Assembly: GCA_029238665.1 (NCBI GenBank)
Contig: JAQWFQ010000025.1
Coordinates: 1 to 47,293 of the forward strand
Direction: 5' to 3'
Length of the DNA stretch: 47,293 nt
Origin: Crocinitomicaceae bacterium
Lineage (GTDB): Bacteria; Bacteroidota; Bacteroidia; Flavobacteriales_D; Crocinitomicaceae
Every line of letters begins with the position of its first letter. Position 1 is the stretch's first letter. The notes under the pieces are model-generated. The model was not told the DNA's origin, did not search any database, and was given only the letters and a program-made list of their open reading frames with translations. Made by a program: the position numbers and the translations under genes. This document shows positions 1 to 47,293 of the stretch, in pieces.

Positions 1-1
1 G

Positions 2-75
2 CTCTCCCTCTAGGACTCGAACCTAGGACCCTCTGATTAACAGTCAGATGCTCTAACCAGCTGAGCTAAGGGAGA
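2..75 (-). tRNA. tRNA-Asn (anticodon GTT)
   Basis: Read on the minus strand, the segment folds as a full cloverleaf. The 7-bp acceptor stem is TCTCCCT with AGGGAGA, the D arm contains AGCTCAGCTGGTTAGAGC, and the anticodon stem TCTGA/TCAGA encloses the loop CTGTTAA. The T arm contains GGTTCGAGTCC. The loop puts GTT at positions 34-36, so it reads Asn codons. Position 2 is the discriminator base, and the window edge cuts whatever follows, so an encoded CCA cannot be judged. Confidence 0.96.
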
Positions 76-289
76 ATGTTTTGTCGCAAAAGCGAGTGCA
101 AATATATGTAAAAGAAACTATTCCCTCAAACAAAATGTTTAAAAAATTATTGTTTGATGTCAATTATACCCTTTACTCCATAAGGCTGAATAAAAATCAA
201 GGATATTTATTCAGGGGTAAAATTAACATGGATACTTTTTTGTTTCTTTGTTATGTAAAAAGATCGCCAGGAATAAATAGTTGAAACCG

Positions 290-1363
290 ATGTCAGTTCA
301 AGAGAAGGAAAGTATTGCGCTAGTAGAGTTTGCAGGATCGCACGACGAGTGTCTTTACAGTCAATTATATGCGTTGTCAAATTTAGGTAAGCGTGTAATC
401 CTTATCTGTAACCCAGAAATTCGAGAACGCAACCCACACTTTGAAAACTTTGTGGAGGAGTTTATTAGCGTATCGTTTTCTAAGTCTAAATTTAAGAACA
501 ATAGAATATTGCGCGGCCTTTTAAAAAGGTTAAACCAAGAAAATGTTTCAAAAGTAGTACTAAACACTGCGCAAGGTGGAAGGGTTAGAAACTTGTGTTT
601 AATGAGTTTGTTTTCTCGCATTGAGTTCATTGGCATTATCCATACAACCCGAAAATTTAAAGGTTCGTTTACACAAAAAATCATCAACTGGAAGGTGAAA
701 AAATACCTGCTGCTCAGTAATCACTTAACGTCAACCGTTGTTCCACCCAAAGGAATAACGATTGATTATTTTTACCCAATCCGATACCAAGGGCAAATTA
801 AATCTACCCCGTCAAATTCAACGCTAGAGATTACAATTATTGGCGGTGTAGAGAACAGGCGAAAAGACTTAAGTGGCTTTATTAAAATTGCCTCTAAGCT
901 CGAGCAGGATGTAAACTTTACGTTTTTAGGCAAGAGTGACCCTGCGCATGTTGATGTGCAAGAGTTTCAAGAGGCGTTGGCAAAGAATAAGTTAACAGCT
1001 TGTGTCAAAACCTTTGATCATTTTGTTTCTCAAGCGGAATTCAACACACAGCTACTGAAAACAGATGCCATTTTACCCTTAGTGCATCCAAATACACAGA
1101 GCGCAGACCAGTACTTTAAGAATCAAATTTCTGGGGCAATGAGCGTTGCCTTTGGGTATAAAATACCAATGTTAATTCATGAGTATTATAGCCAAATCGA
1201 AGAAATGAAAGGGATGAGTGTTTATTACAATCCTTCAAATTTTGGACATCGTTTAAGCCAGAAAAAACAGTTTGAAACAACGAGAAAAAACATGGAAAAA
1301 AACCCTTTAATTGATGTTGATGTGCAAGAGGAACGTTACCTTAATTTTATTTTTTCCGATTAA
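290..1363 (+). CDS. Glycosyltransferase-like protein (GT-B fold, family 4 type)
   Basis: The protein has 357 residues from the ATG at 290; an in-frame TTG lies 9 bases earlier, but ATG is preferred. It looks like a GT-B glycosyltransferase. The N-terminal half has alternating beta/alpha segments with an early LVEFAGSHDECLYSQLYAL stretch. The C-terminal half opens with LEITIIGGVENRRKDL, the usual start of the nucleotide-sugar-binding Rossmann domain, and continues through FTFLGKSD and later AFGYKIPMLIH. There is no signal peptide, so it is probably cytoplasmic and works on polysaccharide or lipid-linked sugars. Donor and acceptor cannot be told. Its 3' end overlaps the convergent uvrC gene by 17 bases. 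The family call is by overall pattern rather than a diagnostic motif. Confidence 0.7.
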   Translation: MSVQEKESIALVEFAGSHDECLYSQLYALSNLGKRVILICNPEIRERNPHFENFVEEFISVSFSKSKFKNNRILRGLLKRLNQENVSKVVLNTAQGGRVRNLCLMSLFSRIEFIGIIHTTRKFKGSFTQKIINWKVKKYLLLSNHLTSTVVPPKGITIDYFYPIRYQGQIKSTPSNSTLEITIIGGVENRRKDLSGFIKIASKLEQDVNFTFLGKSDPAHVDVQEFQEALAKNKLTACVKTFDHFVSQAEFNTQLLKTDAILPLVHPNTQSADQYFKNQISGAMSVAFGYKIPMLIHEYYSQIEEMKGMSVYYNPSNFGHRLSQKKQFETTRKNMEKNPLIDVDVQEERYLNFIFSD

Positions 1364-3152
1364 AATAGTCCAGTACAAGTTTAGCCTTTGAGGCTCCAAC
1401 TACAGCCGATAGACTAGCCATATCCGCTTCTTTTATTTTGCGAATGGTGTTAAATGAACGCATCAGGTCTTCATGTGTTTTTGGGCCAATTCCAACAATT
1501 TCTGTCAACTCAGACTGGACAAATTCTTTGCTTCGTTTGTTTCTATGGTGTGTAATTCCAAATCGATGGGCTTCATTTCTTAAGTATTGAATTACCTTTA
1601 AACTTTCAGATCGCTTGTCAATATATATAGGTAAGCTGTCTCCAGGAAAGAAAATTTCTTCCAAACGTTTTGCAATGCCTACAATGGCAATTTTACCCCG
1701 AAGGTTTAGGCGCTCTAAGGCAATTAAAGAGGAGCTTAGTTGACCTTTTCCACCATCAATAACAATTAGCTGAGGTAAAGATAGCCCTTCATCTAGCATG
1801 CGTTTGTAACGTCGAAACACGGCCTCTTCCATAGAGGCAAAGTCATCAGGGCCTACAACGGTCTTAATATTAAAGTGCCTGTAGTCTTTTTTACTGGGCT
1901 TTCCATTTTTAAACACAACACATGCCGAAACAGCGTTTGTTCCTTGTAGGTTCGAGTTGTCAAAGCATTCAATGTGAACAGGTTTATCCTTTAGTCTAAA
2001 ATCTACACGTATTTGTTCTAGAATGCGGTCGGTATGCCGCTCCGGGTTTTTGAGTTTTTCTTGCTTTCTTTTTTCTAAACGATAAAACCGTGTGTTGCGT
2101 TCAGAGAGGTCAATCAATGCTTTTTTGTCGCCGCGTTGTGGCGAAAAGAAATTGATACCATCCAGTTTAATGTCGGTATTTTCGGAAACCAAGACTTCTT
2201 TAGAACTACTCTCAAACTGCGTTCTCATTTCTGGTAAAACAAAACCAATAATATCCGAAATAGATTCTTCCAGTTTTTTCTTTACTTCAACCGTATAGCC
2301 ATGAATGATAGCCCCATTATTAATAACCAGGTAGTTTACATAGGCAACTTTTTCATCATCGAGAACGGTTATCACATCAACCTCATGAACGGTTGGTGAA
2401 ACAACTGTAGACTTCGCTTTATAGCGTTCAATAATATCAATTTTACTTTTGATTTCTTGTGCGTGTTCAAATTGTAAATCAGCGGCATGTTTGTTCATGC
2501 TGTCTTTTAATGAACGAATTACTGCGCTTAGATTTCCTTTTACAATGTGTTCAATGTCTGAGATATAGGTGTTGTACTTTTCTTCACGCTCATAACCTTC
2601 ACACCCTCCCATGCAATTTCCTAGGTGATACTCAAGGCAAACTTTATGGGTTTTTTTAGCAATTTTTTCTGCAGATAGGTCAAGTGCGCAAGTGCGAAGT
2701 GGGTAAATGTCACGAATTAAATCCAGAAGCGTATTCACAACCCTAACACTTGGGTATGGGCCAAAATATTTTGAGCCATCTTTAACCAATCTGCGCGTTG
2801 TAAATACGCGGGGAAAGGGCTCTTTTTTTATACAAATCCAAGGGTATGTTTTATCGTCTTTTAATTGGATGTTATACTTTGGCTGGTATTTCTTGATGAG
2901 GTTGTTTTCGAGCAACAAGGCATCAAACTCAGTATCGACTACCAAGTATTTTATGTCAATAATTTTATTGACAAGCACACGTGTTTTTCCATTTTCCTGT
3001 GTCTTATTGAAGTAGGAGGAAACACGTTTTTTTATGTTTTTAGCCTTACCAACGTATATGATTTTTCCATCTAGATCGTAAAACTGATAAACTCCAGGTT
3101 TTTCCGGAAGCACCTTAAGTTTTAACTGAATGGATTCACGTTTTGCTGACAT
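1347..3152 (-). CDS. uvrC: Excinuclease ABC subunit C (UvrC)
   Basis: This 601-residue protein has the usual UvrC length and domain order. An N-terminal GIY-YIG nuclease (about 14-95, with PGVYQFYD and KIIYVGKAKNIKKRV) makes the 3' incision. A cysteine-containing segment follows (CLEYHLGNCMGGCEGY), then a UVR motif near 205-240 that contacts UvrB. An RNase H-like endonuclease domain (HIECFDNSNLQG, LPQLIVIDGGKGQLSSSL) makes the 5' incision, and tandem helix-hairpin-helix motifs close the protein (EIVGIGPKTHEDLM). It cuts both sides of bulky DNA lesions bound by UvrB in nucleotide excision repair. The ATG is preceded, 4 bases away, by a TATTTTTG box, so the mRNA may be leaderless. mfd, which recruits the same pathway to stalled polymerase, is also in the window at 42297-45638. 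Confidence 0.97.
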   Translation of the reverse strand: MSAKRESIQLKLKVLPEKPGVYQFYDLDGKIIYVGKAKNIKKRVSSYFNKTQENGKTRVLVNKIIDIKYLVVDTEFDALLLENNLIKKYQPKYNIQLKDDKTYPWICIKKEPFPRVFTTRRLVKDGSKYFGPYPSVRVVNTLLDLIRDIYPLRTCALDLSAEKIAKKTHKVCLEYHLGNCMGGCEGYEREEKYNTYISDIEHIVKGNLSAVIRSLKDSMNKHAADLQFEHAQEIKSKIDIIERYKAKSTVVSPTVHEVDVITVLDDEKVAYVNYLVINNGAIIHGYTVEVKKKLEESISDIIGFVLPEMRTQFESSSKEVLVSENTDIKLDGINFFSPQRGDKKALIDLSERNTRFYRLEKRKQEKLKNPERHTDRILEQIRVDFRLKDKPVHIECFDNSNLQGTNAVSACVVFKNGKPSKKDYRHFNIKTVVGPDDFASMEEAVFRRYKRMLDEGLSLPQLIVIDGGKGQLSSSLIALERLNLRGKIAIVGIAKRLEEIFFPGDSLPIYIDKRSESLKVIQYLRNEAHRFGITHHRNKRSKEFVQSELTEIVGIGPKTHEDLMRSFNTIRKIKEADMASLSAVVGASKAKLVLDYFNRKK

Positions 3153-3156
3153 AAAT

Positions 3157-3164
3157 CAAAAATA
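3157..3164 (-). promoter_or_regulatory. Putative -7 box of uvrC (TATTTTTG)
   Basis: On the minus strand TATTTTTG matches the Bacteroidota -7 consensus TAnnTTTG exactly and lies 4 bases before the uvrC ATG. If transcription starts the usual few bases downstream, the transcript begins at or near the start codon. The -33 element is weak: only GTTT, about 16 bases upstream. Confidence 0.4.
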
Positions 3165-3215
3165 AGAGAAAATGTCGCTTAAACAGATTGATGCCGAGAA
3201 TAAAAATCTGTTTAC

Positions 3216-4178
3216 TTATTTAGAAATAAGCTCGTAAAGTTCATTTAAATTCGGGGAAATGATAATTTCAATTCTACGGTTTTTTGCCTTATCATTTAGA
3301 TCTATAGGAACAAACTGCGAGCGACCAGCAGCAATTAATTGAGCCGGATTTATTTCAGAGTTTTTCAACATAATATTAATTACCGAAGTTGACCTTAGAA
3401 CGGAAAGTTCCCAGTTGTTTTTAGGGTGTTTAGCGCTGCTCATCTTGTCAGTGTCGGTGTGCCCTTCAACAATAATTTCAAGGTCTTTTTCTGTTTCCAG
3501 CACTTTTGCCAAGCCAACCAATGCAGCTTGCCCCTCCGATTCAACAGCTGTTTTACCAGAAGCAAAGAGAAGTTTAGCCTCTAGACTTACGTAAATTTTC
3601 CCGTTTTTTTCCTCAATGGTAAGGCCTTTGTTTTCAAACCCTTTCAAGGCATTTTTTACTTTATTTTTCAATTCTTGAACAGCCTTGTCTTTATCAGAAA
3701 TTAATTGTTCAAGCTCGTTTACACGTTGTTCGCGCTCAGCAAGAAGCATTTGTTTTGCCAACAACTCTTTTTCAAGTGCTAAAAGGGCGTCTTCTTTTTC
3801 TTGTAATTCAAGCTGTTTTTGTTGTAAGCCTGCTTGTAAAGTTGCAGTTTCAACAGCTCCAGAAAGCCTAATTTTATCGTAATTAGTTTCTAGTGTTTCG
3901 TTAATTTGAGTTAGCTTGTCATACTTTGCTAGAAGTGTTCTGTGCGCCCTCCCAAGGTTTGTAGTATCTTTTTTAAGTTGATCTGCTTCTTTAGAAAGAA
4001 CGTCAAAGCGAGACCTTAAGTCTGTTGCATCTGCTTCAAAATTAAGCGAACTGTTCTTGAACTTGGCCAACTCTTCGCTACAGCTCTTTTCTTTTTCAAG
4101 CAGTTCATTATACCGTTTTGCAGGCACACAAGCAGTCATTAATACTAAGGCCGACACAAATACAAGGAATCCTTTCAT
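3216..4178 (-). CDS. OmpA-family lipoprotein with coiled coil, peptidoglycan-binding
   Basis: The 320-residue protein starts with a lipoprotein signal peptide (MKGFLVFVSALVLMTACVPA, lipobox ending at Cys17). Residues about 25-180 are rich in Glu, Lys, Leu and Gln with heptad character and should form a long coiled coil. The C-terminal domain is OmpA/MotB-like: LLFASGKTAVESEGQAALVG, IIVEGHTDTDKM, NWELSVLRSTSVINIML, then NRRIEIIISP. This fold binds meso-diaminopimelate in peptidoglycan, so the protein probably tethers the outer membrane to the cell wall through a coiled-coil spacer. It lies 63 bases downstream of nothing on its own strand except the T9SS block (136-base gap) and 63 bases upstream of uvrC; a shared transcript is possible but not shown. 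Confidence 0.88.
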   Translation of the reverse strand: MKGFLVFVSALVLMTACVPAKRYNELLEKEKSCSEELAKFKNSSLNFEADATDLRSRFDVLSKEADQLKKDTTNLGRAHRTLLAKYDKLTQINETLETNYDKIRLSGAVETATLQAGLQQKQLELQEKEDALLALEKELLAKQMLLAEREQRVNELEQLISDKDKAVQELKNKVKNALKGFENKGLTIEEKNGKIYVSLEAKLLFASGKTAVESEGQAALVGLAKVLETEKDLEIIVEGHTDTDKMSSAKHPKNNWELSVLRSTSVINIMLKNSEINPAQLIAAGRSQFVPIDLNDKAKNRRIEIIISPNLNELYELISK

Positions 4179-4314
4179 AATACACGATTTTACACAAAGA
4201 TGGGAAGAAGCGCAGGTTAAAATAGGGTGTTTACTTTGAATTTATGCACATCGAATATTGAATAACCTAAAAAGCATGAGGCAGTGTAATTCCAAAACCA
4301 GAAAAAAAGTGTGT

Positions 4315-7300
4315 TTATTTTACAATAAACGTCTTGGTTTTAATGCCGTATTCAGAGGATAAACTTAAAAAATAAATACCCGTAGCTAAATCTCCAGTGC
4401 TTAACATTACAAGGTTTGACCCTGGGTTGGTGAGAACCTTATGCTGCTGAACACGTTTCCCTTGCAGGTTTTGAATAGACACATTTACAAGCCCAGGCTC
4501 AAGTGAGTTAAACTGTACGTTTAATTCGTGCTCTACCGGGTTAGGGTACAAGATTAAATTTTCAATGGCGTTTAGTTCAGAAACACCAGCCGCAATTATA
4601 TCATCAGAAGGCGCGCCCTCATAGAGGTTAATGTTGTCCAGGTAAAAGTTGTTTCCGCCGTCACTTTCAAAAGCAAATTTAAATTTAAATCCGCCAGAAA
4701 AGTACGTGGAAGTGATGTTTGTAACGTGTACAGTTGTCCAATCGACCTCGTTTGACGAAGGGTACCAGTTTGAGTTTTGTGTGCTACTTGAAAGCATGTT
4801 TCCATGAAGTGTTTTTCGAATTGTCCAATCTTCTTCACAGTCTTCAGCAATGTAAAGCCTTAGCCATTCGTCATCTCCAGTATTTCGTTTTTTATACGAA
4901 TACCTAAAACTAAGTGTTACTGACCCAGAGTCTAAGGAAACTCCAGACAGGTCAATTGGCCCCGAAATTAATTCGTCTAAGTTTTCAGAGTCTTGCCCAT
5001 GATTTGCCAACCGGACACTTCTAGAACCACTTAAAGCAGAAAGGGAGGTAACTTCAAACGCGGCATTGTTGCCCGGGTTGTTTATGGTCCATGCATCCGT
5101 TGAGCTTAAGGTTGAAATGGCTTCAAACCCTTCAAAATAAGGCAATGATTTTGATGCAATAACATTTACATAGTCGTTAAAATAAACAGAGTCACTTCCA
5201 ACACCATTACTTACCACAAGTGCTGCATCTTGCATGCCAGAAGCAGTGTAACATACGGATGGATGTTGATCTGTGGAGGTTGCAGGGTTTCCGTTTGGAA
5301 AATACCAGAGGTAAGTAGAGCCTGCATCTGTATTTATTGATTCATCAAGAACTTGAACACAGGCTGTACTGCTAATGGAAGAGCAGAGTACGCTCATACC
5401 TGCATGAGGGTCACTCCAAGTACATCCAAACTCGCCGGGAAGCTTACGTATTGCAATAGCCCTTTCACTTCTTGCGTTATCTGCACCTAATGCACGAACA
5501 CTAAACCAGTTTTCATCTGTTGATGCCAAGGCAAGTGTTATGTTTGTTGCCGATGAGCTTCCGACTGAATCCATGTACTTGGCACCTAGCATGCTCACTT
5601 CATACCCTGTTGCTCCTGCTACCGCGTTCCATGTAATGTTTATGGAGTCAGGGCAAGACCAACCAAAATCTAAATTCGTTGGCGTTCCTAAAATTGTAAA
5701 CACATCATTAGACACATCTGAGCTAGAAGCTCGTGTAACACGAATTTTAGCAAGGCCGGTAACGGCCGTCGGGATACTCCAATTATAATGCCTTAAGTCA
5801 GAAGCAACGGTTGCAATTGTACTCCATGAAGCGCCGTTATCCATTGTTTGTTCGAGTAAAAAATCGCTTGTATTTCCGACCGCATCCCAACGAATGAGTT
5901 GACTTGTTCCAGGGTTCAGGCCTTCACCTCCATTCGGATAGGTTAAAAGAACCTCATCTCTACCGTATTCATATACAATGTAATATTCTTGAGGGCCTTC
6001 AGGAATAGCAAAGCCTGTAATGTCAATGGAATATGTGCCCGGTATAGGGTTATCAATGGTTACTTGTTCCATGTTATTTAAGTGATCAACTGCTCGAATT
6101 GCATCATCGTCTAAGGTTGTAGCGTTTGCGGCGGCGTTTAAAACCCAAGGCTCATAAGTAACAAACCCGGGGTCAGTAACAACCAAGTCCAAATCATTTA
6201 CAAGTGCAATAGCCGCGTTTGTTGATCCTTGATAATCGGTCCAATAAAGCATTAATTTTAATGCGGTTGTTCCAACAGGAACATTAATGGTGTGGGTTGT
6301 ACTTCCTCCTTGTGCAAGGGTTCCGCTTTGGTAGTTTCCTGAAGCGAGTAGGTCGTATGCTTTTCCAACATTAATCCTTCCCCATCCGTGTTTGAAGTCT
6401 GGACCAGGGTTTCCTAAATCTTTAGCAGTATTCAATACAGCTGCCTTGATTAGGCCTGAGTTTGGATTAACTCCTCCATTTAAATCTTTATATGCTTGGT
6501 AAAGTTGTGCAATTGAACCTGCCACCCCTGGGCAAGACATTGAGGTACCTGTTTTTGTTCCATAGGTATAGTCAGGAGTTGTCGAATAGACACTAGAGCC
6601 TACGCCGCAAATGTCAGGTTTAATTCTTCCGTCTGTTGCTGGCCCACGACTGCTTGATGTGCGCAATTCATCAAGGCTATTTAAGTTTCCTACAGCAATT
6701 ACATTTTTTCCAGATTTATGCCCACCAGTAATGTTTCCCCAAGTAGACCCAGCACCATAACCACAATCTGAAGTTCCAGAATTACCCGCAGAAAACACAT
6801 GAATTAAAGCAGGCATGATTTTTACCTGTTCGTCTAAATCGCGTGTCAAACCATCGTAGCCACCATTACATCCCGAGCTATAACTTTTTGATGTAATAAC
6901 CAAACTGTTGTTTGCGTACAAATTAGGGACATCGTAAAAATTTTGATTGCTTGAGCTGTAAACGAGTAGGTTGGAGCCAAAAGCCATTCCTCGAGCTTTT
7001 GGGTCAATGTTTCCTGCTCCCATAATTGTTCCAGCAACATGGTCTCCATGATCGTCAGAAGGATCTGTGCTACATCCATTGCATTCAGACTGGTCATTTC
7101 TCCCTTTAAAATCGATGTGTGGACCAATGTATCCATCGTCTTGCATCATTAGGGTTATTCCTGTTCCGTCGTAGTGAAGACCAGAAGCATAGTCTGAAGC
7201 AATAGTGTTGCTTCTATGGTTTGTTCTACCAACTAAATTTTCAGGTTCAGCGGGTGGAGATAGCGTTTCAAAGTAGGAAAAACAAGGCAAAGCGTAAAGC

Positions 7301-7851
7301 GCAGGTAGCTTGCTAATTTCAATGCGAACAGTCATTAAGTTAGCCGTTGTTTTTTGAATCATTTTTGCGTTGATACCATTCAGTAATTGTGTAACAACCT
7401 CGGTTGGTATCCCTTTGAAAACGCGCGCGTTTAAGTCAATCTGAGTGCTTCCAAAAAGTGTCCAATGCGGGTAGTTTTCCTGCGCTAAAATTTTCGAAAG
7501 TTTAAATATGGGTTGAATAGGCTCAATACTATAAGTGGAATACTGATGAAGCATGGAAAGGTCTGCTTGTTTGTTTACCCGTGCAAAGTATGCCTTTTTA
7601 GGAAGGTATTCGACCAATTCTATTCCCGCCGCTGAAAGGTGCGATTTTTCATCTGTTGTAGGGATGTTTATAAACTGAATTAACCTAAAATAGCTTCCGT
7701 TTACAAGCTCCTTGGAGGTGTGTTTAGTGGAAAAAACAGTTGTTTTCTTAGGGGTGTATTCTCCCGAATTAAAAAAAACGGCTTGTTTTTCTTGTGCCAA
7801 CATGGAGAATGTAACTAAAAGTGCAAGCGCTAAATTTATAAGTTGTTTCAT
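4315..7851 (-). CDS. Secreted subtilisin-family (S8) peptidase with T9SS type A sorting signal
   Basis: This large protein of 1178 residues begins with a signal peptide (MKQLINLALALLVTFSMLAQ). A prodomain-like region precedes the S8 domain, whose catalytic triad is visible in order: Asp in MMQDDGYIGPHIDF (about 237), His in DHGDHVAGTIMG (about 269) and Ser in TKTGTSMSCPGVAGS (about 437). After the protease come beta-rich segments typical of secreted subtilases, including a fibronectin-like module and a jelly-roll-like region (PYFEGFEAISTLSSTDAW onward). The end is a T9SS type A signal (LILYPNPVEHELNVQFN, terminating KTKTFIVK). It should be exported by Sec, carried through the outer membrane by T9SS, and act as an extracellular protease. 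It lies 57 bases downstream of the PorP/SprF gene on the same strand, so it may belong to that transcript. The Asp motif QDDG differs from the common DTG/DSG. Confidence 0.9.
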   Translation of the reverse strand: MKQLINLALALLVTFSMLAQEKQAVFFNSGEYTPKKTTVFSTKHTSKELVNGSYFRLIQFINIPTTDEKSHLSAAGIELVEYLPKKAYFARVNKQADLSMLHQYSTYSIEPIQPIFKLSKILAQENYPHWTLFGSTQIDLNARVFKGIPTEVVTQLLNGINAKMIQKTTANLMTVRIEISKLPALYALPCFSYFETLSPPAEPENLVGRTNHRSNTIASDYASGLHYDGTGITLMMQDDGYIGPHIDFKGRNDQSECNGCSTDPSDDHGDHVAGTIMGAGNIDPKARGMAFGSNLLVYSSSNQNFYDVPNLYANNSLVITSKSYSSGCNGGYDGLTRDLDEQVKIMPALIHVFSAGNSGTSDCGYGAGSTWGNITGGHKSGKNVIAVGNLNSLDELRTSSSRGPATDGRIKPDICGVGSSVYSTTPDYTYGTKTGTSMSCPGVAGSIAQLYQAYKDLNGGVNPNSGLIKAAVLNTAKDLGNPGPDFKHGWGRINVGKAYDLLASGNYQSGTLAQGGSTTHTINVPVGTTALKLMLYWTDYQGSTNAAIALVNDLDLVVTDPGFVTYEPWVLNAAANATTLDDDAIRAVDHLNNMEQVTIDNPIPGTYSIDITGFAIPEGPQEYYIVYEYGRDEVLLTYPNGGEGLNPGTSQLIRWDAVGNTSDFLLEQTMDNGASWSTIATVASDLRHYNWSIPTAVTGLAKIRVTRASSSDVSNDVFTILGTPTNLDFGWSCPDSINITWNAVAGATGYEVSMLGAKYMDSVGSSSATNITLALASTDENWFSVRALGADNARSERAIAIRKLPGEFGCTWSDPHAGMSVLCSSISSTACVQVLDESINTDAGSTYLWYFPNGNPATSTDQHPSVCYTASGMQDAALVVSNGVGSDSVYFNDYVNVIASKSLPYFEGFEAISTLSSTDAWTINNPGNNAAFEVTSLSALSGSRSVRLANHGQDSENLDELISGPIDLSGVSLDSGSVTLSFRYSYKKRNTGDDEWLRLYIAEDCEEDWTIRKTLHGNMLSSSTQNSNWYPSSNEVDWTTVHVTNITSTYFSGGFKFKFAFESDGGNNFYLDNINLYEGAPSDDIIAAGVSELNAIENLILYPNPVEHELNVQFNSLEPGLVNVSIQNLQGKRVQQHKVLTNPGSNLVMLSTGDLATGIYFLSLSSEYGIKTKTFIVK

Positions 7852-7908
7852 CAGTTTGAATAAATAACGAATGGCTAAAATACAGAAAACAAGCTTTGCT
7901 ACTCAAAC

Positions 7909-8835
7909 TTACTCAAATAACGGACAGCTAGATGATGATGTTTTACGTGGTTTACATGTTGTGTACCTCAATGAAATTTCATGCGTATTACTTGCTCCTA
8001 GCTGTATGTTGGAGAGGGTATAGTCGAAGGAATAAGAGATGGAAAACTGCTCTTGAATTTTAATGTTTAACAATGCGATTAAAGCGTCCGTATTTCGATA
8101 CCCAACACCAATTCCAACAACGTTGTTAATATCCATCATGAGGTTTAAGTCGATAGAAACTGGGCCTTTTGCTGGAATTCGAAGAATACCAGCGGGGGTT
8201 AAAGAAATGGACTCGTTTATGGCAAGTTGATAGCCTGCGCTTAGCGAAGCATGAAATCGGTTTCTTGTGTTGAGTCCAACATTATTCCACTTGCTGGGAA
8301 TTAAATTTTTAAGGGTTAAGCCAACGTAATATGTTTTAGCGTTAAACCAAGCTCCAAAAGAAGCATCTGGAGTTACAATGGACCCTTCGCTCATTGCAGC
8401 AGGGTCAGGCTCACTTCCTTGTAGTCCTGATGGGTCGTACCCCAGCTGCATGATCCCGCCGTATAACCCCAGCGAAAGCCGATTGTATTCATCAAAGTTA
8501 AAGTGTGCGGCGTAGGCTGCGCTTAAACGATTTACATTGAATTGTCCAATTTGATCCGTTTCAAATTTAAACCCAGTGCCATGCCTAGCGCTTAAATATT
8601 TCCTTCTTTGGGCGGCTAAAGGAATGCTGACAGAAAGAAAACCACTGTTTGGTGCTCCTTCAAACCTTATCCATTGCATGCGGTATAAAGAATGAATGTC
8701 TACACATCTTTTTATTCCAGCGTGTGCAGGGTTTTCTGCAAATTGGTTCATAGACCATTGACTATATTGGGGCAACTGCTGACTTAATAAAGTCAGTGAA
8801 AACATTGAAAAATAAAGTAGAACAATTGATTTCAC
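7909..8835 (-). CDS. PorP/SprF family type IX secretion membrane protein
   Basis: This 308-residue outer-membrane protein has an N-terminal signal peptide and the hallmark start of the PorP/SprF family: QQLPQYSQWSMNQFAENPAH, followed by MQWIRFEGAPNSG. The rest alternates beta strands and glycines as in a barrel, for example GFKFETDQIGQFNVNRLSAA. Family members are needed for secretion or surface attachment of T9SS cargo with type B (CHU_C) C-terminal domains. The start is GTG at 8835, one base after the stop of the upstream type B cargo gene. This spacing suggests translational coupling and a dedicated pair. The next ATG would cut into the signal peptide, which supports GTG. Confidence 0.92.
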   Translation of the reverse strand: MKSIVLLYFSMFSLTLLSQQLPQYSQWSMNQFAENPAHAGIKRCVDIHSLYRMQWIRFEGAPNSGFLSVSIPLAAQRRKYLSARHGTGFKFETDQIGQFNVNRLSAAYAAHFNFDEYNRLSLGLYGGIMQLGYDPSGLQGSEPDPAAMSEGSIVTPDASFGAWFNAKTYYVGLTLKNLIPSKWNNVGLNTRNRFHASLSAGYQLAINESISLTPAGILRIPAKGPVSIDLNLMMDINNVVGIGVGYRNTDALIALLNIKIQEQFSISYSFDYTLSNIQLGASNTHEISLRYTTCKPRKTSSSSCPLFE

Positions 8836-8836
8836 G

Positions 8837-10126
8837 TTATCGAATTACGGTTATAGACCCTTTGTATTGTTTGTTTTTCGAATCGTTTAATTCAAGGACA
8901 TAAAAGAAGACCCCTTCAGTTACAACCCCAGATTTTACGGTTCCGTCCCAAGCTTTAGTTGTACTATACGATCTGGATTGAAAAACTTCTTGGCCCCACC
9001 GGTCGTAAATGTGAATGGAGTTGTTCGGGTATTCTTCAATCCCCTCAATCAACCAACGTTCATTTACACCATCGCCATTAGGAGAAAACATAGTTGGAAT
9101 GAACAATTCTTTAGAAATTGTAACGGTTATATGGTCACTCAATGTGCATCCGTTTTCTGTGGCTGTTAATGTAATTGTTGTTGTTTCTTCAGGAAACACA
9201 AGTGCGTTTAAAACGAGGGGGTTGCTAAATAAAAATGAGGGCTCCCAGTGGTGCGTTGGCGCACTTGTTATGCCATTAAGGGTTACCGCTGCGCCAGGAG
9301 TAGACGATTGATCAGCACCAGCATCAACCATAAATGAATAGACGTCAATGGAAGGGCTGTCAGTTGTGACAAGCACACTGCAATCGGTAAAACAATTGGT
9401 GCTAACTGTTAAAATGTCCCCATCAATTAATTCCGAAGTTGAAAAAACATTAATGTCGGTTACCGCAACCAGCTCACTGTTAATAAACCAATTATATGTG
9501 GAAGCGTTAGGGCAGTCGGTTAACAATGCCTCAAAGGAAACAATGTCATTTAAACAAATAGCGATAGAACTTGGGGTAACGCCTATTGTTGGTGTTGGCC
9601 GGTCAACGCCAGCTCCCGTCAAATATAAATCAAAAGAACACTCAGCAGCGGTGGTTATTCCCGGGCCGGTTTGATCACCATTAACAACAATGTAATAGCT
9701 TGTGTTTGGCGCTAAGCCTAGCGCATTTAAACTGAAAGGGGAGGCCCCATTAGAAACACAGTTACTTACTTGAATGTAAGAAGCGGAGTTGCACGGAACA
9801 GATGCCTCCAGAATCAATGCTTGAATTTCAGTGTCTTGATTTGGATTTAAAACAAAATTTAAATTGTTAAAATTTACCGTCACATCACCTCCAGTCGCGT
9901 TGGTTTTGAATGTAAACCAAACGGTATTTTGAGCTGTAAAACAGAAGTTAAAATCATCTTCACACCCAGGACAAAATGTACTATTTGCACCAATATTATT
10001 AAGCGAAACGACTGTGTTTGGGCATATTTCAAGAGCTGTAGAACAGTCGTTATATAGTGCTTGCGCCCGACCAAAACCCACAGAGGCCAAAACAAAAAAT
10101 AAAAAAATGACACCTGTTTTTACCAT
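8837..10126 (-). CDS. T9SS type B cargo protein with gliding-motility-associated C-terminal (CHU_C) domain
   Basis: The protein has 429 residues. It starts with a signal peptide and a cysteine-containing module (YNDCSTALEICPN, FCPGCEDDFNFCF), as seen at the start of many Bacteroidota adhesin-like proteins. Ig/PKD-like segments follow (VDAGADQSSTPGAAVTLNG). The last roughly 90 residues are a CHU_C domain: LFIPTMFSPNGDGVNERWLI, SIHIYDRWGQEVFQSR, AWDGTVKSGVVTEGVFFYV. This domain routes cargo to T9SS with a PorP/SprF-type partner, and that partner is the very next gene with a one-base gap. It is likely a surface-attached or secreted structural or adhesive protein. The ligand is unknown. A -7 box lies about 34 bases before the ATG. 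Confidence 0.9.
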   Translation of the reverse strand: MVKTGVIFLFFVLASVGFGRAQALYNDCSTALEICPNTVVSLNNIGANSTFCPGCEDDFNFCFTAQNTVWFTFKTNATGGDVTVNFNNLNFVLNPNQDTEIQALILEASVPCNSASYIQVSNCVSNGASPFSLNALGLAPNTSYYIVVNGDQTGPGITTAAECSFDLYLTGAGVDRPTPTIGVTPSSIAICLNDIVSFEALLTDCPNASTYNWFINSELVAVTDINVFSTSELIDGDILTVSTNCFTDCSVLVTTDSPSIDVYSFMVDAGADQSSTPGAAVTLNGITSAPTHHWEPSFLFSNPLVLNALVFPEETTTITLTATENGCTLSDHITVTISKELFIPTMFSPNGDGVNERWLIEGIEEYPNNSIHIYDRWGQEVFQSRSYSTTKAWDGTVKSGVVTEGVFFYVLELNDSKNKQYKGSITVIR

Positions 10127-10160
10127 AGCGAAAACCCCTTGTTTTTTCTAGTATTTTAAT

Positions 10161-10168
10161 CAAAAATA
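10161..10168 (-). promoter_or_regulatory. Putative -7 box for the CHU_C/porP block (TATTTTTG)
   Basis: TATTTTTG on the minus strand is an exact TAnnTTTG match, 34 bases upstream of the ATG at 10126. A TTTG-like -33 element is poor. It lies back to back with the plus-strand box at 10200-10207, so the 155-base gap is a divergent promoter region. Confidence 0.4.
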
Positions 10169-10199
10169 AGATAATTTTACAGACCAATTGGCTGTATTA

Positions 10200-10207
10200 T
10201 AGCTTTG
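10200..10207 (+). promoter_or_regulatory. Putative -7 box for the outer-membrane barrel gene (TAGCTTTG)
   Basis: TAGCTTTG matches TAnnTTTG exactly and lies 74 bases before the chosen ATG at 10282, which would leave a leader of roughly 70 bases. The -33 element is a weak T-run about 20 bases upstream. Confidence 0.35.
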
Positions 10208-10281
10208 TTCGATCGATTTAAATTCGTTTTGGCACACTTTTTAGAACTTTAATCATCAGCTAATTGTTAAAATTGATTTTT

Positions 10282-11892
10282 ATGAAAAAAATAATTACAC
10301 TCGGAATCTTCATTTCCTTTACGTTAATCAGCTTTTCCCAAAGGTTAGATTATGACAATGATTCAAAATGGTTTTTTGGTTTAAACGTAGGGGCTGCATG
10401 GAATACAACAGACGTTAAAAATCAAACAAATACAGGCTGGGGCGCAATCTTTGGTCGGTCATTCAACTATAATTACGGACGAACAGTTAGTTTTGATTTA
10501 AGGCTGAGGTACTTGAGTGGAAATTGGTATGGACAGGATTATGACACGACGCCCTTGTTGGGGTATAATCCCGAATATAACCCTGCTGGAAACGTTAGTC
10601 AGCAATACGACTCTTTAGGGTACACCATCAATAACTTTCAGACAGAAGCTCAAGAGCTGGGACTAGAACTTGCCATTCATTTAAATGCTTTGCGTGAAAC
10701 TACAGGATGGGATCCATACATCTTTGGTGGGGCTAACATTGTTGTAAACCAGGCGTATGGAGATTTGGTTTATGCTGATTCACTAGGTCAATATACCTAC
10801 AATTACAGTGCGTCGGGCATGTCAAAACCAGAGTGGAATCTTTTGTCTGATGGTATCTATGACATGGCTTTGGACGGAAGCGAACAAGATAAATTTAACG
10901 TAGATTTTATGCCTAGTCTAGGGTTTGGCTTGGGGTATCAGGCATCTCCATGGCTTTCTCTAGGTGTTGAACATAAAACAACATTTGCAATGAAAGATGT
11001 TTTTGATGGGTATGTTGACCCTGAAAAACGTTGGGGTCTTTTTGAAAACGATGTTTATCATTATACCTCAGCATATTTAAGGTTTAATTTGAGAAAGCGA
11101 AATACACACCAGGGAATAGAAAAGATTCCTATTGTTGAGGAACCACAAATTATTGAAGAACCAGCCCCTTGTTTACCTCCAGTTATTTCTATTGTTGCCC
11201 CAGCGGGATCATTTTCTGTTGTTCAAACAAAAAAATTAGTACTAAAAGCAATTATTTCAAACATTCAGAATGCTTCAGCAGTTACGGTTAAATTAAACGG
11301 AGAGCTTCAGTATGAAGGAGCGTATAACAATACAACCAACGTGTTTACGAAGTTACTAGAGCTGTCTCCTCGTTCAAATACAATTGAGATTTCTGCGTTA
11401 ACCGAATGTGGCTCAAGAACAAAGGTTATAAGGGTTTCTTATCAGCCCTGTTCTTCTCCGGAAATTACACTGATTACCCCGAGGCAAAAAAACAGCGTGG
11501 CTTCTAAAAATACCGCGTCAATACAAGCAAAAATTACAGGTGTTTCATCTGTTGAGGAGCTGAAAATTACGGTTAATGGCGTGTTAATTTCAGGAGGATC
11601 TTATATTGCTCAAACAGGAGTTTACAGTAATTTAATTTCATTAAAGCCAGGAAAAAACAGTGTTATTTACACGGTAACGAATAATTGCGGAGTGGTTTCT
11701 GACCAATGTACAATTACAAATCAAACAAGCACACCGCCTAAAATGATTACAATTTGCCATAAGTCCGGAAGGAAATCAACAACAATGGAAATTCCGTTCT
11801 CTGAATGGGGTGCACACCAGGCGCATGGCGACCAAATGGGAGCATGTAAAATCGTAAAACCGTCCAGAAATACAAGTCGAGATAAAAACTAA
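10282..11892 (+). CDS. Outer-membrane beta-barrel protein with two Ig-like repeats and a C-terminal Cys/His motif
   Basis: The ATG at 10282 gives 536 residues and a clean signal peptide (MKKIITLGIFISFTLISFSQ); an in-frame TTG 18 bases earlier is less likely. Residues about 21-275 look like an outer-membrane barrel, with aromatic-ended strands such as KWFFGLNVGAAWN, RTVSFDLRLRYLSGNWYG and YTSAYLRFNLRKR. Two tandem modules of about 95 residues follow (about 294-388 and 388-483). Each begins Pro-Cys-x-x-Pro-x-I and holds VTVKLNG or ITVNGV cores, consistent with Ig-like folds. The tail (about 490-530) has ITICHKSGRK and GAHQAHGDQMGACK, a Cys/His motif I have seen at the ends of Bacteroidota surface proteins and that could bind metal. 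Function is unknown. A perfect terminator follows. Confidence 0.72.
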   Translation: MKKIITLGIFISFTLISFSQRLDYDNDSKWFFGLNVGAAWNTTDVKNQTNTGWGAIFGRSFNYNYGRTVSFDLRLRYLSGNWYGQDYDTTPLLGYNPEYNPAGNVSQQYDSLGYTINNFQTEAQELGLELAIHLNALRETTGWDPYIFGGANIVVNQAYGDLVYADSLGQYTYNYSASGMSKPEWNLLSDGIYDMALDGSEQDKFNVDFMPSLGFGLGYQASPWLSLGVEHKTTFAMKDVFDGYVDPEKRWGLFENDVYHYTSAYLRFNLRKRNTHQGIEKIPIVEEPQIIEEPAPCLPPVISIVAPAGSFSVVQTKKLVLKAIISNIQNASAVTVKLNGELQYEGAYNNTTNVFTKLLELSPRSNTIEISALTECGSRTKVIRVSYQPCSSPEITLITPRQKNSVASKNTASIQAKITGVSSVEELKITVNGVLISGGSYIAQTGVYSNLISLKPGKNSVIYTVTNNCGVVSDQCTITNQTSTPPKMITICHKSGRKSTTMEIPFSEWGAHQAHGDQMGACKIVKPSRNTSRDKN

Positions 11893-11921
11893 GAGGGGAA
11901 GAAGAGAATGTTTCACGAGAC

Positions 11922-11956
11922 AAAAAACGGGCTTGAAATTTCAAGCCCGTTTTTTT
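11922..11956 (+). terminator. Rho-independent terminator after the barrel gene
   Basis: A perfect 24-base inverted repeat (11927-11950, arms ACGGGCTTGAAA and TTTCAAGCCCGT) is flanked by an A-run and a T-run of at least six. It lies 30 bases after the stop codon of the barrel gene. Confidence 0.93.
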
Positions 11957-12047
11957 ATGCCGTATTAGCAATGAAGTTATATCCGTTTTATTTTTAAAAA
12001 TCAATTCATCTAACTATATTCGCAGACTTATTTAGAAATAATAGAAG

Positions 12048-14237
12048 ATGGCAATAATTGGAAAAATTAGAGATAAATCGTGGTTAATATTAATCATTGT
12101 AGGTGGTGCGTTAGTAGCATTTATCTTAGGAGATTATCAAAAAGGTTCTACAGGGGTAGAGTCTAAGTATGGTTTTGGAACGGTTTACGGAGAAAAAGTT
12201 AACATAGACGATTTCAATACAGCAATCAATACAGCTGATGAGAATGCTAGAAGAGCTGCACGACAACAACAACAAGCTCCTGCACCTGTAGACAAGGCGA
12301 AGGTATGGGCTTCTTTCATAGACAATGTAGTGTTAGAAAGAGAATACGAAGCGTTAGGAGTAACGGTTTCAGATGATGAGTTTGATGCTTATTTGTATGG
12401 CCAAGAAGGGTTTGATGTTATTCCTGAATTAGTTCAAGGGTTTACAGACTCTATTACGGGAATGTTTAATGAGAAGTTACTTCAGGCTCGTGTTGAAGAA
12501 ATGGAATCGTCTGATGATCCAGGAATTCAACAACAGTGGTTAGATTCAAAAGACTATTATGTAAATAGAAGAAAGCAAGAAAAGTATTTTGCAATATTGA
12601 ACCAAGGGGTTTATGTTACAGACCTTGAGGCAAAAAATGAATACGTTGCTCAAAAAGAAATTAAAAGTGTTTCATATGTACTTGAGCGTTTTAATACGAT
12701 AGATGATTCAGACGTCGATGCTTCTGAAGCTAACGTGAAGGCATACTTTGAGGCAAATAAAGCGGAAAAGAAATACGAAAACAGAGAGTCTTTAAGAGAG
12801 GTTAAGTTTTTTGATGTAACAATTGAACCATCAAAAGCAGACGTTAAGCGTTTTGAAGATGACCTTGTGGCAATGCAAGATGGATTGAAAGCGGCAACGA
12901 ATGATTCTTTATATGTAATGAAGAATTCTGAGCTTAAGTTTTTCTCAAGTATAGCGACTTTCAAATCAGAGAAAGATGAGAAAGCAAAAAACGGGATGAC
13001 ATATCCTGATGCTATGGATTCTGTTATTCGAGCGTCTTCAATAGGTGATGTTGTTGGACCATTTGAAGACAAAGGTTCAATGAAAATTGCTAAGGTTATC
13101 GGTTTTAATGGGAAGTTGTTAACGGCACGTCACATTTTAATTGCTGCACAACGAACAGACTCTGCTGCTGTAGCAAAAGCGAAACGAAAGGTGGATTCTA
13201 TCATGCCTTTATTGAATCAATCTAATTTTGGAGCATTTGTCCTTAAGCACTCTGAAGATCCAGGTTCAAAAGATAAGGGCGGGAAGTATGAAGATTTTAT
13301 GGACTACGAAATGGTTCCTGAATTTAGTCAGTTTGCTTCAAATGAGCCTATCGGAAAAATCGGATATGTTCAGACTGATTATGGATTCCACATTATGGAG
13401 GCACTAGGACGTAAGTCTGCAAAGGAGCCTGTGTTGGCAATCGTTCAAAAAACGTTAAAACCAAGCTTAGAAACAATTGATCAAAAAGAAAATGAACTTT
13501 ATGAGTTGCACCGAACACTGTTTGATGAGCTTGGTGCTAAGGATGATGAAGCATCAAAAATAGCGTTGTTTGATACGCTTGTTTCTAAAGCAGGGTATAT
13601 TTCTAGACCACTTACCATTAAAGAAAACAGCCCTAAGGTTTACGGGTTTAAATCTAAGTTTGCTGAAGACAAAATCCTTAAGCTGGCATTTGATGCTGAC
13701 GCTCAAATAGGAGATTTAGTTAGCGCACCAATAAAAGATCAAGAAAGGTATGTAATAGGTGTTCTCTCTTCAATTAAAAACAAAGGAGAAGCGAATTACA
13801 ACGACGTTCAATTGGTTATTGAGAAAGACTACATTCAAGCAGAGAAAGCGAAAATTATTTCAGCAAGAATGTCAGACGTGACGTCGTTAAAAGCATTATC
13901 TAAATCTTTGAAAGGAGCGCGAGTTCAAAAAGCAGAGGTTACTTTTGGAAATGTTCAACTTACAGGTGCTGGTTTTGAACCTGAAATTGTAGGTTCTATG
14001 TTTTCAGGGCTAAAAGATGGTCAAATTACAATTCCTTTGGTTGGAAAAAGTGGTGTTTATGTAGCTCAAATTGAAAAAACAGTGAAAGCTCCAGAAGCAG
14101 CAAACTACTTAGTTGAAAAAGATAAATTGTTGAGAGATGGGCGCAACAGCATCCAGAATTTCGCAACAAAATCATTGGTTAAACAAGCTGATGTTATAGA
14201 CAATAGAAGATTCTTCGAAAACAATATAAGAAGATAG
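12048..14237 (+). CDS. PpiD/SurA-like membrane-anchored peptidyl-prolyl isomerase
   Basis: The 729-residue protein starts with a single N-terminal membrane anchor (SWLILIIVGGALVAFILGDY) and no cleavage site, so the bulk lies in the periplasm. The N-terminal region resembles the SurA/PpiD chaperone segment. A parvulin-type PPIase domain sits near residues 355-460 (LLTARHILIAAQRTDS, FVLKHSEDPGSKDKGGKYED, IGYVQTDYGFHIMEALGRK), with the conserved HIL and GFHIM elements. It should help fold outer-membrane or secreted proteins as they leave the Sec translocon, which fits a neighbourhood full of barrel and T9SS proteins. The architecture is like PpiD rather than soluble SurA. A TATATTCG sequence at 12015-12022 is a possible -7 box. 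The gene stands alone between two terminators. Confidence 0.88.
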   Translation: MAIIGKIRDKSWLILIIVGGALVAFILGDYQKGSTGVESKYGFGTVYGEKVNIDDFNTAINTADENARRAARQQQQAPAPVDKAKVWASFIDNVVLEREYEALGVTVSDDEFDAYLYGQEGFDVIPELVQGFTDSITGMFNEKLLQARVEEMESSDDPGIQQQWLDSKDYYVNRRKQEKYFAILNQGVYVTDLEAKNEYVAQKEIKSVSYVLERFNTIDDSDVDASEANVKAYFEANKAEKKYENRESLREVKFFDVTIEPSKADVKRFEDDLVAMQDGLKAATNDSLYVMKNSELKFFSSIATFKSEKDEKAKNGMTYPDAMDSVIRASSIGDVVGPFEDKGSMKIAKVIGFNGKLLTARHILIAAQRTDSAAVAKAKRKVDSIMPLLNQSNFGAFVLKHSEDPGSKDKGGKYEDFMDYEMVPEFSQFASNEPIGKIGYVQTDYGFHIMEALGRKSAKEPVLAIVQKTLKPSLETIDQKENELYELHRTLFDELGAKDDEASKIALFDTLVSKAGYISRPLTIKENSPKVYGFKSKFAEDKILKLAFDADAQIGDLVSAPIKDQERYVIGVLSSIKNKGEANYNDVQLVIEKDYIQAEKAKIISARMSDVTSLKALSKSLKGARVQKAEVTFGNVQLTGAGFEPEIVGSMFSGLKDGQITIPLVGKSGVYVAQIEKTVKAPEAANYLVEKDKLLRDGRNSIQNFATKSLVKQADVIDNRRFFENNIRR

Positions 14238-14253
14238 TCTTTCAAGAAAGATT

Positions 14254-14284
14254 TAAAAAGGCTTCCGCAAGGAGGCCTTTTTTT
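14254..14284. terminator. Bidirectional terminator between the PPIase gene and dprA
   Basis: The hairpin GGCTTCC-GCAA-GGAGGCC, with one G-T pair, is flanked by an A-run on the left and seven T on the right. It can therefore end transcripts from both the PPIase gene (stop at 14237) and the convergent dprA gene, whose stop codon at 14283-14285 lies at the edge of the T-run. Confidence 0.88.
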
Positions 14285-15401
14285 ATGCCATAGAATATCG
14301 ATTTCCAGGATGCGACTTTATAACGCCCTCCATTTCTAACTCAAATAATTCTGAATTTAATTTTGAAATTGGAAGCGTTGTTTCAATGGAAATCTTGTCT
14401 ATCTGTGCAAGTTGATTTTTTACAAGGGTGTCAACAATCGTTTTTTGAATTTCACTAAGCGACTTCAAGGTAGAAGTATAGTCAACTGTACGTTCGGCGG
14501 ATTGCCAATTCATTAGGGTAAGAAAATCAAGGGGGCTTTGTATGAGGTGTGCTTTTTGGTCGTGGATCAATTTGTTGCACCCCTTTGAAACTTCTTGATG
14601 TATGGAACCCGGAAAAGCAAAAACATCTCTATTATAATCGTTGGCAAGGTTGGCTGTAATTAGAGAGCCTCCCTTTAGCTTACTTTCGACTACAATGGTA
14701 GCTTCTGCTAATCCCGCAACTATTCGGTTTCGTTTCGGAAAATTTTCTGGTCTAGGAGTTGTTCCAGGAATGAACTCACTGATGAGCCCACCTAAATGTT
14801 TCATTTGTTCAGCTAAAGCTATATTTTGAGCGGGGTAAAGACGATCTATACCGTGCCCCAACACGCCAACAGTAGGAACGCCATACGCGATGCAATATTT
14901 GTGCACGAGGGTGTCAATTCCGAGGGCTAGCCCACTAATTACAGTAATATTTTGTCCTTTAAACGATTGAATCAGTGATTTTACAATTTGTTCCCCGTAC
15001 GGCGTGCTGTTTCGTGTCCCGACAATGGAAACAATCTTTTCGGCGTTTAATTTGACGGCACCAGTTGCGTAAATCAGAAGGGGAGAGTCAACACAGTTTT
15101 TGAGCCGTTGTGGATAGTTTTTGTCTGTGTAAAAGGCGCATTTAATGTTGTTTTTAACACAATAATTATATGTTTTTTCAGCTTTTTCAAGAGCCTCTTT
15201 TCGCTTTAAACTTTGAATCTGCTTAATGGTTAATCCTGTTTTTGTGACGAGTTGTTTCTCTGAAAGCAGAAATAATTCATCGACAGAATTTAACTTAAGC
15301 ATCAGTTTTTTGGCTTTAATTGGGCCAATTCGATTAAGCATGGTTAGCCCTATTTGGTAATGTAGGTGGCTGTAGTTCAAAATAATTGGTATTTTAGTCA
15401 C
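14283..15401 (-). CDS. dprA: DNA processing protein DprA (Smf family)
   Basis: The 372-residue protein has the DprA architecture. An N-terminal helix-hairpin-helix region (LHYQIGLTMLNRIGPIKAKK) precedes the Rossmann-like core with IVSIVGTRNSTPYGEQIVKS, VISGLALGIDTLVHKYC, VGVLGHGIDRLYPAQN, ENFPKRNRIVAGL and KGGSLITANLAND. A C-terminal winged-helix segment follows (LPISKLNSELFELEMEGVIK). DprA protects incoming single-stranded DNA and loads RecA during natural transformation; many non-competent bacteria also keep it. The start is GTG at 15401. An ATG at about 15341 would remove the conserved LHYQIGLT segment, so GTG or another upstream rare start is favoured. Only 21 bases separate this start from that of the divergent TonB receptor gene. 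Confidence 0.93.
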   Translation of the reverse strand: MTKIPIILNYSHLHYQIGLTMLNRIGPIKAKKLMLKLNSVDELFLLSEKQLVTKTGLTIKQIQSLKRKEALEKAEKTYNYCVKNNIKCAFYTDKNYPQRLKNCVDSPLLIYATGAVKLNAEKIVSIVGTRNSTPYGEQIVKSLIQSFKGQNITVISGLALGIDTLVHKYCIAYGVPTVGVLGHGIDRLYPAQNIALAEQMKHLGGLISEFIPGTTPRPENFPKRNRIVAGLAEATIVVESKLKGGSLITANLANDYNRDVFAFPGSIHQEVSKGCNKLIHDQKAHLIQSPLDFLTLMNWQSAERTVDYTSTLKSLSEIQKTIVDTLVKNQLAQIDKISIETTLPISKLNSELFELEMEGVIKSHPGNRYSMA

Positions 15402-15422
15402 TTTAATTTAAGAAAAAAAAGG

Positions 15423-17792
15423 ATGAAAACTATACTGCTAGCACTTACATTTATTCCACTTTGTTTATTTTCTCAAGTAACAGGGACAATTGTTAATGTT
15501 AATGGCAATACAAAAGAAACAGTCATAGGGGCTAAAATTATTGCTTCAACAGGAGAAAAAGTACGCAGTGACCTGGACGGAAGGTTTACATTGAACCCGA
15601 GTAGCTACCCTACCACCTTAATTATTTCAGCACAAACGTTTTTAACAGACACAATCCTAATTGAAAAATCAGGGACTTATACTTTCCGAATGAAAGAGCC
15701 TGTTCAAGTTATTAAAACAGTTGTTGTTTCTGCTGGTAGAAGAGATCAAGATATTGAAGATATATCGATTTCAATGGAGATTCTCAAACCAACACTTTTA
15801 GACAATAAAGGAGTGGTTGATTTAGAGCAAGCTGTAGATCAAAGTCCAGGCGTTTTTGCAATGGATGGTCAAGTAAGTATTCGAGGAGGCTCGGGTTTTG
15901 CTTATGGTGCAGGTAGTCGGGTTTTGTTATTGTGGAATGGGGTTCCAATTATTAGTGGTGATGCTGGCGATGTTAAGTGGACGACCGTTCCAATTGAAAA
16001 CGCATCACGAATAGAGGTTATTAAAGGAGCGTCATCTGTTTTGTATGGTTCAGGTGCTTTAAATGGAATCATTTCGTTGATCGAAAGAGAGCCAAGTACA
16101 AAAGGGGAGCTTCGTGCCAAAATTCAAACAGGAATCTATGACAATCCTAAAAGATCATCGTTGAGGTGGTGGAGAGACAAGCCTGTCAACCCAATGTTTC
16201 ATCAAGCCGAAGTTTTTTATGGAAAAATGCACAAGAAGTTCGGATATACGATTTCTATGAATGGATTTAACACAGAGGGATATAAAGAAGGCGAAACAGC
16301 GAGTAGAGGTCGTGTTTCTGGCTCTCTATTTTTTCGTCCTGAGAAAATAAAGCGAATGAAACTAGGGGTTGGATATAATGTTCAATATGAAAAAGCAGGA
16401 AATTTCCTGATTTGGGAGAGCGATACCTTTGCATACTCTCCACAGGGCGGGACAGATACAAATAACCCTGAATCAACATTAACATACAATACAGGAGTTA
16501 CAGTAAGCATAGATCCATACTTAAAGGTTTATGACAAGCACAATAACTTACACACCGTAAAAACGAGGTATTATTACCTCGATCGAACAAACTTAACAAA
16601 CACGTCGCAGTCTAGTTCTTCTGCTGTACTGTTTGGAGATTATCAATTTCAGCGAAAATGGTCAAAAGGAACGGTGTTAACTTCTGGTTTGACATGGTTA
16701 AGAAGTGATGTAAAATCAAATTTGTTTAACAACCATTATTCAAATAATTATGCGGCGTATGCTCAGCTAGAAAAAAGGTACAAGAAATTTGATATTACAG
16801 GAGGGGTTCGTTTTGAATACTTTGAACAAGATGGCATACGTGGAGATTCTGATTTTACCATTGGTAAAGACACGAATAACATGATGACGCTTCCCGTTTA
16901 CCCGATTATTAGAATGGGAGCACATTATGAATTGTTTAAATACACACACCTAAGGGCTTCATTTGGTCAAGGGATTAGATACCCTTCGGTTGCTGAGCGT
17001 TATACCCAAACATCTGTTGGGGCGCTTAATATTTTCCCAAATGACAACCTAAAACCAGAAACAGGATGGGCTGCTGAAATAGGAGTTAAGCAAGTTGTTC
17101 GATTGGGTAAAAAATGGAAAGGAATAATTGATGTTGCCGGTTTTATAAATCAGTACGACAATATGATGGAGTTTACATTTGGGTCATACATTCCACCAGG
17201 AACAGTAATTTCAATTGACCCAGCGTCTCCAACATATTTTGGAAATTACGTTGGGTTTCAGGCACAAAATGCAGAAAAAGCACGCATAACAGGGGCCGAA
17301 TTCTCATTTAACAGTCAAGGAACAATAGGTGATGTTGAATTGACATCGTTGATTGGGTACACATACATGAACCCTGTCAGTTTAAATAGCGATTCTGCAT
17401 ACATTTCAACGTTTTCTGATTCAGGAACAACAATGCTTAAGTATCGATTTAAGCACTTAGCAAAAGCAGACGTTGAAGCGACATGGAAAGGATTTAGCAT
17501 AGGGTTTTCGGCACGTTATAACAGCTATATGTCTAACGTAGACAAGACCTTCATTGATGGCATTGATGTTTTAGGACTTGAAACAATTCAAATTTTACCA
17601 GGACTAAAAGAATATAGAGAGCTAAACAACAAAGGAAGCTTAGTTTTTGATGCAAGAGTTGGGTATGAGTTCACAGAGAATTATCGCCTTGGATTTATGG
17701 TAAACAACCTGTTAAACGCGGAGTATTCTGGACGCCCTGGAGACATTCAAGCACCAAGAACATTCTTGTTACAATTACAATTAAAGTTTTAA
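15423..17792 (+). CDS. TonB-dependent outer-membrane receptor with carboxypeptidase-like regulatory domain
   Basis: The ATG at 15423 is preceded by a purine run ending AAGG and gives 789 residues with a signal peptide (MKTILLALTFIPLCLFSQ). Residues about 20-100 are a carboxypeptidase-D regulatory-like domain (GTIVNVNGNTKETVIGAK, SDLDGRFTL), common in Bacteroidota receptors. The plug domain follows (VDLEQAVDQSPGVFAMDGQV, SIRGGSGFAYGAGSRVLLLW, IENASRIEVIKGASSVLYGS), then a large barrel ending in an aromatic C-terminal strand (TFLLQLQLKF). It imports a nutrient, possibly a metal chelate or cofactor, using TonB energy; the substrate cannot be read. There is no SusD partner, so it is not a typical glycan-uptake pair. 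The stop codon overlaps the kdsB ATG by one base, an odd pairing with a lipopolysaccharide gene. Confidence 0.92.
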   Translation: MKTILLALTFIPLCLFSQVTGTIVNVNGNTKETVIGAKIIASTGEKVRSDLDGRFTLNPSSYPTTLIISAQTFLTDTILIEKSGTYTFRMKEPVQVIKTVVVSAGRRDQDIEDISISMEILKPTLLDNKGVVDLEQAVDQSPGVFAMDGQVSIRGGSGFAYGAGSRVLLLWNGVPIISGDAGDVKWTTVPIENASRIEVIKGASSVLYGSGALNGIISLIEREPSTKGELRAKIQTGIYDNPKRSSLRWWRDKPVNPMFHQAEVFYGKMHKKFGYTISMNGFNTEGYKEGETASRGRVSGSLFFRPEKIKRMKLGVGYNVQYEKAGNFLIWESDTFAYSPQGGTDTNNPESTLTYNTGVTVSIDPYLKVYDKHNNLHTVKTRYYYLDRTNLTNTSQSSSSAVLFGDYQFQRKWSKGTVLTSGLTWLRSDVKSNLFNNHYSNNYAAYAQLEKRYKKFDITGGVRFEYFEQDGIRGDSDFTIGKDTNNMMTLPVYPIIRMGAHYELFKYTHLRASFGQGIRYPSVAERYTQTSVGALNIFPNDNLKPETGWAAEIGVKQVVRLGKKWKGIIDVAGFINQYDNMMEFTFGSYIPPGTVISIDPASPTYFGNYVGFQAQNAEKARITGAEFSFNSQGTIGDVELTSLIGYTYMNPVSLNSDSAYISTFSDSGTTMLKYRFKHLAKADVEATWKGFSIGFSARYNSYMSNVDKTFIDGIDVLGLETIQILPGLKEYRELNNKGSLVFDARVGYEFTENYRLGFMVNNLLNAEYSGRPGDIQAPRTFLLQLQLKF

Positions 17793-18520
17793 TGAATATT
17801 GTCGGTATTATTCCTGCGCGCTACGCATCATCAAGATTTCCGGGAAAACCATTGGTAGACCTGAATGGAAAAACAATGATTCAACGTGTATATGAAGGCG
17901 CTAAAAAATCGCAAAAATTAAGCGAGGTAATCGTTGCTACAGACGATCAGCGTATTTTTGATGAGGTTCTTCGGTTTGGAGGAAAAGTACAAATGACATC
18001 CGAACAACACACTACGGGAACAGACCGTTGTGGTGAGGTTGCTCAAAGCATTGACGCGGATATCATTATTAACATTCAGGGCGATGAGCCTTTGGTTGAT
18101 TACCGTCAATTAGACCAATTATGCAACGCGTTTCAAGACAACAGTGTAACTATTGCAACCCTTGGGATTAAATCTGTTTCGGAAGCAGATTATCAAAACC
18201 CAAACAGAATCAAAATTGTATTGGACCACCAGCAGAACGCACTTTATTTCTCTAGAAGCCCAATTCCAAATACGGCGAACGCTACACCTGAAGTCCAATC
18301 TCAACTTGACCTTTATCGTCATATTGGCTTGTATGCATATCGTAAAGCTACGCTGATGGAGTTAATTAAGCTAAAGAAAACGCTTCTAGAACAAGCAGAA
18401 TCGTTAGAGCAGCTCAGGTGGCTGTACAATGGCTATAACATTCGTGTTGTTGAAACAACCATTGAGACACCAAACATTGACGTTCCAGAAGATCTTGAAA
18501 AGGTGTTGCGTGCGCTTTAG
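17792..18520 (+). CDS. kdsB: 3-deoxy-manno-octulosonate cytidylyltransferase (KdsB)
   Basis: The protein has 242 residues, the usual length for CMP-KDO synthetase. It activates KDO with CTP for the lipopolysaccharide core, in the cytoplasm. Visible family motifs are the N-terminal nucleotide-binding VGIIPARYASSRFPGKPL, then KTMIQRVYEGA, VIVATDDQRIFDEV, GTDRCGEVAQ, IINIQGDEPLVD, and YFSRSPIPN with the following HIGLYAYRK. The ATG shares one base with the stop of the TonB receptor (TAATG), so the two genes are translationally coupled. The next gene starts 33 bases downstream and has its own -7 box. Confidence 0.97.
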   Translation: MNIVGIIPARYASSRFPGKPLVDLNGKTMIQRVYEGAKKSQKLSEVIVATDDQRIFDEVLRFGGKVQMTSEQHTTGTDRCGEVAQSIDADIIINIQGDEPLVDYRQLDQLCNAFQDNSVTIATLGIKSVSEADYQNPNRIKIVLDHQQNALYFSRSPIPNTANATPEVQSQLDLYRHIGLYAYRKATLMELIKLKKTLLEQAESLEQLRWLYNGYNIRVVETTIETPNIDVPEDLEKVLRAL

Positions 18521-18540
18521 TTTAACTCATCGTTTTTCCT

Positions 18541-18548
18541 TAAGTTTG
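18541..18548 (+). promoter_or_regulatory. Putative -7 box for the HU/SPOR gene (TAAGTTTG)
   Basis: TAAGTTTG is an exact TAnnTTTG match in the 33-base gap after kdsB, ending 5 bases before the ATG at 18554. GTTT lies 17 bases upstream as a weak -33 element. The spacing suggests a leaderless or nearly leaderless transcript. Confidence 0.4.
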
Positions 18549-18553
18549 TACTA

Positions 18554-19648
18554 ATGACAACTGTTGAAAATCTTATTGGTGATTTATTGCTGAGATATAA
18601 TTGTGTTATCGTTCCTACTTTTGGAGGATTCGTAGCCAAGCAAGTTTCTGCAAAAATTGACTTTGTGTCCATGAAAATGGTTCCGCCAAGTAAGTCACTA
18701 TTATTCAATAAACAGCTAATTAATAACGACGGACTTCTTATTAATGAATTGTCTTTGGCCAACAAGCTCTCTTTCGATTCAGCATCTACTGAGGTAAAGG
18801 ACAAGGTTAAGGCTTGGCAAAGCCTATTAAGTAAAGGACAACGTATAGAGTTAGACCGCGTTGGTTATTTGTATGCAGATAAAGAAAACAACATCTGCTT
18901 TGAGCAAGATCGTTTCTTTAACTTACTATTAGCGTCTTATGGAATGGGAACTGTACAGTTCATTTCAGAAGAAAATCAAAATACTGCTGTTGTTGAGGAA
19001 AGGTCTCCATTGCGAAAAATTGCAACAATTTCGGACACCGAAGATATTCCAGTAATTGAACATCCAGCACTTGCGCATAACCGCAAATCAATTGCCTGGA
19101 AGTACATAGCAGCGGCTTGTTTCTTGCCAATAGCGTTTTATTCTATTTGGATTCCAATGAAAACAGATGTTTTGGAATCAGGAATGGTTTCATTTACTGA
19201 TTTTAATCCTTTTCATAAAACGGTAAAAGCAGCGTATAAAAAACAAGCAATATCGTTAGAAAATGAGTCATTGATACAGCCAACCTCGTTGGAAAAACAA
19301 GTGTCTGATCTTCCTGTTGACGTTGATGTTTACACATACAAATATGACGATGAGCTTTACATTCCTGTTTCACTTGAAACGGAAGAGGTCGTAGAAATAC
19401 TTCCGTCAGAAGATGAAACTGTTTTTGAGGTAGATGTAATGCATTTCATTGTGGGGTGTTTTAGCGAAGAATCGAATGCGATTAGTTTAGTTGCAAAGCT
19501 AAAGTCAAGCGGTATGGATGCTAAAATTATTGATGTCCACAATGGTTTGAACCGCGTTTCTGCAGGAGCAGGCGTTTCTATGGAGTCTATCTTTCAAATC
19601 CGTGAAGAAGCGAGTGCTTTAGGTTTCGCCGGGTGGACTTTAAAATAA
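18554..19648 (+). CDS. HU-CCDC81-type domain protein with one membrane segment and C-terminal SPOR domain
   Basis: The 364-residue protein begins with two modules like the bacterial HU-CCDC81 domains (VENLIGDLLLRYNCVIVPTF and FGGFVAKQVSAKI, then GLLINELSLANKLSF, QRIELDRVGYLYADKENNIC). A single transmembrane segment follows near residue 180-195 (AWKYIAAACFLPIAFYSIWI). An acidic linker leads to a C-terminal SPOR domain (MHFIVGCFSEESNAISLVAK onward, ending LGFAGWTLK). SPOR domains bind denuded peptidoglycan glycan strands, usually at the division septum. The N-terminal part should face the cytoplasm and could bind DNA or protein. The protein may link the nucleoid or a cytoplasmic partner to the cell wall during division; that role is inferred from the domains. 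Confidence 0.82.
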   Translation: MTTVENLIGDLLLRYNCVIVPTFGGFVAKQVSAKIDFVSMKMVPPSKSLLFNKQLINNDGLLINELSLANKLSFDSASTEVKDKVKAWQSLLSKGQRIELDRVGYLYADKENNICFEQDRFFNLLLASYGMGTVQFISEENQNTAVVEERSPLRKIATISDTEDIPVIEHPALAHNRKSIAWKYIAAACFLPIAFYSIWIPMKTDVLESGMVSFTDFNPFHKTVKAAYKKQAISLENESLIQPTSLEKQVSDLPVDVDVYTYKYDDELYIPVSLETEEVVEILPSEDETVFEVDVMHFIVGCFSEESNAISLVAKLKSSGMDAKIIDVHNGLNRVSAGAGVSMESIFQIREEASALGFAGWTLK

Positions 19649-19672
19649 ATCAACATTCTTCTTGTCTTTCAA

Positions 19673-19703
19673 CTTGGTTCGTTTTCAACTATTGCTATAT
19701 TTG
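19673..19703 (+). promoter_or_regulatory. Putative promoter of the C1 peptidase gene (CTTG-N19-TATATTTG)
   Basis: TATATTTG at 19696-19703 matches TAnnTTTG exactly. CTTG at 19673-19676 is a one-mismatch -33 element with a 19-base spacer. The ATG at 19726 is 22 bases after the -7 box, giving a normal short leader. This is the best two-part promoter candidate noticed in the window. Confidence 0.55.
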
Positions 19704-19725
19704 GCTAACGAAAAAACAAATTACA

Positions 19726-20946
19726 ATGAGAGAAAATATAATCACCTTAGCGTTTGTAGGACTTGCATCCTTTAGTTTTGGACAATTTTCCTATTCTAAA
19801 CCAGCGTCAAACGCGAAAGGGAGCGAATACAAGTTCAAAAAAATAGCACATTTAGATGCTACGCCAGTTCAAAGTCAAGGTTATACAGGAACGTGTTGGA
19901 GTTTTTCAGCGCTGTCTTTCTTTGAGTCTGAGTTAATGCGCCAAGGAACAGCAGATCCAGCGCTGTTGTCAGAAATGTATATTGTGCGGAAAGCGTACGA
20001 AGGAAAAGCGGAAAAGTACATTCGTATGGATGGAAAAATTAACTTTTCAGAAGGAGGAGCATTTCATGATATTCCATATGTAATTAGAAATTATGGAATA
20101 GTTCCTTTAGAAGCTTATGACGGATTAAACTATGGTTCAAATAGGCATAACCACAGTGAAATGTTTAGTGTGTTGGACGGAGCTGTTCAAGGCCTTTTAG
20201 AGCACATGAAAAAGCGAAACGTAAAGTCGCTAACATCTGCATGGAAAGTCGCATTATACGGAATACTAGATGCGTATTTAGGCGAAGACGTTAAGGAGTT
20301 TGAGTTGGACGGAGAAACATACACACCTAAATCATATGCCCACGCTATTGGTTTGGATATGGACGACTACGTGTCGTTGACTTCTTTTACGAATCATGAA
20401 ATGAATAAAGAGTGTATGCTTGCCATTCCCGACAACTGGGCTTGGGGGAAAGGCTACAACGTTGAAATTAATGCCTTAATGGACGCATGTGAAAATGCGC
20501 TTAAGAATGGATACTCGTTGGCCTGGGGCGCCGATGTGTCTGAAAAAGGATTTAGCTTTTCAAATGGGCTTGCAATCAACCCTCAAGATGAAGAAACAAT
20601 ATCTGTTTCAGGGAATGATAACAAAAACTTTTCTGATGGTGGTGCCGAAAAAAAATCAAATGCGTTTAAGACACCTGTTGCTGAGGTCAAAGTAACAGCT
20701 GAAATTAGACAAGAAGGATACGAGAACAAATCAACAACGGATGATCACGGAATGCATATTGTTGGTCTGTACAAAGACCAAAACAATACACGGTACTTCT
20801 TAGTAAAAAACTCTTGGGGAACAGGGAATTATCCTCAAGGGTATCTTTATGTTTCTGAAAGCTACTTCAAGTGGAAAACAATCAATGTATACCTACACAA
20901 GGACGGTTTGTCCAAAACAATGAAAAAGCAATTAGATATTAAATAA
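19726..20946 (+). CDS. Secreted C1-family cysteine peptidase (aminopeptidase C / bleomycin hydrolase type)
   Basis: The ATG at 19726 is chosen over an in-frame upstream start because it gives a signal peptide (MRENIITLAFVGLASFSFGQ) and has a promoter 22 bases before it; the protein then has 406 residues. The papain-type catalytic residues are all present in order: Cys57 in SQGYTGTCWSFSAL, His344 in DDHGMHIVGLYKD and Asn362 in FLVKNSWGTGNYPQG. The Gln of the oxyanion hole is in VQSQGYTG. The layout matches C1B peptidases (bleomycin hydrolase/PepC), here exported to the periplasm or beyond. It probably trims peptides for nutrition. Part of its 3' end is repeated in decayed form at 25668-25825, on the far side of the lipoprotein cluster. 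Confidence 0.9.
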   Translation: MRENIITLAFVGLASFSFGQFSYSKPASNAKGSEYKFKKIAHLDATPVQSQGYTGTCWSFSALSFFESELMRQGTADPALLSEMYIVRKAYEGKAEKYIRMDGKINFSEGGAFHDIPYVIRNYGIVPLEAYDGLNYGSNRHNHSEMFSVLDGAVQGLLEHMKKRNVKSLTSAWKVALYGILDAYLGEDVKEFELDGETYTPKSYAHAIGLDMDDYVSLTSFTNHEMNKECMLAIPDNWAWGKGYNVEINALMDACENALKNGYSLAWGADVSEKGFSFSNGLAINPQDEETISVSGNDNKNFSDGGAEKKSNAFKTPVAEVKVTAEIRQEGYENKSTTDDHGMHIVGLYKDQNNTRYFLVKNSWGTGNYPQGYLYVSESYFKWKTINVYLHKDGLSKTMKKQLDIK

Positions 20947-21073
20947 AAAGGCTCATCAACATTACTATAAGTAATTACTCGCTAATACAATTTCTAAAAA
21001 CTCTAACAGACTTTGGTAAAAGATGGCATTGTATTTGACAATAGTCAAAGAATAAATTTAAAAAAATTGAATA

Positions 21074-22195
21074 ATGAATAAAACAACAACTTTTCTTATC
21101 ACGCTAGTATTTAATTTGTTACTAATTCAAAGTATAGAAGCTCAAAACATATCGTGGTCAACATCAGATGGGTTTACAAGCACCATTGTCACCATACAGA
21201 CAACTAATAATCAACAAACTAGGTACGATAACGCCCTTAATTATCTTTCTAGTACTCACGCAACTACAAAACAACTTCAAGACGTCTGTTTTTATCTAAA
21301 CAACGATCAAGAGAAATATAACCTTTGTCTTGCAGCATATCCAAACATCCTTGATAAGGATAACTTTATTAATATTTACAATTCTTTTTCCTCCGTTTCT
21401 AAAGCAATTGAACTATATCGTGATACTCAAGGGAAAGACGAATTATTGTCAGTTCAATACAATAACCAACTAAAGATTGAGCAAGATGTTAACACAACGT
21501 TTGATTTACTTATGCATCAAGGAGACATTCTGTTATCAGCAAATAAATTTGATGAAGCGATTACATTATATCTCAAAGCAAAGAACCTAAAACCTCAAAG
21601 CTCAGTTCCAAGCGCAAAGATAGAAGAAGCTCGTAAATGGCAACAAGAACTTGCAAATTTAAACAGTCAACAGAGCCAGATTAGCGTAAAATTTGATGCG
21701 CAAATTCAACAAGGAGATCATCTATTGACATATAATCTTTTTGATGAAGCAATATCATCTTATGAACGTGCAATGACTCTAAAGCCTGGAGACAAAACCG
21801 CGTATACTAGAATAAAAGAGGCTAACAGAAGAAAACAAGAATTTATGGATTCAGAACCAGATGTAGAAACTATTATTCACACAACTGAAATAATAGAAGA
21901 AGCGTGTTTTACAGAAGACAGTAAATTTTCACATATTATCACAACTATAGAGGCTCAATCATTTTCAGATGATAAAAAAGAAATGGCTAAAAAACAGGTT
22001 TCAAAAAACTGCTTATCTATCGATCAATTTAGGGCAATTGTGCCTTTATTTAGTATGGATGATGATAAATTAGAATTTTTAAAGTTCATTTATGATTATG
22101 CTGAACATCCTGAGAAAATCTATCTGCTTAGAGACCTTTTAACATTCTCTAGTTCGAAAAAAGAATTTGATGATTTTCTAATTGAGAAAGAATAA
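21074..22195 (+). CDS. Secreted TPR protein with DUF4476-like ends
   Basis: The protein has 373 residues with a signal peptide (MNKTTTFLITLVFNLLLIQS, cleavage likely after EAQ). Residues about 35-115 look like a diverged DUF4476 module. Two TPR-like hairpins follow with clearly similar sequence: LMHQGDILLSANKFDEAITL and IQQGDHLLTYNLFDEAISSY, near residues 140 and 210. The C-terminal region (about 275-371) is a better DUF4476 match, with IEAQSFSDDKKEMAKKQV, QFRAIVPLFSMDDDKLEFLK and LLTFSSSKKEFDDF. It is probably periplasmic or surface-exposed and acts through protein contacts. It leads a four-gene run of envelope proteins, and the next gene's start lies just after its stop. The region is AT-rich compared with flanking genes. 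Function is unknown. Confidence 0.7.
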   Translation: MNKTTTFLITLVFNLLLIQSIEAQNISWSTSDGFTSTIVTIQTTNNQQTRYDNALNYLSSTHATTKQLQDVCFYLNNDQEKYNLCLAAYPNILDKDNFINIYNSFSSVSKAIELYRDTQGKDELLSVQYNNQLKIEQDVNTTFDLLMHQGDILLSANKFDEAITLYLKAKNLKPQSSVPSAKIEEARKWQQELANLNSQQSQISVKFDAQIQQGDHLLTYNLFDEAISSYERAMTLKPGDKTAYTRIKEANRRKQEFMDSEPDVETIIHTTEIIEEACFTEDSKFSHIITTIEAQSFSDDKKEMAKKQVSKNCLSIDQFRAIVPLFSMDDDKLEFLKFIYDYAEHPEKIYLLRDLLTFSSSKKEFDDFLIEKE

Positions 22196-22214
22196 TATAC
22201 TGAATAGAATAGAA

Positions 22215-23570
22215 ATGTTAAAATACCTGAGTCTACTTATTACAATACTACTTTTTAGCTGTTCTGGCTCTAAGAAAATGTTAAAAAAAGGGCATGTGCT
22301 AGAGCATAATAAACAATATGTTGAGGCATCAAATTTTTATTTTGAAGCGCTTAATCGAAAAAATTCTAATGTTGATGCATCGATTGCTCTAAACAGAGTC
22401 GGGGATAAAGTATTAAATCAATATCTAAATGATTTTTACAAGAAAGAATCAATAGGAGATGTTAAAAGTGCTGTATACGCGTATTTAAAAGCATTCAATT
22501 ATCAAAAAAAGTTAAATCAATATAAAATTTATAAGGATATTCCTAATCACTATCTAGAGAAATATGAAAATGTGAAAAGAATATATCTTAAAAATCTTTA
22601 CGAAGAAGGCGAAAACTTAATGAGTGAGTTAAGCTATAAAAATGCTGAAATCTGTTTTATAGAGATTTTGAAATTTAACGCAGAATATGAAGATGCAAAA
22701 CAGTTAAGGGATATCGCTTATGTTGAGCCTCTTTTCATTAAGGCTAAGATAAAGTTAGAAGGGAAAAATTACAGAGATGCATATAATAATTTTGTGTTGG
22801 TGCTTGAAAGAATACCGAATTACAAAGATGCCTTAGAGTCAAAAGCTCAAGCGTTGGAACTTGGCAGACATAATTTTTTAATTTTTACTTTTGAAAACAT
22901 AACTCACAAAAAACATATTGAGACTAAAATATCAAATTATATTTCTAATGAGTTATCGAATTTAAATGATCCATTTTTGCGCTTAGTTGATCGGGCTAAT
23001 TTTGAAAAAATAATGAGCGAACAAGAGTTAGCTCTTTCTGGATTTGTTGATGAAAGTAAAGCTGCAGAAATAGGAAAGCTTCTTGGCGCTCAAAAAGCTA
23101 TATCAGGGAAAGTGATTTCCTACTCCCATAAAGTTAATCAGTCACAACCTCAAAAAAAACAAGCTGCTGAATCATACACCGTAAGGAAAAAAAGGGTAGA
23201 TGGAGAAGGCTATACGTCAGAAACTAAATATAAAAAGGTAAATTATACTAGCTACAATAAAAGTGTTGATGTTCATGTTGAATTTCATTATAAACTAATT
23301 TCATTAGAAACCTCAGAAGTTTTATTAAGTGACATTATTGATATATCGTCAAATGATGTCGTTTCTTACTCTGTTTATAACGGGGACTCTAAAAAGCTGC
23401 ACGCAATATCTAATAGCGGGATAGAAAAAGGGTACTCTTCAACTACTGGAAAATTGAGATCACAATTTTCTAAAAGGAAAACATTAAAGTCTGAAAAAGA
23501 ATTAAGCAATGACTTATTTAAAAGTATTTCAGGTAAAGTTTCTAAAAAAATAACTCAATATATAGAATGA
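22215..23570 (+). CDS. TPR lipoprotein with CsgG-like domain
   Basis: The ATG at 22215 gives 451 residues and a clear lipoprotein signal (MLKYLSLLITILLFSCSGSK, lipobox LLFSC); a TTG at 22182, overlapping the upstream gene, is less likely. Residues about 20-215 are helical repeats of TPR type (KKGHVLEHNKQYVEASNFYF, AEICFIEILKFNAEYEDA, AYNNFVLVLERIPNYKDALE). From about 219 a CsgG/LpoB-like fold begins: FLIFTFENITHKKHIETKIS, RLVDRANFEKIMSEQELALS, AAEIGKLLGAQKAISGKVIS. CsgG forms the curli export pore and its relatives include flagellar and penicillin-binding-protein regulators. A Lys- and Tyr-rich insertion follows near residues 310-350. The protein could assemble in the outer membrane or tether partners. 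Whether it forms a pore cannot be told. Confidence 0.72.
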   Translation: MLKYLSLLITILLFSCSGSKKMLKKGHVLEHNKQYVEASNFYFEALNRKNSNVDASIALNRVGDKVLNQYLNDFYKKESIGDVKSAVYAYLKAFNYQKKLNQYKIYKDIPNHYLEKYENVKRIYLKNLYEEGENLMSELSYKNAEICFIEILKFNAEYEDAKQLRDIAYVEPLFIKAKIKLEGKNYRDAYNNFVLVLERIPNYKDALESKAQALELGRHNFLIFTFENITHKKHIETKISNYISNELSNLNDPFLRLVDRANFEKIMSEQELALSGFVDESKAAEIGKLLGAQKAISGKVISYSHKVNQSQPQKKQAAESYTVRKKRVDGEGYTSETKYKKVNYTSYNKSVDVHVEFHYKLISLETSEVLLSDIIDISSNDVVSYSVYNGDSKKLHAISNSGIEKGYSSTTGKLRSQFSKRKTLKSEKELSNDLFKSISGKVSKKITQYIE

Positions 23571-23577
23571 TCTTGTT

Positions 23578-24984
23578 ATGAGGGACTTGTTTCTGTTTTG
23601 CATACTAAGCATCTTATTTTCTTGTAAACCTAGCAAGGAGATAGTATTTGATAATTCAGAATTATCAAATGAACAAAACGTGCCAGATTGGGTAAAAACC
23701 CATCCTATTTCTTCAAGCTATTACATAGGCATAGGGATGGTCAATAAAGACAGTGAAAATTTAGAATATAGAGAGCAAGCCAAAAAAAATGCACTAAATG
23801 ATTTGGCATCTGAAATTAGTGTAACCATAAAGAGTAATTCTTTTTTATATACAATGGAGTCTAACGGTAGCTTTAATGAAGATTTTAACTCTACCATAAA
23901 AACAGAGATTAACAAAAACCTTGAAGGGTATGAATTAGTAGATAGCTGGGAAGACGAATCGATATATAAAGTATACTATCGTATTTCTAGAAGTGAATAT
24001 CATCAAAAGCAAAAAGAAAAAAAAGAAAAAGCATTAAGACTTTGTTACGATTTATATCTAAAAGCTGTTGCTGCTGAGGAAAAATCGGATGTCTCATTAG
24101 CAATGAATTTAAATGCAAGGGCTTTGCTTTCGATTAAAAAATATTGGAATGAGATAAACGAATACAATGTGGGGAATAAATTAATATTTCTGGAAAATGA
24201 GATTTCTGCAAATATTCAACGGATTTTAAGTCAAATAAAATTAGAAAATATTGATAAGCAATTTAAACTTTCTTTTACCAATAAGTATTCCAATACGCTT
24301 ATAATAGAATGTTTATTTAATAAAGAAAAGATTTCTTCCCTCCCACTAAACCTCTCTTATTATAAGAGAGCAAAATACACCGAATCTAGCAAAAGATATA
24401 CTGAATCTAAAACTTCTGAAGCAAACGGAGAGGTATCTTTTTTCGTGTCAGACCTGTTTGTATCAAAAGAGCAAGAGCTCACGATAGATGTAGACATAAT
24501 AAAAATACTAAATATCGATGGTGAAAATTTAAATCTGATGAAAGGAATACTCAGGAGGTTTCCTGAAATAAAATTATCGATACCTATTAAACTAATCTTA
24601 CCAAAAATTTTCATTAATGTGGAAGAAAAAAGTCTAGGTGAAAAGTCTTCAAATAAGATTCTTACAAACACTTTTAAAGAAAATTTCATTAAAAATAATT
24701 ATGATATAGTTGATTTAAAGCCATCAGATGGTTTAACATTAACAATAGCTACGGATACGGAATCAGAACTTCCATTCGGGTCATCGTTTATTCCTGCATA
24801 TTTAAACGGTGTAATATCACTCAAAAATAACAAGTCAGGGAGAACCTTGTATAGCAAAGCCTTATCGAATATAAAAGGAATCCACTCTACTAAAGATAAA
24901 GCCAGCTTAAAAGCTTACCAAGAAGCGAGAGAATTAATTAATGAAAGTATATTTAAAGAGGTCCTAATGACAATTACTAATTAA
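23578..24984 (+). CDS. LPP20-like lipoprotein with extended C-terminal domain
   Basis: The 468-residue protein opens with a lipoprotein signal (MRDLFLFCILSILFSCKPSK). Residues about 35-145 resemble the LPP20 fold: VPDWVKTHPISSSYYIGIGM, EQAKKNALNDLASEISVTIK, then YKVYYRISRSEYHQKQKEK. This pattern of a PxW motif, an alanine-rich helix with A..NA...LA, and a YVYxRIS-type strand is shared with LPP20 and the N-terminal part of FlgT/FlgP-like proteins. A helical segment and a long C-terminal part follow, ending with NGVISLKNNKSGRTLYSKAL, which resembles CsgG/TolB-type edge strands. It starts 7 bases after the CsgG-like gene, so both are surely cotranscribed. Function is unknown; a joint role in an outer-membrane complex is inferred. 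Confidence 0.7.
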   Translation: MRDLFLFCILSILFSCKPSKEIVFDNSELSNEQNVPDWVKTHPISSSYYIGIGMVNKDSENLEYREQAKKNALNDLASEISVTIKSNSFLYTMESNGSFNEDFNSTIKTEINKNLEGYELVDSWEDESIYKVYYRISRSEYHQKQKEKKEKALRLCYDLYLKAVAAEEKSDVSLAMNLNARALLSIKKYWNEINEYNVGNKLIFLENEISANIQRILSQIKLENIDKQFKLSFTNKYSNTLIIECLFNKEKISSLPLNLSYYKRAKYTESSKRYTESKTSEANGEVSFFVSDLFVSKEQELTIDVDIIKILNIDGENLNLMKGILRRFPEIKLSIPIKLILPKIFINVEEKSLGEKSSNKILTNTFKENFIKNNYDIVDLKPSDGLTLTIATDTESELPFGSSFIPAYLNGVISLKNNKSGRTLYSKALSNIKGIHSTKDKASLKAYQEARELINESIFKEVLMTITN

Positions 24985-25062
24985 AACAACTTATCTTAGC
25001 GAAGAATTTTAATGCTAAATTAGTATTTGGTATGATTTGTGAATTAATATAAATAAAAGAAC

Positions 25063-25656
25063 ATGAAAAAAGTTAAACAATCTGCCCTTTTTATGGGGAT
25101 AACATTAATGTCAATAGTTAGCATCCAAGGATGTAAATCAAGTGAAGAAGCAGTCACACAAGAACTAAAGAATAAAGGAGAAATTGAAATTATAGAACAT
25201 TGTTCAGGAGACGATTATTTTTCTAATAAACAATATTTTAGAGCTAATGCAACAGGAGAAAGTCTTGATAGAGAAACTGCAAAGAAAAAAGCTAGATCGA
25301 ATGCAATGGCACAATTGGCTAAGTCTATAAAAGCAACTATGAAAATAGTTGGAGATAATTATGTTAACTCTACAGAGTTTAATAATAAAGAAGAAGTGAC
25401 AGAAACTTTCAATGAGTTATCGAGAACCGTGGTTGACCAAGAAATTTCAGGAGCTGTTAAGATTTGTGATAAACTAACACAAAAAAGTGATGATAAAAGA
25501 TATGTATCGTATATAGCACTTGAATTATCAGGGCAAAAAATTGCTTCAAAGTATGCTGAATCGCTTTCTAAAGATGAAAAAATTAAAGCAGACTATAATT
25601 ATGAAAAGTTTAAAGAAACTTTTGAAAAAGAAATGGAAAAGTTAGGAAATAGATAA
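25063..25656 (+). CDS. Small LPP20-like lipoprotein
   Basis: The 197-residue protein has a signal peptide and a lipobox-like SIQGC (Cys24). The mature part has the LPP20-like pattern YFRANATGESLDRETAKKKA, SNAMAQLAKSIKATMKIV, then RYVSYIALELSGQKIA, followed by a charged helical tail. It resembles the N-terminal domain of the larger LPP20-like protein upstream, from which it is separated by 78 bases, so the two may have arisen by duplication. It is the last gene of the four-gene island; a strong terminator lies about 200 bases downstream. No specific function can be assigned. Confidence 0.7.
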   Translation: MKKVKQSALFMGITLMSIVSIQGCKSSEEAVTQELKNKGEIEIIEHCSGDDYFSNKQYFRANATGESLDRETAKKKARSNAMAQLAKSIKATMKIVGDNYVNSTEFNNKEEVTETFNELSRTVVDQEISGAVKICDKLTQKSDDKRYVSYIALELSGQKIASKYAESLSKDEKIKADYNYEKFKETFEKEMEKLGNR

Positions 25657-25667
25657 TTCTTAATAAC

Positions 25668-25825
25668 TACTAAAAGCATATGTATTTTTTAGTAAAAAGC
25701 TCTTAGAGAATAGATTGAAGGTGTTTTATGAATTATTTTTTATGTTTTTGAAAGCTACTTAAAGTAGAAATTGTGAACGTATGCCTGCTAAATATGTTTT
25801 GCCTAAAACAAGGAAAAAGTAATTA
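25668..25825 (+). pseudogene. Decayed second copy of the 3' end of the C1 peptidase gene
   Basis: No open frame survives, but the DNA aligns with the intact peptidase gene. Bases 25683-25713 match 20794-20824 at 25 of 31 positions, all six differences being transitions. Bases 25741-25825 match 20848-20934; within this, the first 30 bases differ at 3 positions and the last 28 at 4. In the matching frame the intact VKNSWG becomes VKSS-stop, losing the catalytic Asn and the Trp. Weaker similarity extends left to about 25668. This is a relic of a paralogue or duplicated end, now separated from the intact gene by the lipoprotein cluster. Confidence 0.85.
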
Positions 25826-25849
25826 ACTTTCAATTAAAAAAAAGAATAA

Positions 25850-25886
25850 AAAAAGGGGGGGTCAACAGTGTTGACTCCCCCTTTTT
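25850..25886. terminator. Strong bidirectional terminator between the lipoprotein island and dxr
   Basis: The 12-bp stem (GGGGGGGTCAAC with GTTGACTCCCCC, one G-T pair) has an AGT loop and is flanked by an A-run on the left and five T on the right. It serves both the plus-strand island and the convergent dxr gene ending at 25924. Confidence 0.95.
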
Positions 25887-25923
25887 ATGTCTCATCGAAT
25901 AGCCAAAATATAACCCTAATCGT

Positions 25924-27078
25924 TTAGATTAATTTAGCAGCAACCTCACGTGATAGTTTATCAATTTTGATATAATCTTCAACTGTTGGTTTTTGAATCA
26001 CCTCAACTAACTTTAGTGTTTTGGCATTTATTCTAGGAATATCTAAGAAAGTAATTTTTTGATTTAAAAAAGCATCCACGGCTATCTCGTTCGCAGCATT
26101 TAGCGTACACGCTGCAGTACCTCCTATTTCTAATACATCAAATGCCAATTGAAGGTTTGTGAAGGTTTTTTGATCAGGTTTTTCAAAAGTTAATTGGGGA
26201 TAGTCAAGAAAATTAAACCTCGGAAAATTGGATGAAATACGGTCAGGGTATGTTAGCGCATATTGTATTGGTAATTTCATGTCAGGAAGACCCATTTGAG
26301 CTTTCATGCTACCATCTTCAAACTGCACAATTGAGTGAATAATCGACTGAGGATGAACAATTACATCAATCTGTTCAGGTGCCAAGTTGAATAGCCATTT
26401 TGCTTCAATTACCTCGAGACCTTTATTCATTAATGTCGCTGAATCGACTGTTATTTTTGCTCCCATTTCCCAATTTGGATGTTTTAAAGCTTGTGCTTTT
26501 GTTACCTCCATTAATTGCTCTTTAGTATACCCCCTAAATGGGCCTCCAGAAGCCGTAAGGTATATTTTTTCAATTTTATTGTGAAACTCTCCTGCCAAAC
26601 ATTGAAAAATTGCAGAGTGTTCAGAATCTACAGGGTAAATGTTTACACCATTTTCTCGTGCTTCTTTTGTCAAAATTTCTCCGGCAACAACAAGTGTTTC
26701 TTTATTGGCTAACGCTATGTTTTTTTTTGCGCGAACGGCCGCTAATGTTGGCCTTAAACCTGCGTAGCCTACCATTGCTGTCAGTACGGTGTCAATTTCA
26801 CTTGACTCAACCACTTGCGACAAGGAATCTTCACCGGCGTACACGTGAATGTCATGTTCCCAAAGTGCAGTTTTCACCTTTTCAAAATGCGCATCGTTAA
26901 CGATTACAGCAGTATTGGGTTTGTATTTTATGGCTTGTTCTATAAGTAAATCAGCGCTATTATTTGCCGTTAGTACCTGTAAATCAAAATGGTCAGGATG
27001 TGCCTCAATGACATCTAATGCCTGAGTTCCAATAGACCCCGTTGAGCCTAAAATAGCTATACCTTTTTTCTGTTTCAT
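25924..27078 (-). CDS. dxr: 1-deoxy-D-xylulose 5-phosphate reductoisomerase
   Basis: The ATG at 27078 gives 384 residues, the usual length; a GTG 21 bases upstream is possible but would add residues before the nucleotide-binding loop. The enzyme converts DXP to methylerythritol 4-phosphate with NADPH, the committed step of the non-mevalonate isoprenoid pathway. Visible motifs are IAILGSTGSIGTQALDV (NADPH), ALANKETLVVAGEIL, PVDSEHSAIFQCL (metal Asp and Glu), LTASGGPFRGYTKEQL, KITVDSATLMNKGLEVIEA and HPQSIIHSIVQFEDGSMKAQ, ending with a helical C-terminal domain. A TACTTTTG box lies 4 bases before the ATG, suggesting a leaderless transcript. Confidence 0.97.
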   Translation of the reverse strand: MKQKKGIAILGSTGSIGTQALDVIEAHPDHFDLQVLTANNSADLLIEQAIKYKPNTAVIVNDAHFEKVKTALWEHDIHVYAGEDSLSQVVESSEIDTVLTAMVGYAGLRPTLAAVRAKKNIALANKETLVVAGEILTKEARENGVNIYPVDSEHSAIFQCLAGEFHNKIEKIYLTASGGPFRGYTKEQLMEVTKAQALKHPNWEMGAKITVDSATLMNKGLEVIEAKWLFNLAPEQIDVIVHPQSIIHSIVQFEDGSMKAQMGLPDMKLPIQYALTYPDRISSNFPRFNFLDYPQLTFEKPDQKTFTNLQLAFDVLEIGGTAACTLNAANEIAVDAFLNQKITFLDIPRINAKTLKLVEVIQKPTVEDYIKIDKLSREVAAKLI

Positions 27079-27082
27079 GAAA

Positions 27083-27090
27083 CAAAAGTA
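27083..27090 (-). promoter_or_regulatory. Putative -7 box of dxr (TACTTTTG)
   Basis: This exact TAnnTTTG match on the minus strand lies 4 bases before the dxr ATG. No good -33 TTTG is visible at the usual distance. The spacing also supports the ATG at 27078 over the GTG at 27099, which would lie upstream of this box. Confidence 0.4.
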
Positions 27091-27184
27091 AGATTTCACA
27101 GAGGATGTTGTGGTAAAAACGGCAATATTTCAACAAACTAATCCAGTGAGTAATATTATGTTTTCAAAACGATTGAAGTATTCT

Positions 27185-27192
27185 TAATTTTA
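27185..27192 (+). promoter_or_regulatory. Putative -7 box of the DUF6495-like gene (TAATTTTA)
   Basis: TAATTTTA matches TAnnTTTG at all but the last base and lies 4 bases before the ATG at 27197, the same spacing seen for uvrC, dxr and the glycosyltransferase at 41101. Confidence 0.25.
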
Positions 27193-27196
27193 TAGC

Positions 27197-27664
27197 ATGA
27201 AATATCGCATGCTTACCGAAGAAGAGTTGGAGGTTTTAGCCGAAGATTTGAAACATTTTTTAATTGTTAATGGCGTTCATGATGAAGAGTGGCGCGCAAT
27301 GAATGTCTCTGATGTTCCAAAAGCAACACGTCTTGTAGAATTATTTTCGGACACGGTACTTAAAAAAGTGTACGAGAAAATTCAATATATAGAGCACCGA
27401 AGTGAATCCTCTTGCTTGGTTTTCAAGTTGGAAAAAGATAAAATAGAATTGATTTCTTTAAATCGAAAACCAGCGTCTAAGGTAGAACTTTCAACACCGG
27501 CGTCTATTCATGCAGCACTCGTAAATACACCAGAACAGTTAACGCTGTTTAAATCAGAAAAGCAGTACACCAAAACCAGAGAGCTTGAAATTCATGAAAT
27601 GGTTGAACAGGGTTGTTCCAATTCTACGAAAGAATTTTGGGAGTTACTCTGTAAAACAATATAG
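27197..27664 (+). CDS. Conserved Bacteroidota protein, DUF6495-like
   Basis: The 155-residue soluble protein has no signal peptide or membrane segment. It starts MKYRMLTEEELEVLAEDLKH and contains DEEWRAMN, LVELFSDTVLKKVYEKIQYI and TKTRELEIHEMVEQGCSNST. From memory these match the layout of the DUF6495 family of Bacteroidota, whose role is not known. It diverges from dxr with a 118-base gap. The next gene downstream is 200 bases away on the same strand, behind a weak hairpin (27694-27708) followed by a T-run, so it is probably monocistronic. No catalytic motif is evident. Confidence 0.72.
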   Translation: MKYRMLTEEELEVLAEDLKHFLIVNGVHDEEWRAMNVSDVPKATRLVELFSDTVLKKVYEKIQYIEHRSESSCLVFKLEKDKIELISLNRKPASKVELSTPASIHAALVNTPEQLTLFKSEKQYTKTRELEIHEMVEQGCSNSTKEFWELLCKTI

Positions 27665-27693
27665 AGAAGTTTTTTCGTAAAGTCCTGACAAGG

Positions 27694-27720
27694 CCCTCTG
27701 TTGGAGGGTTAAGTTTTTTT
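27694..27720 (+). terminator. Weak candidate terminator after the DUF6495-like gene
   Basis: A 5-bp stem (CCCTC with GAGGG, loop TGTTG) is followed after five bases by seven T. It lies 30 bases after the stop at 27664. The stem is short, so the call is tentative. Confidence 0.35.
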
Positions 27721-27864
27721 CGTGCTAAAACAATGGAGTCTCACATTCATGTTCCCAATGTAAAGCGCTATATTTAGCTAGCCGGAACTTCTAAAACACT
27801 TCTAAGTATAATCGTTCAGGAACGACAGGCTTATCATTTAAAGGATTAAACGAATAAGAGAATT

Positions 27865-29337
27865 ATGAAAATTGGATTTAGACTAATAATACTTTCCGCG
27901 CTTGCTGCTTTTACAGCGAACGCACAACAAGGAGTTGTATGGGAACCTGAAATTTCAGTTGCAGACGGGGCTATTTATGGAAATATTCGTCCTCGATTAG
28001 CCTTGAGTGCCGGAGATAACCCTGTTGTTTTGTTTGGAAAATCTACGGGCGGACAAATATTTACCGCGCGTTTAAATGGGGCTTCTTTTGATACTCCAGT
28101 TGCACTCTTACCAGCAGGAGAAACATCATACCATGCCAGCTGGACTGGTCCAGATATTGCGGCACACGGAAATACCATTGTTGTAGTGTATAAGGCCGAA
28201 CCTTATGCAACTTCCAATGTGTACACAGTGCGTTCTACAGATGGAGGAGTTACGTTTTCGGATACCATTCGAGCTGACAGTCATGATGCAGGTCAAACAT
28301 GGATGCCCGCATTAACTATGGACGACAATGGGAACCCTGTTGTTACATATATGACGTTTGATGCCGCAGGTGCAGAAGAAGGGATTGCCGTGGTAAAATC
28401 ACTTGACGGTGGCCTTAGTTACCAAGCTCAAGTTAACGCTACGACAGGTGCTCCGGGTGTTGCTTGCGACTGTTGTTCTCCAGAGGTGCTGTCGTCAGGA
28501 GCGTATCAAATGGTTTTGTATAGAAACAATGAATCGAACATTCGTGATGGGCATGCTGTACTTTCAGAAGACGGAGGTGATACATTTACATCAACGGCTA
28601 ACATGGACAACCTGAATTGGGACCTTATGAGTTGTCCATCTACAGGTGTCCATGGAACAATTATTGGAGACTCTGCCTATGTGGTTTCGGGCTCGAAAGG
28701 GGGAGGTCCATATCGTGTTTACGTAAGCTCAGTTAGTTTATCAGGAGGGTTGAACGTAGAATCAGTATTGATGATGGACCCGTCTATGTCTGGTGCTGGT
28801 GACACACAAAATTACCCGCGAATTTCAGGAAAAAACGACACTATTGTAATGGTGTGGGAAGAACGAGAATCATTCAATTTGGATATAAAAATTGCGATAG
28901 CTACAGACGGGCTAGCAGAGAGTTTGGTTTCGTTTAAATCAAGGGTAAATGCAAATCCAATTGGAACACAAGCAAAACCAGATGTTGTTTACAGTAATGG
29001 GTTTGTTCACGTCGTCTATCAGGATTATCCTACAGGAAATGTGATTTACAGAAAAGGAATGATTACCGATATTGCCGACATAGAAGAGCATGAACTGTCA
29101 CACGTGACTGTTTCACCAAACCCTGTAAAAGAATCATTCATGGTCTCAGGAATTGAGGGGGTCGATCTTAGGGCGGTTAATTTAACCAATGCACTTGGAG
29201 AGTCAATTCGATGTAAGTATCAAAGAATAGACGCTGGAATTGCTGTTAACCTAGAAGAATCAGAACCCGCAGGAGTTTATTTTTTAACGATAGAATCAGC
29301 AGAAAATAGAGCTGTAATTCGATTGGTAAAAGAATAA
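27865..29337 (+). CDS. Secreted sialidase-like beta-propeller (BNR/Asp-box) protein with T9SS type A signal
   Basis: The 490-residue protein has a signal peptide (MKIGFRLIILSALAAFTANA). Residues about 25-410 look like a beta-propeller of the sialidase/neuraminidase type with at least three Asp-boxes: RSTDGGVTFSD, KSLDGGLSYQA and LSEDGGDTFTS. There is no clear Arg triad of true sialidases, so the fold is called but not the activity. A CDCC cluster (GVACDCCSPEV, near residue 205) could form disulfides or hold a metal. The end is a T9SS type A sorting domain (VTVSPNPVKESFMVSGIEG, ending NRAVIRLVKE). The protein should be released outside the cell or attached to its surface. It sits upstream of a probable gene remnant and a Rieske oxygenase. 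Confidence 0.82.
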   Translation: MKIGFRLIILSALAAFTANAQQGVVWEPEISVADGAIYGNIRPRLALSAGDNPVVLFGKSTGGQIFTARLNGASFDTPVALLPAGETSYHASWTGPDIAAHGNTIVVVYKAEPYATSNVYTVRSTDGGVTFSDTIRADSHDAGQTWMPALTMDDNGNPVVTYMTFDAAGAEEGIAVVKSLDGGLSYQAQVNATTGAPGVACDCCSPEVLSSGAYQMVLYRNNESNIRDGHAVLSEDGGDTFTSTANMDNLNWDLMSCPSTGVHGTIIGDSAYVVSGSKGGGPYRVYVSSVSLSGGLNVESVLMMDPSMSGAGDTQNYPRISGKNDTIVMVWEERESFNLDIKIAIATDGLAESLVSFKSRVNANPIGTQAKPDVVYSNGFVHVVYQDYPTGNVIYRKGMITDIADIEEHELSHVTVSPNPVKESFMVSGIEGVDLRAVNLTNALGESIRCKYQRIDAGIAVNLEESEPAGVYFLTIESAENRAVIRLVKE

Positions 29338-29340
29338 ATA

Positions 29341-29484
29341 ATGGATTACAAAAAGCGCATTTTTCTTGTCTTGACCCTTTTGTTCTACAAGGTTTCTTGT
29401 GCACAAATTACCGTTGCGTCTAGTTTTGAAGAAGATGACACTAAAAATATAAGTTTTTTTGAGAAGAATATCCTTTTAGCGTAG
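29341..29484 (+). pseudogene. 47-codon orphan signal-peptide ORF, probable gene remnant
   Basis: An ATG three bases after the stop of the beta-propeller gene opens a frame of 47 codons (MDYKKRIFLVLTLLFYKVSC, then AQITVASSFEEDDTKNIS, TAG stop at 29482-29484). The first 21 residues form a good signal peptide with cleavage near SCAQ. Only about 26 residues would remain after cleavage, and the frame ends 18 bases before the Rieske gene. It may be the start of a larger exported protein whose body was deleted, or a genuine small secreted peptide. The nearby dehydrogenase/hemoglobin scar makes deletion plausible. Confidence 0.45.
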
Positions 29485-29502
29485 TAGTTCAAAAAAGAGA
29501 AT

Positions 29503-30597
29503 ATGGAGAAGTTTTACATAGATTCAGATATAAAGAAGGCAGAAACACTACCTGCACAATTTTACAAAAGCCAAGCGGTGTTTGACAAGCTGAAAGAAGC
29601 TGTTTTTGTGAAATCGTGGCAATGGATAGGTGATGAGGATTCCATTGTCCCTTTAACAGAGAATGTATACCCGTTTGTGCTACTCGAAAATTACCTAACC
29701 GAACCCCTATTAGTTGTTCGTGATAAGGAGAATCAAATAAAATGTTTAACCAATGTTTGTACACACCGTGGAAACCTAGTTATTCATAACCCTGGCAAGG
29801 CAAAAAACTTGATATGCATGTACCATGGGAGAAGGTTTGGTCTTGATGGAAAATTCAAGAATATGCCCGAGTTTAATACGGCTGAAAACTTTCCAAGAGC
29901 GTGCGATAGTTTACATGAATTTCCACTCAAAAAATTGGGAACACATTTGTTTGTTGGCTTAGATCCGGCTTTCGATTTTTCTGAGGTAATCGATGTCATG
30001 AATGAGCGCATTGGGTTTTTACCTTTGAATGAATTCAAGCTAAATGAAACGCTAAACAAAGACTACATTGTTAATTGCCATTGGGCCTTGTATTGCGACA
30101 ACTACCTAGAAGGGTTTCATATCCCATTTGTACACGAAGACCTCAATGCGGTTTTAGATTACGGAAATTATACCACAGAAATATATGACCATGTTAATCT
30201 TCAAATTGGATACTCTCAGGGTGGAGAAGAGGTCTTTGATCTACCAAAAGGACATATTGATTATGGTAAAAATGTGGCCGCATATTACTACTGGGTGTTC
30301 CCAAATATGATGTTTAATTTTTACCCATGGGGACTGTCAATTAACATTATAAAACCCCTGAGTATTAACAAAACAAAGGTTTCTTTTATTACTTATGTCT
30401 ACGACGAAACGAAGCTAAACGCGGGCGCCGGAGCACTTCTAGACAAAGTAGAGCGTGAAGATGAGTTTGTTGTTGAAGGGGTGCAAAAGGGATTACAATC
30501 TAGGTTTTATAAGGCCGGAAGGTTTTCTCCAACAATGGAAAAAGGAGTGCATCACTTCCATGGCTTATTAGCAAAATACATGAACAAAGAAAATTAA
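29503..30597 (+). CDS. Rieske [2Fe-2S] ring-hydroxylating-type oxygenase, alpha subunit
   Basis: The 364-residue cytoplasmic protein has the two domains of Rieske non-heme iron oxygenases. The N-terminal Rieske domain carries VCTHRGNLVI and LICMYHGRRFGLDGKF, i.e. the C-x-H and C-x-x-H ligands of the 2Fe-2S cluster. The C-terminal catalytic domain carries CDNYLEGFHIPFVHEDLNAV, which provides the two His ligands and the bridging Glu/Asp for mononuclear iron. The overall type (GFHIPFVH, a short N-terminus) is close to choline or betaine-type monooxygenases and others that act on small substrates, but the substrate cannot be named. No reductase or ferredoxin gene is adjacent, so electrons must come from elsewhere. 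It follows a small remnant ORF by 18 bases. Confidence 0.88.
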   Translation: MEKFYIDSDIKKAETLPAQFYKSQAVFDKLKEAVFVKSWQWIGDEDSIVPLTENVYPFVLLENYLTEPLLVVRDKENQIKCLTNVCTHRGNLVIHNPGKAKNLICMYHGRRFGLDGKFKNMPEFNTAENFPRACDSLHEFPLKKLGTHLFVGLDPAFDFSEVIDVMNERIGFLPLNEFKLNETLNKDYIVNCHWALYCDNYLEGFHIPFVHEDLNAVLDYGNYTTEIYDHVNLQIGYSQGGEEVFDLPKGHIDYGKNVAAYYYWVFPNMMFNFYPWGLSINIIKPLSINKTKVSFITYVYDETKLNAGAGALLDKVEREDEFVVEGVQKGLQSRFYKAGRFSPTMEKGVHHFHGLLAKYMNKEN

Positions 30598-30692
30598 CAT
30601 TAACCGTAAATAGGAATGATGGATAATGTTTAATTAAATCATGTGATGAATTCGGATACATTCTTCTTCGTACATTTATACAAAGCTTACAG

Positions 30693-31088
30693 ATGAAATT
30701 AACAGCGATATACATAGGAGTTCTCAGTTTGGTAATTGGACTCTCTTCTTGCGAAGGCAATACGGACAGAACACGACAAGTACGAAATAACACTTCTGGT
30801 TTAATACAAGTTAAGGTTAGTGGCATAGATGTTTTAGATTATAACACGCCGGTTTATGTCGGGCAAACGGGTGTTTTTTCTATACAGAGTCAACGTGGAG
30901 GGTCTAGTTTTGTGGTAGATCCTTCGATGGGAATCGCTGAAATGACAATCACAAATGAGTCCGGAGACACGTGTACAAAAGAGTTTACCATTCAAGAGAA
31001 TTGGGACATTTATGTAAAAGAACGACGGCGTATTCCTTCAGACTGGCAACATGAATACACGTTTACGGTTAATGAGGATGACTTTTAG
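30693..31088 (+). CDS. Small lipoprotein of unknown function
   Basis: The 131-residue protein starts with a lipoprotein signal (MKLTAIYIGVLSLVIGLSSC, Cys20). The mature part is beta-rich and has no motif I recognise (GLIQVKVSGIDVLDYNTPVY, DTCTKEFTIQENWDIYVKER). It is anchored in the inner or outer membrane. It begins 95 bases after the Rieske gene and is followed 22 bases later by the truncated dehydrogenase start. Codon use and a normal stop suggest an intact gene. Confidence 0.6.
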   Translation: MKLTAIYIGVLSLVIGLSSCEGNTDRTRQVRNNTSGLIQVKVSGIDVLDYNTPVYVGQTGVFSIQSQRGGSSFVVDPSMGIAEMTITNESGDTCTKEFTIQENWDIYVKERRRIPSDWQHEYTFTVNEDDF

Positions 31089-31110
31089 CTGTTTGGCAAT
31101 AAAATAGAAC

Positions 31111-31248
31111 ATGAAAAAAACAGAAAACAAAACCGTTTTAATTACAGGGGGAGCATCAGGCATTGGTAAAATTATGGCCCGTTTACTGTTAGAGCGTAAG
31201 GCTAAAGTGGTAATTTGGGATATCAATCAAGAAAAAATGAATTGTTAG
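31111..31248 (+). pseudogene. 5' fragment of a short-chain dehydrogenase/reductase (SDR) gene
   Basis: An ATG at 31111 opens a frame of 45 codons. It reads as the first beta-alpha-beta unit of a classical SDR: KTVLITGGASGIGKIMARLL, then KAKVVIWDINQEKMN, with the TGxxxGIG cofactor loop and the acidic residue after strand 2. A stop follows at once (31246-31248). The remaining roughly 200 residues, including the catalytic Ser-Tyr-Lys, are absent. The DNA continues instead into the back part of a truncated hemoglobin gene in another frame, so this is a deletion remnant rather than a small gene. Confidence 0.85.
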
Positions 31249-31565
31249 GATCTATTTTTAACAGTCATATTTCAACAGATCAATGGCCAGAACACCTTAG
31301 TAAGCTTACAGATTTTTGGGAAACGAATTTATTTGGAACCATAAAATTTAAAGGAAATCCATCTGCGAAACACATTCGTGTAGATTCAAACTTGAAGCAC
31401 ACAATAGAGCAAACTCATTTTGATCATTGGCTAGCACTTTGGGACGAAACTGTTAACGAATTGTACGAAGGAGAGCTCGCAGAAAAAGCAAAGTCATCCG
31501 CTCACCGAATGGCTATAGGTCAATATTTAACCATCTGGAAAAATAGACCGAGTAGTAAAGTATAA
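31230..31565 (+). pseudogene. 3' fragment of a group III truncated hemoglobin gene
   Basis: The frame beginning near RKNELLGSIFNSH continues SKLTDFWETNLFG, KGNPSAKHIRV, THFDHWLALWDETVNELYEG and AKSSAHRMAIGQYL. This is the typical pattern of group III truncated hemoglobins from the end of helix B onward. The probable proximal heme His is kept in AKHI. The N-terminal 20-25 residues are missing, including the FY pair whose Tyr stabilises bound oxygen or nitric oxide. There is no ATG start in frame; only a TTG at 31215 inside the dehydrogenase fragment could serve. It therefore lacks a normal start and a complete heme pocket and is called a pseudogene. Confidence 0.85.
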
Positions 31566-31575
31566 ACAAAGAATC

Positions 31576-32187
31576 ATGAAAGCATTAATTGGACTTAGTT
31601 GTATAATCGTATTTGTTGTTACGTCGTGTATAAAACCCAGTACATGTCCGTCCGAATCCGCTTCAAACACGAGCGAAATTGAGCATTATGATTGGACACC
31701 TGATTTAATTATAACCGACTCAATTGCCCTTGATTTAGATTCAAACGGAGTAGATGACCTATTGTTTTTTACGACCAGTGAGATTGCTGGAAGTACTTCT
31801 TCTGGAGGAGCATATTATAATGAATCTGCTAAGGTAAAGTCAATAAACCCCAAGGTGTCATTTTCTTTTGGAAATCAACTTTTAGAAAACATCACTTACG
31901 ACAACTCGTACGATTGTTTAGAAGAAGGGGATATAATAAACAACGACCTTACTTGGTATGACTTTTCTAGCAGTGTTTCGATAAAAAAGAAATACTTTTC
32001 AGGAGTTTTCCTCCACTTAGGAATCTGGGATGTGAATCCAAGCTATGGATATATAGGCGTAAAGGTAGAGGGCCTTGTGGGAAATTGTTTTTATTGGATT
32101 AAGTTAAGTGCCAGTACAAGTAGCATTACACTCAAAGAAATGAAAAGAAACCCGAATGTAAATCAGCCTATATTGGTGGGAGGTTAA
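31576..32187 (+). CDS. Lipoprotein of unknown function
   Basis: The 203-residue protein begins with a lipoprotein signal (MKALIGLSCIIVFVVTSCIK, Cys18). The mature region contains IALDLDSNGVDDLLFF, a DxDxNGxDD calcium-loop pattern like those in FG-GAP or dockerin-type repeats, and a beta-rich remainder with several aromatic residues (WTPDLIITDS, HLGIWDVNPSYGYIGVKVEG). It should be anchored on the cell envelope. It starts 11 bases after the hemoglobin remnant and is followed 14 bases later by a ClbS/DfsB-like gene. No family could be named with confidence. Confidence 0.6.
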   Translation: MKALIGLSCIIVFVVTSCIKPSTCPSESASNTSEIEHYDWTPDLIITDSIALDLDSNGVDDLLFFTTSEIAGSTSSGGAYYNESAKVKSINPKVSFSFGNQLLENITYDNSYDCLEEGDIINNDLTWYDFSSSVSIKKKYFSGVFLHLGIWDVNPSYGYIGVKVEGLVGNCFYWIKLSASTSSITLKEMKRNPNVNQPILVGG

Positions 32188-32200
32188 CAGCAATTTTATC

Positions 32201-32710
32201 ATGCCAATACCTAAAAATAAAGCGGAATTAATACACGAAATAGAAGCGTCGTATATTAAATTGAAGTTAGACCTAATTAATATTCCCGCCGACCAAGCAG
32301 TAGCAAAAGAACTTGCCGGGCACGCAAAAGGAACCGAAATGAGTGTTTCAAATGTGGTTTCATATTTAATAGGTTGGGGAGAGCTTGTACTGAAATGGAA
32401 TCAGAAAAAAGAACGTTTAGCGCATGTTGATTTTCCAGAAACAGGATATAAATGGAACGAGTTAGGAAGGCTTGCTCAAAAATTTTATGTAGATTATGAA
32501 CACCTTAACTATGAGGACCTATTAACGAGGTTGGATTCTGTTGTTGATCAAATTTTGAATTTAATTCAAAAGTCAAACAATGCAGACTTGTATGAACAGC
32601 CTTGGTATGGGAAATGGACGAAAGGAAAGATGATACAATTGAACACCTCGTCGCCCTATAAGAATGCTAGAACGAGAGTTCGAAAATGGAAAAGGCAACG
32701 TGCGGAATAA
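32201..32710 (+). CDS. ClbS/DfsB family four-helix bundle protein
   Basis: The 169-residue cytoplasmic protein is helical throughout. It starts PIPKNKAELIHEIEASYIKL and has SVSNVVSYLIGWGELVLKW, DFPETGYKWNELGRLAQKFY and KGKMIQLNTSSPYKNARTRV. This order matches the ClbS/DfsB (DUF1706) family. ClbS of the colibactin cluster protects DNA from the toxin, whereas the role of most relatives is unknown, so a protective or small-molecule-modifying role here is only inferred. It is followed closely by two VOC-fold genes on the same strand, which also often act in detoxification. Confidence 0.82.
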   Translation: MPIPKNKAELIHEIEASYIKLKLDLINIPADQAVAKELAGHAKGTEMSVSNVVSYLIGWGELVLKWNQKKERLAHVDFPETGYKWNELGRLAQKFYVDYEHLNYEDLLTRLDSVVDQILNLIQKSNNADLYEQPWYGKWTKGKMIQLNTSSPYKNARTRVRKWKRQRAE

Positions 32711-32718
32711 AAGAATAT

Positions 32719-33174
32719 ATGGAGGATAAAACAAAGGATACAGCTCAACCCAATGATGTAACGCCAAAAGTAACTGGGCTTGGGGGGATTTTCTTTTTTT
32801 CGGAAGACACCGAAAAAACAAAAGAGTGGTACTCAAAAAATTTAGGCCTTGAGACAAATGAATGGGGTTCAAGTTTTGAATTTCGAAATGCAAATCGACC
32901 AGAAGAGATTAATTATTGCCAATGGAGCCCCTTCAAACAGGGGAGCGAATATTTCTCGCCATCAAAGAAGGAGTTTATGGTCAACTATCGCGTTCAAAAC
33001 ATTGAGGGCCTTGTAGAAAAACTAAAATCAAACGGGGTAACTCTTTTAGATTCCATTGCATCTTATGACTACGGAAAGTTTGTACACATTATGGATGATG
33101 AGGGAAATAAAATTGAACTGTGGGAACCCATTGACCATGTGTTTACAGAAATGGGTGGAAAAACAACAAAATAA
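32719..33174 (+). CDS. VOC superfamily (glyoxalase/bleomycin-resistance-like) protein
   Basis: The ATG at 32719 gives 151 residues and follows the stop of the previous gene by 8 bases; an in-frame ATG at 32686, inside that gene, would add 11 residues. The core begins GLGGIFFFSEDTEKTKEWYS and contains FMVNYRVQNIEGLVEKLKSN, then FVHIMDDEGNKIELWEPID, the usual ending of a VOC domain with its metal-type Glu (ELW). It probably binds or modifies a small molecule; the substrate is unknown. It lies between the ClbS/DfsB-like gene and a second VOC gene and is likely cotranscribed with them. Confidence 0.8.
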   Translation: MEDKTKDTAQPNDVTPKVTGLGGIFFFSEDTEKTKEWYSKNLGLETNEWGSSFEFRNANRPEEINYCQWSPFKQGSEYFSPSKKEFMVNYRVQNIEGLVEKLKSNGVTLLDSIASYDYGKFVHIMDDEGNKIELWEPIDHVFTEMGGKTTK

Positions 33175-33180
33175 AAAACG

Positions 33181-33621
33181 ATGACAACAATAAATACGTA
33201 CTTAACCTTTAAGGGAAATTGTGAAGCAGCATTTGACTTTTATAAACAAGCATTTGGTGGTGAATTTGCACACGTAGGTAGGTTTAAAGACATGCCTCAA
33301 AATGATCCAAATTGCCAAGTAGATCAATCTGAACAGAATAAAATCATGCACATTTCTTACCCAATAGGGGATACCGTTTTGATGGGAAGTGATGCTGGTG
33401 GCGAATGGGCAAAAGGAGTAACCGTGGGAAATAATTTTTCGGTCTCTGTAAATACAGACTCTCAGCAAGAAGCAGACAGACTGTTTGACATGCTTTCTGA
33501 AAATGGAAAAATAACCATGCCAATGAATAAAACATTTTGGGGTTCATACTTTGGAATGTTTACAGATCAGTTTGGTATACAATGGATGATTACCTTTGAT
33601 GTAAACCCTAAAAGCAAATAA
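33181..33621 (+). CDS. VOC family protein, PhnB-like
   Basis: The 146-residue protein begins INTYLTFKGNCEAAFDFYKQ, followed by AFGGEF, the signature of the PhnB-like branch of the VOC superfamily. The middle has KIMHISYPIGDTVLMGSDAG and the end SYFGMFTDQFGIQWMITFDV. Despite older labels as a ubiquinone methyltransferase homologue, most members have no proven reaction. It starts 6 bases after the previous VOC gene, and its stop overlaps the next gene's ATG by one base, so this is an operon. A small-molecule binding or resistance role is inferred. Confidence 0.85.
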   Translation: MTTINTYLTFKGNCEAAFDFYKQAFGGEFAHVGRFKDMPQNDPNCQVDQSEQNKIMHISYPIGDTVLMGSDAGGEWAKGVTVGNNFSVSVNTDSQQEADRLFDMLSENGKITMPMNKTFWGSYFGMFTDQFGIQWMITFDVNPKSK

Positions 33622-34061
33622 TGATGGAAAATGTAAAAACAAAAACCCCAATGTGGTATTGGATAACGGCCTCTTTCTTCCTTTTATGGAATGTCATGGG
33701 AGTTCTTTCTTTTTTTGGACACACGTTTATTTCGGAGGACTATTTAGCCAAATTATCTGTCCAAGAACAAGCACTTTATGGAAGCTACCCACTTTGGACA
33801 ATCGTTGTCTTTGGCATTGCAGTTTTTTCAGGATTTCTAGGTTCAGTAGGATTGATTTTAAAAAAGAAATGGTCTAAAAGTGCCTTTATTCTTTCCTTGT
33901 GTGCGATTATCCCACAAATGATTCACAATGTGTTTTTTACGAAATCGATGGAGGTTTACGGACCTGGAGAGGCAACGACGATGCCAATTATGGTTGTGAC
34001 GTTTGGTATCTTTTTAGTTTGGTTTTCCGATAGGTTAATCCGTAAAGAATGGTTAAAATAG
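33621..34061 (+). CDS. Small four-helix inner-membrane protein of unknown function
   Basis: The 146-residue protein has four hydrophobic segments: WYWITASFFLLWNVMGVLSF, LWTIVVFGIAVFSGFLGSVG, SKSAFILSLCAIIPQMIHNV, and TTMPIMVVTFGIFLVWFSDR. The ATG at 33621 shares one base with the stop of the PhnB-like gene (TAATG); a second ATG follows immediately. I recognise similar short proteins annotated loosely as sugar transporters, but nothing here supports transport. Coupling to VOC and ClbS/DfsB-like genes suggests a shared stress or small-molecule role. Confidence 0.7.
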   Translation: MMENVKTKTPMWYWITASFFLLWNVMGVLSFFGHTFISEDYLAKLSVQEQALYGSYPLWTIVVFGIAVFSGFLGSVGLILKKKWSKSAFILSLCAIIPQMIHNVFFTKSMEVYGPGEATTMPIMVVTFGIFLVWFSDRLIRKEWLK

Positions 34062-34081
34062 CAGATTGAAAAATTTGTGTT

Positions 34082-34702
34082 ATGTCTGAATTAAAACATG
34101 CCTTACAAGCAAGGTTTGGAGACCATCGTGTTTCTGAAATTCCAGTAAAAGAAGGGGAGGTACCCCTTTTAATTCTGGATTTAGAGCTAAGGACACCGGT
34201 TACTGTTGTCATGACAAACGGGCTGAGTGATTATCGAATGCCTGTTCCTGAAAAACAATCTGGCGAAGAATACAACGAATTGTATTTTTGTTTGCCAAGC
34301 TACTGGGAGTGGGAAGACACAGCGAATCCTCAAATGAATTGGGTTTTTGATTGGATTCAGCGGTTGGCTAAACATGTCGTAGAGAAAGAAACATGGTTTG
34401 GCCATGGACACACAATGCCGTGTGGACCTGAATTAAAATCGTTGTCGAATACAATGAAACAAAATCATTTTTTCTTAACACATCCAATGTTGTTGGAAAG
34501 TGAGTTGACAACGGTTCCTCTCGGAGAAAAAAACGTTCATTTTTTAGCAATCGTCCCAATTTTCTTGAAAGAGTTTGAACTAAAACAGTCTCGAGGGACT
34601 TTTAAGTTTATGCGAAAACTAATTAGCAAAGGAGTTACAGAAAAACTAGATGATTTTCGTTATTCAATTACTAAAAGTAAGTGGCGTTTTAGGAGTTCTT
34701 AA
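34082..34702 (+). CDS. Suppressor-of-fused (SUFU) domain protein
   Basis: The 206-residue protein fits the bacterial SUFU domain family: VPLLILDLELRTPVTVVMTN, GLSDYRMPVPEKQ, YNELYFCLPSYWEWED, WVFDWIQRLAKHVVEKETWF, HFLAIVPIFLKEFELKQSRG. In animals this fold controls Hedgehog signalling. In bacteria it is common and often sits among polymorphic-toxin immunity proteins, but its role is not established for this type. There is no toxin gene next to it. Its 3' end overlaps the convergent asd gene by four bases. It is probably the last gene of the ClbS/VOC run, 20 bases after the membrane protein. Confidence 0.82.
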   Translation: MSELKHALQARFGDHRVSEIPVKEGEVPLLILDLELRTPVTVVMTNGLSDYRMPVPEKQSGEEYNELYFCLPSYWEWEDTANPQMNWVFDWIQRLAKHVVEKETWFGHGHTMPCGPELKSLSNTMKQNHFFLTHPMLLESELTTVPLGEKNVHFLAIVPIFLKEFELKQSRGTFKFMRKLISKGVTEKLDDFRYSITKSKWRFRSS

Positions 34703-35685
34703 ACCAATCCTTTTTTAACCAGTAACTGCGCAATTTGTACGGCATTTGTGGCTGCTCCTTTGCGCAAGTTATCAGAAACAACCCACATGTTTAGGGTGTT
34801 TTTTTGAGATTCATCTCTACGAATTCTCCCTACAAAGACATCGTTTTTACCCTCAGAATATAAAGGCATTGGATAGGTATTTGTGGTTGGATCATCCTTT
34901 AGAGTAATGCCTTCTTGTTGATGTAACAACATTCTAATGTCACTTAAATCAAAGTCATTTTCGAATTCAATATTCAATGCCTCAGAGTGTCCTCCCATTA
35001 CTGGAACCCTAACGGCTGTTGCCGTAACATTTATAGCAGGGTCAAGAATTTTTTTTGTTTCGTTGGTCAGTTTCATTTCCTCTTTGGTGTAACCATTGTC
35101 TGTAAAATCATCACAGTGAGGAAGGCAATTATTATCAATTGTATAAGGATATGCCATTTCTCCAGATATACCTGCACGTTCATTGGCTAGCTGTGCTGTT
35201 GCCTTAACACCTGTTCCAGTAATTGATTGGTAGGTAGACACGACCACACGCTTCACATTGTATTTTTCATGAAGTGGTTTTAAAGCAAGAACCAATTGAA
35301 TGGTACTGCAATTAGGATTGGCAATAATTTTATCTGATTCAGTTAACAAATCGCCATTAATTTCAGGGACGATAAGTTTTTTACTTGCGTCCATTCTCCA
35401 GGCAGAAGAGTTGTCAATAACTGTTGTACCAACCGCAGCAAATTTTGGTGCCCATTCAAGTGAAATAGATCCACCTGCAGAAAAAATAGCAAGATCTAGC
35501 TTCATGTCAATGGCATTTTGCATACCAACAACGGTAGTTTCAAGTCCACCAAAGTCAATCTTTTTACCAACAGAGGCTTCCGAAGCTACAGGAATCAACT
35601 CTGTAATCGGAAAATTCATCTCGCGTAAAACGGTTAACATTACACCTCCAACCATTCCAGTGGCACCAACAACAGCTATTCTCAT
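34699..35685 (-). CDS. asd: Aspartate-semialdehyde dehydrogenase
   Basis: The 328-residue enzyme reduces aspartyl phosphate to the semialdehyde with NADPH, the branch point to lysine, diaminopimelate, threonine and methionine. The N-terminal cofactor loop is MRIAVVGATGMVGGVMLTVL. The active-site Cys is in IIANPNCSTIQLVLAL (about residue 125). The catalytic His region is AVRVPVMGGHSEALNIEFEN, and VFVGRIRRDESQKNTLNMWV lies near the end. Length and motifs match the bacterial type. It diverges from the lamin-tail gene, with TAnnTTTG-like boxes for the two genes back to back in the 62-base gap, and it converges on the SUFU gene with a 4-base overlap. Confidence 0.97.
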   Translation of the reverse strand: MRIAVVGATGMVGGVMLTVLREMNFPITELIPVASEASVGKKIDFGGLETTVVGMQNAIDMKLDLAIFSAGGSISLEWAPKFAAVGTTVIDNSSAWRMDASKKLIVPEINGDLLTESDKIIANPNCSTIQLVLALKPLHEKYNVKRVVVSTYQSITGTGVKATAQLANERAGISGEMAYPYTIDNNCLPHCDDFTDNGYTKEEMKLTNETKKILDPAINVTATAVRVPVMGGHSEALNIEFENDFDLSDIRMLLHQQEGITLKDDPTTNTYPMPLYSEGKNDVFVGRIRRDESQKNTLNMWVVSDNLRKGAATNAVQIAQLLVKKGLV

Positions 35686-35709
35686 ACTAGATTTTGTATT
35701 TCAACAAGT

Positions 35710-35717
35710 CAAATTTA
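35710..35717 (-). promoter_or_regulatory. Putative -7 box of asd (TAAATTTG)
   Basis: TAAATTTG on the minus strand matches TAnnTTTG exactly, 24 bases before the asd ATG. It is one base away from the plus-strand box at 35719-35726, so polymerase can hardly occupy both at once. The -33 element is not clear. Confidence 0.4.
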
Positions 35718-35718
35718 G

Positions 35719-35726
35719 TATATTTA
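35719..35726 (+). promoter_or_regulatory. Putative -7 box of the lamin-tail gene (TATATTTA)
   Basis: TATATTTA matches TAnnTTTG except for the last base and lies 21 bases before the ATG at 35748. It directly abuts the asd box on the other strand. Confidence 0.3.
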
Positions 35727-35747
35727 ATCATCATTGATAAGCGAACT

Positions 35748-38321
35748 ATGAAGTACTTTCTATTCCTGGTGTTATTATTCACTCAATTTTTAGTATTGAG
35801 TCAGGTAAATGAAAACTTTACAGATGGCGACTTTACTTCAAACCCTTCCTGGGCTGGATCTTCTTCTGACTATATAGTGAATACTTCGCTGGAACTTCAA
35901 TTAAACAATACGGTAGCTGGGACTTCATATTTATCAATTGCTCATGGCCTTTCATCAATATCGGCTAAAGAGTGGTCTTTTTGGACAAAACAATCATTTT
36001 CTCCTTCGTCTGCAAATTTTGGACGTGTCTATCTCACTGCTTCAAATTCTGATTTGACAACTGATCCGGATGGGTTTTTCCTACAGTTTGGAGAGTCAGG
36101 TTCGGGAGATGCTGTTCGCCTTTTTAAATCTGAGGGAGGGGTGCATACAGAATTATTAGCAGGAACTTCTGCCCAAATTTCATCAAGCTTTGCAGTAGGG
36201 ATACGTGTTGTTAGGGATGCGTTTGCAAATTGGTCGCTATACATTGATGATTTGGGTGGAACAAATTATGTTTTAGCAGGATCTGTTAATGATGCTACAT
36301 TACTGCTCGGAACACATTTTGGTTTTTTAAACGAATACACAGTGAGTAACGCCACTAATTTTTATTATGATGCTATTTATGTTGGAGATGAAATTATAGA
36401 TACAAGCGCGCCAACACTTGTGTCTGCAGTTGCGGTTTCTGCAATGCAAGTAGATGTTTTATTTGATGAGGCAGTAGATCAAATAACAGCAGAAACAGTA
36501 GGAAACTATGACATTCAGCCCTTTCTTTCAGCGTCATCCGCATTCGTAGATGGAGCAAATCCGGCACTCGTTCATTTGACTCCTAGCACTGGTTTGATAA
36601 ATGGGTCCTCTTACACGTTAAGCACGTCATCGATTGAAGATTTGTCTGGAAATGTTTCTGCTTTTCAGTCTGTTGATTTTGCTTATTTAGTTGCCGAATC
36701 ACCACTGCCAGGAGATGTTGTCATTAATGAATTTTTATGTGACCCAACACCCCAGGTAGGACTCGCGAATGCAGAATTTGTAGAACTCTATAACCGAAGT
36801 TTTAAAACGTTTAATGTACACGATTGGACGTTGGGAGACGCGACATCAAATGGGACCATACAAAATGGATGGTTGTTACCAGGTGAACACATTGTTTTAA
36901 CAGCGACAGCCAATCTCGATTCTTTTATGGTGGCCACAGCGGTTACGAGTTTCCCAAGTTTAAATAATGCGGGAGACAACATTGTTATTCGAGACAATAC
37001 AGGGCTTTTACTAGATTCAATCACATATTCTGACAGCTGGTATAATGATGAAGATAAAGACAATGGAGGGTATTCCCTTGAGCGCATTAATCCAGATGAT
37101 CCGTGTACTGATTTTTCAGACTGGTCTGCAAGTAATGCTGTTTCAGGAGGAACTCCACAAATACAAAACTCCATTTTTGATGCAAGTCCTGATTTTGATG
37201 CGCCTACGATTACTGAGCTTATAGCGTTAGCTCCTAATTATCTTGAACTATATTTTAGTGAGGGGATGGACTCCCTTTCGCTTGTGAATGCAACCGTTTC
37301 TATAAGTCCAATGCTTACAGTTCAGGACAGTTATGCTTTTGGAGCGCATCCTTCAATGCTCGCTCTCCAATTTAATGAAAACATAAGCTCCTCTGAACCC
37401 TATCATCTAACCCTTCAAAATGTGGCCGATTGTTGGTTAAATTCCACAACAATTGAAGCTATGTTTGCTTTGCCTGAGCTAGCAAATCCAAACGATCTTG
37501 TAATTAATGAAATTTTATTTGATCCTTTAACAGGAGGGAGCGATTGGGTTGAGCTGTACAACAATTCAACAAAACTCATTGATTTATTTGGGTGGAAAAT
37601 CGCAGTATTTGATGACGATACAATTACAGAACACACAACTGTTGGTGTACACTTTTTATTAGAACCAGGAGCCTATGTTGTGGTTACAGAAGATGAAAAT
37701 CAAGTAATACATGATTATCCGTCTTCGGTGTTGGGGAGGTTTATAGAAGGGGACCTTCCTGCTTTTTCGAGCGACTCAAGCACTGTTTATATTATTCAAG
37801 GAACGGAGGTCATAGATCGAGTTGCATATACTGCGGACTGGCATTTTCAATTGTTGGATGATTTCGATGGGAAATCATTGGAACGCATAGATGCAAATGG
37901 AGTGTCAACAGGTTCTGATAATTGGCATACTGCAGCAGAATCAATTGGTTTTGGTACTCCAGGAGGAGAAAACTCACAGTTAAACCCGGTTGTCAATAGC
38001 GGGAATTTTACATTTGAATCGGAAACAATATCTCCAGATAACGACGGTCATGAAGATGTTTTACAAATAAACTATCAGTTGGAACTATCAGGTATGGTAG
38101 GAACACTTTTGATTTATGATGATCGAGGAAGGGCAGTCAAAAAAGTGTTTTCATCTGAACTATTAGCAAAAGAAGGGGTCTTTACTTGGGATGGAGTTCG
38201 GGAAGACGGAACCAAAGCAAGTATCGGAACTTACATCGCAATTTTTGAAGCGTTTGACATTCAGGGGGCATTATTTTTTTCAGGAAAAAAAGCTTTTGTA
38301 GTTGCAGGAATGCTTCATTGA
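35748..38321 (+). CDS. Secreted lamin-tail-domain protein with FlgD-like/T9SS-type C-terminus
   Basis: The ATG at 35748 gives 857 residues with a signal peptide (MKYFLFLVLLFTQFLVLSQ). Residues about 20-215 resemble a lectin-like sandwich. An Ig-like module follows (PTLVSAVAVSAMQVDVLFDE, SYTLSTSSIEDLSGN). Two lamin-tail domains can be seen: DVVINEFLCDPTPQVG with EFVELYNRSFKTFNVHDWTL, and LVINEILFDPLTGGSDWVEL with KLIDLFGWKIAVFDDDT. The last roughly 100 residues (SPDNDGHEDVLQINYQL, GTLLIYDDRGRAVKKVF, GVFTWDGVREDGTKASIGTY) are like the FlgD-Ig or CHU_C-like ends of T9SS cargo. Lamin-tail proteins of Bacteroidota are often linked to extracellular nucleases or adhesion; no nuclease motif is seen. 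A subtilase gene follows 64 bases later. Confidence 0.82.
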   Translation: MKYFLFLVLLFTQFLVLSQVNENFTDGDFTSNPSWAGSSSDYIVNTSLELQLNNTVAGTSYLSIAHGLSSISAKEWSFWTKQSFSPSSANFGRVYLTASNSDLTTDPDGFFLQFGESGSGDAVRLFKSEGGVHTELLAGTSAQISSSFAVGIRVVRDAFANWSLYIDDLGGTNYVLAGSVNDATLLLGTHFGFLNEYTVSNATNFYYDAIYVGDEIIDTSAPTLVSAVAVSAMQVDVLFDEAVDQITAETVGNYDIQPFLSASSAFVDGANPALVHLTPSTGLINGSSYTLSTSSIEDLSGNVSAFQSVDFAYLVAESPLPGDVVINEFLCDPTPQVGLANAEFVELYNRSFKTFNVHDWTLGDATSNGTIQNGWLLPGEHIVLTATANLDSFMVATAVTSFPSLNNAGDNIVIRDNTGLLLDSITYSDSWYNDEDKDNGGYSLERINPDDPCTDFSDWSASNAVSGGTPQIQNSIFDASPDFDAPTITELIALAPNYLELYFSEGMDSLSLVNATVSISPMLTVQDSYAFGAHPSMLALQFNENISSSEPYHLTLQNVADCWLNSTTIEAMFALPELANPNDLVINEILFDPLTGGSDWVELYNNSTKLIDLFGWKIAVFDDDTITEHTTVGVHFLLEPGAYVVVTEDENQVIHDYPSSVLGRFIEGDLPAFSSDSSTVYIIQGTEVIDRVAYTADWHFQLLDDFDGKSLERIDANGVSTGSDNWHTAAESIGFGTPGGENSQLNPVVNSGNFTFESETISPDNDGHEDVLQINYQLELSGMVGTLLIYDDRGRAVKKVFSSELLAKEGVFTWDGVREDGTKASIGTYIAIFEAFDIQGALFFSGKKAFVVAGMLH

Positions 38322-38385
38322 AGCTAAACATGTAATCACACTGAAATATCGAACCAAATGCGCTAAAATTACGTACCTTGCTCGC

Positions 38386-39975
38386 ATGAAAGCAATCTCC
38401 ATTTTCTTATTGTTACTAGGATTCTCAACTCCAGTTTCAGCACAAGACACAAAAATCATTTTTTTAAAAGCGAATACAAAACAAGTTTCAACCTTGGATT
38501 TGTCTCAATTTGTGTCATTAAAATCTATGGAACGTAGAAAGCGTCAGGGAATAGGTAGTGATTTTTTTGATGTTCCTGTAAATAGAGAGGTTCTAAAGCA
38601 GCTCTCTCAAGAAGGAGAAATATTGAATGTTTCAAGGTGGTTAAATGCACTGACAATTAAGACGGCTCTAACGGCATCAGAATTGATGTCACGACACCTA
38701 TTTATTGACCGAATTCAGGTGGTTAAAGCGTCAAATAGCACAATTAACAAACTGGTAGAACAACCAAAATCCCTCGATTACGGCTTGGCAATAGACCAGG
38801 TTCAACAACTAAATTTAGATTGCCTTCATGACCTTGGCTTTAAGGGCGATGGAATTTATTTGGGGGTAATAGATGCTGGGTTTAGGAACATGGACACGAT
38901 ATCTTATTTTGATTCTGTTTATTTAGAAGGGCGTGTTTTAGATACATTTAATTTTGTGAACAGTACGGCAACAGTATACGGTTTTAGTGGTCATGGTACT
39001 GCGGTAAGTTCATGTATTGTTGGTGAAAAAACAGCTCCAGAAGAATATGCTGGAACAGGGATTAACGTTGACCTGGCTTTATATTTATCAGAAGATGTTG
39101 CCTCAGAAACAGAAATAGAAGAGTTTAACCTTGTTGCTGCATTGGAGCGCTGCGACTCTGTAGGGGTTGATGTTGTTAATATCTCATTGGGGTATTTTGA
39201 ATATGATGATTCTACAACCAGTCATGTATATGCAGACTTAGACGGTGTTACAACAATCTCTGCAATTGGAGTTAACGTAGCTGCTTCTAAAGGAATTTTT
39301 GTGGTAAGTTCTGCTGGAAACTCTGGACCAAGTAACATTTCAACTCCGTGTGATGCAACTGGAACATTTTGTGTTGGAGCGGTAGATGAATTTGATGATT
39401 TGGCGTTTTTTTCGTCTATTGGACCTGCTGCAGATGGGAGGGTGAAACCTGACGTTGTTGCAAGAGGACAGCAAGCGTGGGTAATAGGACAGTCAGGAGC
39501 GCTAGGACAAGGAAGCGGAACGTCTTTTTCTTCGCCAATATTAGCGGGGGCTACTGCATGTTTAATTCAAGCAAACCCAAACAGAACAGTACAAGAGGTG
39601 ATGGATGCAATCCGTCAATCTGCAAGCCAGTTTTTAAGCCCAGATGAATTTAAAGGGTACGGGATCCCTGATTTTTGTATAGCCCACGAAATTTTAAGCG
39701 ACGATACAGGGCTGACCGAGTTCAAGGAAAGTAACCTGGTAGTTTATCCCGTTCCAACGCGTGAAACGATTTCTATATTAGGATTTCCAAAACAAAATGG
39801 ACGTGTGAATATTATGCTTGTTAACAACCTTGGAAAATGTGTTTCTTCATCAGAAGAACAGTCAAGCCAAGGGCAGTTAGCTTTAGACGTGTCAGCCCTT
39901 TCTAATGGAGTGTACACCTTGGTTTTAACACAAAAAAATAGTCAGATACGAAGAGCCATTTCAATCATGAAGTAG
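38386..39975 (+). CDS. Secreted subtilisin-family (S8) peptidase with T9SS type A sorting signal
   Basis: The ATG at 38386 gives 529 residues with a signal peptide (MKAISIFLLLLGFSTPVSAQ). The prodomain runs to about residue 135. The catalytic Asp is in GIYLGVIDAGFRNMD, the His in GFSGHGTAVSSCIVG, the oxyanion Asn region in VVSSAGNSGPSN, and the Ser in GSGTSFSSPILAGAT, as in typical subtilases. The C-terminal T9SS signal is NLVVYPVPTRETISILGFP, ending RRAISIMK. It should be an extracellular protease, smaller than the one at 4315-7851 and lacking its extra modules. It converges on a glycosyltransferase gene with a 23-base gap and no visible terminator hairpin. Confidence 0.92.
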   Translation: MKAISIFLLLLGFSTPVSAQDTKIIFLKANTKQVSTLDLSQFVSLKSMERRKRQGIGSDFFDVPVNREVLKQLSQEGEILNVSRWLNALTIKTALTASELMSRHLFIDRIQVVKASNSTINKLVEQPKSLDYGLAIDQVQQLNLDCLHDLGFKGDGIYLGVIDAGFRNMDTISYFDSVYLEGRVLDTFNFVNSTATVYGFSGHGTAVSSCIVGEKTAPEEYAGTGINVDLALYLSEDVASETEIEEFNLVAALERCDSVGVDVVNISLGYFEYDDSTTSHVYADLDGVTTISAIGVNVAASKGIFVVSSAGNSGPSNISTPCDATGTFCVGAVDEFDDLAFFSSIGPAADGRVKPDVVARGQQAWVIGQSGALGQGSGTSFSSPILAGATACLIQANPNRTVQEVMDAIRQSASQFLSPDEFKGYGIPDFCIAHEILSDDTGLTEFKESNLVVYPVPTRETISILGFPKQNGRVNIMLVNNLGKCVSSSEEQSSQGQLALDVSALSNGVYTLVLTQKNSQIRRAISIMK

Positions 39976-39998
39976 CCTGCTTATAACGCATATAGTCT

Positions 39999-41108
39999 TT
40001 ATTGGCAAAGTCTTTTTATGATGCCACAGTTTTTGCTGGTGTTATACCTTTCAAGCAATTGTTTTTTTCTCGTTGACACATCATCGTTGATAGGCTTAAG
40101 CATCATTTCGTTTACCAATTGAATGTATTGTTGTGGGGTATTTGCCATTCTGCAGTAAGCTCCTAAATCTGTTCCTTCAACCATTGCTGAATTAGCAATG
40201 GTAATTCCGTTTGCTTGTAGGGCGTTTAGCAATTTCAGCTTTAACCCTGTAGACTGATTGGTGTAAAATAGATGAATTTTTGCTTCAGCAATAAGACTTG
40301 CCATTTCCTCCTTTTTAGGAGATTTAATTAAATCAATGTTGTATTGATCGCAAAGAGTTACTAGTTTTTTAGAAGGGTTTTTACCCGCAATTTTAAATGC
40401 GATTGAGCTTAGCTTGGAACAAACATTTTTTATGAGCCATTCTGCAGCTTCTTCATTTTCTGACACCGATAAATTTCCATGAAAGAGGGCGTACTCTTTG
40501 AGCGGAATATCGTTGTTGAATTGAATTTCGGGGAGTGATGCTGGCAGTAGGTGTGTGTTGGCGTTCAGCTGTTTAAAATGTTCAAAGTCTTTATCTTGAA
40601 TGGCTAATAGTGCTGTTGCGTGTGCTAATTGCGCTTCATACCTTACAAGTTTGTTTGCTTCACTTTTATAGAATAACGATTTAAAACCACGTGCCCTTTG
40701 CGCTAATGCGTTGTAGTAATCATGTTCTATATTATGGCATCGAACAAGTCTAACTCTATCCTTTAATTGGGTGTTATTTAAGAACGCTGTTGAATGAATT
40801 CCTTCAAATAAAATGGGTGCAGTATCTACGCTTAGATTGGATAATAGAGCTTTATTTGCTCTAGATTTAACAATAAATGGAGTTGAACTAAACCAATGAA
40901 GCACACTTTTTTTTCGTGAATAGTAAATGACTTTATGCGCGTATTCGCTCAGTTCGTTTTGTTCACCTCTTCGGTACTCAAAACAATGTAAGGTAATCTT
41001 AAACCCTAAAGAGTGCAACGCTTTAATGCGGTAAAACATATCAATTGCTCCGCCGTAATCTAAGGGCAAAGGAACATCCAGTGTAACAATATGAATAGCG
41101 TTAGACAT
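39999..41108 (-). CDS. Glycosyltransferase, GT-B fold (family 4 type)
   Basis: The 369-residue protein looks like a GT4-type transferase. The start IHIVTLDVPLPLDYGGAIDM holds the glycine-rich acceptor-side loop, and the middle has RCHNIEHDYYNALAQRARG, as in related transferases. The C-terminal domain has FHGNLSVSENEEAAEWLIKN, IAFKIAGKNPSKKL, and TGLKLKLLNALQANGITIAN, where the usual E-x7-E is modified. It is probably cytoplasmic and builds an envelope or secreted glycan. Its ATG overlaps the 3' end of another glycosyltransferase gene by 8 bases, so the two form an operon. Substrates cannot be read. Confidence 0.8.
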   Translation of the reverse strand: MSNAIHIVTLDVPLPLDYGGAIDMFYRIKALHSLGFKITLHCFEYRRGEQNELSEYAHKVIYYSRKKSVLHWFSSTPFIVKSRANKALLSNLSVDTAPILFEGIHSTAFLNNTQLKDRVRLVRCHNIEHDYYNALAQRARGFKSLFYKSEANKLVRYEAQLAHATALLAIQDKDFEHFKQLNANTHLLPASLPEIQFNNDIPLKEYALFHGNLSVSENEEAAEWLIKNVCSKLSSIAFKIAGKNPSKKLVTLCDQYNIDLIKSPKKEEMASLIAEAKIHLFYTNQSTGLKLKLLNALQANGITIANSAMVEGTDLGAYCRMANTPQQYIQLVNEMMLKPINDDVSTRKKQLLERYNTSKNCGIIKRLCQ

Positions 41109-42222
41109 GTGGGTAAATGGTGTTTAGTGTTTTTGTTTCCGTTTCCCAATTTTCAATAAGGGAAGCAGTTTTACAGTTGTTTTTATATTGAGCAAGAACC
41201 ACGGGGTTCTCAAGTAAAACTGCTAGTTTTTCAGCCAATCTTTCTGCGGTAAAAACGGTTAATATTTCACCAATATCGTGGGTTTTAATTACTGCAGAAA
41301 CTTCTTTTATGTCTGTTGAAATAACAGCTGTTTGCGTATGCATATAATCAAAAACCTTATTGGGTAACGAAAGCTGATAATTTAGATTTGAAGGCTTATC
41401 TAAGGTTAATCCAACATCAGCAAAATGGGTATAGTTCATCATGATGTGGTATGGTTTTTTGCCATAAAACAGTACTTTTTCAGTTAATTTGAGCTCAATA
41501 ACGCGCGCTTTCAATTGAGCAACAACATCACCATCACCAACAATCATTAAAACAGCATCAAGGTTTTTCATTGCCTCAACAGCCTCTTCAGCACCGCGAT
41601 CAATATTTATTCCGGCACCCTGGAGTATAATTAAGTGCTTGTTCTCAGGAATGCCTAAGGCTGCTTTACTTAAAATTGAACCTGGATTCCATTTTTTTGA
41701 AATGTTTCGAACCACCTTAACATCAGTGTTATATTTTTCTGAATAGATGTCAGCAATAGATTGATTAACGGTATAAACAGCATTTAATTTTGGGAATATA
41801 TAGCGTTCAATACCGAGCCAAATTTTTTGAACTTTTGGTCGATTAATTAACTCAGGAACTTCGGTGAAATATTCATGAGAGTCGTAAACCAATTTACAGC
41901 GGGGCTTAAATTTACTTGCTGTATAATTTGCAAGCAGTGTATCGAGGTCATTTGAAACCAAAATATTGGCACGTTTGAACAGCAAGAAAAAGAATAACCT
42001 TAGGTTGAAAAAAGCATAGAATTTAGCACCTGTTTCAAAACGTAACCTGATACGTTTTGTGTTATAAATGCGCTTGTCAAGGGCAATACTCGAAGCTCTT
42101 TTTCTACCAACCAAAAGAACGTCGTAACCTTGTTCAACTAAGAACACACAAACTTTATTGACACGGTTGTCCGTGTATAAATCATTGCTTACTGAAACTA
42201 TTGCTCTTGGCGTTCTTGACAT
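41101..42222 (-). CDS. Glycosyltransferase, GT-B fold (family 4 type)
   Basis: The 373-residue protein begins RAIVSVSNDLYTDNRVNKVC with CVFLVEQGYDVLLVGRKR, the usual start of family 4 transferases. It continues with LVYDSHEYFTEVPELINRPK and then the donor domain: HLIILQGAGINIDRGAEEAV, AVLMIVGDGDVVAQLKARVI, FYGKKPYHIMMNYTHFADVG, and SLPNKVFDYMHTQTAVIST, where the acidic residue of the family EX7E is replaced (NKVFDYM). It is probably an envelope polysaccharide or glycolipid enzyme. It leads a two-gene operon with the transferase at 39999-41108. A TAAATTTG box 4 bases before the ATG suggests a leaderless start. Confidence 0.85.
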   Translation of the reverse strand: MSRTPRAIVSVSNDLYTDNRVNKVCVFLVEQGYDVLLVGRKRASSIALDKRIYNTKRIRLRFETGAKFYAFFNLRLFFFLLFKRANILVSNDLDTLLANYTASKFKPRCKLVYDSHEYFTEVPELINRPKVQKIWLGIERYIFPKLNAVYTVNQSIADIYSEKYNTDVKVVRNISKKWNPGSILSKAALGIPENKHLIILQGAGINIDRGAEEAVEAMKNLDAVLMIVGDGDVVAQLKARVIELKLTEKVLFYGKKPYHIMMNYTHFADVGLTLDKPSNLNYQLSLPNKVFDYMHTQTAVISTDIKEVSAVIKTHDIGEILTVFTAERLAEKLAVLLENPVVLAQYKNNCKTASLIENWETETKTLNTIYPHV

Positions 42223-42226
42223 CTTT

Positions 42227-42234
42227 CAAATTTA
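42227..42234 (-). promoter_or_regulatory. Putative -7 box of the glycosyltransferase pair (TAAATTTG)
   Basis: On the minus strand TAAATTTG, an exact TAnnTTTG match, ends 4 bases before the ATG at 42222. No -33 TTTG is visible at the usual spacing. The same 4-base spacing is found before uvrC and dxr. Confidence 0.35.
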
Positions 42235-42296
42235 ACAGAAAAAGAAGACTGTTACTAGACTTCATTTGCAAAAATGTAAACGCTAAAAAGAAGGAT

Positions 42297-45200
42297 TTAG
42301 TTTAATTTTAGAATGCGCTCTAATTGGTTATACGCATTTGTCAGTGTTTTGACATCGGAATAAATGATCCTTAGACGATCATTTTTTTCGCTTAGTTTAC
42401 CTTCCATAGGGTGCTTCTGCATAAAGTCTAAGATCGCTGTAAATGTAGGTGAATCATAAAATGGTGATTGTGAATTTGAGATAAAATACCCAATCATTTT
42501 ATTCGATTTTAAAACCAATTTTTCAATGCCCATTTCTTCTGCCAACCACCTTAATTTGAATGATAAAACAAGCTCTTCAACAGGTTTAGGGATGGGACCA
42601 AAACGGTCTATTAATTGATTTACAAACGTTGTAAGCTCTGCGTTGTCTTTGATGTTGTCCATCTGCTGATAAATGCTTAAACGTTCTGCAACGCTATTGA
42701 TATAGTTGTCAGGGATGCGAACTTCAAGGTCTGTTTCAAGAATACAGTCCCGAACAAAGTGCGTTAATTGATCACTGTTTCTGTCCTCAAACAAGGTTTT
42801 AAATTCTCCTTCTCGGAGTTCATCAATGGCTTCATTCAATATTTTTTGATACATTTCAAAGCCGATGTCTGCGATAAATCCACTCTGTTCTCCGCCAAGC
42901 ATATTCCCGGCTCCTCGAATGTCTAAGTCTTTCATGGCAATATTGAACCCTGAGCCTAAATCAGAAAACTGTACAAGAGCATCTAGCCGTTTTCGAGCTT
43001 CAGAAGTCATGGTGCTTTGAGGTGGAGCAATTAAGTAGCAAAATCCTTTTTTATTTGAACGCCCAACACGTCCTCTTAATTGATGCAGGTCACTAATTCC
43101 AAAGTTGTTTGCTTGATTGATTATGATGGTGTTTGCATTTGAAATGTCAATGCCTGATTCAATAATTGTTGTGGCTAAGAGCACGTCGTATTCATGATTG
43201 ATAAAGCCCATCATGATTTTTTCCAAGGATTTTCCATCCATTTGACCATGTCCAATGGCAACACGTATTCCAGGGCACAAGCGCTGTAGCATGCCTGAAA
43301 CTTCTGTAATGTTTTGTAAGCGGTTATGTACAAAAAAGACTTGACCACCACGACTAACCTCATATGAAACAGCATCGCGAATCATTTCTTCATCAAAGGT
43401 TACAACTTCAGTTAATACAGGCTGTCTGTTTGGTGGAGGTGTGTTGATTATACTTAAATCGCGAGCGCCCATCAACGAAAACTGAAGTGTACGTGGAATA
43501 GGGGTTGCAGTTAAAGTGAGTGTATCTACTGTTGCGCGTAATGTTTTCAGTTTATCTTTTACAGAAACACCGAACTTTTGTTCTTCATCAATAATCATTA
43601 AGCCAAGCTCTTTAAACTGAACCCGTTTGGCCACAATTGCATGTGTTCCAATTAGAATATCAATTTCACCATTGGCTAATTTTTTGAGTGTTTCAGTAAC
43701 TTGTTTTGCCGATTTAAAACGATTGATGTAGTCTACATTACATGGAAAATCTTTTAAACGCTCTTTAAAACTACGGTAGTGTTGTAAAGACAAAATGGTT
43801 GTTGGAACTAAAATGGCAACTTGCTTATTATCTGCAACTGCCTTAAAAGCAGCACGAATCGCAATTTCAGTTTTACCAAACCCAACGTCCCCACAAATCA
43901 ATCGATCCATCGGGGTTTTTGACTCCATGTCTTCTTTAACGGCAATTGTTGCTTTTAATTGATCGGGAGTGTCTTCATACATAAATGAAGCCTCTAGTTC
44001 ATTTTGTAAGTATGAATCTGCACTAAATGCAAATCCAGGCTGTGACTTTCGTTTAGCATATAGTTTTATCAAGTCGAAAGCAAGTTCTTTAATTTTAGTC
44101 TTTGTTTTCTTCTTGAGTTTGGCCCAGGTTTGGGTCCCAAGTTTATTCATCTTGGGTGCGCCACCATCCTTACTAGTAAACTTCGATATTCGATGCAATG
44201 AGTGAATCCCAACGTAAAGCACGTCATTGTCACGGTACATTAAACGAATTGCTTCTTGAGGTTTTCCGTTGACGTCAATCGTTTCGAGGCCAGAAAATGT
44301 ACCTACACCATGGTCTATATGTGTTACGTAATCGCCCCGTTGTAAATCGTAGAGTTCTTTAAGGGTAATTGCTTGTTTTGCTTGACGAAAACCTTCTTTT
44401 AATCGAAAACGATGGTACCGTTCAAACAGTTGATGGTCTGTATAACAACTAATATTATTGTCTTGAGCAATAAACCCTTCATGGAGGGCAATGTTTATAG
44501 TTTGAAAGGCAACCTCTTTGTTAATGTCTTCAAAAATCTGATAAAGCCGATCAATCTGCTTTGGTTGATTTGAAAAGATGAGGTTTGTTGAACCTGTTCG
44601 GGTTCGCTTGACCAAATCTTCTGCTAGTAAATCAAAATTCTTATTAAAGCTAGGTTGTGGTGTAAAGTTAAATTCAGTAACCGTTGCAGAAACGAAATAC
44701 TGATCAGTGCCAAATTCAATGGTAGAGCAGGTATCAAGTGTTTTTTCTAAATCTGTTGGGTGTAAAAATAAATGAGCAGGAATTGTTGATTCCGTAGTTG
44801 TTTCTAAGGCGTCATATATTTTAACGGCTTTTTTATATTCTTGATCTATTTGAGTTTTCAGTTGTTCAATGGAAGATAACCACATTGTTACGTTCCCACC
44901 TACAAAGTCGAAAAAAGATACATTTTCTTGGCGAATTAGTTCGCCTTGAATGTTTGGAACGATGTTAAAGTGCTTGTGTGTATTGATTGAAAGTTGCGTG
45001 CTTGCATCAAAGGTTCTTATACTTTCTACGTCATCGCCAAAAAATTCAATTCTGTAGGGGTGATCATTCGAAAAAGAGAATACATCAATGATTCCTCCAC
45101 GAATTGAAAACTGTCCTGGTTCATAGACAAAATCGACACGCTCAAAGGCTGCTTCTTGCAAGGTTTCATTAATAAAATCAATGGAGTATGTTTTTGACAC

Positions 45201-45638
45201 TTCAACCTTAAGTGTGCTTTTTACAAGGTTTTTTTTAGAAGGTATTTTTTCAAAAAGCGCAGTAGGGTATGTAACTACCCACGTATTTTTTCCAGCGCTT
45301 ATTTTTTCTAAAACTTCTGCCCTTGCAACAACATTGGCATTGTCAGTTTTCTCAAGATCATAAGGTACTCGATATGATGCAGGATAAAAAAGCACATGTG
45401 AGTTCCTGGGGTTTAATCCTTCAAGGTCATTTAAAAAATAAGCAGCCTGTTCTTTATCTTCTAGAATAAACACATGATTTCCTGGAGCTTGATCTGCAAC
45501 ACAAGAAGCACAAATAGCCCTAGAAGAGCCTACATGCCCTTTCCATTTAATCTTTGTTCCAATAGCTTGTAATGCATTTGCCGTGGAATTAATTTGGTCG
45601 GACTTAGAAAAAGCGGACTTTAACTCTTTAATGTCCAT
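42297..45638 (-). CDS. mfd: Transcription-repair coupling factor (Mfd)
   Basis: This 1113-residue protein is the full-length coupling factor that pushes stalled RNA polymerase off damaged DNA and recruits UvrA. The N-terminal UvrB-like region has FERVDFVYEPGQFSIRGGII, followed by IEFFGDDVESIRTFD. The RNA-polymerase-interaction domain has LQRGDYVTHIDHGVGTFSGL. The RecG-like motor has Walker A in RLICGDVGFGKTEIAIRAAF (about residue 583), IIDEEQKFGV as motif II, LTATPIPRTLQFSLMGARDL, GQVFFVHNRLQNI and IIESGIDISNANTIIINQA, with HQLRGRVGRS as motif VI. The C-terminal UvrA-inhibiting domain follows (RIPDNYINSVAERLSIYQQM). It starts 5 bases after fbp, forming an fbp-mfd operon. Confidence 0.97.
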   Translation of the reverse strand: MDIKELKSAFSKSDQINSTANALQAIGTKIKWKGHVGSSRAICASCVADQAPGNHVFILEDKEQAAYFLNDLEGLNPRNSHVLFYPASYRVPYDLEKTDNANVVARAEVLEKISAGKNTWVVTYPTALFEKIPSKKNLVKSTLKVEVSKTYSIDFINETLQEAAFERVDFVYEPGQFSIRGGIIDVFSFSNDHPYRIEFFGDDVESIRTFDASTQLSINTHKHFNIVPNIQGELIRQENVSFFDFVGGNVTMWLSSIEQLKTQIDQEYKKAVKIYDALETTTESTIPAHLFLHPTDLEKTLDTCSTIEFGTDQYFVSATVTEFNFTPQPSFNKNFDLLAEDLVKRTRTGSTNLIFSNQPKQIDRLYQIFEDINKEVAFQTINIALHEGFIAQDNNISCYTDHQLFERYHRFRLKEGFRQAKQAITLKELYDLQRGDYVTHIDHGVGTFSGLETIDVNGKPQEAIRLMYRDNDVLYVGIHSLHRISKFTSKDGGAPKMNKLGTQTWAKLKKKTKTKIKELAFDLIKLYAKRKSQPGFAFSADSYLQNELEASFMYEDTPDQLKATIAVKEDMESKTPMDRLICGDVGFGKTEIAIRAAFKAVADNKQVAILVPTTILSLQHYRSFKERLKDFPCNVDYINRFKSAKQVTETLKKLANGEIDILIGTHAIVAKRVQFKELGLMIIDEEQKFGVSVKDKLKTLRATVDTLTLTATPIPRTLQFSLMGARDLSIINTPPPNRQPVLTEVVTFDEEMIRDAVSYEVSRGGQVFFVHNRLQNITEVSGMLQRLCPGIRVAIGHGQMDGKSLEKIMMGFINHEYDVLLATTIIESGIDISNANTIIINQANNFGISDLHQLRGRVGRSNKKGFCYLIAPPQSTMTSEARKRLDALVQFSDLGSGFNIAMKDLDIRGAGNMLGGEQSGFIADIGFEMYQKILNEAIDELREGEFKTLFEDRNSDQLTHFVRDCILETDLEVRIPDNYINSVAERLSIYQQMDNIKDNAELTTFVNQLIDRFGPIPKPVEELVLSFKLRWLAEEMGIEKLVLKSNKMIGYFISNSQSPFYDSPTFTAILDFMQKHPMEGKLSEKNDRLRIIYSDVKTLTNAYNQLERILKLN

Positions 45639-45643
45639 AGGGG

Positions 45644-46648
45644 TTATTTCATGAAGCTCATTGCTTGCTCCATCATTGTTTTAGATCCCACAAAATAAGA
45701 AACACGTTGGTGTAAACGCTCAGGTTTAATACTCAAGATACGTTCTCTTCCGTTGGTTGCTAATCCACCTGCTTGCTCAGCAATAAAGGCTAAAGGATTA
45801 CATTCATAGAGCAATCTTAACTTTCCTTCAGGATCTGTTGTAGTATCTGGGTAAATATAAATACCGCCTTTAATTAAGTTTCTGTGAAAATCAGCAACCA
45901 AAGACCCAATATACCTTCCAGAATATGGACGGCTTGCTCCAGGCAAGGTCTGTTGACAATAAGTCTCAATATACTCCTTGATTCCAGACTCACAAATGTT
46001 TATGTTCCCTTCATTCATGGCATAAATCCGACCATTTTCAGGCATCTTCATGTCGGGGTGTGATAAACAAAACTCACCAATTGAAGGGTCTAGTGTAAAA
46101 CCATTAACGCCTTTTCCAGTGGTGTAAACAAGCATTGTTGAAGAGCCGTAAAGAACATATCCTGCAGCAACTTGATCGTCACCAGCTTGGAGCATATCTT
46201 CCATCGTTGCTTCTGTTCCTACCTCACTCTTTCTTCTATAAATAGAGAAAATGGTTCCAATAGACACGTTAACATCAATATTTGACGAGCCATCTAAGGG
46301 GTCAAAAAGAACGACATACTTTCCTTTTTTTGAAAATTCAGAGGTGAATGGCATAAAGTCATCATTCTCTTCAGATGCAATACCACAAACTTCACCACCA
46401 GCTTTAAAAATGTTGATAAAGGCTTTGTCCGCAATTACATCAAGGTTTTGTTGTTCTTCTCCTTGGATGTTTGTACTTCCATGTGCTCCAAGAATGTCTT
46501 CCATAAGCCCAGCTCTACGAACATCTTTACTTACCACTTTTGAGGCAATAGCAATATCACTTAATAATCGGGATAATTCACCAGAAGCAAAAGGGAAATC
46601 TGATTGTCTGTCCATGATAAACTCATGGAGGGTGGTAAGTTTTGACAT
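45644..46648 (-). CDS. fbp: Class I fructose-1,6-bisphosphatase
   Basis: The 334-residue enzyme hydrolyses fructose 1,6-bisphosphate to fructose 6-phosphate in gluconeogenesis. The key motif [20 protein letters not shown], near residue 115, holds the metal ligands. [19 protein letters not shown] and [10 protein letters not shown] precede it, and [20 protein letters not shown], where the Glu completes the metal site, follows. [20 protein letters not shown] contributes substrate contacts. It leads the fbp-mfd pair with a 5-base gap. A GATATTTG sequence about 18 bases before the ATG is a one-mismatch -7 box. Confidence 0.97.
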
Positions 46649-46703
46649 AACGCTTATTTTTTAACAAATATCGGTAAAATCAATTAGTTGACACAGTTGA
46701 AAT

Positions 46704-47132
46704 CTAAGAATTCCAAATAAAAATAATCAGGGAATACCTGAGAAGTTTTGCGAGTACCATGAGGATTAGAAAAGGCATGAACTTGACCCTAAAGAAACCA
46801 AGTAAAATTGTCAAAGGGTCACCTACGATAGGAAGCCAAGAAACAAGTCCTAACCAATAACCATATCGCTTAACGAGCCCTTCAAATTTAGCATGTCTCT
46901 TGGGGCTACTGAACAAGGAGTTGATGCGTTTAGGATTGCCTATTAACCCCAATAAATAATTGGTTAAACCTCCCAAGGTGTTTCCTGAGGCAGCTACAAT
47001 TAAAGATACCGTTGGGTCAAACCCGGCTGCTAAAAATAGCAACAGAGCTCCTTCAGATGCAAACGGAAGAATAGTTGCCGCTAAAAAACAAGCTGTAAAC
47101 AGACCAAAGTAACCGTATTCGAGATAATCCAT
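46704..47132 (-). CDS. YqaA/DedA-like (VTT domain) inner-membrane protein
   Basis: The 142-residue protein has several membrane segments: YGYFGLFTACFLAATILPFA, GALLLFLAAGFDPTVSLIVA, SGNTLGGLTNYLLGL, and YWLGLVSWLPIVGDPLTILL. The order matches the short YqaA-type members of the DedA/VTT (SNARE-associated) family: FASEGALLLFLAAGF, ASGNTLGGLTNYLLG, and the GDPLT motif, with an Asp in the second half. DedA relatives flip undecaprenyl phosphate or phosphatidylethanolamine; whether YqaA-type proteins do so is not settled. It stands 55 bases upstream of fbp on the same strand. Confidence 0.86.
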   Translation of the reverse strand: MDYLEYGYFGLFTACFLAATILPFASEGALLLFLAAGFDPTVSLIVAASGNTLGGLTNYLLGLIGNPKRINSLFSSPKRHAKFEGLVKRYGYWLGLVSWLPIVGDPLTILLGFFRVKFMPFLILMVLAKLLRYSLIIFIWNS

Positions 47133-47150
47133 AAATGATTAAGTAAAGCA

Positions 47151-47184
47151 AAAAAAAATCGGGAAGAATAAACTCCCCGATTTT
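47151..47184 (-). terminator. Terminator of the T9SS cargo gene at the window edge
   Basis: On the minus strand a CGGG/CCCG hairpin with an AT-rich extended stem (47155-47163 with 47176-47184, 12-base loop) is followed by a run of T. It lies about 37 bases after the stop at 47221. Confidence 0.75.
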
Positions 47185-47220
47185 CTGATTAATGAACTGA
47201 CATTAAGTCAATCATATTTT

Positions 47221-47293
47221 TTATTTGATAACAACTCTTTCTACAAAAGATCCGTTTTCGTTAGAAACTTCTACCAAGTAAACACCTGTTCCA
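47221..47293 (-). CDS. C-terminal end of a T9SS type A cargo protein (partial)
   Basis: Only the last 24 codons lie in the window. They read GTGVYLVEVSNENGSFVERVVIK and a TAA stop at 47221-47223. A GxYxL/V-type strand, then a charged turn and a final V-I-K after a basic-aromatic segment, is the standard ending of T9SS type A sorting domains (compare the ends KTKTFIVK and RAISIMK elsewhere in the window). The gene continues beyond the window and its function is unknown. A terminator follows. Confidence 0.75.
   Translation of the reverse strand, partial: GTGVYLVEVSNENGSFVERVVIK

Follow-up and report, generated by a model that had tools for sequence, protein, structure and literature searches.

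A decayed peptidase gene end beyond a lipoprotein operon as the probable footprint of an insertion, with later exchange of the locus between two species of Crocinitomicaceae

The window analysed here is a stretch of 47,293 nucleotides, contig JAQWFQ010000025.1 (C22) of a Crocinitomicaceae genome (G000; assembly GCA_029238665.1, 2.2 Mb, 98% complete). It carries on its forward strand an intact C1-family peptidase gene of 406 codons, hereafter pep (19726–20946; Pfam Peptidase_C1_2 and Peptidase_C1), which is matched at E ≤ 1e-10 in 49 of 60 relatives and whose nearest named relative, 90% identical, is that of Flavobacteriales bacterium UBA4466 isolate FRAM18_bin200 (CAJJBE010000004.1, L101). Downstream of pep, after a spacer without strong hairpin (20947–21073; 20940–20995 folds at −2.4 kcal/mol, z −0.7), four genes on the same strand make up the island. 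These encode a TPR protein with a DUF4476 domain (21074–22195; Pfam DUF4476 5e-21), a CsgG/LpoB-like protein (22215–23570; Pfam CsgG 3e-08, LpoB 1e-06), an LPP20-like protein (23578–24984; Pfam LPP20 3e-14) and a 197-residue protein without Pfam match that is, by eye, probably a lipoprotein (25063–25656). There follow, also on the forward strand, a remnant of the pep 3′ end (25682–25840) and a terminator-like hairpin (25850–25889; 25843–25895 folds at −28.4 kcal/mol, z −6.8), the latter absent from the listing of a simple terminator scan, and then dxr on the reverse strand (25924–27099), the convergent neighbour of pep and the right homology arm of the locus.

A sequence-only reading of the window, made without database searches, had proposed that 25683–25825 is a ruined copy of the end of pep. 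The copy is real, and the homology reaches slightly beyond these coordinates: the last ~155–180 bp of pep, from about −181 up to its stop, correspond to 25682–25840. Local alignment (match 1, mismatch −1, gap −3/−1) of 25657–25925 with pep and its downstream DNA gives a score of 57, compared with a mean of 13.5 and a maximum of 20 for shuffled sequence (0 of 1000 shuffles reach 57), this being one check by which the proposal had been meant to stand or fall. The best scores among the 67 forward and 66 reverse segments of the window, excluding those overlapping pep, are 16 and 18, respectively. By blastn, 25682–25837 matches pep at 69% over 158 bp (E 2e-16), and when the entire 5-kb gap is compared with full-length pep, this 3′ end again matches best. 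The finer details that had been noted by eye were borne out as well: transitions alone, six in the alignment, separate the block at ~25683 from pep, the final 28 bases (25798–25825 versus 20907–20934) differ at four positions, and K-N-S-W of pep, the active-site Asn region, reads K-S-S-stop in the remnant. The same stop is present in the copy of the pep end in a related genome, G015, and indels add to the decay. Beyond the insert, then, the pep end is present as a truncated direct duplicate.

The island itself is rare in the family. Among 240 genomes of the family, two (G000 and G015) have its CsgG-like gene and five its LPP20-like gene, with only that of G015 closely alike; the other three are 26–42% identical over parts, and each adjoins a relative of island gene 4 (51–52% identical). 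Searches with the CsgG-like and LPP20-like genes returned, besides G015, no close match and hence no donor among the 240 family genomes. Within the order CsgG-like genes are found in 125 of 399 genomes, G000 and G015 included, and here too no close match was seen, the others showing at most 39% identity to the CsgG-like protein; at the six best of these loci an LPP20-like neighbor is present in all six and a DUF4476 part in four. The G+C content is 0.28–0.32 in the island and 0.37–0.45 in its flanks. The presence of the gene set elsewhere among Flavobacteriales and its rarity within this family suggest that the island was imported. Relatives of the LPP20-like protein were not found in viral contigs, PADLOC returned no match for the four island proteins, and no integrase was detected among these proteins, pep, dxr and three further scanned neighbors.

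The pep–dxr junction was then compared among 34 same-genus genomes (G000 included), 20 of which have convergent pep and dxr within 13 kb; in G012, G029 and G030 the two genes are apart on long contigs, and in the remaining 11 they lie on separate contigs or one was not found. The gap measures −9 to 114 bp in six of the 20, which are near-empty sites, and in the other 14 it holds inserts of 0.5–12 kb with differing contents, so that different gene sets occupy the same place among relatives: G009, G011, G027 and G020 carry one gene each, and G000 and G015 the lipoprotein operon. Inserts of ~400 bp also separate pep from dxr at the named loci L119, L120 and L125, which are outside the count of 20. 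In G016 (L062, 4712–11581), the closest island-free relative, a his cluster lies between the pep terminator and dxr (seven ORFs scanned). G021, G025 and G018 (L065, L066, L067) have in common a 10–12 kb set with an ORF of ~1290 aa, and no detectable pep remnant was found in their gaps. The gaps of G017 (L076) and G023 (L079), 535 and 944 bp in length, lack ATG-started ORFs of at least 60 aa and may contain decayed genes. The sequence-only reading had called for relatives either without the island or with an uninterrupted pair of C1 peptidase genes next to dxr; the former were found and the latter were not, a second pep gene adjoining dxr occurring in 0 of the 20 genomes. A strong hairpin directly follows pep in G016 (z −5.2), and its homologue in G000 follows the remnant. 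Since this hairpin stands after the remnant in G000, after pep in G016 and is absent at the intact pep of G000, the remnant is best read as the original pep end, still in its ancestral place in the order remnant–hairpin–dxr, with the island as the newcomer.

Detectable pep remnants are present at three of the 14 insert-bearing loci, those of G000, G015 and G020, corresponding to two events. A one-strand nhmmer search of 41 gap and flank pieces and alignments of 16 gaps with their own pep genes and with shuffles (the gaps of G001, G033, G022 and G007 being too short and left out) both returned these three only, and no further weak matches came from a two-strand nhmmer search of 74 loci. One match in the G023 gap, short and to another part of the gene, has a score that 1 of 200 shuffles reaches, and was left out of the count. 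As a control, 438 ORFs from 35 loci (0.6 Mb) were scanned, which likewise gave intergenic truncated pep ends in three loci, together with one 79-bp match (L127) and repeats (L108); no fair rate follows from this because the loci are centred on pep. The L127 match (653–731) is an intergenic copy, 71% identical, of the 3′ part of an ORF (29–577, reverse strand), and lies upstream of that ORF. With the last 75 residues of pep as query, at least two matches were obtained in 23 of the 240 family genomes, and within these 23 a second piece beside pep on the same contig was seen only in G020, a result to be read in light of broken assemblies, which could hide others (the two pieces of G245 are at contig ends).

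The second case, G020 (NVXU02000047.1, Fluviicola sp. NORP3; L078, L114), has the order pep, YceI-family gene (Pfam 5e-18), pep remnant, dxr, with a pep–dxr gap of 678 bp that contains this one gene. Its remnant is a 103-bp pep 3′ end that runs into the end of dxr and is identical to its own pep at 88 of 103 bases (0 of 200 shuffles reach the alignment); by alignment the remnants are about 181 bp long in G000 and about 103–106 bp in G020. Some 3 kb beyond dxr in G020 lies a second YceI-like gene (L114, 14878–15462), 74% identical to the inserted one; pep aligned with the DNA beyond dxr scores 16, the noise level. In a maximum likelihood tree, built on a short alignment of 174 columns in which bootstrap values are not settled, the remnants of G000 and G015 group with the pep genes of G000 and G015 (97/89) and that of G020 with G020 pep (97/91). 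Cargo and remnant length both differ between G000 and G020, and the G000/G015 and G020 remnants appear to stem from two separate events, each confined to one lineage. No distant donor of the pep end is seen in this tree, and the proximity of each remnant to the pep of its own genome implies either a same-lineage origin of the incoming end or local copying.

Comparison of G000 with G015 brought to light what the sequence-only reading had not foreseen, namely an exchange between species of the island together with parts of both flanking genes. In 200-bp windows the two genomes are 68–92% identical where alignable between 12.0 and 20.4 kb, 71–90% between 26.7 and 27.5 kb, and 92–100% from ~20382 to ~26535, with exceptions at 21800–22199 (88–91%) and around the remnant (80–88%). 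The left edge of the shared tract lies inside pep (20382/20383), where the last mismatch of the divergent part, at 20382, is followed by the next at 20430 and third-position divergence steps from 0.416 to 0.138 (Fisher p 4e-10). The right edge lies inside dxr (26535/26536), with third-position divergences of 0.118 in 25924–26535 and 0.367 in 26536–27099 (Fisher p 7e-9). Four-fold sites show the same steps (Fisher p 0.014 for pep and 0.002 for dxr). Among 435 pairs, from 30 sequences per gene, G000–G015 is the top outlier for pep (z 5.9, cut 720) and dxr (z 5.3); the pep set dropped G021 by a length limit (1095 bp) and has one row, G034, from another genus. When pep is cut at 960, G000–G015 comes second (z 3.2) to G033–G020 (z 3.4), and the shift of the latter pair, z 2.8–3.4 among the 435, is only suggestive of a G033-like source for the pep end of G020. 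The control pair G000–G016 shows no divergence step. A tract of ~6 kb from mid-pep to mid-dxr has been swapped between two species by homologous recombination, with its edges, mapped in this one genome pair, inside both flanking genes. At another variable spot of the window, 14300–15200, most of an ORF (14283–15401, reverse strand) has no counterpart here in the G015 alignment.

The remnant differs between G000 and G015 at 26 of 142 positions, much as do the four-fold sites of the arms (29/142, p 0.76) and far less than background four-fold sites (290/601, p 2e-11), from which it appears that the remnant travelled with the tract and decays neutrally. At four-fold sites the island is less diverged (39/436) than the arms (p 0.0005). 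The first half of the TPR/DUF4476 gene (21100–21699) is identical in the two genomes, with 0 mismatches in 600 bp, and the island outside it is mostly 88–98% identical. Given that the island is less diverged than the arms and that 21100–21699 is identical, the tract is probably a mosaic of more than one exchange, the identical stretch reflecting either strong constraint or a nested exchange of more recent date.

What the data show directly are the homology, the ancestral order, the G020 case and the exchange tract, and the reading that we favor, at a probability of about 0.68, is that the remnant is the displaced tail of pep, left on the far side when the operon was inserted, and that the locus was later exchanged between the G000 and G015 lineages. 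This agrees with one of two origins offered by the sequence-only reading, an old duplication dating from the island's arrival, for which the near-empty sites in six of 20 genomes, the order remnant–terminator–dxr, the G020 footprint and the grouping of remnants with their own pep now argue. The incoming DNA would have carried the lipoprotein operon behind a copied pep end. On the left it would have joined through homology in pep, and we infer a single homologous crossover that duplicated the pep end; on the right, either the same single crossover of a circle or an illegitimate join of a linear molecule inside the old pep tail would have closed the insertion. The product, intact pep followed by the operon and the truncated old 3′ end, would have kept both convergent genes functional. 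The spare tail would then decay at the neutral rate, and its decay would also weaken the direct repeat by which the island might loop out. At a later time, homologous recombination in the two flanking genes would have exchanged everything between the middle of pep and the middle of dxr. Natural transformation is a plausible route: in G000, 21 same-genus genomes and 12 others of the order, ComEC (PF03772) is found in 30 of 34 (G015 being one in which it was not found) and Ku in 0 of 34, a combination that suits DNA uptake better than end joining.

The main rival, which can be likened to a long target duplication, is a local duplication in which a staggered break or template switch copied 100–180 bp of the pep end around captured DNA, with no donor pep. 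It is consistent with both remnants grouping with the pep of their own genome and with homology between intact copy and remnant stopping no more than about ten bases from the pep stop; on these data a local copy and a same-species donor look alike. The lack of Ku, however, makes ordinary end joining unlikely, and we consider local duplication improbable. The other origin offered by the sequence-only reading, two full pep genes side by side with the island arriving between them and the second decaying, is compatible with homology and order alone, but is not supported by the wider comparison: no genome of the 20 has a second pep beside dxr, no pep sequence upstream of about −181 was detected in the gap, G020 likewise retains only ~105 bp, so that both cases keep the 3′ end only, and the remnants of G000 and G015 fall inside the G000/G015 clade. 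We hold it to be very unlikely.

Islands at tRNA genes are known to replace the gene end on site-specific integration, and tyrosine recombinases integrate islands at gene 3′ ends, restoring the gene end and displacing the old one. Were the pep 3′ end such an attachment site, with an integrase-bearing element having replaced it, the same topology and displaced old end would result, and the two events seen at one gene end are in keeping with it. Against this, no integrase was found among the island proteins or scanned neighbors, the G020 gap amounts to 678 bp with its one YceI-family gene, and the remnants differ in length (about 181 versus 106 bp), so that no common core site is visible; we hold site-specific integration, too, to be very unlikely.

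The process is of a known kind. Single crossovers at Escherichia coli lacZ gave duplications of 109–950 bp of the lacZ end in 14 sequenced clones, arising from circles missing part of that end, and true one-sided events made up only 4 of 60 clones (PMC3240628). The likeness lies in an insert beside a truncated direct duplicate, about 103–181 bp here; the difference is that an engineered plasmid was used there, whereas pep carries a natural operon and an old footprint from which a mechanism can only be reconstructed. Homology-facilitated illegitimate recombination similarly has one homologous and one non-homologous side (PMC3240628, PMC5361080), but in the laboratory it generally brings a deletion of similar size (PMC3240628), where at pep the gene end is duplicated. 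One-sided recombination has also been proposed, in another setting, to explain older downstream segments displaced to a position behind new genes (PMC5361080). A survey of 80 species describes integrase-less hotspots that diversify via recombination in flanking core genes (PMC5635113); the pep–dxr locus resembles these in its variable DNA between two shared genes and its exchange edges in both, and differs in that a single tract was mapped here, its two species being 68–92% identical (200-bp windows) outside it, where the earlier work was a statistical survey.

More tentatively, and with considerable doubt, the pep–dxr junction might be a recurrent entry port, at which foreign genes are repeatedly captured through one-sided homology with the pep end and without an integrase, leaving datable footprints, and cargo spreads between species via pep and dxr; since the convergent genes abut or overlap, safe entry of cargo would here need a duplicated gene end. 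One-sided homologous insertion is, in the work cited above, known mainly from the laboratory, and the pep locus would be a natural example. Near-empty relatives, a displaced gene end still where it originally stood, a further and separate case, and a subsequent exchange mapped at both edges come together here, and the locus stands out because its footprint is a natural one, has been seen twice and is accompanied by mapped edges of exchange. Genome-wide searches could use such a footprint, a truncated 3′ gene copy lying beyond an insert, as a simple mark, and the locus points to a route by which an operon lacking an integrase may settle between convergent genes and spread through uncultured Bacteroidota.
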